From the NCBI RefSeq assembly GCF_000003815.2, contig NC_049992.1:21398242-21462241 (forward strand): 64,000 bases of DNA. Reading direction: 5' to 3'. The notes beneath the pieces were generated by a model. That model worked only from the letters and a program-made list of their open reading frames with translations, did not search any database and was not told where the DNA came from. Below, piece after piece: positions 1 through 64,000 of this stretch. Position numbers and translations under genes: made by a program. Source of the stretch: Branchiostoma floridae. Its lineage: Eukaryota > Chordata > Leptocardii > Amphioxiformes > Branchiostomatidae. Position 1 is the first letter of the stretch. Each line of letters opens with the position of its first letter.

Positions 1-339
1 AATTTGTGCCGAGGCTCGCCCCTTGCAAGTTAAGTGCTAGAATTGTTGAGCGATGGGAGATTGTGAAGCATGTGGAATTTTCGGAAGGATGTGAATTCTA
101 AATATGCAACCGTAATTTGGCAATTAAAAAAACAGAGCGACAAGACCACCAATTGATCATCTGGAAACAAAATACCCAAACTGCACCCCTGCACCTCTTA
201 CCTCTCGGCACAACCAATAGACTCATCCCACAAAATGGGCAGTGTGAAGCACACCCATAACAAAACACCTTCTATCATTCTCTCAACATTCACATTTACA
301 ACAGCGATCTCCCCCCTCCCCAGCGATCGCTAGTGTTTT

Positions 340-677
340 GAGAGATCTCGTAATGTTCTGGAAATTATCTACAGATTTTTCATTCGCCCTTCACTTGAAT
401 ATGGAGACGTTATATGGCATGGCTGCACTATCTCCGACTCACAGCTGATAGAAGGTCTTAAATACGAATGTTCACTCATTGTATCCGGTGCTATCAGAGG
501 GTCTTCATATTTATCTATTCTTAATGAACTTGGATAGGAAAAATTTGTAGACCGTAGACATGTTCATTCTCTTATTCTATTCTACAAAATTATCCAAGGT
601 CTCACCCGTCCGTCCTTTTGTGTTAGACTCGACTCACTACGATCTACCCAACAAACAAAATATTCAGATACCTATAA
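340..677 (+). mobile_element. Non-LTR retrotransposon remnant (post-RT region), first piece
   Basis: It translates to IYRFFIRPSLEYGDVIWHGC and onward, typical of the segment after the RT catalytic core, with an in-frame stop after LNELG. It is cut at about 677 by two inserted elements and resumes near 3149. Confidence 0.8.
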
Positions 678-2031
678 TACCCCCCTCACATTAGGCGAAA
701 ATCGATCGGAAGACTAGTCTACGAGCTCTAAATGACATTTTCGTGAGTAAGACGTCCGGTGTTCTCACGATCATCTTGCGATTTTAGGGATCGCCTGCGA
801 TTTTCAGGGGTCGTACGATGGTCGCGGTGCAGCGAAACATGTTCTTAACATAAGCGACAAGTCGCAGGAGATCTCTGAAATCGTAGAGCTCATTACCGGG
901 TCGCAGATCGTACGTGCAAATCGTGCGCACCTCGCAAGGGTATCGGGCGACATTCGATTGATAGTCGTGCCGCGTGCGTCAATCCAGCACAGACCTAGTT
1001 ATTAATCATCGAGCGCAAATCGGATGGCGAACGCCCGTCCCTTTTGTTGGGGTAGAAAAACAAAACAAATTCTAGAGTGAGTCCGAAGACACAACTTCCT
1101 TTTAGAAAAACTTGCCGAAACGGAATCATCAAGTCAAAAAGGTGAAACTTGCCTACCGGGCAGGATCACATCACGTAGGGAAAGCCGGGTTTCGAGCCCG
1201 CCTGCCACTAACAAGTCCACCAAATTAAACTTTCAACCAAAATAAAACTTCCATACACACAAACATATATTTCTGTAATAGAGAGAGTCCGAAGACTCCA
1301 CTTTCCAAGCTATAGATAAGGTCCTTGGCCATGGCCCTTGGACCAAACCGAAAGGCATATAGGGTAGGCCCGAAGGCTTCCCCTAGCACAATGGCGATCA
1401 AGGCGGTTAAGCCAAGATCCCACAACAAACGTTCCACCCACCCACAGAGCAGACATCACGCTTCAGGTGAACTTCATCAGCGTGAATGCCTACCGACGCT
1501 ATGCGCCAGATGGTTAACAGGTGGGGCTTCCATGGTTGGTTCTTGGTTCCATGGGAGGAAGCTTGATCGATGGTTCGATCAAACCCATCTTGTCTTGGGC
1601 GACGTTCGCCTGACTTCCGTTTGTTTACAAATATTGAATTTCTGAGAATGTGAGGGTAATTCTGGCGTTGTGGCCCTTGTGGCAGTATATAGGCTGGCTT
1701 TATGACACAATTTCTTTTCTTTCTTCATTTCTAGTATGCCAGTGCATTCCATTAATTGGTTAAAAAGATTACGACAACAAAAGAAACAACATTTATTGAT
1801 ATCTTGCCTTTCTGTGAGGAACGGTTTGCCTGACTTTGTCCGCGTGCAAGAGGTCATGGGAGGTTCATTATCATAGATTTATTCAGAGATGATCGCACGA
1901 GCCTCGCTTATATGTGAGGGGGACAGTTTTTAGGCGAAAAATACGCAAGACCATCTTAAGATCTTAAAATCAGCCGACCTTCCTGTGATCGCGAAGTACG
2001 TCCGAAGATCGTATATAATGTGAGGGGGGTA
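678..2031. mobile_element. Terminal-inverted-repeat DNA element, 1.35 kb
   Basis: Perfect 16-bp inverted ends TACCCCCCTCACATTA (678-693 and 2016-2031) flanked by TAA on both sides, the target-site pattern of PIF/Harbinger elements. No transposase is recognisable, so it is probably non-autonomous. It sits inside a retrotransposon remnant. Confidence 0.8.
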
Positions 2032-3148
2032 TAACGGGGGCCGCCCTAAGATGCCCGCTTTTTTACGCACTCGAACTCACGGCGCTCAATCACTAGTTGC
2101 CAGAGAGTGGTCAAGTTTTGTTCAAAGAATTTTTAATACATTCATCTAAAAAACATACTTGGATAAGGAATGCATTCATATGGTTCATGAACCCTTCACC
2201 CTCCTAGTTACAAGTGGCAAACACTGACGACGTTTTCGTGAATATAACTTCCGATTTTGTGCTGCGCTAGACAGTGCGCCCTAACTTGTCTCGCTTTCGT
2301 AATTTTCTCTTTTAGGAAGCTGGCGACCAATTTAAATAAACATCAATACAAATTTTATTTTGATGATATATTAGCTTTCTTTTGACAGTAGACTTGTGAT
2401 TGTGTGTGCTTCTCGTCTCTCGCGAGGAGGGCTAAATCCAGCACAATCTAGGTCGTGTTTCGACAGAAAACCTCACTTAAGTTACGTGATGAACTAGGTC
2501 CCAGCACGAAAAGAAAAAAGCATTTAAGAATAACGGTACAACCTACGTATACAAAATTTCATACAGTTTTTGGAAAATGTCTTTCATATCTTCCTGTAAA
2601 ATGTCTGTCTCATATACGCTTTCAATCACATGTTAAAGGATAAGTAAGACTTGGACACCGCAGCGCGGTCGCGCGTCCCGTCGCCATTACGCACCCGGGC
2701 ATGAACAAAACTATCAACGTTTCCCGTCAACGACTGTGGTGTTTACGTTGTTTTTCTCAGGTCGCTTTTCTACTAAACAAAATCTCAGAGACTCAACATT
2801 TTGCTGTTTTGTAAATTTTTATTTCTTATCTATATGATGAATGTGTCACTGCTTGATACAGATCGTACATTTAGTAGCACGAGTCGTCGCTACGAAGCGA
2901 CCCTCTTTTCAGCGCAATCATCACTATATTGGTAAAAATCTGTTTTTCGACAAAACTATAAGTAAAAACACAATACACGTTACAACTATACTTTGCATGC
3001 AAATAACAACTGTATGCATTGGCTATGCTTATTTAACTTTTTGATTGGCAAAGTCAGTGGCAACAAACACGCTGAACCTATGCATAATAGGAAAAGCAAA
3101 AAATCCGGGCATCTTAGGGCAGGGGGCATCTTATGGCGGCCCCCGTTA
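2032..3148. mobile_element. Inverted-repeat element, family TAACGGGGGCCGCC, copy 1
   Basis: The ends read TAACGGGGGCCGCCCTAAGA and its inverted form (3130-3148), with a second partial copy of the end at 3106-3122. It is directly adjacent to the previous element. Two relatives lie at 23597-24333 and 40454-41535. Confidence 0.75.
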
Positions 3149-3640
3149 TGTGCTACAGATCGTTTCAAAAGATCTTTTATTCCCTACGCTACTTATCATT
3201 GGAATAAACTGACTCTGTCTGATCGCTCCTTGAGCCTTCCCCTGTTCAGAAACGAAGATTGGTCAAATCTGTGCGCCCCGTTCTTGTTTCGTACTTCGCG
3301 TTAGGTCCCCGTTACCCCTGCGTTTTACCACACGTTTTCGACTTGGAACCCATAGTTTAAATCAAAGTTTGTTAACCCGTAATCTTGTTGTTAGCCCAGC
3401 TTGTTCTTGTGGCAATCCATGTGAAAGTATGTGTCACTTTCTGCTACACTGCCCAAACTACGCTCAACAGAGCTTCCCTCTTCGGCAATTTGAGAAGACT
3501 GGTAGGTTTTGATTTGATTTGGACAACCCATTCGACGACAATTGTGCATACATGTGCAAACTTTCTTAGTAGATACCAATCGCTTTAACAACGACTTAAC
3601 AATATCCTACCAGTCTTAAGGGACTTCGTGATTATCATAT
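3149..3640 (+). mobile_element. Non-LTR retrotransposon remnant, second piece
   Basis: It continues the remnant at 340-677: DRFKRSFIPYATYHWNKLTL then a cysteine/histidine-rich CGNPCESMCHFLLHC-like end in shifted frames. It is broken by stops and frameshifts. Confidence 0.75.
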
Positions 3641-3684
3641 CCTCAGTTTATATATTTGAATTTTTATTTGTAAATTTTGTTTCA

Positions 3685-4525
3685 GTGCTTTATTTATTTA
3701 TTTATTTATTTGAATTCTCCACATACAATAACAATGTAGGGTATAGCGTAACATGTGTCAAAGGACACCTTTTCAAAGCCGCCATACCGAAATCATAACA
3801 ATGATACATCAATACACATAAATAAAAGAACAAATATTATAATCAACGTCAAGCTCAAATCAACTTAACAACATTCTCGGAGTCGACTTTGCATAAATGA
3901 AGATAGTTTTTGTTTAAACGCAGTCACATCAGACGGGCTTGTGGCTGTAGTTTCCAGCCCTCTGGTTTCAACATCAAGTTTGTTCCAAATTGATTCCAAA
4001 TTGAATTGTCTCATCGTCAATAAAGTCAAAGTCAAAGTCGTGGTGCAAATGAGGAGGCAAATGAAGATGATTTTACTCTCTGAGGGACTAACATGTGTGC
4101 CCTGAAACTACGTGGCGTTCTTGTAGGGAATGCAGCTAACCTAGCCAGATCAGAATCGTACTCCTTTGCATGGGACTTAAACGAATACCACAACATCAGA
4201 TATCTCCCTTTGGTAAGACAGTGGCAGCAAGCCTGGTCTAGATAGTCTAGACTTGTAGTCGAGGTGTTCAGCGGCGGGCCCGAGGATGTATTTCGTTGCC
4301 CTCCGCTGAACACCCTCTATCAGGGCTGTGAGATTACGTGATGTGGGGCTCCATACTGATGAACAGTATTCCAAAACACTTCTAACTAGAGACAAATACA
4401 ATGTCTTTCAGATATCAGTGTTGGAATTGTAGCCTATGGAACGCTTGATAAAGCCAAGCATTTGATAAGCTTTGGCCACCATTCTTGTGACATGGCTATC
4501 CCATGTAAGGTTGGATTTTACTGTT
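3685..4525 (-). mobile_element. 5'-truncated non-LTR retrotransposon, post-RT region and tail
   Basis: On the - strand it reads LTWDSHVTRMVAKAYQMLGF, then LVRSVLEYCSSVWSP, then a C-terminal stretch, and ends in a (AAAT)n tail at 3685-3716. A stop and frame changes show it is dead. Confidence 0.85.
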
Positions 4526-4529
4526 AGTG

Positions 4530-5169
4530 TTAGTTCCACGTGGCACACGTGCAAAAGTCAACGAAGACGAGCCAACCAATGCTCATTCCAACCCCCCCCC
4601 CCCCGTCCAAAAAAAAAAAACCATGACGACCTCCCGAAAATAGCCCGCAAGATGCCTGGTTGTAGTTCGCGGGGCATACGACACTAGGGACCATACAGTT
4701 ATATGCACGGGAGGAACCGACCGACCACCTGTCAGACCCCTACGGGGTACCCGGGGACATCCCCAGGGCAGCTCACGGGTACCTGTCGGACATTTAACGA
4801 TAAAGGATTAAAGCATACGACTATTGGACGAAAGCCGCCGGAATGCCCGCCGGAGTTTCGAACGGGAGGCATGAAGAAAAATTTATTTGTGAGCCGATGT
4901 CTACCCGGCTTCGGAGCCCGGCCGGGGACTAGATCGGTTAGACACCGTGCGGCCCCCTGGGTATTGTGACGTATGTTCTGTTGTCCAGTACTAAACGTGG
5001 TAGTAGTATAGCTACGCTATGGCTCGGTAGTTCAGTGACATGTCACAGTTGCATGTTGGAGTTTGTGGTTGCACAAGTCAGTATGTCTAATAATATAATG
5101 ATAGAACATAAAAGATCAGCTGGTAATATTTGAGATACTAATAATGATTCTTCCATGGCGTAACTACAG
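4530..5169. other. Region upstream of the first TnC-1 exon found
   Basis: It holds a poly-C/poly-A tract near 4595-4620 and a GC-rich block at 4700-4960. The TnC-1 promoter and first exon may lie here or farther left, but I could not identify a start codon exon or TATA box with confidence. Confidence 0.4.
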
Positions 5170-5212
5170 GCGGACACGGCACGGCAAATGTTCAACGAGG
5201 AGCAAATTGCAG
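5170..5212 (+). CDS. TnC-1 exon: N-terminal helix
   Basis: An AG acceptor at 5168-5169 and a GT donor at 5213-5214 bound 14 codons plus one base ([14 protein letters not shown], then G). The last base joins the next exon to give Glu of EFK. It corresponds to the N-helix exon of chordate troponin C. The preceding exon, probably very short and carrying ATG, was not identified. Confidence 0.8.
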
Positions 5213-5384
5213 GTATGTCCTTCTTTGTGTTTGTCAGTTTCTGGAACTGATTCTGCTGACCGATGGACATAACAAATAATAAGCAAACAAACAAACAAAC
5301 AAGGTTTCTTGTCATATCAATAAATGAATGAATGAAGACCTTTTGCCCAACCGAGCTAAGTACAGGTCACAACAAGACAAAGCA

Positions 5385-5450
<66 letters not shown>

Positions 5451-8400
5451 ACAATATATACATTGTCGGTTTGTCAAAACGCATGAGGAATATAAACTTG
5501 TCATTACCACTCATGTGTCTAAAATGAGGGAATATACTCTCTATGTAAGTTAATAGAGTATTTCTAACATTATCATACATATTGCAATCAACAATGAAGT
5601 GTATTTCATTATCTATCATGTTTAAAGTAGGGAATTGGCAGGCCTTTTGTTCTAGAGGAGTGCGGTTGTGCCTTCCAGATTCAGTTCGCAGTTTGTGGCA
5701 ACTTATTCTTAGTTTAGCAATGTTAATTCTGTGTCGAATGTTTGTAAGTTTCAAATACTGCTCTTCATTGTATGTGGACTTGATTAGTCTGTACGTTCGG
5801 AGTTTGTTTTTCGCACTTTAACTATTATCATTATGAATGTTGGTTAGGAAATTCTGGAACTAAATATCCTTCAGACGCTGGTGGATTGCAGAACTTAGGT
5901 GGAATACATTTAAAACTGTTGATTGAGGGGCTTGCCAAACAAAGGGTAACCACTCTCCTCCAAAGTTTTGCGGACACCAGATGCAACATTTAGGACCTGA
6001 TGAATCTGGATTTACCTGACATTAAAGAGCATGTGCCTGCAGACTCTCAGCTGGCACGTTCTGCTGAATTCTAATTTGATGTTTGATGGCGTTTAAGCCC
6101 CCTTCAAACGAGAGCAAGAATCAGCTTTCAATCCCTTGCTGTATAAGTATTTGCTGTTGGCTTTGAATGTGACAGCTGAGGATACAACAATACCTAGATA
6201 ACAATGAGAAAACTAGAGTTCCACGAACACATACCTTTGCCAAATAAGCCAGGTTTGTTATGTAGAATGATGTCTGAAGACATAAATTTGTTACTCATTA
6301 CATTTTATTTTATATGCCTGGAGTTGGTTCAGAACATTTTGCCATTGCTTCATAACTTTTTGCCATTGCTTATACAAATTAAATCCCTATTTACATAATA
6401 ATATGAAATTGTATCAAGCATCACTTAAGTTATCAGCATACCAAAAATCATGATGATCCTTTCATCCTTCTTGACTTATTCTCTTTCAAAGTAGGAAACT
6501 AAACCGGCTCCTGCAGTTCAAGGAAAGACGTTAGCGGACCCAAACATACACCTCTTACTCTCTGCCATCTTTCTCAGTTACATATGTGACAAGTTTGAAA
6601 GTCCTGACACTGAATGCAGTGGATTTATCAACTTCCCTCATTAATTATGCAAATTAGCTGTTAATTTGCATCACTAGTATCTCATTATGGAAGTTTTTAC
6701 TTAGGCTATCTATACCAAAAATCACGAAGATCCGTCAACACGTTCATAATTTGCCATTAATTATGCAAATGAGATCATCATCTGCATAATTAATAATGTA
6801 TTGATATTTCTTTCTTTCTCAGCTACAAATGTGACAAGTTTGAAAGTCCTATAAAGGAATGCAGTGGATTTACAAACTTTCATCATTAATTATGCAAATT
6901 AGCTGTCGATTTGCATAATTAGAATTCCATCATGTAAGTCTTCCCTTTGGCTATCATCATACCAAAAGTCATGACGATCAGTCAATACGTTTATATTTTC
7001 TCATTAATTATGCAAATGAGGCCGTCATTTGCATAATTAATATGCATTGATATTTCTCTCTTTCTCATCTATATATGTGACAAGTTTGAAAGTCCTATTG
7101 TGAAATGCAGTGGGTTTATAAACTTTCCTCATTAATTATGCAAATTAGTTGCTGATTTGCATAATTAGTATTCCATTATGTACATTGTTACTTGGGCTAT
7201 CTACATTTCAAAAATCATGACGATCCGTCAACACGTTCTCTAGTTATTCCTGTCCAAAGTTTGAAAGGAAATCGGTGACTGCAGTTCCAAACAAGCCGAT
7301 AGGGGGTCCAAACTTACAGCACTTACTCTCTGCCCCAAGGGCTATCTACCACTCAAAAATCATAACCACAGCATGTCCAGAACACGAGATATCAAAAATT
7401 GAGGGTCTGCTGCAGTATCTTAGCAAGCCGCTAGGGGGCCCATTATCGAACTTGACCTTCGTTTTCCCAACCCCTACCCACCTACCAAATATTATCGGGA
7501 TACATCCAAGGCTTCTTGAGTTATGCTGTTAACACACACACAGACAGACAGACAGACTCACAAGCCCAAAACATAACCTTAGCCATTCTGGCAAAGGTAA
7601 CAACAATATTTCGGTAAGCGGCCTCCCTTTGTAAATACAATAACTTTTGTCTTTTTCAGGTTAACCTTCAGCTTCCAGGATTTGCAATATTGTTCTAGTC
7701 TAAGTATAGCAGGGAGGGCTGTAAACCTTGTTGGGATTCTGAGAAGATTACCAAGTCATCGGCATATAAAAGACATGGCACTTTCCTGTTGTACAGAACA
7801 GGACAATTGCAAGAAAAGCTATCAAATTCTGATACTATATCACTTATGAACAAATCAAACAATTTTAGACTCAGATTACAGACTTGTCGAACCCCTCAGT
7901 TAGTTACAAATGTTTCGGTAAGACGTCTGTTGGTTTTGATACAATTATTAATTTTGGAATATATGTCTTTTATGGTTGACAGTTTCCTCCTATTTCAAGA
8001 TTATTTAATTTGAACAGGAAACCCTCTCGCCAAACAGAGTCGAAAGCTTTGCTAAAATCAACAAAGCATGCATAAAATAAAGACGTGGATTTTGACTGAG
8101 ACATTTGCTTACTAAGGTAGTTAATACAAACGATTATCAGATGTTCTATAATTTTTCTGAAACCGGCCTGTTGAGGCTGTTCTGCACTGCATTGTTCACA
8201 TTAACAATAAGACGAGTAATTAAAATGGAAGAGAATCACTTCCCCGGACAACTCATAATGGAGATACCGCGGTAGTTGTCTGGGACTGAGGTATCACCTG
8301 ACTCGTGTATTGGTACGATATGACTAAGTGACCGTTCTTTGGGAAAGTACATTTTGTATCCGTTTTGCAAAGATGAGTTGAAAAGATAGAGTACTGTTTT

Positions 8401-11400
8401 TTGTAGGATTGGTTTACCACATTTCAACATTTCGTTTGTAACAATATCTTTACCACTAGATTGGTTGTTTTTCAGTTTGGAGATGGCTAAATCTAGGTCT
8501 TTGACTTTTATTAGAGAATCCATTATGGAATTCTTCGTAGGGGGAGAAGGGAGGGAATATGACTTAGGGCATTTTTCGAGTTATCAATTAAAGTTTCTGA
8601 GTCACTGATGGAAGATTTGTCTATTCTTAAAAGTTTCAACCACGCCTCGTCCGTTATTTGAGAACTTGTTGATGAAAGTATCGTTTCCTCTTTTTTAACC
8701 TTCCTCTCACTTCTGAGTTCAGTGGATTTTTCTCAAGTAAAGATGCTGAATTTTTTAACTCGCGTTTCATTTTATTGCAACTTCTGTCAAACCATTTCTT
8801 ATTATTACTCTTGCAGACGTGGCCTCCAAAAAAAACGTACGGACAAATTGCACGTACGACGGGTACGACTGATACCGAGCTTAACATTCGATGGCTAGAA
8901 CTAAAATGTGGTTAAAGGGTTCACGCGAAAAAATGTTCCAGAAGCGGTTGGTTGCAGATTACATAATCACTACTACCACTTGGTTGATGACACGTGAATT
9001 TACTTGGCAAATCTCCGGCTATCCTGCCGTTAAGTATTTTAAGATCTCCTTGAATGAATGGTTTTATTCGATCAACATGATCAGACAAAAAGTATATAGC
9101 AGCCACAGGCTGAATTGCATACTTTTACACTTAAAATCTTTGGTTTATGCAATTTACAACTCTACATTTAAAACGGACTAATGACAAGATTCTTATAATC
9201 AACAATAAATGATATTTCAAAACAGATAGCACAATGCGTGGTCACAAGTTCATTCAGGAGGTTGATAATGTACGGAATAGGACTGTTCTTGTATCGGTTT
9301 GTCTTAATTGTGGCTAGAAGATGTTTGTTTCTAGTGTTCCTGTTGCTGATGTCGCCGCGTGTACTCCTTGAATACTAGTGCGGCCACAAATCTGCTAAAC
9401 TTGTTGAAGAGTGGGGGGGGGGGTGCTGGCGTTATGTTATTTGCACCGGAAAATTAGAGGTAGCATAACAGCAAATGACAAAATAATTGGATTGTATACG
9501 TATTCACTGTTATAGATGTGCTATACTTGACATGTAAAATGTCCTGACATGTTCCTTTCACAGCTCATGAAAAATGCATAGTTGTATAATTTGATTACCA
9601 GAGTTCAAGATGGCGTTTGACATGTTTGACGCTGACGGAGGCGGTGACATCAGTACCAGGGAGCTGGGCACCATCATGAAGAAGCTGGGACTGAATGTGT
9701 CACGTGACCAGCTGCAGGATATGATAGACGAGGTCGATGTAGACGGTAAGGAGTTAGAGAAACTACTCAAGCTACATTTTGAGTAACGTTCTGCTAGATG
9801 GAAGAAATGCCATGTGATTTGTAAAGGTGGATTGCTGTCCTGGCTCCAATTCTTTTTTTCCAGGACATCTGATTCACAAAACCCTTGTCGAAACAAAAAC
9901 ATTTGTCAGAAAATTTTCATTATTCTCATATACTCCAGCTTGGCTATGAAATATCTATGCGTTGCTAAAAAATGTTCTACTTCATCCGTGAATGCCCCTT
10001 TAACCTTCAAGCTGCTAAGGTAGCCATTTGGCACCATTGAAGAATGATCCTTATTGTGGCTATGTTTTTAATGTTTGTTTAACTCATTGATGGTCGTTTT
10101 AACTCTTAAGCAAGTGGCACGATCGACTTCGAGGAGTTCCTGGAGATGATGGCTAAGATCATGAAAGAGGAGAAGTCTGAACTTCCTGACGATGAGATTC
10201 GGGCTGTTTTCCAAGTCTTCGATACCAACAAAGACGGTTTCATTTCGGGAAGAGAATTTAAGGTAGTGGCATAATAAACACTTGTTTTAATAAGAGATAT
10301 AAGGAATGTAAACGCTAGATTTAGTGGTAGCATAACTTGAGTTGTTCCGTTTCTCCCACTAACTCTACAAGTATTAATGATATTTACCTCAAGTCATTCA
10401 TATACAGAATAACTACTGCGCTTAGCCCAGGTAGGCAAGAACTTGCAAGTAAAGACCATCATTTGTGAGAATTTGAGTTGAGTTGGATTGTTCCAGGATT
10501 ACCTGGACGACATGGGCGAGGATTTGACAGAGGAGGAAATGGAGGAGATTCTGGATGAGTGTGACACGAACAGGGACGGCAGGCTGGATCTGGACGGTTA
10601 GTTCTGCTGTGTGCACGTGCTGTTGTGGTGTTCGTTCTGCTGTGTGCACGTGCTGTTGTGGTGTTCGTTCTGCTGTGTGCACGTGCTGTTGTGTTCGTTC
10701 TGCTGTGTGCACGTGCTGTTGTGTTCGTTCTGCTGTGTGCACGTGCTGTTGTGTTCGTTCTGCTGTGTGCACGTGCTGTTGTGTTCGTTCTGCTGTGTGC
10801 ACGTGCTGTTGTGGTGTTCGTTCTGCTGTGTGCACGTGCTGTTGTGGTGTTCGTTCTGCTGTGTGCACGTGCTGTTGTGTTCGTTCTGCTGTGTGCACGT
10901 GCTGTTGTGTTCGTTCTGCTGTGTGCACGTGCTGTTGTGGTGTTCGTTCTGTTGTGTGCACGTGCTGTTGTGTTCGTTCTGCTGTGTGCACGTGCAGTTG
11001 TGGTGTTCGTTCTGCTGTGTGCACGTGCTGTTGTGGTGTTCGTTCTGCTGTGTGCACGTGCTGTTGTGGTGTTCGTTCAGCTGTGTGCACGTGCTGTTGT
11101 GGTGTTCGTTCTGCTGTGTGCACGTGCTGTTGTGGTGTTCGTTCTGCTGTGTGCACGTGCTGTTGTGGTGTTCGCTCCTTCAAGCTGCAGTGCAACGGCT
11201 ACTGTTTGCTGGCCAAATGTCATACAGAAATAAAAGCAATATATAGTACGCAAGGAAATCGTTACTCAGGCAACTAGAGTTCGGCGACCTCATACCTCCA
11301 TGAACATTTAGAGCTTTCGTAAATTTCATGCAATTGACTAACACATTAACATAATTTATGCATGGTATTGTTCATCATTGACTAACGTACACATGTCACA

Positions 11401-13572
11401 ATTATAAAATTCCCATTATTAATCATAAAGCAGTTTTGCAATTTTTACATAAATTATGCAAATAAGTTACTCATTACCATATTTGGTATCTGCATATATT
11501 CTACCTATCATAATTAATATGTGTTACATTTATTGAAGTCCAGTTATTAAAAGCAATGGAATTATACAATTTCCTCATTAATTATGCAAATTAAGTCCTC
11601 ATTTGCATAACATGTATATCATTATAAACATCTTTGCCTAAGGTACCCGCATGCCTAATATTTTGCCAATCCATCAATCCATTCTGCAGTTATCCTCTTT
11701 AGAATGTCTTGACAAAAACGCCCCTGCAGTTCCGAAATTAAATGTTAGGGGGCTGAAACCTGCCCCACTTTGTCATGACACTGCAAGCTATCTACCAGCC
11801 AAATGTCAAGACCATATCACATCCAGGACAAGAGATACATTGAAAAAACTGCCATGATATAATATCGTCATTAATTATGCAAATGTACTCCTATTTTGCA
11901 TAATAAGTATTTAATCTTGTACAACATTGTCTAAGGTACCTACATACCAAAAATCATGAAAATCTGTTGTTCCCTTCTTGAGTTATCCTCGTCAGAAGTT
12001 TTTGACAAAAATGCCCCTGCTATCCCCAAACTAGACGCTAGGGGGCCCAAAGTTACGTCATTTTTTTCCTGAGCACAAGAGCTATCTAATACTTAAAAAT
12101 CTTGACCATAGCATGTTCAGAACACCGAGATAGCAAAACCGGAAGTTGCGCTGCAGTACCAAGGTCACACACCAGGGGGCCCAAAATTGACCTTGACCTT
12201 CGTCTTCCCAACCCCTACCTACATACCAAATGTCATCGTAGTCCATCAAGAGGTTCTCAAGTTATGATGACCACAAATATGCGGACACACAGACACACAC
12301 ACACACACACACACAGACACACTCAAAACTATACCTCCATTTTTTCATGGAGGTAACTAGATTTGGAAACGTTCAGATGTTTCAGACGTCTAGATCTGTC
12401 GTACCTCAGTGACAGTCACTAGACTTTGATAAAACTCTTAGTACTGATACAACACAGTTTGACAAAATAGAATTGAAATGCATAAGTACACAGGAACAAA
12501 TTCTACATTACACACAGGTGTTGGATCGCACCCCAGCACCCCACCTGATCCTGTCTAGTGAATATCTTAAAGTTTATTCACTATTACAGCCAACGTACAT
12601 ATGCACACGACGGCCATCGTCGCAAGACGACCGCTTTTAGACGGTCCCGAATTTTTTGCTCATAAACACTTCCGTGTGCCAAAGGTGACCACTTGCGTAT
12701 CGCGACCTGTGACCCTAGTAGAGGCCGGCCGCATGGCAACGAAATATTACTGAAGAGCACTACGTTGATTTCAAGGTTGTAGCGACATTGATTTTTAATA
12801 ACTCGCGAGAAATCACGGTGAAATCGGCTTGTGCGCTGGCGACCAAAATATTGCCTTAGACGGTTTTTAGACCACCGCGTCATTTTCAAGGGTGTAGCGA
12901 CATTGATTTTTGATGATTTTTTGTACACTTCCCCCCTTATTTGAAAAAGCTACGTTGACCTTGAATGTTGACAGAGAAATAGCAACATTAGATAGGAAAG
13001 TATGTTAGATTAAGAAAATTGAACCAACGTTACATAACTAATAAGCTTGATAGTTATTTTGAAACTTTGCTCAGCCATACCCACAGCATACCTTGAGTAA
13101 CGGTTACCTAATGTGTGTCCATGGATGCCTAATCTTCATCAACGTATGAATATTCAGTGATGCTCAATAAGGCCGAATTACGAATTGTCATGAGACAAAA
13201 GCGCCATCTGGTGGGAATGGCTATGATATGTTATATCTGTTCCATATGTCCGCATTCTAATCTAGACTGATAGATCGTACTGATAGATACACACCATGTA
13301 CACCCATCACTATATCCTGTGTCTACACCATCATAGCCTGACAAAATCGCGCCCCTAGAAGTAGAAAAAAATATTCAGATACCAGCTCCCTCACTTGGTT
13401 GGAACCACTGATGAATGAATTTAGAAGCCTTGCTAAAACCATATGTTGCTCCAGCCCAGTGCCTTTGTACAGATAATATGTGTACTTACATGTGTTTTTG
13501 ACATTCACCTGTTTGTTTCCCCCTTACCCAGAATTCCGAGAGATGCTGGTGACATTTAACATCCGGTGGTGA
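5170..13572 (+). CDS. Troponin C, copy 1 (TnC-1), five coding exons found
   Basis: Exons are 5170-5212, 9602-9745, 10111-10262, 10497-10596 and 13532-13572. All introns are GT-AG and all phases agree, giving 159 residues and TGA at 13570-13572. The protein is the calcium-sensing subunit of the thin-filament troponin complex in striated muscle. Four EF-hand loops are seen at residues about 24-35, 60-71, 100-111 and 136-147. Each has acidic or oxygen-bearing residues at positions 1, 3, 5 and 12 and Gly at 6, so all four look able to bind calcium. Length and the EEQIAEFK...[13 protein letters not shown] start match troponin C better than calmodulin. The start codon must lie in an exon before 5170 that I could not place. 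Intron 1 holds a decayed retrotransposon and intron 3 a minisatellite. TnC-2 downstream is a paralogue. Confidence 0.9.
5391..5450. repeat. (TA)n microsatellite
   Basis: An almost pure TA dinucleotide run of about 58 bases inside TnC-1 intron 1, at the 3' side of a decayed retrotransposon. Confidence 0.95.
6480..7620. repeat. AT-rich dispersed repeat with internal duplications
   Basis: Three to four diverged internal copies of a roughly 240-bp block carrying TTAATTATGCAAATTAG and TGTGACAAGTTTGAAAGTCC, ending in a CACACAGACAGACAG run (7530-7555). It is related in style and motifs to the repeats at 11277-12357 and 35553-36628. Confidence 0.75.
9602..9745 (+). CDS. TnC-1 exon: EF-hand I and start of EF-hand II
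   Basis: The acceptor is AG at 9600-9601 and the donor GT at 9746-9747. It encodes [18 protein letters not shown] and onward through the helix leading into EF-hand II, ending after VDVD in phase 1. The loop [12 protein letters not shown] is canonical. It is nearly identical to the TnC-2 exon at 20054-20197 in its first half. Confidence 0.93.
10111..10262 (+). CDS. TnC-1 exon: EF-hand II loop, linker and EF-hand III
   Basis: The acceptor is at 10109-10110 and the donor GT at 10263-10264. The split codon gives Ala of [12 protein letters not shown]. The exon continues through the central helix ([20 protein letters not shown]) into loop [12 protein letters not shown] and stops in phase 0 after FK. 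Confidence 0.92.
10497..10596 (+). CDS. TnC-1 exon: EF-hand IV
   Basis: The acceptor is CAG ending at 10496 and the donor GTTAGT begins at 10597. It encodes [19 protein letters not shown] and the loop [11 protein letters not shown], ending in phase 1. The same 100-base length is seen in TnC-2. The donor is the first bases of a minisatellite. Confidence 0.92.
10597..11173 (+). repeat. 27/30-bp minisatellite starting at the TnC-1 intron 3 donor, about 18 units
   Basis: Units of 30 or 27 bp, around the core CTGTGTGCACGTGCTG, run from the donor itself. The donor GTTAGTTCTGCTG is the first-unit version of GTTCGTTCTGCTG. All unit lengths are multiples of three, so several frames stay open on both strands, but these are not genes. 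Confidence 0.95.
11277..12357 (+). mobile_element. 1.08-kb AT-rich dispersed repeat, copy 1 (TnC-1 intron 3)
   Basis: It starts GAGTTCGGCGACCTCATACC, contains several ATTATGCAAAT motifs and GGGGGCCCAAA, and ends with a CA repeat followed by a hairpin CCTCCATTTTTTCATGGAGG. It is closely matched over its length by 35553-36628. No coding capacity was seen. Confidence 0.85.
13532..13572 (+). CDS. TnC-1 last coding exon
   Basis: The acceptor CAG ends at 13531. Thirteen codons ([13 protein letters not shown], with Glu split across the intron) are followed by TGA. TnC-2 has an exon of the same 41 bases at 25630-25670. Confidence 0.92.
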
Positions 13573-13630
13573 ATGCTGGGAGACGTAGAGTCCCATGGGG
13601 CGAGAAGTCATAATAGTCTTTCTACTCAGT

Positions 13631-13820
13631 AACATCTGAACAGTTCTGTAAACATCTGAACAGTTCTGTAAACATCTGAACAGTTCTGTAAACATCTAAA
13701 CAGTTCTGTAAACATCTAAACAGTTCTGTAAACATCTAAACAGTTCTGTAAACATCTAAACAATTCTGTAAACATCTAAACAGTTCTGTAAACATCTAAA
13801 CAGTTCTGTAAACATCTGAA
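13631..13820 (+). repeat. 20-bp minisatellite in the TnC-1 3' region, about 9 units
   Basis: CAGTTCTGTAAACATCTAAA (or ...CTGAA) is repeated with almost no change just after the TnC-1 stop codon, probably inside the 3' untranslated region. Confidence 0.93.
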
Positions 13821-14300
13821 ACGACCGTATGTCATTCAAACGACTCAGATAAAGATGTTGACCGAGTGTGGACAAACTTGTAAGCCATACGCTTCTTGCT
13901 AGTGAACATTTAGTGTTAAGATTTTCATCAGTCACATAATGACAATGCAAACAATACACGTCAAACCTGGTGGAAGACGAAACACATTTTATGTCAAACT
14001 GTTCGTTCGTTCTACGATCACGAAAGAAAAGAGCTGTTTGAAGAGACCACCAAATTCCACCCAGATTTCATCACATTTACTGACTTAAAAGTAAACAGTT
14101 CTCCTTCTAACATCACAAAACCCACACATAATAGAAAAGGTGGAATGTTTTGTCTTCCACTGGCTCTGAAAAAGTAGTCGAACCCAATAACACAGAATCT
14201 AAAGTTAGCTTTTAAACTAGAGTAAACATCTTTGATATTGTTTTTAACATTGTTTGAATCTCTCATTTTACCTGCAATTATCCCACGGGCATGGATTTGC

Positions 14301-14306
14301 AATAAA
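14301..14306 (+). promoter_or_regulatory. Candidate polyadenylation signal of TnC-1
   Basis: An AATAAA hexamer about 730 bases after the TnC-1 stop, beyond the 20-bp minisatellite. It is the first clear AATAAA after the stop. Confidence 0.35.
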
Positions 14307-14546
14307 CTTTATCATTATTTCAGACATGCACGACAATCTAGCTTGATCATACTATATTCACAGATGCTTTTTCATATTTCACAACTCTATTCTACGATGA
14401 TGACCAAATGTTGATAGTTTTATACTAGAATCTAGTTAGATAATGAGAGCTCGATGGAGGATAGCCTGAAATAAAGTTGAATGGCTGAAGACCACAGTCA
14501 TGTAGATGCAAGGCGTGCAAACTTGGGTGGATTTCTCGTACTTTGT

Positions 14547-14669
14547 TAGCCTGGGTACTATTCCTATTTCTATCGGGGCTCCTTGCACTAGCTGACCTAG
14601 TACCCCGGTAGGCATAGGTTGGTACACAGGCACTCGAGCCCCGGTAGAAATAGGATGGGACCCAGGCTA
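14547..14669. mobile_element. Short hairpin element (MITE), family TAGCCTGGGTA, copy 1
   Basis: Inverted ends TAGCCTGGGTACTATTCCTA and its complement at 14640-14669 make nearly the whole 123-bp element a hairpin. Similar ends occur at 25018-25125 and 28744-29110. Confidence 0.85.
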
Positions 14670-16575
14670 GGTCGATCTTCCATGCATGTGTTACTAAGAG
14701 GCCTATATCACCATATATGTTAATGTATCTGATATCTCTTTAGGCTGTATAACATTGACAATGTCAACAATGAGTGTAGAATTGCACCATATCATAAATA
14801 TTGACACTACTCTAGTTTTACTCTTCATTGTGTAATTTTTTTTTATCGGAGCTCATAACGAACAATTGAATAAGAACCATGTTCATAACCTCCCTGTTAG
14901 TATGTTTTAGAAAGACTAGCCGTTAAGATGAAACAGCTGATGTCGGCAAAATAAAGACAACAGGACAAGTTCAATGCCGCCCCCTTACGGACTGCTTACG
15001 GCACTGCAATGTAAGATGAGGTTAACGTGTCCTGGTTGTGCAGGCTTTAGAACTGCGGGAGCAATTTGTTTGGAGACTTCAGATGGGGATAGATAAAAAC
15101 GCCGTGAATGGACTCTAGGGTATTGGCGTGAATGTACATTTTTATCTTAGTTAAAGATTAACATAATCTTATGAAGATGCAGAACATCCATAATTCCTTT
15201 GTGTTAAACAAATGGAAGAATATTGATAGATGCCGATAGTTTTCAAATTCCAAGGTTCTGGCATATTTCAAGCAATTCAAACATCAACATTTGCTAGACG
15301 TTAATGTTCCCGACATATAGTAAACGTCCTCTTTCACTCTAACTGATCCGACGTCATTAGGCGCCCCTCCCTCCAGAGTCCAGAGTGGGGCTAGTGTGAT
15401 ACACGTCAAAGGCACTACACCATCCGGCATTTCTAACCAGGAAAGGAGCATTGCGAACTTGAACACCAACGCCTGTCTGACAGGGCAACATTGTTTACAT
15501 TCAACTTCCAAATATTGCCATGGAAAATGTACTAATCAGCATACGTAAACGGCAACGCGCTGTCTTGACAGGAAATGTGATTCCTGTAAGCAAATTCACG
15601 GTTTGAAACTACTCATGTGATGAAGTTTCACAGTTTCGCATCCCTTGCTTTTTTGTTATTTTCAGAACACTGCAATGGGTGAACCGTAGGGAGTTTTGGA
15701 ACAAATAGCTGGGATTGGGAATGGCGAACGCCCAAAAAACAATCATAGTAATTTGTCCCCATTGAAGTTCAATGTGACCTTCTCCTATCCCTACATGACG
15801 GGTCCATTTAAGGCAGGTAGAATAAAGAGTCTAAACTTGATCGATGACGATGTAGACGTTAGTTTGAGACCGCCTGGCTGAGGCACGGACCGGGCCCGAC
15901 CAACCTTCTGCGTGCAGGGACAACATCCGGAGACTATGGTGGGTCCGCCCTTTCAGTTCTGATGTCATAACGTTAGCACTCGCTACCTTTAAACTATTAC
16001 TTTACATTTCAAGGTATACTCCGAGTTCGTCTTGATCTTAATTTCATTCTGTTGAAATCAGATTTTCGCACTAAACGGGAAAACTTGATTTCCTTTCATT
16101 TATTTGAACTATCGTGAATTAATATCCTGATTGAAACGGCCAGTTTTCACGACTGCAGGAAGGTATTTATCAATAAGCAAATAGCTTCACCAGTTCAGTA
16201 AGGCTATCTGGGCTACTCAACAGCGAATCTATGTGCTAAATGACGTCATCTTTATGGAAACATTGAGCTTACTAATTTTCAAATCTCAAATGCAACACTT
16301 TTATACCAGATCAGCTACTATAAAATACCCGATGACTGCATACTAGTATTCGCGCCGGCGTGTGGATTGAGTAGGACATGATCTATCATGTATGCGTGTA
16401 GTCATCACTACGCAAGTTTTTTGTCTTGATACCACGTACATGTACTCAAGTATATCTGGACTGCTAACTACAAGGGCCAGTCGGATCGACTGTTTGGAAA
16501 AGCTGGAAAGGCATAGAAGGCGCAGATAAAACTGCCCGAGTTAAATATAGTACATGTCTGCCTTATACAGCTTCG
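14670..16575. other. Intergenic sequence without recognised feature
   Basis: Between TnC-1 and TnC-2. No exon, repeat family or RNA gene was recognised; short open frames here have no protein-like composition. Control elements of TnC-2 may lie here, but none is visible. Confidence 0.5.
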
Positions 16576-17068
16576 TAAAGCTAGGGGGCACAACCCGCGC
16601 CGTAAGTGCTTTTTCTCCGTGCGTTTTGTTGGGAGGCCACGTCCGCCAAGTTTTTCTGAAAACGTGGAGAAGGACTGGCAAGAGCAGGGAGGGAGTACGT
16701 CACTCGCACGGTTGCGCAAACCAGTGAAGGTATGTGGTCTGCACGTCACGCCTGGCCGTGAGCAGGTTGAGTGAGTCAGGTGTTCGTTGCGTGAGTGCAC
16801 CGTGGTGAGTTTCACGTGATTACAACGTACAACCTATGTGCGATGTGTTGGGTTTGCGGGTGAATCCGCAGCCAGATAGCAGAGAAAGGTCGACATGCAC
16901 GCAGAGTTAGTTCTACGGTGTGTTTCTGCGTGCTCCCAAATCAGTTTGGTTCCGTTTGATTTCCTACGAAGGCGGTACTTACCACTTCCGGATCCCAAAA
17001 GATTGCCCACTTTTTTGCACGTAAATGCCACGCAGTTGCACGTACGGCGGGTTGTGCCCTTAGCTTAA
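16576..17068. mobile_element. Inverted-repeat DNA element, about 0.5 kb
   Basis: The left end AAGCTAGGGGGCACAACCCG is inverted at 17038-17068 (CGGGTTGTGCCCTTAGCTT). The interior lacks any recognisable transposase. Confidence 0.75.
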
Positions 17069-17876
17069 AGTAAGACGATATGTTACCATGTCCAATATTG
17101 GTTTATCAGCGACCATAATCTAAAACAGCCTGTAATGTTGCCAGCTTGTCTTTCCGCAGGATGGTATGCAGCAGTAGTGGTTCAGGTTGACTGCACACTG
17201 CCCATGTCGCCAGACAGTACTGAACTTTGTCATACAACCTGACCATGAATTCAATTCTGATTTAGGCGTGGAGGGCTTTGAGGCCCACTGATTTCTATTT
17301 AAACAATTTTCTTTTACCATAGAAGTTTACAGGAACATCTGATACAAGTAACCCCCTGTCTACAGTTTAAGTCAATATTTTTTAAGTCAATAGAATGACT
17401 AATCATGGTCCTGCGAGACCGACGAGTGCCTTTACTTAGAATGACATGAATGAGGTCATAATTACGCCATAAGACGTCGAAATGGTACCATAGTCAAGGA
17501 ATGCGCCAAAAGTAGTTACCCAGGCAACTGGATATTATCTGGAAACGGTTTCAAACGTCTGAAATGTCTGACCACTTTCAAAATCAGACTACGAGTATTT
17601 TCCGGTAAAAGGATATAAAGCACATGCGACCAACTGCCGACGAATTGAAGCGTCAGAGAGACAACAACAACAACAGGATGTTTAACATTTGTGATACCTT
17701 CAATACTCAATGTGATTTAACAGTTACAAGTGCAAGTTGTGTTATAAGTTTTAATGTGATGCACAAGTACAATGTAGCAACACTGGGCCACTTCCCCTGA
17801 ACTTTCTCCTTCACAACACTCACTAATATTAACATTTCTCTTCTCTCTGGTTACTGGCTCATCCCCACGGCCACAG

Positions 17877-17916
17877 CCGAAAGCACGGGACGTCCTGACA
17901 GATGATCAGATTCAAG
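17877..17916 (+). CDS. TnC-2 exon: N-terminal helix
   Basis: The acceptor ACAG ends at 17876 and the donor GTAAAG starts at 17917. It encodes [13 protein letters not shown] plus one base, aligning with [14 protein letters not shown] of TnC-1 but one codon shorter. Confidence 0.78.
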
Positions 17917-20900
17917 GTAAAGGCCCATTCACACACTCTGTGCGTATGTATACACGTCCGTGTGAGTTGCGTATTGACATTTTTAAGTTAGGTATGAAGT
18001 TTGAGGCCGAATAAGTCGTATTTTCGATAACCTGGCTACACAACAGTGGGTCAAAGTAGGAAACAAATGACTTCTTCCCCACATTTTACCTAAGCCAGAA
18101 AATGTCAATACGGAACTCGTATGGACTTGATATCCGCGCTCGTGTGACTGGCGGTAGGTTTAAACATAAAAGAGTGAAAGGGTAATTTACTCGTTCTCAT
18201 TGAAATGTCAAAAATGGCATTTTTTGGTCCAAAAATAAATTGGCTTTGTTTTCAATGAAAACTACCTGGTTGTTTAGGAAAATTCCTCCTCTAACCATAG
18301 CCCAAAAATGGCAACCTCTTATTTTCGGTCCCATTGGTAATGCATTACAGGGCAGGTAACAAACGTTACCGGTAACGTTTGTTACAACAGTAAACTTAAC
18401 CCTTTTTCTTCAAAAGGATTAACAGTATTGGTTACATCATTTAGGCATAAGTTGACGTCCCTAGGGACATCTAAAGACTGGGCAGCATTTTTGCTACTCT
18501 CCAAGCAGAGGTTAGGCCGGGCACAGCAAAAAAAATGACAAAATAGAAAGCCCGATAAAAACGACTAAAAACACGTTAAAAAAACAGCCGGAGCCTAACC
18601 TCTGCTTGGAGAGTACATTTTTGCATCGGTTCAGACAGAATGCTTAGAAAGCATCAAACAATGGTAACGTTTGTTACAGTCATTTCTGTACAACATTTTG
18701 TAAGCAAGGTGGGATACAAATGGCAGTCAATGACCCTTTTTTGTTTCTTTAGAAAACCAGAAAAACTGTAAAGCGTCACAAAAACGGCCATTTCTAGTCT
18801 TATACGTGGATAATATAACCATGGCAACCATCTTACTCGTGGTGGTAACGTTTGTTACAGAATTTGGCGACAGGCATAAACCTCCTCAAACAGCCTCCAA
18901 GATCAGTGATAGTAGCGATCTGACGTGACCGGACAGAGGGCCTGGTTAGCTGGTTTCATCTGCCGAACCATCATTTTAGGAACTGAATTGTTCCATTTTT
19001 GGCTATCATTTGAATTCTTCGTATCTTCTCAGGCGACAGCCATTTTCAGGGGTTGAAATTCCACCCGAGGCTATAATAACCTTCAAAGCCATGAACCAAT
19101 ATGAATGTTGTGGTGCATCTTTTGTAAAACATTACAGGGATTGTGGAAAAACAAAGGGACCAGTCATGCTGTCTATAATTTGCTCAATATCAAGTCGTAA
19201 AGTCAGGCGACAGCAGTCTTTTCAGGCATTTCAATGAGAACGAGCCAATTATGTAATGATGGTATTCAACATGGTCATAAAGAACAGCGTTATTATAGGA
19301 GAGGTCAAAAGAAATATTCCATGGGAAAACAAATGTGTCCAAAGCGTCCTTCTGCGTGTTATCAAAACCCATCAGCAAGTACAGTATATAGCAGCTTCGG
19401 AAGTTCCTGTAGAAAACGTACCATGGTGTCATATGTATGATGAAAGTTATCTTGAGTTTGTCAGACATTTTATCACAAGCAACTTAGCTTCCTTCTGAAC
19501 ATTTTCGATGGTACGAATCTATAACACATGATCTTTGCTGACTATGCTGTTTAAAGAGTCTCATCACATTGTTTTCCACAAGCAATGATGAAAATATCCT
19601 TCCAGCGATGAAACCATCCCGACAGAAACGGAGGACATCACAGGTTTCTTGACACATCTTCCATGAGTTAATTAAGTCCAGGGTGGTGGTTATGTTTTTC
19701 TGGTGGTTCTGTGTTTGATCTGGTTATGCTTATAGTATAATCAAGGAGGTTAAAAATGTGTTTTTAACGTCTTTTTTTAACCTCCTTGGTATAATGAATA
19801 AATGATCTTTCATCAATAAAAAACAAGTGGACTATATGCACAAAAGAGTTAATTCCAGTTATGGCGGCCATGTTGAATTTATTGGGGTCATCCGGGGTCA
19901 TGGCACCAGAAAGAGGCTGCAGCTGGTACATTCTACTATATAGGCTGTATTGCATACACTAGTATGTCATCTTCGGTAGTTATGTTCCATACATACATCT
20001 CTATATCTGTCATAAAAATAAAGACATTTGACGACCAAAGTTCTTGCCTCTAGAGTTCAAGATGGCGTTTGACATGTTTGACGCTGACGGAGGCGGTGAC
20101 ATCAGTACCAGGGAGCTGGGCACCATTATGAGCCGGCTGGGTATGACCCCCTCCCGGGCAGAACTCAACGACATCGTGCATGAGGTGGACGCGGACGGTA
20201 CGGTGAACATTCAACATTATTTCACCACGTATACGTAGTTTTGGCACAGCCATGCATAATATGGGATCACACGTGCGTATATTTTCAAGTGCGTATGAGT
20301 TCCGTATGAAATTCTGTGATTACGCAGTCGAACGCCCAACATTTGGAATTTTTCGGAATGTGTGCAAGAAGAACATTGATGAGCGCACAGTGAACAGGTT
20401 CTTCTTATTAATTTCTGAAGCAGTGACAGTAACTTTTACAGATGCGCCTTCGTTTTATACCAAATCTAAAGTGTGCGTGGATCACGCTATCTGTACGCAT
20501 TCAGTGAGTTTGCCATACGTTACTAATAAGTACTATGCACAACCCGATCGCAGAAAGAACGGTACTAACTTGTGACCTATGTCGGCATTCGTTATACGTT
20601 CGTTCATGGCCGCGATACCAGTGTATCACTGTGTATAAGGCGCAAGCATATAGCGTCTTCATACCGCACTTGACCGACGTTGGACCCATGCACTGCGTAT
20701 TCATAACGTTTGGGCCACTTAACTGCGTACGAACGATAGTTTTGTGCATGTCCAAAACTACCGGGCGTACTGGGCTTATATTTCCGTATGCCTGCATACA
20801 GGAAACTTTCACAAAATGATTCAGATGCGTATGAGGTGCGTATGAGGTACGACCGCGTATGAAAGAAATCAGTGCGGAACTCATGCAGGATTTAAATAGA

Positions 20901-23900
20901 AAGGTGGGTTCACATCTGCGTATATTTTCAAGTGCGAAAGATTTCGCATGAACTTCTGTTAATACGCAGCCTTACGCCCAACATTTGGATATTCTAATAA
21001 ATTGAATTATACGCCACGCCCATCTGGCGTATGAATTACTACTTTAGCGTATCCATTCCGCATGAGGTGCGTATGGTTTGTATTTGAAGTGCGCAACACA
21101 ATTTTCAGGTGGGGTCACACCTGCGTATATTTTCAAGCCACATGAGTTCCATTTTGACATTTTGGCTGATCAAAAGTAATTTCTTCCATACGCGGCCGCA
21201 CGCACAAGACGCACCTGCATCGTTTTGAGAAACGCATCTGCATCGTTTTGAGAAAGTTTTAAGTACGCAGGCAAACGAAAATATACGCCCAGTGCGCCCG
21301 ATAGTTTTGGACATGCACAAAACTATCATTCGTACGCAGTTTGGCGGCCAAAACGTTATGGATGCGCAATACAGTGGTCCCACGTTGTATCTGTATCTGT
21401 ATAGCCGGTATTTTATTTATTTATTTGCCAATGATACAACTCATTACACGGATCTGCCTAGGCAGCTTTGGGCTGGTAGCGGCAGATCCACAGAGATACA
21501 GACGAACATACATCATCGGTCGACGTGATCGCACATGTTTACACACGACGGGGTTATACCGCCCCTTGCGGGGTGACATACCCTTTCATATGCGCAAGGT
21601 CTCCCGTCCGGGTGAATGATGTAAATCACCGTGAGCCGAAGCTAGGTACTCATTTTCACCTGAGTATAGTGAGGAAAGCCGTGTAAAGTGCCTTTCCCAA
21701 GGGCACAAGATCGGTAACACGGCAGGCGGATTCGAACCCGCAACCGCTCGGTCACGGGGCGAACACGGTCCCACTGCACTACGCGGTCCCACACGGTATA
21801 GCCGGTATAACCGCCGTTCGGCGTAACCAGTGTAACACACCAGTGTAACACACCGACGTTGGTCGAGAGCGGTATGAAGACGCTATATGTTTGCACTTTA
21901 TACGCAGTAATACGCGGATATCGCGGTATTGCGAGTACATAGCGTACTTACAGCGCAGACGCAACGCACCATGAACGACCATATAAGGAATGTCCACATA
22001 GATAACGATTTAGTACCGTACGCTCTGCGATCGGGTTGCGCATACTACGCGTACTGATAGCGTGATCGACGCACACTCCAGATTTGGAATAGATACGAAG
22101 GTGCATCTGAGTCCAGACAAAACAGATCATCTCAAGATGGCAGATCCAGCCCGAAACCGACGAATTTGTACTGGGGGCATGGAGAGACGGTCACAACTTG
22201 CATGACACCATGAATGTGGCTGGTCCCAACAGAGCTTTCAGGAAAGGGAAGATGCAGGGGAACCTGCTGAAGCACAGGGTCAATTTGTGTAACACACGTG
22301 TCATCTTGTGTAACAGAGGTTTGACTTAATTTGCTGATAATGGTACTTTTTGTGTGTATACATAGAACCAGATGATACAACAATCTTTATTGACACGACA
22401 AAAGTACAGCGACTTTCGTAAGGTCTACATGTATAACAACTACTTACAGTACAACCAAACACATATATATGGATATCTATAGGTATGGATACATCAACAT
22501 AAAGGGTCTAGCATGTCATTTACACTATTGGTTCTACGGTATAAACAATCGTGGATATATTTGCCTACTTGTACACAATGTGGATTATCGTCTCCCAGAA
22601 TGTACTTGAATTTATCTCTCGAGCAGAGAGTAGCAAAGTCTTTAGAGCAAGTGGGAAGTAATGTGAACAGCTCTGTGCGTTTATCATCATATCGAGAACA
22701 ATCCATAACGAAGTGACGTTCGTCTTCGTTCATACAGCCGCGAATGGAAGAAATTAGCCAAAATGCCAAAACGTAACTCATGCGGCTTGAAAAATTGACG
22801 AACTTATGAACACCCCTAATACTTCTCTCGCATTGACATGAATTTATCTCTTCCTGAAACCCACGCAGCCTGATGTAACGGCACCCAACGCAGTATCAAA
22901 ATCATCGGGCTCACAGTTTTCCTCATAGTGTGTCTCATGCTCAATTTCAATACATGGATTGAAATATATTGTCTTTTGTCATGTGTCTTCTTCTCCTCCT
23001 CCTCCTCCTGTCAAATCTTCGAATGCATTCAACTTTTGGGCAACGCCTCAGGGGACTAGCCTGATAGTATAGTGTGCGTCCGTTTGACAAGAATTCACAC
23101 AAAATTCCGCAGGCATGTCAGGAATTTTTCTACAGGTATGTCAGGAATTGAGGGGAATAGGAATGTCAGGAATAGAGGGGAATAACTCAGGAATGAGTTG
23201 ACGGATTTTCATGATATTTGGAATGTAGATAGCTTCAGAGATGCCTTACATAATTAATGTTAATCATGTAAATCATGGGCTAATTTGCATAATTAATGAG
23301 AACAGTTTATAAATACACTGCATTTCATATTAGGATACTTAACATATGCCATATGTAACTCTAAAAGAGAAAAATATTAGGCTTACTGTTAAGAATATAT
23401 CCGATTGGCAAAAATTCCCGAAATTCCACAACAATTCGTTCGCGCGTGCGCAATTGCACCATCCTCTTGGAAGGGAATAACTCGGGAAGGGGTTGACGGA
23501 TCATCGTGATTTTTGATATGTAGATAACTTCGGAGATGCCGTCCATAAAAAGGTCTATTGATGCAAACCAGGGGCTAATTTGCATATATAATGAGCACAG
23601 GGCCGCCCTAAGATGACCGCTTTTTTTCGTGCTCGAACTCACGGCGCTCCATCACTAGTTGCCAAAGAGTGGTCAAGTTTTGATCAATGAATCTTTTAAC
23701 ACATTCATCTAGAGACCATACTTGAATAAGGAAGGCATCCATACTAGTACTGTTCATGAACCCTTCACCCTCCGCGTTACAACTGGCAAACACCGAGGAC
23801 GTTTTCGTGAATATAACTTCCGATTTTGAGCTGCGTTAGACAGTGCGCCCTAACTTAACACGCTTTTGGAATTTGCTCTCCTTGGAAGCTGGTGACCAAT

Positions 23901-25670
23901 TTAGACAAATATAGATAAAAATTCTGATTTTATGATATATTGGCTTTTTTTGACAGTAGAATTGTGATTCTGTCTGCTTCTTGTCTCCCGCGAACAGGGC
24001 TGAATCATTCACAATCCAGGTCGTGTTTTCATGGGAAATGGGAGAACTGCACTGAATGCGGCGGGCCGACTAACAAAATCATTACGAAAAAGACAACGCC
24101 AAAATCACAAAAAAACTCTGTGTACGTACTGGGAAACATATTCGACATCACTCTGTGAAGTTTCATTTTTATAGACGGTACGAATCATTTGTTAGAGTAA
24201 CAAATCTTTGGGGCGTTCACTCGTCTGCCACCTGCGTGGCCACACAACGGCGTACTTACGCATAATATATAAGATCAGCAAAAGATCCGGGCATCTTAGG
24301 GCAGGGCTCATCTTAGGGCGGCCCCCGTTAGGCCTTAGAAATATTTATATAATATTAAGGGGTTTTGGTCATCTGTAGACCAAAAATATATATTTTGGGC
24401 CCCTGCGCCCTGGTATTAGAACCTAATGACCTGAAATTCGGTACCGAAGTGCATTATACATATGCCCACGGTATTTCATCAACAGGTTTTGCATATGTCA
24501 CTTCAAAAATGAGTTATATGCGGCGAGGATGAGTGAGAGTGAGTGAGAATATATGGGGATATTTGGCCATATTGGGTAAAAAATTGTTTGTTTTTGCTCC
24601 TATGCCCTTGTATGTCATGTTATGTCATGTCGTGCTGGGATGAAATGCCTTTCATGTGAAGACATTACATTAAATCTCGGTGTGTGTAATGGATCGCGGT
24701 GTATGTTTAGGCAGCGGCACTATTGACTTTGAGGAGTTCCTGGAGATGATGGTTCTGTACATGGCGGTGGAGAAGAAAGAGTTGAACGAAGAGGAGGTCC
24801 GAGCAGCTTTCCACATCATAGACAACAACAACGATGGTTTCATCAGCATGTCGGAATGGAAGGTGACTAGTTCTGACAGTCTATCCCTGTCACACAGTCG
24901 GCGGGCTTTAGTCGTATTTGCTGATTGTCAGAAGGTCCCCCGATTTTAAAATTTACAGAGAGTCGCATGTATTTCTCACCTAAAGTCATACCCAAAGGAA
25001 CTTTGTGACCTGTGACGCAGCCTGGGTGGCATCCTCCGTAGAAACCATTGACTCAATCTTTTCGTTTGCTGACCACAAGGGGAAAATGAGCCAGTGGATA
25101 CTTTGGATGATATCACCTGGGCTACCTAGCTTTTATGTGAGAGTTTTTTTTGGAACAATGACAGCTGTTTTCTCATGACTAAAATAAAGCTACAAATTAC
25201 AGTGTTTCCTTCTGAAACTTCATCATAGCCAACTGCATACAGCTAGGACGTAGCGACAGTCGTAAGTGATTCTGTGAAAATCAAGGCCGAATGCGGTCAG
25301 CATGCAGTAAGAGTAGAGAGTTCGTATGAAAATTATATGCAATAGATTTGGTGAAGCGAAGTCAGCTGGATTTGATTCCTAGTTACTGGATAACAGCGTT
25401 CTAAAACTCTTTCTGCCCCATGATGAGGAGTACCTGGTGTCCTGTGATGAACCTCTGACAGAACAGGAGATGCAGGAACTCATGGATGATGGTGACGTCA
25501 ACAGGGACGGCAGGCTCGACTTTGATGGTGGGAAATTATTGTTCTTCTATCCCAATACATGCGTTAACAAGACAGTCTCTTTCCGTTTTTCCTATATATG
25601 TTTTGCTGATAGAAATGTTTACTTTCCAGAATTCAAGGACATTCTGATGGCTTTTAACATCTCCTGGTGA
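17877..25670 (+). CDS. Troponin C, copy 2 (TnC-2), five coding exons found
   Basis: Exons are 17877-17916, 20054-20197, 24711-24862, 25428-25527 and 25630-25670. They are GT-AG bounded with consistent phases and give 158 residues and TGA at 25668-25670. EF-hand loops lie at about residues 23-34, 59-70, 99-110 ([12 protein letters not shown]) and 135-146 ([12 protein letters not shown]), all with intact ligand positions. Intron positions and phases equal those of TnC-1, showing a tandem duplication. The two differ most in the N-terminal helix ([11 protein letters not shown] here), the central helix ([17 protein letters not shown]) and the C-terminal lobe, so they may be expressed in different muscles or stages; that is inference. 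The start-codon exon was not found. Introns are full of inverted-repeat elements. Confidence 0.9.
18182..19252. mobile_element. Inverted-repeat element with nested hairpin, TnC-2 intron 1
   Basis: A perfect 17-bp inverted pair TCGTTCTCATTGAAATG lies at 18191-18207 and 19227-19243. Inside are a nested hairpin element (18495-18615), a 30-bp perfect palindrome (18356-18385) and repeated GGTAACGTTTGTTAC motifs. Confidence 0.75.
18495..18615. mobile_element. Nested MITE with ACTCTCCAAGCAGAGGTTAG ends
   Basis: An inverted repeat of 22 bp bounds a 119-bp element flanked by TA. Partial relatives occur at 36787-36850, 39300-39372 and 57414-57480. Confidence 0.85.
20054..20197 (+). CDS. TnC-2 exon: EF-hand I and start of EF-hand II
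   Basis: The acceptor TAG ends at 20053 and the donor GTACGG starts at 20198. It has the same 144-base length as the TnC-1 exon. Loop I is [12 protein letters not shown]. The following helix is [22 protein letters not shown]. Confidence 0.93.
20260..21390. repeat. GCGTATG-rich repeats forming a long inverted repeat
   Basis: The phrase CTGCGTATATTTTCAAG recurs near 20276, 20918 and 21121 (variant CGTGCGTATATTTTCAAGTG in the first). About 115 bases at 20688-20805 are inverted at 21262-21378, with the core GATAGTTTTGTGCATGTCC. These are probably non-autonomous element copies; related sequence returns at 21900-22130. Confidence 0.75.
21545..21795 (-). mobile_element. tRNA-derived SINE remnant
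   Basis: On the - strand it has a box B-like GGGTTCGAATCC (near 21730) after a tRNA-like head, followed by a tail CCTTGGGAAAGGCACTTTAC. The upstream half does not fold as a tRNA, so it is not a functional tRNA gene. Confidence 0.65.
22385..22800 (-). mobile_element. Non-LTR retrotransposon C-terminal fragment
   Basis: The - strand reads [20 protein letters not shown] and [10 protein letters not shown], matching the C-terminal HFxxDCxxYxxxR block also seen in the remnants at 5.4-5.8 kb and 37.2-37.8 kb. Confidence 0.75.
22800..23596. other. AT-rich repeat-like sequence
   Basis: It holds two diverged copies of a block with GGGAATAACTC(A/G)GGAA, GGTTGACGGAT and TTTGCATAATTAATGAG (near 23170-23300 and 23470-23600). 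No coding signal was seen. Confidence 0.5.
23597..24333. mobile_element. Inverted-repeat element, family TAACGGGGGCCGCC, copy 2
   Basis: The left part GGGCCGCCCTAAGATGACCG and interior (GTGCTCGAACTCACGGCGCTC) match copy 1 at 2040-2340. The right end is GGGCGGCCCCCGTTA. The first few bases of the left end are missing. Confidence 0.75.
24335..24545. repeat. Dispersed repeat, also inverted at 51130-51350
   Basis: It shares GACCTGAAATT(C/T)GGTAC, CATATGTCACTTCAAAAATG and GGGCCCCTG with the - strand of 51130-51350. Function unknown. Confidence 0.65.
24711..24862 (+). CDS. TnC-2 exon: EF-hand II loop, linker and EF-hand III
   Basis: The acceptor TTTAG ends at 24710 and the donor GTGACT starts at 24863. 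The split Gly completes [12 protein letters not shown]. The exon runs through a linker unlike TnC-1 into loop [12 protein letters not shown] and ends in phase 0 after WK. Its length (152) equals that of the TnC-1 exon. Confidence 0.92.
25018..25125. mobile_element. Short inverted-repeat element, family TAGCCTGGGTA, copy 2
   Basis: AGCCTGGGTGGCATCC on the left pairs imperfectly with GGATGATATCACCTGGGCT on the right. It lies in the TnC-2 intron before EF-hand IV. Confidence 0.65.
25428..25527 (+). CDS. TnC-2 exon: EF-hand IV
   Basis: The acceptor AG is at 25426-25427 and the donor GTGGGA starts at 25528. It is 100 bases, as in TnC-1. It encodes [19 protein letters not shown] and loop [11 protein letters not shown], ending in phase 1. 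Confidence 0.9.
25630..25670 (+). CDS. TnC-2 last coding exon
   Basis: The acceptor CCAG ends at 25629. It encodes [13 protein letters not shown] (Glu split) and TGA. The intron before it is only 102 bases, against about 2.9 kb in TnC-1. Confidence 0.93.
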
Positions 25671-25892
25671 CGAGAACAGGCATGCGTGTGTGAGTGAGTG
25701 GCGGGAAGCAGAACCTTTGGGAATGTTGGGAATCCTACAGCTGAACATTTTTGCTGACTAACAGACTCAACTTAAAGACTTGCCTTCACGACCATACATT
25801 CGCTACGGATCACAATATAAAGCAGCTTTGATCGTGTTCAAATGTGACGACTCAGTAAGGTGTATACAGGAGCCCTGCCATGCCGTGTAGTG

Positions 25893-25898
25893 AATAAA
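25893..25898 (+). promoter_or_regulatory. Candidate polyadenylation signal of TnC-2
   Basis: AATAAA 223 bases after the stop; a second one follows at 25965-25970. Either could serve. Confidence 0.4.
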
Positions 25899-26214
25899 GA
25901 TCTCTATATGCTAATGAGGCACTGGCTATCTCATCACTTCAGTTTGATAAGCATACATGTGTTTAATAAAGAGCTCGGATGGAATTGTTGTCAAACTTTA
26001 TGTAGTTCGTCAATTATATGTCGCACATCAAGGGAAGACTGCATTCTGTATGTCCAGGGTTCTACTGTAATCTCCTAGCTAGTCAGACCAAAGATACCTA
26101 CTGTTTTCTCTGCTTAGCACTAGCTATAGCGTTTTGGGGAAAGAGTAAGAGTATGGGCAGTTGGACATACTGTAGACTAGTCTACTGAAGTAATTTGGAC
26201 TAGCCCCCTACTAT

Positions 26215-27320
26215 CACAGGTGTGATTTTCTGTGACCTGTCCAGAGCTTTTGACACTCTAAACCACGACATTCTTTTGGATAAAAGTCAAAGCCGAACTG
26301 GGTTGTAGTTGGTTCAAACCATACTTGACAGGTAGATTGCAGCGGACCTGCGTTAACTCAATGTTATCCAATACATCCTGTGTGACTTGTGGAGTACCCC
26401 AGGGGTCCATTCTTGGACCTCTCCTATTTATCGTTTATATCAATGACCTGGCCTAACTGTGGTACAGTCATGTAGAGTAGCTATGTATGCGGATGACTCT
26501 ATTGTCTACTTTTCACATTGCAGCATACAGACAATTCAGGAGACCCTACAGAATGACTGCTCTCGACTCCTGCACTGGTTCGTCGCTAACAATCTATCCT
26601 TAAACCCTTCGAAATGCAAATCAATGTTGGTGGGATCACACAAGTCCAAAGCTACTGACCAGCAACTAAAGCTCATTCTAGATGATACAGAGCTGGAGCA
26701 AGTGGGCACTTTTAAGTACTTAGGAGTTGTCATAGACAAGGACATACTGTGGAATGACCACTTTCTCCATGTCAATAAGAAGCTGTCGCAGATAATAGGC
26801 ATCATGAAGTGTTTAAGGCCATACCCAAACAGACAAGCGCTGTTGACAATCTATACTAGTCCTTTCCTCCCCCACATTCAGTATTGCAGCACCGTATGGG
26901 GCCAGGGAGGTAAAGGGGCCATCGACAAACTCCAAAAATTACAATATAGGGCGGGCAGAGTAATATGAGGGTGCGACCACTACACTCCTAGGGAAACTGT
27001 ATTGCTGGGACCCCTAGTCTGTAGCACAGCACCACAGAAGAGCTAAGGCTGTTTTCATATTCAAGGCTCTCAACGGTATGTTTCCTCCACACATATCACA
27101 ATTGTTCACTACATCTGCTGATACACATTCACCACACCCGGCACAGTACAGGGGAGGAGGGGGGCTTCAACTACCAAAAACACGGTTACAATACAAGAAG
27201 TCTCTCTCGTTTTCTGGTGCAGCTTTGTGGAACTCGCTACCTGCACACTTAAGAACAGCATCATCTATCTCCACTTTCAAAACCATCTACACAACAGAAT
27301 ACCACATGGTCTGATATGTA
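26215..27320 (+). mobile_element. Non-LTR retrotransposon, RT catalytic domain to 3' end, dead
   Basis: The order of motifs is FCDLSRAFDTLNHDIL, GVPQGSILGPLLFIVYINDL, then MYADDSIVYFSH (catalytic YADD), the post-RT region FKYLGVVIDKDILWNDH, and a C-terminal GAALWNSLPAHLR...ISTFK block. It resembles jockey/CR1/L2-type elements. A frameshift near 26285, a stop just before YADD and a stop at 26966 make it inactive. Confidence 0.9.
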
Positions 27321-28743
27321 ATCTGTCGTGTCTTTTTCTGTTCACATTGGTATGCAAATTCTTATTACTTATTTGAACACCAAATACATTTCATGTAGGT
27401 CTGAGGTCTACGAACTCTTGTTTCCAACTGGTTTAATGTGTGGGACCTTGAACTGCATCATTGAACAAACTGGTCCGAACCCTTAAGCTTTAAGCAGTTA
27501 GTGCGTTGGGTTTTTGGTAGGCCCAGGTTCGAATTCCAGAAGCCAGTAGATTCTATTTGCCCCTTGTGTTTCACATGTAAGGAAGACATCTTTTGGGCCT
27601 TCTAGCAGTTCGTTCTGGAACTTCAGGAGCACTTTTGGTAAAAAAGTATTCCAAAGAGGAAAACTCAAGAAAGGAACAATGTATCTTCATGACTTGGAGC
27701 AAGTGGGTAGCTAAAAGATCAACATGACCAAATGCAAATTATGTCTTAATTTGCATATCAATTATGAAATCATAAAATTTCAGAGCAAATAGGCTGGCAA
27801 TACACCACATATAATTCATGGCAGGTGAAACATTAATAAATAATGACAATGCAATTATGGTCCTAAGTGTCATAAATTAAATGTAACCTTTAAATTGTTC
27901 ATGCATACATGCCATAATTCATCAAATGATATGGTGAATAATACTGATTTCATAACTGTGACATGTATAAATTAGTTAATGGTGCACATAACCTTGCATA
28001 TGTCATTTAGATGTGTCTTTTGCATAATTGAATACTTCCTGGAGGTGTGACATCTCTTGTTGCATTATGGTATGAAAGGCTGGAAGACCGGCACATAGTC
28101 ACACAATCATACACATGTACATGTGTTGATAAAACTCACAGAACTGCATGCTATATTTTTCCTTCATCCACCTGAACACATATTGATCCCGAAGGGTAAA
28201 AACGAAAACATCCGAGAAGTTTCAGTCATCCTAAAGGTGTTACTGTTTTCAGCACAGTTTCCTCTACATCTTCAGTCTTAAAGGGGAACTCAACTCCAGA
28301 ACCAGGCCACAATCAGTTGTTATGAGTACACAATCCAGTAAATCTAATAACATTTTATCAAACTAAGATAAAAAAAATGAATAATCACAATTCAGAAACA
28401 GAATATATAACTTGTAAAGATCCAGGTCAATTTTGGGCTCAAAGCAAGAGGAGAATAATGCTAAGATTGAAAATAGATGAACATCAGATTCTTTTCATTA
28501 GATGTTCAATTTTTAGCCTTAGCATATTCATACAGTGTCACTAAGGTCACTTCTCAGGCAATATCTACATAATCGCACTTTTCTGAGGTCACTGTTTGAA
28601 ATGTTGATGATTGTCAAGGTTAATTTTGGTCTCAAAGCAGGTGTGTAAGTGTGTGTGAACATTGATTATCAACAAACGTGGCTACAAATAATATAAATAT
28701 CCCAAGACTACATACATTGTATTATAAGTATAACCCTAATTCC

Positions 28744-29110
28744 TAGCCTGGATACCATCCGTAAAGTAGTTTGCTCCGACATTCATTATATACTATATAC
28801 GCTTCTCTGCTGTTCCGTCTGCCAGTTGGATCCTTGACCACGTCAACGTCTGGAATCGACAACTGATTGGTCCCTACACATGAGTGAATTAAGGAATGGA
28901 ATCTAGCGCTTGATCCAACAGGCGTTCCAACGCCCGAAATGCCCTCCGTCCACTTGCGTGCGGGTCTGTTGTCATCGAACGAGTGCTCTGGAACCCATTA
29001 CTTAATTCCCTCATTAACTGACGTTAGCACCATACGGTTTGAATGTGCAGTCCCCAGACGGATAGCAGAGAACATAGAAGCGAACTACTGTCCGGATGGT
29101 ACCCAGGCTA
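28744..29110. mobile_element. Inverted-repeat element, family TAGCCTGGGTA, copy 3
   Basis: TAGCCTGGATACCATCCG on the left is inverted as CGGATGGTACCCAGGCTA on the right, with similarity extending about 35 bp inward (AGTAGTTTGC / GCGAACTACT). Length 367 bp. Confidence 0.8.
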
Positions 29111-30699
29111 CCTAATTCCATGACAATATGAGAATGCAGCACAGCGAATACAAACTATCAGAATAATTACATGTATAAAGAAACTGAACATCTCTTTCTG
29201 GAGTTGAGTTTCCCTTCTTCTGAGCTGCAGAGACAGTTGATGCACCATCCTGTGCACGTCCACTCCTGTCCCTACCCTTTAAACTAAGGTTGGCCCCTTC
29301 ACATCTAAGGTTGGAAACTACCCAAACAGAGGTACCAGATATTATGTATGCCAATCACCAACATATAACCTGACCACGGCATTGTAGATTTGATGAAATT
29401 CATCTTTTCCCATTTAGATAAGCCAGGTATAGAAGGGTGTGCATGTGTTCATGTAAACCTACCTGCATTACATGTACGTGTACCTGTGACAGTTTTACAC
29501 TTGAGACTGACTCCAGAACAACTTATTGGCCAGGCACCTTGAATATCTGTGTCTATATCAACTAAGGCCTTGGAAGAAAATGCTGTGTTTCTGGTTACCA
29601 GACTGACAATGGCAAAAACCAGACGACCTTAGCGGGTTTTTTTGGTCACCTGTTGGCAAGGAAAGTAAAATTTTTGATTTACAGATTTGAAGTGATGTAC
29701 ATGGGTCAGGGCCTGGAGTGACCGCTAGCTGGTCTGTTATCAATTAGAGCACTGCTCCTCCCTCTGTGTTTCATAGACCGTTCGTTAATCTAAATACCAT
29801 GACTAAAAAACAAATTAAGCTGTCTCTTTATTTGTCATCTACAGCAGAAGAAGAATTTAAAACAAACTTACAAAAATTCTGCACTGTTAACAGCTGAAGG
29901 CTTTGAAAGGGTGTAGTAAGAATATGTAGTGGACATTGTACTTCTTAATTCAGTTCATCAAAATCACAATGATGTTGAAAAAAAATGCCTGAAGTACATG
30001 TATTATCAAATTAGTTTTATATTGCCCAACTGTATTTGTTGGGTAACTTTGACCAAATCTGAAAAAACTAATCCCTACCTCCCAACCCTATCTTTTTCAG
30101 GACCATAACCAGAACCACAACATTTTCTTCCCTATGTCTGATCAACATTGAGTATTCTCCCCAACACCTAGCCTCTTGTACCTCACCTGCAGTCCTGCTA
30201 CTGACCATGTGTAGCACACAAGTCATGTAACGTTACACCGTCAGTCATACAGTTTGTATCTGTCTCCAATGGATCATGACTCATTGGGTCTGCATCTTTA
30301 TTCTATAGCAGATTTACAGTCACGTGGCTGCCAGAATTACAAAATAATTCTATCATAGATAAACTACTCTTTTTCAAATTGTGAAATCCCTATTCCTTGA
30401 AGTATTTCAATTTAAACTTTTACAACTGATTTTTTCACAAATTGGGACGCAATATATATAGTATATACAATGTCATGTACATGTAGTTTATTTTCATTTT
30501 TTTTTTCATATTCTGATTCCGATTCTGTAAATGTGGTTGCTTATACTTCATAAAAGTATGAGTAGTGCTATAAGACAGAGGCCAATTACTACACTACTCT
30601 TCATTGCTACAAGAAACTGAGTAACAAATATATTTGGCATATTTTTGTAAAACTTTGTAATCTGTGTTCTGTACATTAAACTCATGCAAGGCCAATAAA
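29111..30699. other. Intergenic sequence between a retrotransposon and the ATP13A 3' end
   Basis: No exon, repeat family or RNA gene was recognised. It includes the distal 3' untranslated region candidate of ATP13A on the - strand. Confidence 0.5.
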
Positions 30700-30705
30700 T
30701 TTATT
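30700..30705 (-). promoter_or_regulatory. Candidate polyadenylation signal of ATP13A
   Basis: TTTATT on the + strand reads AATAAA on the - strand, about 46 bases after the stop codon. No transcript evidence is available. Confidence 0.45.
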
Positions 30706-30750
30706 ATAGAGGCTTTTGTTGACAATTTAAAAGCATAATAAAAGAGTATG

Positions 30751-30924
30751 TCAAGAGTGTGTTGAGTCCTGATATTTCTCCCCAACTGCATATGTTGTTT
30801 CACCGACCGGTGGCCAGTCAGGGTTTTCCGCCAGTTCTTTTTCGAGCAGTTTGTACCTGTTCTTGGGTAACTTCTTCCTTAGGCGGAATAATTTCCTCAG
30901 TACCTGGCTGGTAACAACAAAATC
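30751..30924 (-). CDS. ATP13A: ATP13A last exon: cytosolic C-terminus
   Basis: It encodes [40 protein letters not shown] and a short tail, stop TGA at 30751-30753. A basic stretch followed by K.LE.EL...P.WPP is the typical end of ATP13A2-type proteins. Confidence 0.94.
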   Translation of the reverse strand, partial: DFVVTSQVLRKLFRLRKKLPKNRYKLLEKELAENPDWPPVGETTYAVGEKYQDSTHS

Positions 30925-33900
30925 CTGCAAGGAAACACTCACAGTTATCACAACCAGTCCTCAAATGTTCAAACATACAAGTGTATATGCAGTAGCCATA
31001 GCTATGAATTGAAACCATCAATTTTGAAAATTAAATGTGGAAATGTGACATTAAAATGATGAGATATTCTCTCAAAGGGATGGGAAATTTCTGAACTGCA
31101 AAGAAATTCAGAGAGCTACAGCAGCTTGCAGGGAAGAAGATAGTGGAATGTAAGGAAGAAAGACTGATGCAGCCAGAAGTTGTTCTAACAGCCATACTAC
31201 AGAATACAGTGGGTCATCATTATATTCTGTCTCGTTCATTCCTTGGGAGGAATTTATCTAAACCATGTACATACTATATGTATAACATTGTGTAGTGAAA
31301 ACGTTATAGGACTCAATGTAATCTGTACCTCTGTTATATTTTTATCTGACCCTTACCTCCCTCATGACCTCAATGAAAAGCGGCCTGCAGGCCGATTAGA
31401 GCTTCTCATGAATAAATTAAGTTTCAAACAAACAAACAAAAACAGCTGCATGTTGAAACCTAAATAAACCTACTTGCAATACTTTATAGCTGAATTAATG
31501 TTACAGTAACCAATTTGAAATTCGCAGTGACAAATATTTTGAGCTTTATGCATGACATAAAAATATCTTAAGTAGACGTAGCTACAAAAACAACTGCTGA
31601 AAGGCCTCACCTCTATTACAAACACTATGATGCAGTATGCACTCACGATGGCCAACAAGACCAGTCGGAAATGGAATGGCATATCCACCTTCAGCTGGGA
31701 ATGATGGGAATGATCAAATTAGTGTTCATTGTGATGTCAGACCAGAGGAGAAAACAAACTACATACTGGATTGTTTGGAATGTGAAGTAAAACGTTAACA
31801 TCCTTCCATGATAAATTCTAAATTTCTTCTTCAGCAAGAACAATGTGATGGTGGTCCATATATGATTAAAGAACATGTCACTCAGTATAAATGATTCTTG
31901 GCAACTAATTGGAGCAGCCATCACACATGCCTTTATTTCTATCTTAATTATATAAGTCTGGCAGCATTCCATCAAACAGGCAATAGCAAAGTCATCAAGC
32001 AAAACCTACCTCAATGAACTTGGCCAGAGGACTGAAGGGGTGCAGTAAAAGCAGCGTGCTGAATCCCAGCAATATCATCAGGGACATCATGAACACATCT
32101 ACAGGTACAGGTACAGGTACTACATGTTAGATAGAGTACCTGTACATATGAACACATCTACAGGTACAGGTACAGGTACTACATGTTAGATAGAGTACCT
32201 GTACATATGAACACATCTACAGGTACAGGTACAGGTACTACATGTTAGATAGAGTACCTGTACATATGAACACATCTACAGTACAGGTACAGGTACTACA
32301 TGTTAGATAGAGTACCTGTACATATGAACACATCTACAGGTACAGGTACAGGTACAGGTACTACATGTTAGATAGAGTACCTGTCCATATGAACACATCT
32401 ACAGGTACAGGTACAGGTTTACTACATGTACATGTTAGATAGAGTACCTTTACATATGAACACATCTACAGGTACAGGTACAGGTACTACATGTTAGATA
32501 GAGTACCTGTACATATGAACACATCTACAGGTACATGTACAGGTTTACTACATGTTAGATAGAGTACCTGTACATATGAACACATCTACAGGACTGGTAC
32601 AGGTACATTTGTTTTGTACATGTACTACATGCATATGTTAGATAGAGTATATGTGTACCTCCATGTACATATGAACACATCTACAAGTACATGTACAGGT
32701 TTACTACATGTTAGATAGAGTACCTGTACATGTGAACACATCTACATGTACAGGTACATGTACTGTGAGGTATTACATGTTTTGCTAGATAGAGTACCTG
32801 TACATATGAATCTTGTTGGAACAAGGAGGCTTTCAACCTCCTTGGTTGGAAGTAATGGTAATAACTTACAGTTAGTGTATAAGGGCCTGCGGTAGGGCCT
32901 GCCCTTAGAGAAGGCTGCAGCCAGGACTATGTACAGATAGCTGGTCACACTGAAGACCACAGTCGTCTCATAACACAGGATGTTGTCTGACTTGGGGTCT
33001 GGTTTCAAGGGAACAAACCTGAACAACAAACAACATTGAATTCACTGAATATGCTGTGAACATGCTGGGATATTGAAGAAATATGGAACATACGATACAA
33101 GTCATGTACATGTAGGTCATATTGGGCCTAGTAAGACAATGGTGCTGTAAACAAAAATCAACCTTTATGGAAAAAAAAGAAATAGTGAAGAACCGTTACA
33201 TTATCGACCGGATCTATGGCTGAATGGGTCAAATCGGACTTACACCATCATTTTCCCGCCATTTTCGTGTCTACACTAGCAGTAAAGTTTTACGTCATAG
33301 CAGTTGGTGACGGACCAAAAATAAATGAAAATTCTTGATAGTGTACGTCCATTTTCTCATGACTTTCTGTATGTTCATGCAGGAAAGGAAGGAACAACAG
33401 AGAATGTATAAAGGTACATAGCGGCAGTTAATTGTGCCGTGTTTCTTCCTGGCGGTATTATTGAACCCCCTCCCAACCACGCGCCCATTCTCCGTGTAAT
33501 TCCATCGTTCTCCAAGTAAGTCCATCTTCAGTCCTCCTTGAGTAAGTCCATTTTCAGACCATTGGACTTACTGTGGCTGAAAAGAGGATTATGGTCCATT
33601 CCCACGAAATACATATTATGCATTTGGTATACAGAACAATGGGATCTTCATTTTTCTGCTTTCACATCAGATTCTTCTTCTTTAACTTTGGAATTGATTT
33701 TTGGCATTCTTCAACTTTGACCCATTTTCTAAAATTGAAGGCATACATTCTGCAGCTGCTTTGCACATTTTACAGTATAGTCCAAACTTTTTTTACCTTT
33801 GGGAAATGGAAGAAAATGGATGCATGCAGATGTTATCCATATCATAAAATCAACATGGCCACAGTACCTCAGAAGATGTCCCATTGATACATGACGTGTT

Positions 33901-36900
33901 TGTTTGTTTGACTTTGGAATGACTGTGTACAGTTCTCACCAGGGTTGTTGTTTGAGGTAGACGAAGGTACCGACTTGTACAGCGATCATGAGGACCACTT
34001 GACTCACAACAGAGAACAGGTTGACTGGTGCCATCAGGCTTCCCAACGGCCTCTGGGGAACCAGCTTAGGGTACGCCTCCTGCCAGCCCACTGGAGAAAT
34101 GCATTTCATCAAATACATCCCTTCACCAAATAATCATGCCTTTATTCAATACTTTAGGTCTCATTCAAGTATTGCTAAAGAGTACCTACACCAAAAGCAA
34201 AGGACTGCATGAATGTGTGTTTGCAGCAGTTTGGAATTCCATTTTATCCATCCCAACTAACCTCGAGAAATATTGTCCATAAACAAACACGAGTTCTTCA
34301 CGAGTCCACACCTTCTTAATTTATGCTGTTGACATACATGTGTACATACAGACCCACATAACCACTGCACCATGGCACAACTGAAAATATAACCATCTTG
34401 GCAAAGGTGAAAAAGGGAAGAGAATACAAGGATATGGACAGAAAAGAAACAAGACCATATCATATCCGGGACATTGAAAAAACTGATATGACAGAATATT
34501 CTCATTAAAGGACAGCACCAGAAACCTATTAACCACTTAAAAATCATGAACCTGGCGTTTGCAGAAAATTTGACCTCCAATTTTCAAACGCTGCTGCAGA
34601 ACGCAACTCGCTGCTAGGAGGCCCATTTTAATAATGTACTTACATATAAAGCTCGCTGCAGTCCAATGAGGAAAAGCTAGATCAACCATTTTTGAACTTG
34701 ACCTTCCTTTTCAAAAACACTACATGCCTAAATAATATCATTGATATCCATCAACAACATCTCGAGTTATCTTGTTTGCAGCAAAACTCACTTACATACA
34801 AAGCCAGCAACAGCACCGTAGGTAAAAGCCAGGAAAACCATTTTTGCACTTAATACAAATGTACCGTCCAATCTACAACGTTACTGCTACACACCTACCA
34901 AACACCAGCAGCTTTCTCAAGTTATGCTGTCCACAAACAAGTGCACAAAAATTCAATTCCGTTACAGTGACAACTTTCCACAACTGCTACAAACCTACCA
35001 AAAATCACAAAATTTCATCCACAATTTCTTGACATATGATTGCTATTGACCTACATGTATATATAGACCCATCAGTCAACCAAAAACATAGCTTTCTTGG
35101 TGAAGACAATTAAACACATAAACAAAGGTCTGATACATTAGCACATGCAGCTGTAGCTTCTTCAGAAATATTGTATATTATGTATGTATGTAATACTATG
35201 TAAGATATTGATGTGCTGTATGCATAGAAGCTAAATGTGTACTTACTGAACAGGGCCACGGAAGTGGTAATGGCCAAGTCTATGTACAAGTACTGGATAT
35301 CACCAAGATTGGAGTCAATCTGAAAGCACACAATACACAAATCATACATTTACATTAACTAAGTATTACATTAATGCATTAACACGTAAGCTCGCAATTT
35401 AATTTCCGGACAAAAAGAATTTCAAAACGGATTGTTCATGCTGGTTAGTATATCCATGCAACTTTACACGTGCCTCAAACACATCATGACACTGTGACTG
35501 TGTAGCAGGTACATGTAAGATGTAAGTGGAAGAAAAAGTACAGAACAAACTAGAGTTCGGCGACCTCATACCTCCATGAATATTTAGAGCTTTTGTTAAT
35601 TTCATGCAAATGATTTAACATTAACATGATTTATGCATGGTGTTGTTCATCATTGAATAACGTACAGTGCACATGTCACCAGTAAAATTCCCAATTCAAA
35701 TCATTTATCATTAAGTTGTTTTGCAATTTTTGCATAAATTATGCAAAACAGTTCCTCATTTGCATATTTGATATCTGCATATGTTCCACCAATTATAATT
35801 AACAAGTGTTACATTTATCGAAGTCCAGTTATTGCAAACAATGGAATTATACAGTTACTTTACAGTTATTATACAGTTTCCTCATTAATAAACTGCATAT
35901 CATTATGAACATCTTTGCCTAAGCTACCTGCATACCTAAAATGCAGGCAATCTGCCATTCCTTTATGCAGTTATAGTCTTTGGAGTGTCTTGACAAAAAT
36001 GCCCCTGCAGTTCCACAATTGAATGTTAGGGGACTGAAACTTGCCCCACCTTGTCATGACGCTAAAAGCTATCTACCACCCAAATGTCACGACCATATCA
36101 CGTATGGGACAAGAGATACATTGAAAAAACTGCTATGATAGAATATTCTCATTAATTATGCAAATGTACCCCTATTTTGCATAATTAGTATTTTATCTTG
36201 TACAACATTATCTAAGGTACCTACATACCAAAAATCATGAAAATCCGTTGTTCCCTTCTTGAGTTATCCTCGTCAGAAGTTTTTGACAAAAATGCCCCTG
36301 CTATCCCAAAACTAGACGCTAGGGGGCCCAAACTTATGTCATTTTTTCCTGAGCACAAGAGCTATCTAATACTCAAAAATCTTGACCATAGCATGTTCAG
36401 AACACCGAGATAGCAAAACCGGAAGTTGCACTGCAGTACCAAGGTCACACACCAGGGGGCCCAAAATTGACCTTGACCTTCGTCTTCCCAACCCCTACCC
36501 ACATACCAAATATCATCGTAGTCCATCAAGAGGTTCTCAAGTTATGATGTCCACAGATATGCGGAAACACAGACACACACACACACAGACACACCAAAAA
36601 CTATACCTCCATTTTTTCATGGAGGTAAATAGTGCAAAAATTGTTCAATGGCAGTTTTAGGTTTACAGGAAAAAAACATGAATTCAATGCATTAATTTTA
36701 TGTCATGTAGCCACAGCCGTTAGGCTTGTACAGCACACATTGGGCATGTAGCCAATCAGCATTAACAAGAAAATGTACAGCTAGCTGGTGACTCTCCAAG
36801 CAGAGGTTTGGCTGTGACTGTTTTTAATGTGATTTTAGGCGCTTTTGCAGAGCTTGCTATTCTGTCACTTTTTCTTCATGTCAAGTCAAGTCAAAGTTTA

Positions 36901-39900
36901 TTGCACAACAATTGTAAAACGGGTACAATGTATGGCAAACTTAGGTAACATTATAATGTATAAGGCAACTAGTAATATAGTAGTGGAAGTAACAATAGAT
37001 GAAGGTTATGCAATGTTCGAAGGAACATAGTGTATGATGCATCGATGTGAAACAAATCCAGAGTGTTGCTACAGACTATTTGCTAATAACATGAGTCTAA
37101 TACATACTACATTCAGGCTCGATTTTATACATACTGCATTCGGGCTCCATTTTATACAAGCAATATGATGGAGAGGAGACACAGCGAGGATCTTATCGTC
37201 TAGTATATTACATTACTATGACAATGTTCACAAAATTAAGTTGATATCATGAGGTTTCTTTTCTGCATGGATGTATATATGTATTGACCTACGTAAACGG
37301 AAACAGTGTCGGGACATGACATAAGTACATGAAATAGCTCTCTGTTTGTCTTTGGTAATGATTTGTACTTTATCGTCTGCATTAATTTAGCTCTTTCTTC
37401 TATGTTAGTCGGACATTCTATCATGAAATGGTATTCATCTTCTACGCCTTCTCTGCATGTTGGACACAGTCTCTGGCTTGCTGGGACATTATTGTGATGG
37501 CCTTTTTCAATTTCTAACCGGTGTGAAGCAATTCTCAGTTTTGTTGTATTGGCTACGAAGGATTTGTTTTGGACCGAAAGCAAGTATTTCTCAATCTGGA
37601 ATTCAGATTTTATTTTTGAATATGTATCGAGTTTACTGAAACTTTTGATTTTTTGTCGCCAGCTGGATAGAAACTCGTCTTTAAAGCCCCGGTCACAAAG
37701 CGCGTACGATTCCTTGCGATGGACTATTCCGCACATCGTACGATGAGCGCAGTACATCGCAAGAAAATCGTAAGCATCGCAAGCCATCGCAACGCATCGG
37801 ATGTGTGTTCAAAATTTTTCCAGCGTCGCACGATTTTTCACTTGTGTCTCTTCTGTATAGCCGTCTGACCGCTTTTGTGCTTCTTTAACCAACAAAATGT
37901 GGACATAGCTGTTAAATACCTTCCTATAATATCTTTAACTGTAAAAAATAAATTAAAAAAGACCATGACAACAAGAGTATTACAAGCAAAAGTTCAAATC
38001 AAGCGTGAGTACTGGTATGGTTATCTCGGCCTGCTTGCCGGCTCTACGTGTCAGGCTCTTTCCAAGATCGTATCATGATATGCTATCAACAAAAAGATGC
38101 CATCATACAAAAATCAAATGATAAGCATTATATCATATATATTTCCGACTCATAGAGCCTGCCTTTATGTTCGAGTTGTCCCCATGGTTATTACGATTAT
38201 GGTAAACTGACCCAAGACCGACGAGAGCTGAGATTTGATCTAATTATAAACTCACGTGCATGAAGCGATCAAACAATTGTCTGCATCACCTGTGCGTGGC
38301 GCGCTGTTCTCTGGTTGCGACTGTGGCAGTTGCGACTGATATATTTCCCCTTTTCGTCAATATCGACAATATCAGGGAAAACTGAAACCATCACAACATG
38401 CTAAAAAATCATAAATCTATAACCTCATCAGTAGACAAAAATTGCCGTAATGAACTCTGCTATGGGGGCAAATAAAACCTTACGACGATAGCGAAATTTT
38501 GAACATGTTCAAAATCCATTTCAGCTCTATTTTTCGCCATACGACGCTCCCCGATTTACTATGATCCACTGCGATTGACGCAGGCACGCTCTAATGACCT
38601 CATCGTACGATGCACTACGCGCTTTGTGACCACGGCTTTATATACTTAAACCATTGCTTCCGATTCTCCCCCGACTTACGACGCACTGCGCTTATCCTGC
38701 GCATCGGAAGGAATCGCAAGGAATCGTACGCGCTTTGTGACCGGGGCTTTAGGCGCTCCTTGAACATGTTTCCAAAATAGTTGGCGCTTATGGTAGGGTT
38801 CAGCCAAATATTTTGGAACCCATGTCTGCAGAGTGTATCTCGTACATGTATAACCCAGTCTTGTTCTAGTCTTACAGCTTCATTATATGCCTTTTTCACT
38901 ATTCTGTCATTCGGAAGGCTGTTCAATCTTAACCAATATTTCATCAGTTGAGTCTGAGTATCTATGTATAGCGGGAACATGCCCAATTCTCCCCTTACGG
39001 CAGCGTTAACTGAACTTTTGGGGACGCGGAGAAGTATTTTGCAGAAGTTTAGAAGAACATATTCTAGGTCGGAAACCTTGTAAGAAATCGGAGGTTGGAT
39101 TACCGTAATGTTTTGTTTAGCTAATGTATTGGAATGGTATATTATCTGTAACTTATCGTTGTACTTGCCGAGTCGAATCAAAACCGGACGGTTAGATGGT
39201 CGGATCGGATTTTTTACCGACACGATTAGCTCTACGGATATTAACATCTAATCCTAGAATCGGAGATATAATGTTGGATACTATGTCTACTGGCTAACAT
39301 GAAGAAATGCCTGACAAAAACAGCTAAAAACACGTCAAAAACAGCTGGAACCGAACCTTTGCTAGGAGAGTAACAGCTGATAGTACGGATGTACATTTTG
39401 TATTTCGTCTGTGAGTAATATTCATGTATCATGCCAGTACTTACTGAGTAAAGTGTGATAACGGAGACAAACTGCACCATACTGTACAGGGCCATGTACT
39501 TAAAACTACCAAAGGACGTCACCAAGGCTGCACGGGCTTCCCTGAAGAAAACAGTGACATAAAAACTTGGTAATAAACATGTCATTAATATATAGTACTA
39601 ATCATATGTATATGATACAAAAACACACTCACTCATTGTGGCATTGTGTTGGCACAATGGTTAGGATATTTGGCCCAGAGGTCTTGTGGGTTTGAATCCC
39701 TCGACATGCCACCGATGTTGTGCTCTTGGGAAGGCACTTACACAACTTTCCTTACACGTAGGTATAAAGTAGGTGTACCTGACACTCTTCCTGGGGTACA
39801 CTAACCATTATATTACCAACAATATTATGCCAAAATACAGCTTTGTGCTGATGTTGTTCTGGTCTGACCTGTTTGTCTCCTGGTAGTTATAACATTAAAG

Positions 39901-42900
39901 TTATTGGCCATGCATGATGGCCACTTTTTACATGCCATCAAGTGAGAGGTGGTTTACCTGATGACTGTTGGAACACATTGAATGTTGGGTATTTTGGATG
40001 TAAAAGGAGAGGCAACAGAAGCTTCAGCCTCAGACAGTGATATCCCAGCATGAGCTGTCTTCAGTGCCTGTAGGAAGTACACAATAATTACAAGTCTTAG
40101 AGCATACAAGACATTCGAGTGACACATAAATTACCCTGCACAAAACATACTGTTATCTAGCTAGAGATGATCAACTGATACAATTTATGCAAATGAGGAC
40201 CTCATATGTTATATGGATGTCATCTTCTGGGTTCTGGGAACCACAAAACTGATGCGAGTGCGCAAAGAACAAAAAAGTTTGGTCAGAAAAAAAGAGCTGC
40301 CTTCATTATGGAAATTGTGTATGGTCAGGCAGCTTAAACTAATCAAGGACGTTACATCTGATGTAACGTCCTTGAACTAATGACGTAACACACAGAGTAT
40401 GGTACACAATGTACATGATGTACACCAAACAATATCAGATTCTTGTATTTTGTAACGGGGGCCGCCCTAAGACGGTCCCCGTCGTAAGACGGTACGGATT
40501 TTTTGCTGATCTTATTATCCATAAGTACACAGTGTTTGTTGCCACTGACTATGCTGATTACAAAGGTAAATAAACCAAGTCCATGCACACAGCTTTAATT
40601 TGCATTCCAGGTATACTTTAACATATTTACTTCATGTTTTTTTTTAAACAGAATTCTAACAGTAATGTTTACAGTGCTGAATCACTGCGGTCACCGGCCT
40701 CTGCGTATTGGCGGCTCGTGTCGCTAACTATACGAACTCATCCAAGCAGTCATACAACTGCCATGATACACATAAATAAAGCTCCATAAAACACTATAAA
40801 TATGGGTCTTCAAATGTTTGTTGAGTAGAAAAGCAACCAAAAGGAAGCGACATAAACATTGCCACCATTGTACTCCCAAGGGAGTGTGGCCGTGAAGGTG
40901 GGAGACTAGAGAACGCTCCAAAGATTTATTTGACTGTAACAAATGATTCGTGCTGTCTATGAAAATAAGACTTGACAGAGAGATGTAGATGATATTTTCA
41001 TAGAATCAGACGGAGTTTTGTCTATGTTGGCGGTGTCGTTTTTTCGTAATGTTTTTTTTAGTCGGGCATTCACAATCAGTGCATTCAGCCCATTGCCCGT
41101 AAAAACATCAGCTGGATTGTTCTAGGTACAGCCTTCCTCATGTGAGACAAGAAGTACATACAGTCACGATTTTACTGTCAAAAGAAAGCTAAAATATCAT
41201 ACTATTAATTTGTTTCTGTGTACTTAAATTTACCACTTACTTCTAAAGAGAGCAAATTGTAAAAAAGCGTACCAAGTTAGGCACACTGTCCAGCGTAGCA
41301 CAAAGTTGGAAGGTTACATTACACGAAATTGTCTCACAGTGTTTACCGCTTGTAACACGCAGCGCGAAAGGTTCATGAACCATATGAATGCATTTCTTAT
41401 TCAAGTATGTTGTTCAAATCTATGTGTAAAAAATTCAGTCATCAAAATTTGACCACTCTCAGGCAACTAGCGATGGAGCGCCATGAGTTTGAGCGCAAGA
41501 AAAAGCGTACCGTGTTGGGGCACCTCCCGTTACTTCCATATCTTTTTCTTGGGAATTTGTACAACATACATTCAACAATATTTTTTTCAATTTACCCTCA
41601 GGGACTCATTTTGCAAGACTTAGTGCTTAGTGATTTAATGATTTACAGTATGGTTAAAAACTTGTTTCTAATGGAAACAGATGAAAATTGATGCATGTGT
41701 GGACATCATCCATGTGAGGCCTAGGACAAAAATGTTTTGTTTTCTGTTTCAGTCCTGAGAAAAATTAGGGTCAGTGGATAAGAATGATCTTTTTTTACAA
41801 ATATTTCTATGTCTGAATATTAATATTTAGACTTTGGCCAAAATGTCAAATTCCTTACTAGGGCAATCCTGGTTCAATTGATGGTGTGTTATTCTGCTTG
41901 CAACATCACTCAAACTGTACACATCTTGCTTGCAACCATCTAGGGTACAGTGGCCTACATTCTATTGTTTACAGCACAAGACAGTGGAGAAAGGTTCCAA
42001 ATATTGATGGACAACAAGCTTGTGTACTCACCCCACAATCATTAGCTCCATCACCACACATAGCGACACAGTATCTATGGGAAAACACACTCTGACAGTA
42101 AGTCACAAGTTCATCAAAAAATTCAGGTCCCCTTCCACTAGACGGTGAGTGCTGAGCAATGGTACATTCATTTGACAAAATTAGATTTCTGTGATCCTTT
42201 GTTTCATAATTGGAATATGATGCAAGATATAAGTAAAAATACACAAGATGTAAAAAAAAAAACAGCAATATATAATTGTTAAATAATAATAAGTTAATCT
42301 GTGATGGTAGTCAACATTATGTTACAATCTTAAAAACCAACTAGGCTAAGCTTTCAATCAGTCCTCTGATCCTTATTAAGTTGAAATGATGACCCAAAGC
42401 CTAAGTCATAGCGGAGTCCAGCCTTGTTCGCTTTGATCTGATCCTTAATGGTGCACACCCCAGTTCTTCCGCGACCAGGGTCCGAGGTAGTGCACGACAA
42501 AAAAGTGACGAAAGGCTTCCGAGGTTCTATGTTTGAGTTGCCATTTCTTATTATCTACAGTAACGAATGACATTAAACGCTAACATGGCTGAAAAGCGTA
42601 CTAGGAAATGGTGTGTTTTGGGTGCAAATTGCGTTTTGGTCCGCGGCTTACTTCCGGGATATTCCTACGCCTAAAGGTAAACAGGCCCATGACCTAGATT
42701 GACCTCTGAAGCGCTGTGATAAGCCAAGTTGCAATGCCGTGCGCCGTGGATGATTAAAAAAACTGTAGTACTAGAATTTTCTTTATAATTGGCTGGATTA
42801 CCCTTGAGATTTTCCTCTTTCTGGCAGTATCAGGCGTGTTTGCCGGAAAAATCTTCTTCATGTGTTTTATCCAATGCGAAAATGCCGGATTTTGTGCATC

Positions 42901-45900
42901 ATTTTTGACATGAAAATAATATCTTTTCCCTATAATTATTTCAAAATTAGAGAAGTTGAAGGATCGAAACTCAGTTGGTCTTGTAGCTGAAGGTTTATTC
43001 TCTCACCCCATAACCTGAGTTATTTTCCTTCAGGATAATTCCCTGGAAGAGATGGTCGCTAGACTTGAGGGTGTGCCGCCTCCATTGGAAAGCCCAAATA
43101 ACCTGGTGTGTGCCCCCATAATTAAGGTCACTACCTTTTGGGAGCGGACCAAAGTGAACAAGGCTGGACTCCAGGCTACTAAGTCACACATCCAGACCGG
43201 AAGTGTGACATCAGCATTAAAAGGGTCAAAAGAAGTCGGTATTGATACCAACACCAAACTAAAAAAGGCATACACTCAAGAATTCTTACGGCATCTTTAA
43301 TAGTTCAGACCCTGACATCTAGGTAACAGAAGAGGAACCAAATAAGTCACTGCCCTTTCTTTCTAGACACGTTAACTGTGATCCAAGAAGATGGTGCATC
43401 AAGATATATCGCACACTCATCCATAAGGACCAATACTTCAATTTTGCTTCCAATCATCTACTTGACCATAAACTCAGAGTTGTAAGGACTTTGTTTCACA
43501 GAGCTGAAATTGTGATATCTGAAGAACAATCATATAGAATCAGAAAAGGATCATCACGGTCTTCGCACTAAAACAATGTGGCTACCATAGTTGGGCCATT
43601 GAAAAAGCAGGCTCACTTGGTACAGCAAAACCCAGGACTGCAAACAAAAATCATGATCCTGGTCATGCCAACAGGAGTTTTGTCATTCTCCCGTACATAA
43701 AATTTAAAGATCTCTCAGTGGCCCTCAGGAGAATTTTTGACACACGACACACACAGAATCAAAAACAACAAAGACCCTGAGACAGTAGACAGTATAGTAC
43801 CCAAGGACAAAACAAGTCTTACAGTTCGGATACCTCATACATCCATGAAATATTCTCTGATTTCCCTTTCTGTCACTTACTCCAGTGGTTTAAATACAAG
43901 GTGTTGAAAATTGTAGGAAAACAGCAGTGCCGTTATGTACTTGGTACTGCAGCAGGACTTTTCGTATCTTTTGACCTGGACATGCTATGATCTTGATTTT
44001 TTTGCGCATTCTGGAAACTGTTTAGTGCATTGTTTACTATGTTTCCCCGGCCATTGCTACACATGCATTGGTCTGCCACTTTCTGCAGACTGAGGCATTC
44101 TGGTCAAAATCTTTCACAGATTTCCGTGATATATAGCATGCAGGTATTTTTAGCAAAGATGTACATAATGAATATTTAACAAAGTGAAAATTATGCAAAT
44201 TTGGGCTTAATTTGCATAATTAATGAGGAAATATCTATATTTACTGTGTTTTCCATGATAGGACACAAATACATTGACTTGTATCATATGTAGCTTGCGG
44301 CAGGTGGAAAATTAGCAGAGAACAATTGTGCAAGTAACTCCCTAATTTGCATAATTAATGTAATGATTGCATTAATAATGTGAAGGATTGTATTGTCAAC
44401 ATTCTGACCTGTCTAACATGTGTAAATTAGTTAAAGTTGTACATAACCAGGCATAAATGATGCAAATGTGCAAGTCATTTGCATATTCATTACAATCCGT
44501 CCTGAGGCTCTAGAGTTATGCTGACCACAAATATCCTGACACACAAACAGACACACAGACAGACAGACACACAGACAGACAGACACACCAAAGACTATAC
44601 CTCCATTTTTGATGGAAGTTTTCATGGAAGTAACTAACAAGTGTTATCTATCACATCCTTTGTTAGGGGCAGAACATCTGTAGCCCTTGTCAAGAATATT
44701 ACATACATTAGGTGAAACTGGACATGCTCTTCAGACCAGGTTCTTAAAGAGGCATAGACGTAGAGGCCCAGTTCAGTAAATTCAGAGGTGTTGCAACACA
44801 TTCAATATAGAGGAGTGAAAGAAGCCATTTACACCACAGCCCACCAACCTTCCCCTAACAGAGACGGGCGTCGATACCAACTTCCAAGCACCTTTGACTC
44901 ATTGCTGACGTGACACTTCGGTCTGGATGTGTGACTCATTTCAACTTGATAAGGATCAGAAGACTGATCAAAAGAATGTTGGTAAGAGCTTTATTTTGTG
45001 TACGGAGATAGAGTTTAAAATTGTAACATAATGACATTCGTTGTTGTTGTTCTTTATCTCTGAAATTCAATAAGCGTCTGTCAAAGCTTTGGTGAATCAG
45101 TAGTCACAGCATTCAGTGGAGGTAAATGGGATGTTAACACAATTTGAAGTATTTTCTCTTTCGTTTGTATGTTGATCAGACAATTCGTACAACATCTTTC
45201 CCCAAAAATATATCTGCACAACACACTACAAACTCCCTACAGTACGTCCCCAATGCGTTGTATGTCAAAGCTCTGTTAATTTATAATTGGTATTGCCGGT
45301 GAGATCCGTCTCGGTGCCTTTGGGTATGAGCATTTTGTTGATGATATTCGGTGAGATGTGGCCAAAGATTTTTTTTAAAACAGGTGAAAGCAATTCGCGC
45401 ACGGATGTCATCCATAGAATTTAACTTAGGATAATCAAATACTGGATACTACTAGTGGCCTTAGGATCCACATTGGACTCAATAGAATGTGACAGTTGTT
45501 ACAGTACAAAATGTATGAACAAATGTTAATATGTGAGGGTAGTTGATATTGTAAAGACCTTATTTTTGTACATAATGTAAAAGCGCCTACTGTACTAACA
45601 AGTTTTCCTTCAGTCTGACATGAACAATCCGACTATAAAGGTCCAGCTTTCTGTTACTTGTCAGATACAGCATCTACATTGTAATGACTAAATAATAGAA
45701 TGAAGCACAGTTGTAGGCATGGACAAAATGACTTGATCATGTGCTATTATTGAGTACGATTTAATGTTTTGGGTAGGAGCTCACATATACATGTATAATG
45801 ATTGTAGTTGATAGTGTTGGTTAGTAGTTTTCCCTTACCCCAAATCCTGTAGACTCTCTACCAGCTGTGCCTTCTGGTTTGGAGACATCCTGGCAAAAAC

Positions 45901-48900
45901 TGTTCCTCTGACACACATCTGAGGGATAAAAACTTTGATTTTAGAACATGCATCTAAGTAAAAATTCCAAATGATTTTAAAGCCATAAACAAGAGATTAC
46001 CACCCTATACATGCACATTCAACATTTTTGTTANNNNNNNNNNNNNNNNNNNNNNNNNNNNNNNNNNNNNNNNNNNNNNNNNNNNNNNNNNNNNNNNNNN
46101 NNNNNNNNNNNNNNNNNNNNNNNNNNNNNNNNNCTTTAAGGCCCAATTCACACGAGGAAAATTTCTGGTCTTGCAACAATGACCTACGATGAAGTCGTAC
46201 GTCAGCTTTCTGTTTAATAAAAAGTGGATTCACACGAAGCAAAAAATGCGTTGTTTGCCAAAGACATACAACATTGTCAGATGCCATCATCGTGCAGACA
46301 GAAATTTTTCCTTGAGTGAATCTGGCCCAAGTCTTGTTAGCAGACTAGCCCTTGGTACTAGATAAGCTGGGCAGCCATGCTGAACAGTCAATACTCTGTC
46401 CTGCATGACATTGTGTGACTACTCACACATAAAACAGACAATCATGTACATGTACCTTTGGTATAAGGTATGGGAAGTGATTTCTGATGACAGCAAAAGA
46501 CTTCCCACTGACTGCAAAGTGATATGTTCCTTCAGGTTCCTCTATTTGTATGTTCTGGTAGCTCTACATGTTGGGGAGGAAAACATACATTTTGTCCGTA
46601 CACATCTTACAATGTATGTCAAACCATTCTCCTATGCAGCATTGAATCTATGTCATAGAAGCTGCTCTAGATTCACCTCTGCGTAATCGTCTTGTTGTCA
46701 ATGATGAAATGAAAGTCTTCTAAATAAGCAGACATTTGAGATTTTGGGTCTCCTTGGTGAATAATCTTGGTGGTAGTATTCTGCACCCAAAGAATATTGA
46801 AATAAAACTGGGAGATTTAAGCAATTTAACAACAGAATTTAAAAAAAAATCAAATTATGAACCTCTAAAGAATAACTTTAAAAGCAACAAGGAATGTTTA
46901 GCAAAGTAATGGCAAAAGATTTTTGGATTCTTCAGGCACAATTCATAACTACAAAAAAAAATAAAATCCCTCAAAAATCCATGATAAACACAGTTAAACT
47001 CATGTTATAAAGTTTTTACATACCTCACAATATGTTTCTTCAAGTTATTTATGAATAAAAATCATGAAAAGTAATTCAATGACATGTCCTCCCAGCTTAC
47101 ATATAATATAGACTGAGGTAGCGTTTAAAAGTCTTTGACTATGGATAAAATGTGACATTTTAGAAGAAGCCTAATACTACAAAGAACTCACCATGTCATA
47201 CTCTACCAAAGGTTCACTCATATCTGCACCACTGTCCCACTTCCCTGGCTGCTGACCCTGGCCCTGCACCACACTGTCTTCTGTGGGATGTTCCGAGTAC
47301 GTCCATGTAATGTGCGCAGGTTGTCCTTCCTCCGGAGGGTTGGCAGTCACCAAGATAACTGTGTCATTGGACAGCACCATTCTGCAGTTCCTGGCAACAC
47401 TGACAGCAGTCAGCATGTTGTCACCTGGTAAGGACAGTCACACAACAGTCAGCATCAGTACTGTCTGGTCAGGTTTTGACTACATGTACTCTATCAATTT
47501 TAGACCTGATGTTGTCAATGATGAAAAAGATATAGTTTACCTCACCTGATACTATGTATGACTGTCCTGATGTTGTAAATGATGATGTGGCTACCTCACC
47601 TGTTACTATGACAGTCCTGATGTTGTAAATGATGATGTGGTTACCTCACCTGTTACCATGACAGTCCTGATGTTGTAACTGATGATGTGGTTACCTCACC
47701 TGTTACCATGACAGTCCTGATGTTGTAAATGATGATGTGGTTACCTCACCTGTTACCATGACAGTCCTGATGTTGTAAATGATGATGTGGTTACCTCACC
47801 TGTTACCATGACAGTCCTGATGTTGTAAATGATGATGTGGTTACCTCACCTGTTACCATGACAGTCCTGATGCTGTAAATGATGATGTGGTTACCTTACC
47901 TGTTACCATGACAGTCCTGATGTTGTAAATGATGATGTGGTTACCTCACCTGTTACCATGACAGTCCTGATGTTGTAAATGATGATGTGGTTACCTCACC
48001 TGTTACCATGACAGTCCTGATGTTGTAAATGAAAGGTGTGGTTACCTCACCTGTTACCATGACAGTCCTGATGTTGTAAATGATGATGTGGTTACCTCAC
48101 CTGTTACCATGACAGTCCTGATGTTGTAAATGATGATGTGGTTACCTCACCTGTTACCATGACAGTCCTGATGTTGTAAATGATGATGTGGTTACCTCAC
48201 CTGTTACCATGACAGTCCTGATGCTGTAAATGATGATGTGGTTACCTTACCTGTTACCATGACAGTCCTGATGTTGTAAATGATGATGTGGTTACCTCAC
48301 CTGTTACCATGACAGTCCTGATGTTGTAAATGATGATGTGGTTACCTCACCTGTTACCATGACAGTCCTGATGTTGTAAATGATGATGTGGTTACCTCAC
48401 CTGTTACCATGACAGTCCTGATGTTGTAAATGATGATGTGGTTACCTCACCTGTTACCATGACAGTCCTGATGTTGGCCTCCCTGAGTTGTTGGATGGTG
48501 GGTGTGGTTTCTGGCTTGAGAGCATTTTGCATAACCATCAGGCCCAGAAATGTTAGGTCAGTCTCAACTTGGTCCCTGTAGTAGAATCATTAAATTAATA
48601 CACTGAGGGGATGACATTTATTAAAAACTAAGGTGATGTCTTTGGTGTTGTTTGTTTGTGCGTGTGACGTTAATTGCTTGCTTGCGTAAATCATTCTGGA
48701 TATTTTTGGTCAGCATAACTTACATGTTGTATGAATGGCTGGATGGATTGAAAAGATGTTTGGTATGCGGGTAGGCCTTGAAAAGACGAAAGTTAAGATC
48801 AAGTTTAGGCCCCTAGGTGTGTGAACTTCTTAATGAATTTCAGATTTTTTTTCTGGACATGCTGGTCTCTTTTCATGTAACTTAAGGAAGAGGTGTATAG

Positions 48901-51900
48901 ATTTCAATTTTGTAATAATTTTGTAATAATTTTGTGAATGAATGCAGTAATTCCTTTGTGCTAAATGGTGGGAATGTGACATGTGTAAGCTTATCAATTG
49001 AAAGTGAATAAGTTAAGAGGAAAGTGGTATTGGTATTCTACCAAATAACTTTGAATTCACACACATCATACAATATTAATATGTGATTTTGGTAGATTAT
49101 AACTTAAAATATATCATTCTTATTTGTATGATCACTAAAACAAGATAGAATAATATAAATCTATCATTTCATGGTGGTATACATACATGTACACAGTCAT
49201 ACTAGTATTGAGTTGTAGCATTATGTGATCTATTATTCATCAATGTAAACTTGGCACAAAAATTTTGGAATATTGATTTTGGTTGATCATATTTCCTTTG
49301 TTTCTGCATCAATATCAATGTATCATATATCAATAGAAAGCTTGATTGTGTGATTTCCTTTCAGGTAATCGGTATTTAATCATGATTTAATTGAGAACTG
49401 CACGTCTTTTAATTGAATTTTAATCACCTGTAGACAGGAACATAATCAAGATCTGTACTGTACAGTTAATCTAAGTACAGCTTCCTTGTTGAAGTTCCTC
49501 AGTTCTTTTACAATGTGCCAAAGTGCAAGTAATGTGAGCTGGTGGTATGACGTCTCTGAACTCTTGCTCACTTCTCAAATTCAAGACGAGAGGAACATAC
49601 AGTACAAAGATTTCACATTCAAGTCATTAAACAAAAAAGTTCTGCAATTCAGCTGTACAATAATGTATTCAATGTTCCTCTGAGACAGATATTTTTGACC
49701 TTCAAGTTGTTGAATGTGTAACCTCCACTATATGTACAATGTACATTTAAAAACTGAGTTTTTCATAATGGGAGGAGGAAAGTCCTACCTTTGAATTTTC
49801 TGTAAATGATGAAACTTGATGCTTGTGTCAAGCATTTTCCAGGCAAAGGCAATGACTCTGAAGCCTTGGAGAGTGTACCTCATCAGAGTGGTGTGGAAGT
49901 CAGGAGGCACTGAGACAGAAAGTGAAGACAGCATTAAATTATATATTATCACTATTAAGATTTAACTTCAAAAAGCACATGAATTTCATTTTGTACCGAT
50001 CCTCTTAATCAGAATTTACTAGCCCTACAAGTGTACTATTTGCGTAGTGTCATAGTCTTTATATCATACCTGGGCCGTGAAAATGTTCGATACAGGTTGT
50101 TCCGGACTGTGTGATAACTTTCTGTATCACACAGGCTTCGAAGTTGTATCACACAGGCTTCCTTCGAGTAAATTGAACTATTTCGAGCAGGCCTAGTGTG
50201 GCACAGTTGAAAATTTGAACAACGGGTTGGGACGTTAGAATTGCTGTTGTTACACATTTTCTCAACTTCTGGTGCATTTCATATCGAAACATGTGTTTTC
50301 TTAGGTGAGTATGACATAAATAAGATACAACATGGTGTATTCCGCATCACCCCCGGTCCCGGGCTTGTACCTCGGGTGATACAGAAAACAGAGTGTTGTA
50401 TTCTATTGTATACTGACTGACAGACAGACTAGCCTACATGTACCTGGCCACAGACTGTAAGATACAGAAGAGACTGGAGCGGCTCAAGAAAGGGGTTCCT
50501 CTGAGAGAGCAATCAAACCCTGCCATGAGAGAGAGAAAAAGCAACTCACCAGTTTCTTTAATACAAAGAGAAGCCACCATTTCTGGTGCACCCTTTAAGT
50601 AAACATCCATGTTTCGATTCCCCAGAGTCCGTGTGATGACACTCATCCGCTGAAGACTGGACGAGAAAGGGAACTGGCGAAGAATTCCGATCTCATATGG
50701 AGTCTGGTAGGGGTAAAACAGTATTAGTGTAAGATAGAAGCAATGCTACACATAAATCATCATAGGTGTACATACATGTGTATACACAGGGTTGGACAAG
50801 TCTTCAAGTCCTATTGTCCCGGGCAAGTGAAAATGCTGATCGGGCAAGTACATGTCCTACTCCACTTGCCCGATTGGACAAGTAAGATTTTTTTTCTAAT
50901 GAGTGACATTTCATATACTTTTCAAAGTCATGGCATCAAGCATAATGGTGAATACAGAAAAATAGAGCCAATAAGAAGAAATCCATGGATGGAAGTGAAA
51001 ATACATAGAAAAATTTGAGTGCAAGCGAAAGGTTTGTTCGGGCAAGTAAATTTTGTATGTACTTGCCAGATAGGACAAGTGAATTTCAGAAAACTTGTCC
51101 AACCCTGATACATGTAGGAGCAAAATAATATACATTTGTGGTCAAAAAGGCCAAATAACTCATTTTTGAAGTGACATATGGCAAAGGTGTTGATGAGGTT
51201 CTGTGGGCAAATGTCCAATGCACCTCTGTACCAAATTTCAGGTCATTAGGTTGTAATACCAGGGCACAGGGGCCCAAAATATATATATTTTTAGTCCAAA
51301 AATGACCCAAAACCCTAAATATAATAATTTCTAAGCCCTCTATCAAAAAAGTAAAAACAATGTCTTGGGGTATTGGCTATCTTTACCTTCATGCCAAATT
51401 TCAGTGAATCCATTTGAAGATTTGACAGGAGAAGGAGAAGAGACACAGCAAAAAGCAAATTATTGTAGTATCATAAATGGATTGAAATATAATGAAGAAT
51501 CTAGAGTTTTGATGTACTATACTTGGTGTGTTTAATCATTTGTTTAACCTTCCTGAAAACTTTTTTAACCAAACTTTGTGCTTTTGAACAATTGCGTCAG
51601 TTTGGCAAAGAAGATGTCCCAAATATGAACTAAATTGACATGCCTATTGGACAAAGTGCAAAGAAGTCTAACTTGCAGACGAGTTCCAGATCTTGCAGCA
51701 ATGTTGACTAACCTGACTGCTGGCTCCCATGATGAAGGTGTCAGCTGTAACTGGCTTCACTACAGTTGGTGCCAAAATGTCAAACCTGGTGTTGTCTGGG
51801 CCAGGCTCCTCTAGAAGCTAGCAGAAGAACAACAAAGAATCATTTAAAATGCCACCTTCAAACTACTAGGCAAAACGAAATTAGTTTTATTGATGAAACA

Positions 51901-54900
51901 ATCTGCAATTTAATTCCAGGAAAAAAATTATGCTATAATTATACATAATTTCAAAAGATATGTATAATAAGGATTTTTCCATTATACATAATTATACATA
52001 ACCCATTTTTCCCGTTATCAATAATAATTATAGATATCTCTTTTACCATTATACATAATTATACATATCCCTTTTCACTATTATACATAATTATATATAC
52101 AGTGGAAGCCGCTTAATTGCACACACAATTTGCCAGCGAATCCCGTGCAATTATCCGGCGTGTGCCATAATGCGAAGTTACCCAGTTGGACCGCACCGCC
52201 ACTGGATTTTAGGATTCCGTGCAATTGACCGGCTTCCACTGTACAAATAAATATACAGTCTGTTATTATCATCATGCTTCCTTTCACAGTTTGAGATTGA
52301 TTGTAGCAAGTGCTGACCCAATCTGTTGCTTCAAACATTTTCAAGTCCAGTGGGTCTCCCGTCATCTCCCCTTCAATCAGTGTGAGGGAGTGGCAGGAGG
52401 CCATGGCAGCCAGCAGCGCGCCACGGGGAAGGTCTGCAGCATTCTTCACCACGGACATGTCCGCTGGAACCACCCCCCACAAGTCCAGTCCATCTTCTGT
52501 CAGTGTTCCTGTCTTCAATATACATACAGAAGGAGAATGAATTGAAACTTAGCCAAGACGACATTACTGCAGTCTGTCAAACTGTAATTTCCATTATACT
52601 TCATCAAATTGTTCAATGTTCAACTCCAGTCTTTTGGTTAAGGAATGAACAATGCAGTGCTACTGTGTGTGACATCATGTTATGCTGATGAAGATCAAGT
52701 GACTCAGAAACCAGTATAGATTATATATGTTCCACATGTAATGTCTTACATTTGTACATGTATATCCTATTTGTATAAAGTTTGCTCATTCCTTGAAACA
52801 TTAAGAATTTGACGTGTCAGTTGAAAATTTGGGCAAGTCTAATCACAACATCCCCTAATTTGCTTTTTAAAGTTAAATTGACACAAACATTTTAAAATTT
52901 TTCATCCGAAAATTCCAATTTCATCAACAGATACACCAATAATCAACTTGATGGAATTTTCAGCACTAAGGACAGGGGCCATTTCTGACACCATCACCAA
53001 AGCCTATACTGAATCACATGTACAGGTACAGTCAAACCTGTCTATAGCGGTCACTCAAAGGACTGGTCAAAATTGGCCACTATAGAGAGGTGGCCACTAT
53101 AGAGAATATGTTAATTAATTGACCACAAGCAATAAGTTACACATGGTTTTAGTACCCACTGATCTTTATTCACATAATACAGTACTGTACATGTACTGCA
53201 ATGATTTTTACACTATATGTATTAAGAAAACAAAAGCTATAAAAAGTTTTAAATGTTCTACAGTTGATATTGTCTGAAGAGACCGGTATCGTCATATTTT
53301 TTTGATCTTTCGTCTTGTATACTTGTATCCTTGATACTTCGCCGTCCATGTATTCCCTCCTGCGTTCACATGTCAGATTCGCCCGTTATGCTAATGTGGT
53401 ACTCACAAGAAAAGTCTCGTCATTTTAGACTTATCTCAGACGAACGTGTGCCGAAACATAGATTAGCGGTCCGCGTGGCCGTAATCGGCAGTGTTTTTGT
53501 ACCTGCGGGACCGGAAATCGTGTGGCCGTGGCCGCGTTGGACAGGTGGCCGCTAAGCCTATTTCTTAATCATTACGAATCCAAGGGACCGACAAAAAGTG
53601 GCCACTATGGGCAGGTGGCCGGTATGCAAAGGTGGCCGCTAATACAGGTTTGACTGTACATCTATTACACAGTTCTGCAAAAGTTGCTGAATTAATACAA
53701 CTTCTGAAACTCCCTGTAAAAATTTGTACGCCACCCTGCCATAGCCACTGTTAAAGTCATTCTAAATTTTATACTTTATTCAATGTCACCCAGACCTTCA
53801 CTTCACCCTGATACTAGACATAGCTTTGTAACTTAACCTAACCTAACTTATACGATGTAACCTAACCTAACCTTACTTAACCTACATGTAACCTATCCTA
53901 GCACACTAAACTAACCTACATGCATGTACATACATACATATATTATTTAGTACATATCTCATTCAATAGAGCCCTGTCTAACATTGCTTTTTCTACGTTC
54001 ACAAAATCAATACCCGATTCTCTAGTGAAAGTGCCCATTAGTCCATAATAGTCAAACTTCTGCAATGTACCCGGCCACTTGGTTTCCATAGAACAGATGA
54101 AACTATCTCCTGTTTGCTCGACAACAATGTCCCGCCAATTGTACCCATGGATGAGTCAGCTTCTGAGACAGCCATCAGAGACTTATATTGCTTTAAAGTA
54201 GCATGTTGAAAGTCCAAGATTTATATGTGCTCTGCGAAGTAACTTTGTGTAACTAACCTAATGTACATATTATATTATATTACTTAACCTAACCTTATTA
54301 AGCTACCTGTCACCTAACCTAACCTTACCTTATCAAAGCACACCAGCTTTGTTTTCCCTGACACGTTGATCCTCGGCGGACTGATACAAAAAATTCCCTG
54401 TTTCATCAGCCGTCGCTGTGCGTAAACTGATCCAACTGTCATGGCGGCAGGCAGTGCAGGAGGAACAATAACTGTGATCATGTCCAGGGCACGAAGAATG
54501 ATTTCTTTTACTGGTGCCTTGAATGAGATCATCATATAGACACTGAAGAACAAAACAGAGCAAAACACAATATTAGTACTGGCTACCATCTTAACTTGTT
54601 GCATTAAAAACAACATTACTGGAAACAAAAGACTATTACTTATAATTGTTAGTTTGGCATGACTTCCTTCAGAATTTGAAGCTAGAAACACAATAATTTT
54701 ATCCATTAGACCACATGTGGTCATTTGTGCATTTTGCCCATGGGTATAAACGTGCAATAAAGATTATCATTATTATTATCATTACAGAAGAATCCGCCTA
54801 TTTGCAACTGTCAGTTGATTTGCTGCAATTCTTCCGTGAACCGTGTTGCTATGCCTTGCACGTCAGGTTATTGTAAAAAGTCTCAGTGTTATGATTTTAC

Positions 54901-57900
54901 CTTTGGCTTGATTATACCTAGGGGTATTCTCTTTCTGACAATATCGTCCATTTTTGAGACTAAAATTAGGTAAATTACATTAGGTAGAATTAAATTCTGA
55001 TCGTGGGTTTAATACCCATTTTTCTGTGAAAAAGTTTTGGCCCCCAAAAAGCAGAAACTGAGGGTGTATGCTATGAGAAACTGAAACCAGGTTGTTTCTT
55101 AAGCTGGAGAGATCCCCTTCAATCTCATACACGGCTTTTCTGCTTCAAATGTATTTCCTGGAAGAGACGGCCTCTTAACATGAAGGTGTGCAGCCCAAAT
55201 TGAGACCCCAAATAAACTCAACAACTGTATAAACTCATAAACTCACTGTTTACCGTAGAAAACCAAATCAGCAGCAGTGAAAATGGGCTAAATTGACAAA
55301 GTTAAACATATTTACATGTAGCTCCTAATATAACGCTAGTTAACCTTTATTCGTTCAGTTACCTTAATTCGTTTTTTCAAAAACAGGGAATCTACGGAGA
55401 TACGATAAATGCAACATCAGTAATAACCACAGGAATGCATAACCGAGAAACTCAAGTGTTCAGAATATTCATGAAAAGGCTCAGATGACCACGCATTCGA
55501 AAACAGCGAGGTCAAAAACGTACCGTCCCTTATTACCGTCCCATCTCCGCTCAACGGGAGATTTTATGCACCACCAAGAATGGAAATGATATTGAACATC
55601 GACAAATTAATTGATTTTACCCTGGTCCCTTTTTTCAAAATGTGAAAGTCCCAAACAGTAAACTGTTGCAAATACGGCCTTGAAGACGATACCAACTGTC
55701 TCAGTACGGGTATGGTTAACCGATAACAAGATTTGGACTGCATATTTGTCGACCACAAGTCTAACAGCAATGTTTTATATCATTTATTGTGGAATCTTTC
55801 GTTCTTTGATCCAGGGCATTGACAACAGTGATATATCAGACATCGCACCCCTTCATCTTTAGTGTTGTTGGCCGCCGGAATAGACCTTTGACACAAATAT
55901 ATCGGGTTACATTTTGCCGTGTGGAGGGTGCAAAACACTGTACAGATGGTTGTACTGCAAACTGATGATTACCCGCTTGGTACTAGCCGCAGCACGTCGT
56001 TCAAGTTGCAAAGAAAGGTGCATAAGTTTTATGGAACGATCATGGCGCCAGGATCGATTTTACGTCACGGTCTAATAACCCAACAACCTCATTATTTTAC
56101 CAACGCGCTACTGCGTGCGATGTAAATACTCAGCGGTAGTTGTCGGGATTTTTTGTTGCCTGAATAAGTTTGTAATCTAGAGCACTCCATTCATGTCAAG
56201 AAAGGAACAATAGCTTCAGCATATTAAGTAATTAGCAGCGGACAAACATAACAAGTCTCGTCATAACGAATAAAGGTCACGCCCTCCGGGAGCGCCGTCG
56301 TTCTCAACACAACGCGACGGTGTTTTCAAATTGAGACATTTTCATATTAGCATGGTAGTAGAGAAAATATATCGTGGATGGGATGAGTGACAAAGGTAAA
56401 CAACAATATCACCATGTTATAGACAGAAATTATGCTTTGTTCTTCTGCCAGATTGGAACAAGCTGACTCTTGATGAAAAACGCAACGAATAAAGGTTAAT
56501 TAGCGTTAACATTTTACCATGTTTTTATTCACTACTTTTGCACGAGTTGAAGATGCCCAATTATTTAGATCTAGAGGAGATTTTGTCCATGAACACTTAC
56601 TGGTCAACATGTAATAACATGACAATGGACAAAATGGCGACCAAGCTACATTCTGTATTTCATCAGTCATAATCGGCACACGACGTGATTTTCAATTGAA
56701 ACTGCATTTCTTTGTTAACTTGACAGTTTGTCCCCTTACATCAACCCTCACTGAGTGCTCCAATGTCAGGCGGAACCACCAGCACATCGGTATACTCGGC
56801 ACAATTTTCAATAGAAACCAAATTTTTCTCTAAACATTTCAAGATAATTTCGAAAATTATGAATTCATGCCTTAGAACAGACCCTAAAAAGCCCATTGTC
56901 AATGTTATTGTTTTTTTTATCATAAGCCATAAGTTGAGTTTAGCAGAAGCCATAAGAGCGGCGGATAACAGAGACAGGTGGAGGAGAATAGTGGATGGAG
57001 TCATGGTGCCCCAACGACCCACACAGAGGTCAAGGGATAGGTGAGGTGAGGTGAGGTGAGGTGATGCAATTCGAACGTGATTAGTTGGCTTCTGCTACTG
57101 TATTATCATTATGTTGAAGTCACAAACCTGTATGAAAAGCCAATAACTGCCAGTCCTGCCAGCACTGCTAAAAACCGCATGGCATCCTGATAGAATTTGA
57201 ACCCCATCGGTTTTGGAAACAGGATAGACCGTACCAGTTCTCCCTTGGCAGTGACAAATCCTGTATTTTTGGACAAAACAAACAAAAGGTCATAGATACA
57301 TGTACAAGACTGGAGACAAAACAAGCTGGACGGATTACAAGGTGGAATCTAATGTTCTCTTACTAGAAGATTGGTCATAATTAGGACATGTACGTCAAGC
57401 ACATGGCACTGTGCTGCTCTCCAAGCAGCGGTTTGGCTCCGGAGCTTTGTTTATGACGATGTTCTTCGCCACTTTTGTCCAGATTTCCATTTGTGCTGTT
57501 GTTTTTTTTTTATTGCTGGAAGACATAAAAACAAATCAGCAAGCCTAATAAAAGGCCTAAACATAAGCCTTAGCCAGTGATTGTCCTTTTTAAACTACAG
57601 TAACTTTTACTCAATAAATGCATAATGATCATTTTAATTTTGCAGGTATTTGATTTTGAGGTAAGGAGAAAATGCAGTGTTTGTGGTGGTTTTGAGCTTG
57701 TGACAGTGCAATAGTCATATAATGTACATTTGTAATGGAAACCCCAGACTCTGAGCCTTTATAGACAGCCAGTCAAAAACACCAACTAGGAACTGAAAAA
57801 GGATAGACGGACAGAACAGTGGTTGTCCCTACCGGCAATGCTGATCTAACATCATCTGCCCTTGAGATAACATACATGTGTATGTCTAGCAATAAATCAA

Positions 57901-60900
57901 TAAATTGTTGATTATGTACATGTACTAGTCAAAGATTGGGTCTGTGTTCAATACATGCTTTGTAAGCACATGAAATATGCCTGTTGACCATAACAGGTGC
58001 CTCAAAACTGTACAATGATTAGTATGTATATGAAGCATTTTGATATTAGAGCATAAGGGGGGGGGATTTTCATGGTGGTTTTGAGTTTGCCATGAAGCGG
58101 TCACTGCAAAAACATTTCAATCTGCATTATCTAATACATTTGTACAATGTGGTACATGTACAGAATAAGGTTTATACCTGTCAGTCAAACCTGTATTAGC
58201 GGCCATCTTTGCATAGCGGCCACCTGGCCATTGCGGTCACTTTTTGTTGGTCCCTTGAATTTTTAACAATGACCTTAGAATTAAGAAATACATGTAGTCT
58301 ATAGTGGCCACCTGTCCAACAGCCTGTCCTGCAGCCACGGCTACATGACTTCCAGTCTCATAGATACAGAAACACTGCCTATTGCACATGTGACCATACA
58401 GAGGCCGTATGTCACCCAGTGCCGGGTTTTAAATCGTAGTTTGCGAGGATTTGGAGTTCCCAACAGGGTCATTTTGGCGGTAGCGGAAGGTACGCGTGTC
58501 TTAAACGTTGGAGCTTAACCCTCTTAACACAGCATAAAATTTTTTATGTATTCCAGAACACTAGCTATAATTCCAGACTCTACAGTAGTCTACGGGTACT
58601 TTGTGTGTATTATTTTTGCTGCTCTAATGTAAAGAGTAGACTAGGAAAACTATGTATTTTTGGAAAGCTCACAAGTTGAACTCTACAATAAAAGTAGAAT
58701 GAATATTTTGCCATCTATCTGAGGACAGCAACTGTCATAAAAAGTACCCAGACACATTTGCAAAAGTCCTGAAAAAAGAGTTTCAACTTTCAAGTAAGGC
58801 GCAGAGATGGCCAGGGGCGAAAATGCTTGTCAATTATCATGAAACTCTACAGAAATACTCAACCATATGTATACAATGCATTTATGCTGTTACAATAACT
58901 GAAAACTAAATCTGAAAGCATAATTTTACATATGTTCTGTGTTTACATATATACAAACATCACCACCAAACAAATGAGACCCCCTCCCCAACCCAAGTTC
59001 TCTCCCAGCTAGGCTGGAAAGACATTAAAGCAACACACCAGTACAGCAATGCCGTGCTAGTCTACAAGGCCCTAAACAGCAAACTACCACCCTACTTGCG
59101 TCAGATGTTTGTGTACTGCAGGGACCAGAGTACACGGACAACCAGACAAAGCACAAGTAGTCAACTGGTTGTCCCAAAACCGAATCGAGAGACCTTCTGA
59201 TCAGAAGATCAATAGCCTACCGTGGCCCCTATGTCTGGAACAACCTACCACCAGACACACGTACGGCTCCAAATCTGACCAGCTTTAAGAGACTCTTGAA
59301 GTAAAAGTAATTGACCAAAACGAACGGACACGGACTATGAACACTGAGCCATCTGCACCAGTATATGTTTTGTACAATGTATGTGTAGTGATATAGGTTG
59401 ATGAATCTAATAGTACTCAATGTAATCTGTATCTGTATTATATTTTATATGACCCTGACCTCCCTCATGACCTCAATGAAAAGCGGCCTGCTGGCCAATT
59501 TGAGCTTCTCATGAATAAACAAAGGTTCAAAAAAACCCCTATACCTTGCCTATTTCAGTGCTAAGAAAATGCTGGAAAATGATAGCCAATTATTTTCTGG
59601 CAAGTTCTCCTTCTATCAGTGAGTGAAATAAAGTCATTGAGATAAAGAAATTTGCATCAATAATCAAGAAAAGTTCCCTTAGTCCTGACCTATCAGATCT
59701 GACCTCTGGACATTTCATGTCAGAACATAAACAAAGAAAGCATGCAATGATTCATGCAGAAGAATAAGCAAAAACACCATCCAATTTTGTTTCAATAAAA
59801 TCAGCTGCATATTTGCCTTCCTGTCATCCAAAGATTTCCCACCAAATTGGATGATATTTATTAAATTCACTAAAAAAACTTGACAAAACTGCAGTCAAAA
59901 ACCTGCCTCCAAAGTCCAAGAAACATGGCACAAGTGTTACACACCTCCTGGTTGGTCATTCCTCTTTAGTTACTAGCCTTCTGATTGGTATATTCTGGTA
60001 CATGGTTCTATTGTACACTTCATAGTTTGAAATTCCCACCAAAATTCAAGCTGAGCCTATATATAGGCTCACCGTGTTCAGTGGGTAAAGCCTATATAAT
60101 GGCTCATCGTGTTGAGAGGGTTAAGTCTTTGTCGGCAAATTTACGAACATTACGCATGGCAATATCAATTATTTTCTGTAGATTTGACTTTGGCAGGGTC
60201 AGTTCAATTTTGAGATGATCAATGACAATGCTACTTTGTGTGAAAGATCAGTAGGTACTGAAATCATGTGTAATTTATTGCTTGTGGTCAGTTGATCAGC
60301 ATTTTCTCTATATTATTAATAGTAGCCACTTGTCCATAGTGGCTAGATTTCTCCAGTTCCTTGAGTGGCCGCTATAGACAGGTTTGACTGTATTGAAAAG
60401 AGAACCAGTCCTTTAAGGTATAACCATATACATTTTTGTATGTTGTATAGACTTAACAGATAGACATGAACCAGTGTTAAGAGGAATGACTCTGTACCAT
60501 TAACCAGGAAGCATGATTTGCATGACTGTAAATGCTTTACATGTACTTGTACATTTAATGTACACATGCACATGCAGACCCTTTCATTGATGCCCACACT
60601 GATCTTTTGCACATAACAGATGATACCGATAACATTCAGTGGCTATGTGATGGAATTGCTTTCATGGAGTAATTATGCATTATAACTCTGATGAGATGTA
60701 CGAATAATTCTCATTGTCATCACTGTCATTGCATGTCAGTGTACCGGGGTATAGCAGGCCATCGTCATATTCTACAACTTTTGTTTCTTGCTGTCCATTA
60801 TGCCCCCCTCCACATTACTTAGTAAATGATATACAATGTATAATAACTCTGTTCAGTATTCCATTGTCATTAGACATCCCATAATTGTTTTTTTTTTGTA

Positions 60901-62327
60901 CAATGGAGTACCTCCCCTTGACTTAAGACATTATTTGAGGCGAATGTAACACAAACCTGTCCTGATGACCACAGCCTTGACTTTCTCCCCTCCGTAGTAC
61001 CTGGTCTGGATCACCTGGGTACCACAGAACAGGGTGTGGCGCTTGTGTTCCTCTGAGATGTACACACAGGGATCCTGCCCCTCTGTGGGAGGGGGGTTGG
61101 GGAGGGGGGTCTTGGTCACCGGAACACTCTCCCCTGTAGGGGCAACAATCAGAATGGGTCACATCTACGTGTGGTCCATGACTATCCACCAGAAAATAGT
61201 CCCACTGTAGTCTGACAGAACAAATATCTTCAAACTTATGGAATGTGTTTTTAATATGAATGTCATATTCAATGATTTGTTATTAAGGGATGATGTTCAT
61301 TAGGATATCACCATGGTTGACTGACAGTGGCTATATAACATAATGGAAAGAATGAAAAAATCCTCACAAGTCCAATGCAAAAATTCAAAATGCACTCACA
61401 GCACGAATGAACTCCACAAAATAAACTATTCCAAAATCCTAGCATCCCCCCGTAAAAGCTAACCAACTGCAGCAGAAAATCTATACTGTATGTAAAATTA
61501 AGTACAATGAAGCCAGCACAGAAACGTTCCCTTTTAAACATGCCAGAAGGGTTATACATCATTTTTCAATTCACACCTGATTAAGTACACACATTAATGT
61601 CTTCTTTAATTACCTGTGAGCATACTCTCATTAACGATACAGTTGCCAGTAATAAGGACTGCGTCACACGCCATCATGGTGCCGTATGGAGGGATGGTGA
61701 TGACGTCTCCTGGTACCAACTCCTGACCAGGGATGTCCTCATATACTGCACAGACAGGAACACATGCCTCTTAACTTATGTTATGTTGTCATCTTTACTT
61801 TAATGTGCTGCAGTTCAAGCTGGAGATGCACATGTACATGTACATGTACACTGTCCAGGCAGCTAAACTCTGGAAAAGGCTAACTGATGCAGATCCTGAG
61901 AAAAGAACTCTGAGTCTACTACCAACAGACCTAACTGAAGTGCCCTTTGTGACAGAAACTGTCATTTTCATAGAGGATGTTTAGTAGCCATAGCCCAACT
62001 GTAGGGCTGATATCAGTTAATCTGTTAGGACTTGACCATGGTCATTACTGACCAAAGGGGGGCCACATATAACGTGCAATAAATGTTTTGAAATGGCAAA
62101 ATTCCACAGCATTGTTCTTAACGTCTAACCAACCTTTTCTTTAAAATCAAATGCACAAACCAACATAGCTTAGAGAACAACTGTCAGAACATTGTCATTG
62201 CTATCATTACTGTCAGTGATAATCAAGACTGTCTAAAACCTGAAGCACAGACTGTTTTACCACTGTCTCCTCTCCACACGGACACCTCTGCCTCCAAGGC
62301 CACCATGTCCCGCAGGGTTTCTGCTTG
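30751..62327 (-). CDS. ATP13A: P5B-type transport ATPase, ATP13A2/ATP13A3-like (5' end off window)
   Basis: Twenty-three GT-AG exons with continuous phase give 953 residues and TGA at 30751-30753. Vertebrate ATP13A2 and ATP13A3 are polyamine exporters of late endosomes and lysosomes; the same role is inferred here. Visible motifs: TGES (residues 66-69) of the actuator domain; [10 protein letters not shown], the P5B hallmark in M4; phosphorylation Asp in [12 protein letters not shown] (residue 240, codon 54332-54334); KGAPE in the nucleotide-binding domain; [18 protein letters not shown]; then C-terminal membrane segments. The C-terminus ([10 protein letters not shown]) and RRPLYTN recall ATP13A2, whereas QFPFSS and KQQPW recall ATP13A3, so this is best read as an ortholog of the whole ATP13A2-5 group. 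Roughly 250 N-terminal residues are missing beyond the right edge. No frameshift or stop was seen. Confidence 0.92.
31290..31442 (+). mobile_element. 3' tail of a non-LTR retrotransposon
   Basis: The sequence with ACTCAATGTAATCTGTA, CCTCCCTCATGACCTCAATG and AAAAGCGGCCTGC(A/T)GGCC, ending in an (AAAC)n tail, is shared with 59410-59540, where it follows a coding remnant. Confidence 0.8.
31611..31694 (-). CDS. ATP13A: ATP13A exon: M10
   Basis: Twenty-eight codons: [20 protein letters not shown] and CIIVFVIE. The acceptor CCAG at 31695-31698 is preferred; AAG six bases further in would also keep the frame. Donor GTGAGG. Confidence 0.88.
32010..32098 (-). CDS. ATP13A: ATP13A exon: M9; its 5' edge is part of a minisatellite
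   Basis: Acceptor TGTAG, then [20 protein letters not shown] and FSPLAKFIE. Phase requires the T carried from the previous exon (Tyr). The first 10 coding bases and the acceptor recur in each unit of the intron array. Confidence 0.9.
32089..32815 (-). repeat. About 59-bp minisatellite containing a 3' splice site and exon start, about 11 units
   Basis: Units begin near 32091, 32150, 32209, 32268, 32325, 32391, 32458, 32517, 32578, 32672 and 32733. On the - strand each carries CCTGTAG followed by ATGTGTTCAT, the real acceptor and first coding bases of the M9 exon. Inside the unit there is also a short ACAGGT subrepeat. The array makes up nearly all of the 771-bp intron. Confidence 0.93.
32870..33018 (-). 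CDS. ATP13A: ATP13A exon: M8 region
   Basis: It encodes [39 protein letters not shown] and [10 protein letters not shown], ending one base into the next codon at donor GTAAGT. Confidence 0.93.
33940..34090 (-). CDS. ATP13A: ATP13A exon: M7 region
   Basis: It encodes [20 protein letters not shown], a hydrophobic segment ([20 protein letters not shown]) and LKQQP, ending inside the Trp codon. LV.QRP.G.L is a P5B signature loop. Confidence 0.93.
35247..35319 (-). CDS. ATP13A: ATP13A exon: M6
   Basis: It encodes [20 protein letters not shown] and VALF, phase 0 to 1. NLGD.Q.L.IDL matches M6 of the family. Donor GTAAGT. Confidence 0.93.
35553..36628 (+). mobile_element. 1.08-kb AT-rich dispersed repeat, copy 2 (ATP13A intron)
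   Basis: It has the same start, interior and terminal CCTCCATTTTTTCATGGAGG hairpin as 11277-12357. The high similarity of the last 500 bases suggests a fairly recent common origin. Confidence 0.85.
36880..37681 (-). mobile_element. Non-LTR retrotransposon C-terminal end and 3' UTR (downstream piece)
   Basis: The - strand reads [40 protein letters not shown], a zinc-knuckle-like [18 protein letters not shown], and ends in a TTGAC-repeat tail near 36880. Its upstream continuation lies beyond an inserted element at 38752-39247. Confidence 0.85.
37684..38749. mobile_element. TIR element inserted in a retrotransposon, TA target duplication
   Basis: Inverted ends AAGCCCCGGTCACAAAGCGC with similarity over more than 35 bp lie at 37684 and 38749, flanked by TA (37682-37683, 38750-38751). 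Removing the element restores the retrotransposon reading frame across the site. A second right-end copy (CGCGCTTTGTGACCACGGCTT) at about 38615-38637 suggests an internal duplication. No transposase was seen. Confidence 0.88.
38752..39247 (-). mobile_element. Non-LTR retrotransposon post-RT region (upstream piece)
   Basis: The - strand has an open frame with [40 protein letters not shown] and ending MFKERLK at the insertion point. It continues in frame at 37681. The 5' part with the RT core is absent. Confidence 0.85.
39445..39541 (-). CDS. ATP13A: ATP13A exon: M5
   Basis: It encodes [20 protein letters not shown] and [20 protein letters not shown]-like sequence followed by F.YMALYS is typical of the entry to M5. 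Donor GTAAGT, phase 0. Confidence 0.94.
39632..39800 (+). mobile_element. tRNA-derived SINE remnant in ATP13A intron
   Basis: A head with GGCACAATGGTTAGGATATT (box A-like), box B-like GGGTTTGAATCCC, then CTCTTGGGAAGGCACTTACA, the same tail block as the SINE near 21.6 kb. Confidence 0.7.
39958..40067 (-). CDS. ATP13A: ATP13A exon: [19 protein letters not shown]
   Basis: It encodes [20 protein letters not shown], then [16 protein letters not shown], phase 0 to 2. This is the canonical stretch between the hinge and M5. Confidence 0.94.
40454..41535. mobile_element. Inverted-repeat element, family TAACGGGGGCCGCC, copy 3
   Basis: The left end is TAACGGGGGCCGCCCTAAGA and the right end GGGGCACCTCCCGTTA. 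The interior at 41340-41500 matches copy 1 in inverse orientation (CATGAACC...AACTAG.GATGGAGCGCC). Confidence 0.75.
42032..42074 (-). CDS. ATP13A: ATP13A short exon: hinge GDGANDCG
   Basis: Forty-three bases encode [14 protein letters not shown], with the Gly before it split across the intron. GDGxND is the magnesium-binding hinge of the phosphorylation domain. Donor GTGAGT, phase 0. Confidence 0.94.
43250..43822 (+). mobile_element. Penelope-like retroelement fragment
   Basis: Shifting frames give [45 protein letters not shown] with [15 protein letters not shown], and [20 protein letters not shown]. YRxxxHxDQYxNFxSNH followed by HKxxVVRTLxHRA is characteristic of Penelope-like reverse transcriptases. 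Stops and frameshifts show it is dead. Confidence 0.75.
43823..44636 (+). mobile_element. Diverged relative of the 1.08-kb AT-rich repeat
   Basis: It begins CAGTTCGGATACCTCATACA, has AATTTGCATAATTAATG motifs and a CAGACAGACACACAG run, and ends in a CTATACCTCCATTTTTGATG hairpin-like tail. Confidence 0.7.
45839..45918 (-). CDS. ATP13A: ATP13A exon: GTVFARMSP
   Basis: It encodes [20 protein letters not shown] and ESLQDL, ending in phase 2. GTVFARM.P.QK is conserved before the hinge motif. Donor GTAAGG. Confidence 0.93.
46034..46133. other. Assembly gap of 100 N
   Basis: Exactly 100 undetermined bases, the usual placeholder for a gap of unknown size. It lies in the ATP13A intron between exons 45839-45918 and 46456-46507, and no coding sequence is lost because phases on both sides agree. 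Confidence 0.98.
46138..46328. mobile_element. Short inverted-repeat element next to the gap
   Basis: AGGCCCAATTCACACGAGGA on the left is matched inversely by TCCTTGAGTGAATCTGGCCC on the right, with further pairing of AAATTTCTG. Length about 190 bp. Confidence 0.8.
46456..46507 (-). CDS. ATP13A: ATP13A short exon (52 bases) next to the assembly gap
   Basis: It encodes the end of S plus [17 protein letters not shown], matching the GKSFAVI..HF..L.PK block of P5B ATPases. The acceptor chosen (TCAG, 46508-46511) is the one that keeps phase; the alternative GCAG four bases upstream breaks the frame. Donor GTACAT. Confidence 0.85.
46677..46780 (-). CDS. ATP13A: ATP13A exon: variable region before the FHF block
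   Basis: It encodes [20 protein letters not shown] and [14 protein letters not shown], phase 0 to phase 2. It corresponds to the poorly conserved stretch before S-G-x-S-F in the family. Acceptor GTGCAG, donor GTGAAT. Confidence 0.8.
47192..47424 (-). CDS. ATP13A: ATP13A exon: [10 protein letters not shown] and variable insert
   Basis: It completes MVTGDN and continues [18 protein letters not shown], followed by a hydrophilic variable segment ([20 protein letters not shown]). It ends in phase 0 at donor GTGAGT. Confidence 0.93.
47537..48476 (-). repeat. 50-bp minisatellite containing an exon end and 5' splice site, about 19 units
   Basis: The period is 50 bp. On the - strand each unit holds the last 26 coding bases of the MVTG exon, the donor (GTGAGG, GTAAGG in two units) and about 20 intron bases. 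The real junction at 48451 is the first unit. The array fills almost the whole 1026-bp intron. One unit has a two-base insertion near 48032, and units furthest from the exon are more diverged. Confidence 0.95.
48451..48575 (-). CDS. ATP13A: ATP13A exon ending in MVTG; its 3' edge is part of a minisatellite
   Basis: It encodes [20 protein letters not shown] and then [10 protein letters not shown], phase 1. The last 26 coding bases (48451-48476) and the donor GTGAGG are repeated about 18 more times in the following intron. Confidence 0.94.
49789..49909 (-). CDS. ATP13A: ATP13A exon: nucleotide-binding domain, second half
   Basis: It encodes [20 protein letters not shown] and AFAWKML, ending at QKIQ in phase 2. 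GFRVIAFA is the conserved strand of the domain. Confidence 0.9.
50550..50703 (-). CDS. ATP13A: ATP13A exon: nucleotide-binding domain with KGAPE
   Basis: It encodes [37 protein letters not shown] and [14 protein letters not shown] and KGAPE are P-type nucleotide-binding signatures. Donor GTGAGT, phase 1. Confidence 0.94.
50787..51106. mobile_element. MITE with CAGGGTTGGACAAG ends
   Basis: The inverted pair CAGGGTTGGACAAG (50787-50800) and CTTGTCCAACCCTG (51093-51106) bounds 320 bp, with GGGCAAGT motifs repeated inside both arms. The ends resemble hAT elements, but no clear 8-bp duplication is visible. Confidence 0.8.
51130..51350. repeat. Dispersed repeat, inverted copy of 24335-24545
   Basis: It carries ACTCATTTTTGAAGTGACAT and CAAATTTCAGGTCATTAGGT, the complement of motifs at 24.4-24.5 kb. 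Confidence 0.65.
51713..51817 (-). CDS. ATP13A: ATP13A exon: nucleotide-binding region
   Basis: Thirty-five codons, phase 0 at both ends: [20 protein letters not shown] and onward to GASSQ. PTVVKP is shared with ATP13A3-type proteins. Donor GTTAGT. Confidence 0.9.
52100..52241. mobile_element. 142-bp MITE, TA duplication, CAGTGGAAGCC ends
   Basis: The inverted ends CAGTGGAAGCC are flanked by TA on each side (52098-52099, 52242-52243) and AATTGCAC pairs further in. The TA target fits the Tc1/mariner/pogo group. Confidence 0.88.
52318..52512 (-). CDS. ATP13A: ATP13A exon: TGTLTEDG, start of cytosolic loop
   Basis: It begins [19 protein letters not shown] and ends [13 protein letters not shown]. 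The donor GTCAGC after TGG is weak but is the only site keeping phase 0 with the next exon (LLEEP). Length 195. Confidence 0.92.
53029..53656. mobile_element. Pogo/Tigger-like non-autonomous element, CAGTCAAACCTG ends
   Basis: The inverted ends CAGTCAAACCTGTCTATAGC and complement (with TATTAGCGGCCACC on the right) are flanked by TA. GTGGCC(A/G)CTAT motifs repeat inside. A relative lies at 58182-60390. Confidence 0.85.
53838..54332 (-). repeat. Scattered AACCT-type repeats running up to the donor of the phosphorylation-site exon
   Basis: Degenerate AACCTAACCT tracts occur at 53838-53920 and again at 54280-54330. On the - strand the donor reads GTAAGGTTAGGTTAGG, so the splice site is embedded in the tract. 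Confidence 0.7.
54329..54542 (-). CDS. ATP13A: ATP13A exon: M4 and phosphorylation site
   Basis: It encodes [20 protein letters not shown], then [20 protein letters not shown], and ends exactly at CFDK. PPALP identifies the P5B subclass (P5A has PPELP). The phosphorylated Asp codon is at 54332-54334. The donor GTAAGG begins a run of AGGTT-like repeats in the intron. Confidence 0.95.
55331..56509. mobile_element. TIR element, TAACGCTAGTTAACCTTTAT ends, 1.18 kb
   Basis: The left end (55331-55355) is inverted at 56485-56509 with about 24 of 25 bases pairing, including ACCTTTATTCGTT. No transposase domain was recognised inside. Confidence 0.82.
57040..57062. repeat. (GGTGA)n short tandem repeat
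   Basis: Four to five GGTGA units in an ATP13A intron, about 70 bases from the exon at 57128-57260. Confidence 0.85.
57128..57260 (-). CDS. ATP13A: ATP13A exon: approach to M3/M4
   Basis: It encodes [28 protein letters not shown] and a hydrophobic run ([14 protein letters not shown]) forming a membrane segment. It ends in phase 2 at donor GTTTGT. Confidence 0.9.
58182..60390. mobile_element. Second CAGTCAAACCTG element, enlarged by insertions
   Basis: The left end CAGTCAAACCTGTATTAGCG (58182) and right end GCCGCTATAGACAGGTTTGA (to 60390) belong to the family at 53029-53656. The extra length holds a retrotransposon remnant at 58965-59545 and other sequence. Confidence 0.75.
58965..59545 (+). 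mobile_element. Non-LTR retrotransposon C-terminal remnant with 3' tail
   Basis: It translates in broken frames to [20 protein letters not shown] and LTSFKRLLK, then a 3' UTR shared with 31290-31442. Confidence 0.8.
60957..61133 (-). CDS. ATP13A: ATP13A exon: end of actuator domain
   Basis: It starts with the Glu-Ser of TGES, then [19 protein letters not shown], then [20 protein letters not shown] and AVVIRTG. The HTLFCGT block is strongly conserved in P5B ATPases. Phase 1 at both ends. Confidence 0.92.
61614..61745 (-). CDS. ATP13A: ATP13A exon: actuator domain
   Basis: It encodes [20 protein letters not shown] through [25 protein letters not shown] and VNESMLTGE are typical of P-type ATPase actuator domains. 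The TGES motif is completed by the next exon. Donor GTAATT. Confidence 0.92.
62261..62327 (-). CDS. ATP13A: ATP13A exon (first in window): membrane-to-actuator linker
   Basis: The acceptor TTTCAG is just above 62327 and the donor GTAAAA lies below 62261. It encodes [20 protein letters not shown] and DS, ending in phase 1. The ETLRDMV stretch matches the start of the cytosolic actuator region in the family. Confidence 0.85.
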
Positions 62328-62589
62328 CTGAAAACACAAGCAAAACTTCAGCTAACTTTTCAAACCAAGTGCCATAAGGGTTTGACAATGCGACATAATG
62401 TCTACTTTCCTATCTTCACTGTGCGCTCATTGGTTGATCCTGAATCACATGATTCTCACAACCATATAAGTACAAGGGATGATCACCCTACTGCCTCTTG
62501 TTGGATCCATCCGCAACGCCGAGGTCGCCTGGCGATGGACGACCAGGTCTCCGCCGCTTGCGGTTCCACGACCGCGTTTCTCGCCGCCG

Positions 62590-64000
62590 GGCGGGTTTTG
62601 TGCCGGAGGCCGGAGCACACAGTGTTGCAGCCTAGACTCCGGATTACCAGTTGGAGGAAGACAACTTCTGAGGTTCGGCTGTGCAGCAAGTAACGGCGGG
62701 GCGAGGGATCCAGAAGCTCCGGCGGACCTTGGGGCAGACCCTCTCCACGCATCGAAAGGACGGAAGAGTCCTAGTGTTCTACCTAGTGGGGTGAAATTTC
62801 AGGACGGTGGATATACGGCAGGTTTGGGTGGAAAATGCGGTAACATACGTTGTGGTATTTGTCGAATTCTGCTTTTCTGGGAACAATGGTCTGGGTGCCG
62901 TTTGTTCACGTGTTGTTTTGCATATCTTTGGGTCGAGCTTTCGCCCGGTTTGCACGTGCTTTATTTGCATTTGTTTGCTTTTAGTTGACTGGGTATTTTG
63001 TCGATAAGCACACAGTACAGTGAGGCAGCATAGACTCCAGTTTGACAGTTGGAGGAAGACAACTTCTGAGGTTCAGCTGTGCAGCAAGTAACGGCGGGGC
63101 GATGGAACCAGAAGCTCCGGCAGACCTTGGGCAGACCATCTCCACGTAGCGAAAGGACGGACGAGTCCCACATAGTGGGGGGAAAACTTCAGGATGGCTG
63201 AGATATGGCAGGTTTGGGTGGAAAATGCGGTAACGTACGTTGTTGTATGTGTCGAATTCTGCTTTTCTGGGAACACTCGTTTGGGTGTCGTTGTTCACGT
63301 GTTGTTTTGCATATCTTTGGTGTCGGGTTTTCTCCCGGTTTTTACTGCTTGATTTGCCGCAGTTTGTTTGCCTTAGTTGACTGGGTGGGAATTTCATTAT
63401 CTTTTGTTTGGAACGGAACGTAGGAGGTTTTGTTCTTAGGAAGGGAGGGAAACTCGTGACAGGATCCCCTTTGTGACCACGTGAGGTGTGTGCCAGCGTG
63501 GCGGGTGAATGCTCGAGTTGGGTTTAGCTGCTTTACTGTAGGTTCAGAATTTGTGGTCTGAACGTGTTGTTTTCTTAGCAGCTCAGCCCGGATTCCAGCT
63601 CTCCCAGGCCGAGGAAGGCGACTACCACAGCGCGACTGAGATGCAGCAAGCTCTGACAGACTTTTGGCGGCCTCTTCACATATTGAAAGGGCGGAAGAGT
63701 CCTACCTGGCGGGTCGAAACGTCGGATGTTAAAGATACGGCAGGTTTGGGGGAAAATGCGGTAACAAACGTTTGTGTTTTTTGTCCAATTATGTTTTCCT
63801 GGGAACAATGGTTTGGGGTGGCTAATGTGTACACGTGTTGTTTTGCATATCTTTGGTGTCGGGCTTTCGCTCGGTTCGCTCGTGCTTGATTTTCATTTGC
63901 TTTGTCTTTAGTTGATACTTGTGTTCTAAACGTGTTGTTTTCTTAGCAGATCAGCCCGGTTTCCAGCTCTCCTGTGCCGAGGAAGGTGACTACCACATCG
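62590..64000. repeat. Diverged long tandem repeats upstream of the first visible ATP13A exon
   Basis: At least three copies of a 300-500 bp block are seen, starting near 62640, 63035 and 63580, with a fourth beginning near 63945. Shared phrases are GCAGGTTTGGGTGGAAAATG, TTCTGGGAACAATGGT-like and GTGTTGTTTTGCATATCTTT. Copies one and two are closest. They could be part of a larger repeat or element running off the window. No ATP13A exon was found here. Confidence 0.7.

Follow-up and report, generated by a model that had tools for sequence, protein, structure and literature searches.

The ATP13A2-like gene and its repeat-filled intron

The window analysed here, a 64,000-nucleotide stretch of the Branchiostoma floridae genome, carries on its minus strand a gene whose 15 exon pieces, when concatenated (657 aa) and compared with solved structures, matched ATP13A2 with a best E of 8.1e-197 (8iem chain P). 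This similarity takes in both the DKTGT and the TGDN motifs, and the peptide RTVMVTGDN, read across the splice from 48451 to 47424, is aligned with ATP13A2. Judged by these alignments, the gene is a P5B-type, ATP13A2-like ATPase, and an earlier note that had placed an ATP13A gene with its MVTGDN motif at this locus was right to do so. The features that concern us are listed below in the direction of transcription, with slashes marking splice junctions.

49789..49910, minus strand: upstream exon, ending ...QR, start approximate
48451..48575, minus strand: ATP13A2-like exon of 125 nt, ending ...RTVMVT+G, source of the repeat, with the acceptor ...ctactacag upstream; assigned by homology
48445..48450, minus strand: real 5' splice site GTGAGG in ACAG/GTGAGG, phase 1; assigned by homology (MVTGDN reading into the next exon)
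47425..48450, minus strand: intron of 1026 nt, mostly array
47558..48476, minus strand: minisatellite with a 50-bp unit of 26 exon-end and 24 intron bases (TRF period 50, 18.4 copies, 97% matches)
47540..48400, minus strand: 18 decoy donors CAG/GTRAGG, first G at 48400, 48350, 48300, 48250, 48200, 48150, 48100, 48050, 47999, 47949, 47899, 47849, 47799, 47749, 47699, 47649, 47599 and 47545
47999..48050, minus strand: ninth unit, 51 bp, with the ACACCTTTC variant; it is the ninth in the paralog array too
47192..47424, minus strand: next exon, beginning GT GAC AAC..., with the acceptor ...cttaccag; assigned by homology

The intron between the upstream exon and the source exon measures 1213 nt. 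Each unit of the array consists of the last 26 coding bases of the source exon, CAACATCAGGACTGTCATGGTAACAG, followed by GTGAGGTAACCACATCATCATTTA. In all, 19 CAG/GTRAGG donors lie on the minus strand, with first G from 48450 to 47545; by homology one is the real donor and 18 are decoys, and the donor reads GTGAGG in 17 and GTAAGG in two (48250 and 47899, both decoys). Counting the copy in the exon itself, the 26-base exon end is present 18 times, with no more than one mismatch in any copy, and a search allowing up to four mismatches returned no match to it on the opposite strand or in three mononucleotide shuffles of the window. These counts agree with the earlier note, which had described an exon end plus 5' splice site repeated about 19 times, with some 18 decoys and two GTAAGG units; the span that it gave, 47425-48476, covers the intron together with the 26 bases of coding sequence.

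Spacing between units is 50 bp, with the exception of the ninth (51 bp) and the eighteenth (54 bp). The nineteenth, outermost unit is more degenerate than the others, and private variants occur in order along the array at units 5, 9, 12 and 16-19. The units at 47899 and 48250, seven apart, have GTAAGG and an A-to-G change in common, and these shared variants suggest exchange between units inside the array. We rejected the possibility that the array is a coding repeat, as the reading frame hits a stop in the second unit.

Other repeats and resemblances were seen in and around the gene. Three further minisatellites in the window (10597-11174, 13631-13822 and 32084-32606) have units of 33, 20 and 59 bp, respectively, and their printed consensus units are without a CAGGTRAG donor. 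Just past the window, at 64579-67061 in window numbering, about 20 copies of a 122-bp unit form a tandem array that lies upstream of most ATP13A exons identified. At 47420-47439 the real acceptor, GACTGTCCTTACCAG/GTGAC, shows a weak resemblance to the repeat unit, GACTGTCATGGTAACAG/GTGAG; the acceptor of the paralog described below shows none.

A colinear array in a diverged paralog

A genome search with the array returned one other place, on the same contig (C14, near 20.74 Mb) and 0.7 Mb away. The gene around this second array is a diverged ATP13A paralog, with 14 other matches to our partial protein at 37-76% amino acid identity. The array-source exon is nevertheless identical in the two genes (125/125 bp), and the similarity runs on into the array: in an aligned block reaching from five bases before the exon through twelve bases of the tenth unit, 582 of 593 columns are alike, the others being 8 mismatches and 3 gap columns. 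The paralog array has 10 units, with nine CAG/GTGAGG donors and CAT/GTGAGG in the ninth, and the 51-bp variant occupies ninth place in each array. The difference between 10 and 19 units is thus one between paralogs, not alleles. Upstream of the exon, 150 bp of intron showed no similarity between window and paralog, and six other exon matches have 69-84% DNA identity.

From this contrast we infer that gene conversion carried the exon between the ATP13A paralogs, along with the first nine units of the array. The window array tails off in degenerate units and the paralog array stops abruptly, and these ends weakly favour a transfer that would have run from window to paralog. Alternatively, an old array may have been inherited by both paralogs and kept alike through repeated conversion. 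Raised DNA identity to the paralog was also seen in the exon at 60955-61053 (96% over 99 bp) and at 62410-62544 (93% over 136 columns), which are possible further conversion tracts. A fresh gain of the intron at this site was considered and rejected, as a phase-1 intron interrupts the corresponding codon of the paralog (G/GA GAC).

What decoy use would do and how the array may be tolerated

Joined to the true acceptor, every one of the 18 decoys gives a reading frame that runs into one and the same stop, which lies in the second unit, 14 residues past MVTG. Since any decoy reaches this premature stop, use of a decoy would truncate the protein: the predicted product would end right after MVTG and would lack the GDGANDCG motif as well as the exons that follow, and the transcripts would probably undergo nonsense-mediated decay (NMD). 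The earlier note had expected a decoy to insert intron sequence into the domain; intron sequence is indeed read in, but the outcome would not be a mere insertion. The last decoy lies 121 nt from the acceptor in the window gene and 251 nt from it in the paralog.

Tandem repeats across exon-intron borders have been described in amphioxus as "mirages" in Adh, TnC, globin and PGBD5 genes (excerpts of PMC3087553 and PMC3902484). The unit of the present array likewise crosses an exon-intron boundary, set by homology, and holds intact splice signals (19 CAG/GTRAGG). The explanation that we favour, and hold with considerable confidence, is that the array is a mirage that is spliced out whole under exon definition and persists as a neutral passenger. 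On this account, a tandem duplication across the exon end and its 5' splice site would have expanded into the intron as a minisatellite. The 125-nt exon, lying between introns of 1213 and 1026 nt, would be recognised across the exon, and the real donor, nearest to the upstream acceptor, would beat the copies downstream of it. The array would then be removed whole in splicing, and its copy number could drift almost without selection. With so short an exon between introns of more than 1 kb, the first donor is the expected choice. The earlier note had the splicing machinery faced with decoys of equal or better strength; the decoys are present, but they are probably tolerated under exon definition, as far as human data can be carried over to amphioxus.

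Those data come from Carranza et al. 2022 (PMC9225289), here in the portions of that article available to us. There, five human minigene constructs, each with a pair of identical CAG/guaagu donors and with 365-nt introns on either side of the exon, were all spliced from the upstream donor alone, and the switch between intron and exon definition was placed near 250 nt. In natural human events with equal donors, the upstream one is favoured as a tendency rather than a rule (60% overall); where strength was unmatched, downstream donors were preferred, and larger constructs with weakened donors gave exon skipping. Some use of decoys in the ATP13A gene is possible, as the 121 nt between last decoy and acceptor fall in the range of intron definition, which would favour a downstream donor.

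The proximity of this last decoy also bears on a different, regulatory reading, in which some transcripts use decoys, all with the same stop, so that copy number would set the amount of functional ATPase through NMD. Possible selection of the decoy 121 nt from the acceptor by intron definition, the single poison outcome common to all 18 decoys and the difference in units between the paralogs (19 versus 10) would all fit such a rheostat. We nonetheless consider it unlikely. A poison outcome needs no selection, and at two dynein donor arrays that we checked (see below), read-through past the real donor stops within 1-5 nt. Moreover, regular splicing reportedly proceeds unimpaired at published mirages: it is undisturbed to judge by the Adh and globin data (excerpts of PMC3087553), and in the parts of PMC3902484 drawn on here the Adh and TnC mirages are cited as not disturbing splicing, with the same suggested for PGBD5. 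The ATP13A array is probably a neutral passenger rather than a regulator.

The structure of the unit also invites the idea that the intron is removed stepwise through its CAG/GTRAG units, the same donor being re-formed each time and the mRNA left unchanged. AG does join GTRAGG in each unit, and any step of this kind would restore exon...ACAG/GTGAGG; however, the bases before CAG (GACTGTCATGGTAACAG) form no pyrimidine tract and the units look, by eye, like poor acceptors, and we regard such recursive splicing as very improbable. We give an equally small chance to an array that is an assembly artefact or has been collapsed or expanded in assembly. Copy-number errors are common in tandem arrays, and one globin mirage has been described as aberrantly assembled in the genome draft (legend to Additional file 4 of PMC3087553). 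On the other hand, the window units bear private variants in order, and misassembly, which the earlier note had named as grounds for discarding its reading, is made unlikely by the second, non-identical array in the paralog with private variants of its own; the copy number could still be off. Removal of the whole array from the real donor under exon definition remains the reading that we prefer.

Donor arrays elsewhere in the genome

We searched the genome (513,431,437 bases in 431 contigs) for three CAGGTRAG sites at gaps of 22-52 bases. This triple occurs at 5298 places (reversed control 25), and the C/T control triple, CAGGTYAG, at 748 (reversed control 231). By hand count over contig C1 from 1 to 2.40 Mb, the R form amounts to 16 arrays (100 listed places) and the Y form to two (10 places). 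Scaling from 16 arrays per 100 listed places would give approximately 850 arrays genome-wide, a rough estimate since places overlap and the first region is dense. Single sites counted locally with both ATP13A arrays excluded (4 CAGGTRAG versus 4 CAGGTYAG in 112,348 bp) are too few to normalise the R/Y excess. The counts suggest that the genome holds hundreds of such arrays, with the R and Y figures unnormalised for single-donor frequency and only some of the sampled arrays tied to exons.

The 16 C1 arrays, a non-random sample, fall into several groups: six lie in a dynein-like region, one beside a TALPID3-like exon (E 1.7e-5, below the Pfam cut-off), four beside an upstream open frame only and one within a long open frame, where it is probably a coding repeat; nothing was found at the remaining four. 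None of the four upstream open frames matched a Pfam family, one of them also matched no solved structure, and one of these arrays has a run of N upstream. The sample therefore links arrays to exon borders in part, and mostly within one region.

In that region, C1:221145-244541 (L021, L031, L034, L040, L041, L042), there are six pattern arrays and a further 47-bp array in L021, and the exons read as dynein heavy chain. Four of the six arrays have a match in an adjacent exon, weak in two cases. A DNAH6-like exon lies beside one array (E 4.3e-13), and at one donor array AAA_7 passes the Pfam cut-off (E 1.7e-6). At one acceptor array AAA_7 falls below the cut-off (E 0.035) and the best family is AAA_16 (E 0.0012); at the other the match is to the dynein stalk MT, again below the cut-off (E 0.006). 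For the arrays at C1:221145 and 221810-222204, the search of one adjacent exon returned no Pfam family and the other peptide was too short for a search, and their assignment to dynein is our own reading. The exon beside the 47-bp array in L021, which is outside the 16, matches dynein AAA_6 (E 4.3e-8).

One dynein-like intron of about 1.57 kb, from C1:229973 to about 231543 (L034, L040), carries arrays at both ends, with 12 repeated donors at its start and repeated CAG/GTGACTCC acceptors at its end. Its flanks cover AAA_7 profile positions 4-39 before the intron and 40-60 after it, the latter weakly. Homology puts the real acceptor last among the 12 in the stretch examined, and the intron thus has at least 12 acceptors. 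As far as can be read from this layout, correct splicing would need the first donor and the last acceptor.

A tentative generalisation, to which we would give appreciable but less than even weight, is that donor and acceptor minisatellites exist in the hundreds and move between paralogs together with an exon by gene conversion. Many genes would then have to take the first donor or the last acceptor, and nothing short of strict exon definition or first-come commitment would make this possible. Designed minigenes are the common means of studying how identical splice sites compete, and the loci described here offer natural cases: 19 donors in the window gene, 10 in the paralog, and 12 donors with at least 12 acceptors in the dynein-like intron. 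Should such arrays prove as frequent as the pattern counts imply, they would also have implications for the evolution of introns and for gene conversion among paralogous genes.

Relation to known systems

The ATP13A array belongs to the known mirage phenomenon, insofar as that phenomenon is described in the excerpts of the mirage papers drawn on here. As in those cases, its unit spans an exon-intron boundary and a splice signal is repeated. Among globin genes, mirages are described for BflGb6 and BflGb9, with Adh and further loci cited (excerpts of PMC3087553). Mirage copy number differs between haplotypes, and the Adh mirage is somatically unstable (same excerpts); the BflGb6 haplotypes have 3 and 6 repeat units. 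No genome-wide survey of mirages was found by title in the literature searched, which covered non-subscription papers. Unmatched in the excerpts and titles covered are the 19 donors and the paralog copy: the array lies in another gene, places 19 donors in one intron compared with the 3 and 6 units of BflGb6, and has a colinear copy that a paralog shares along with its exon.

Two further systems described in these sources invite comparison. In the Rogers model of intron gain by AG/GT tandem duplication, which is cited in the available portion of PMC3087553, the duplication makes extra splice signals, as it does here; unlike in that model, the ATP13A intron is shared with the paralog at the same codon and so is not a gain private to the gene. 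The cross-exon proximity rule of PMC9225289, as set out in the portions available to us, likewise concerns donors of equal strength that compete on one exon with long flanking introns. There the competition was between two donors in human minigenes, whereas here it involves 19 in a natural amphioxus gene, where 121 nt separate the last decoy from the acceptor.
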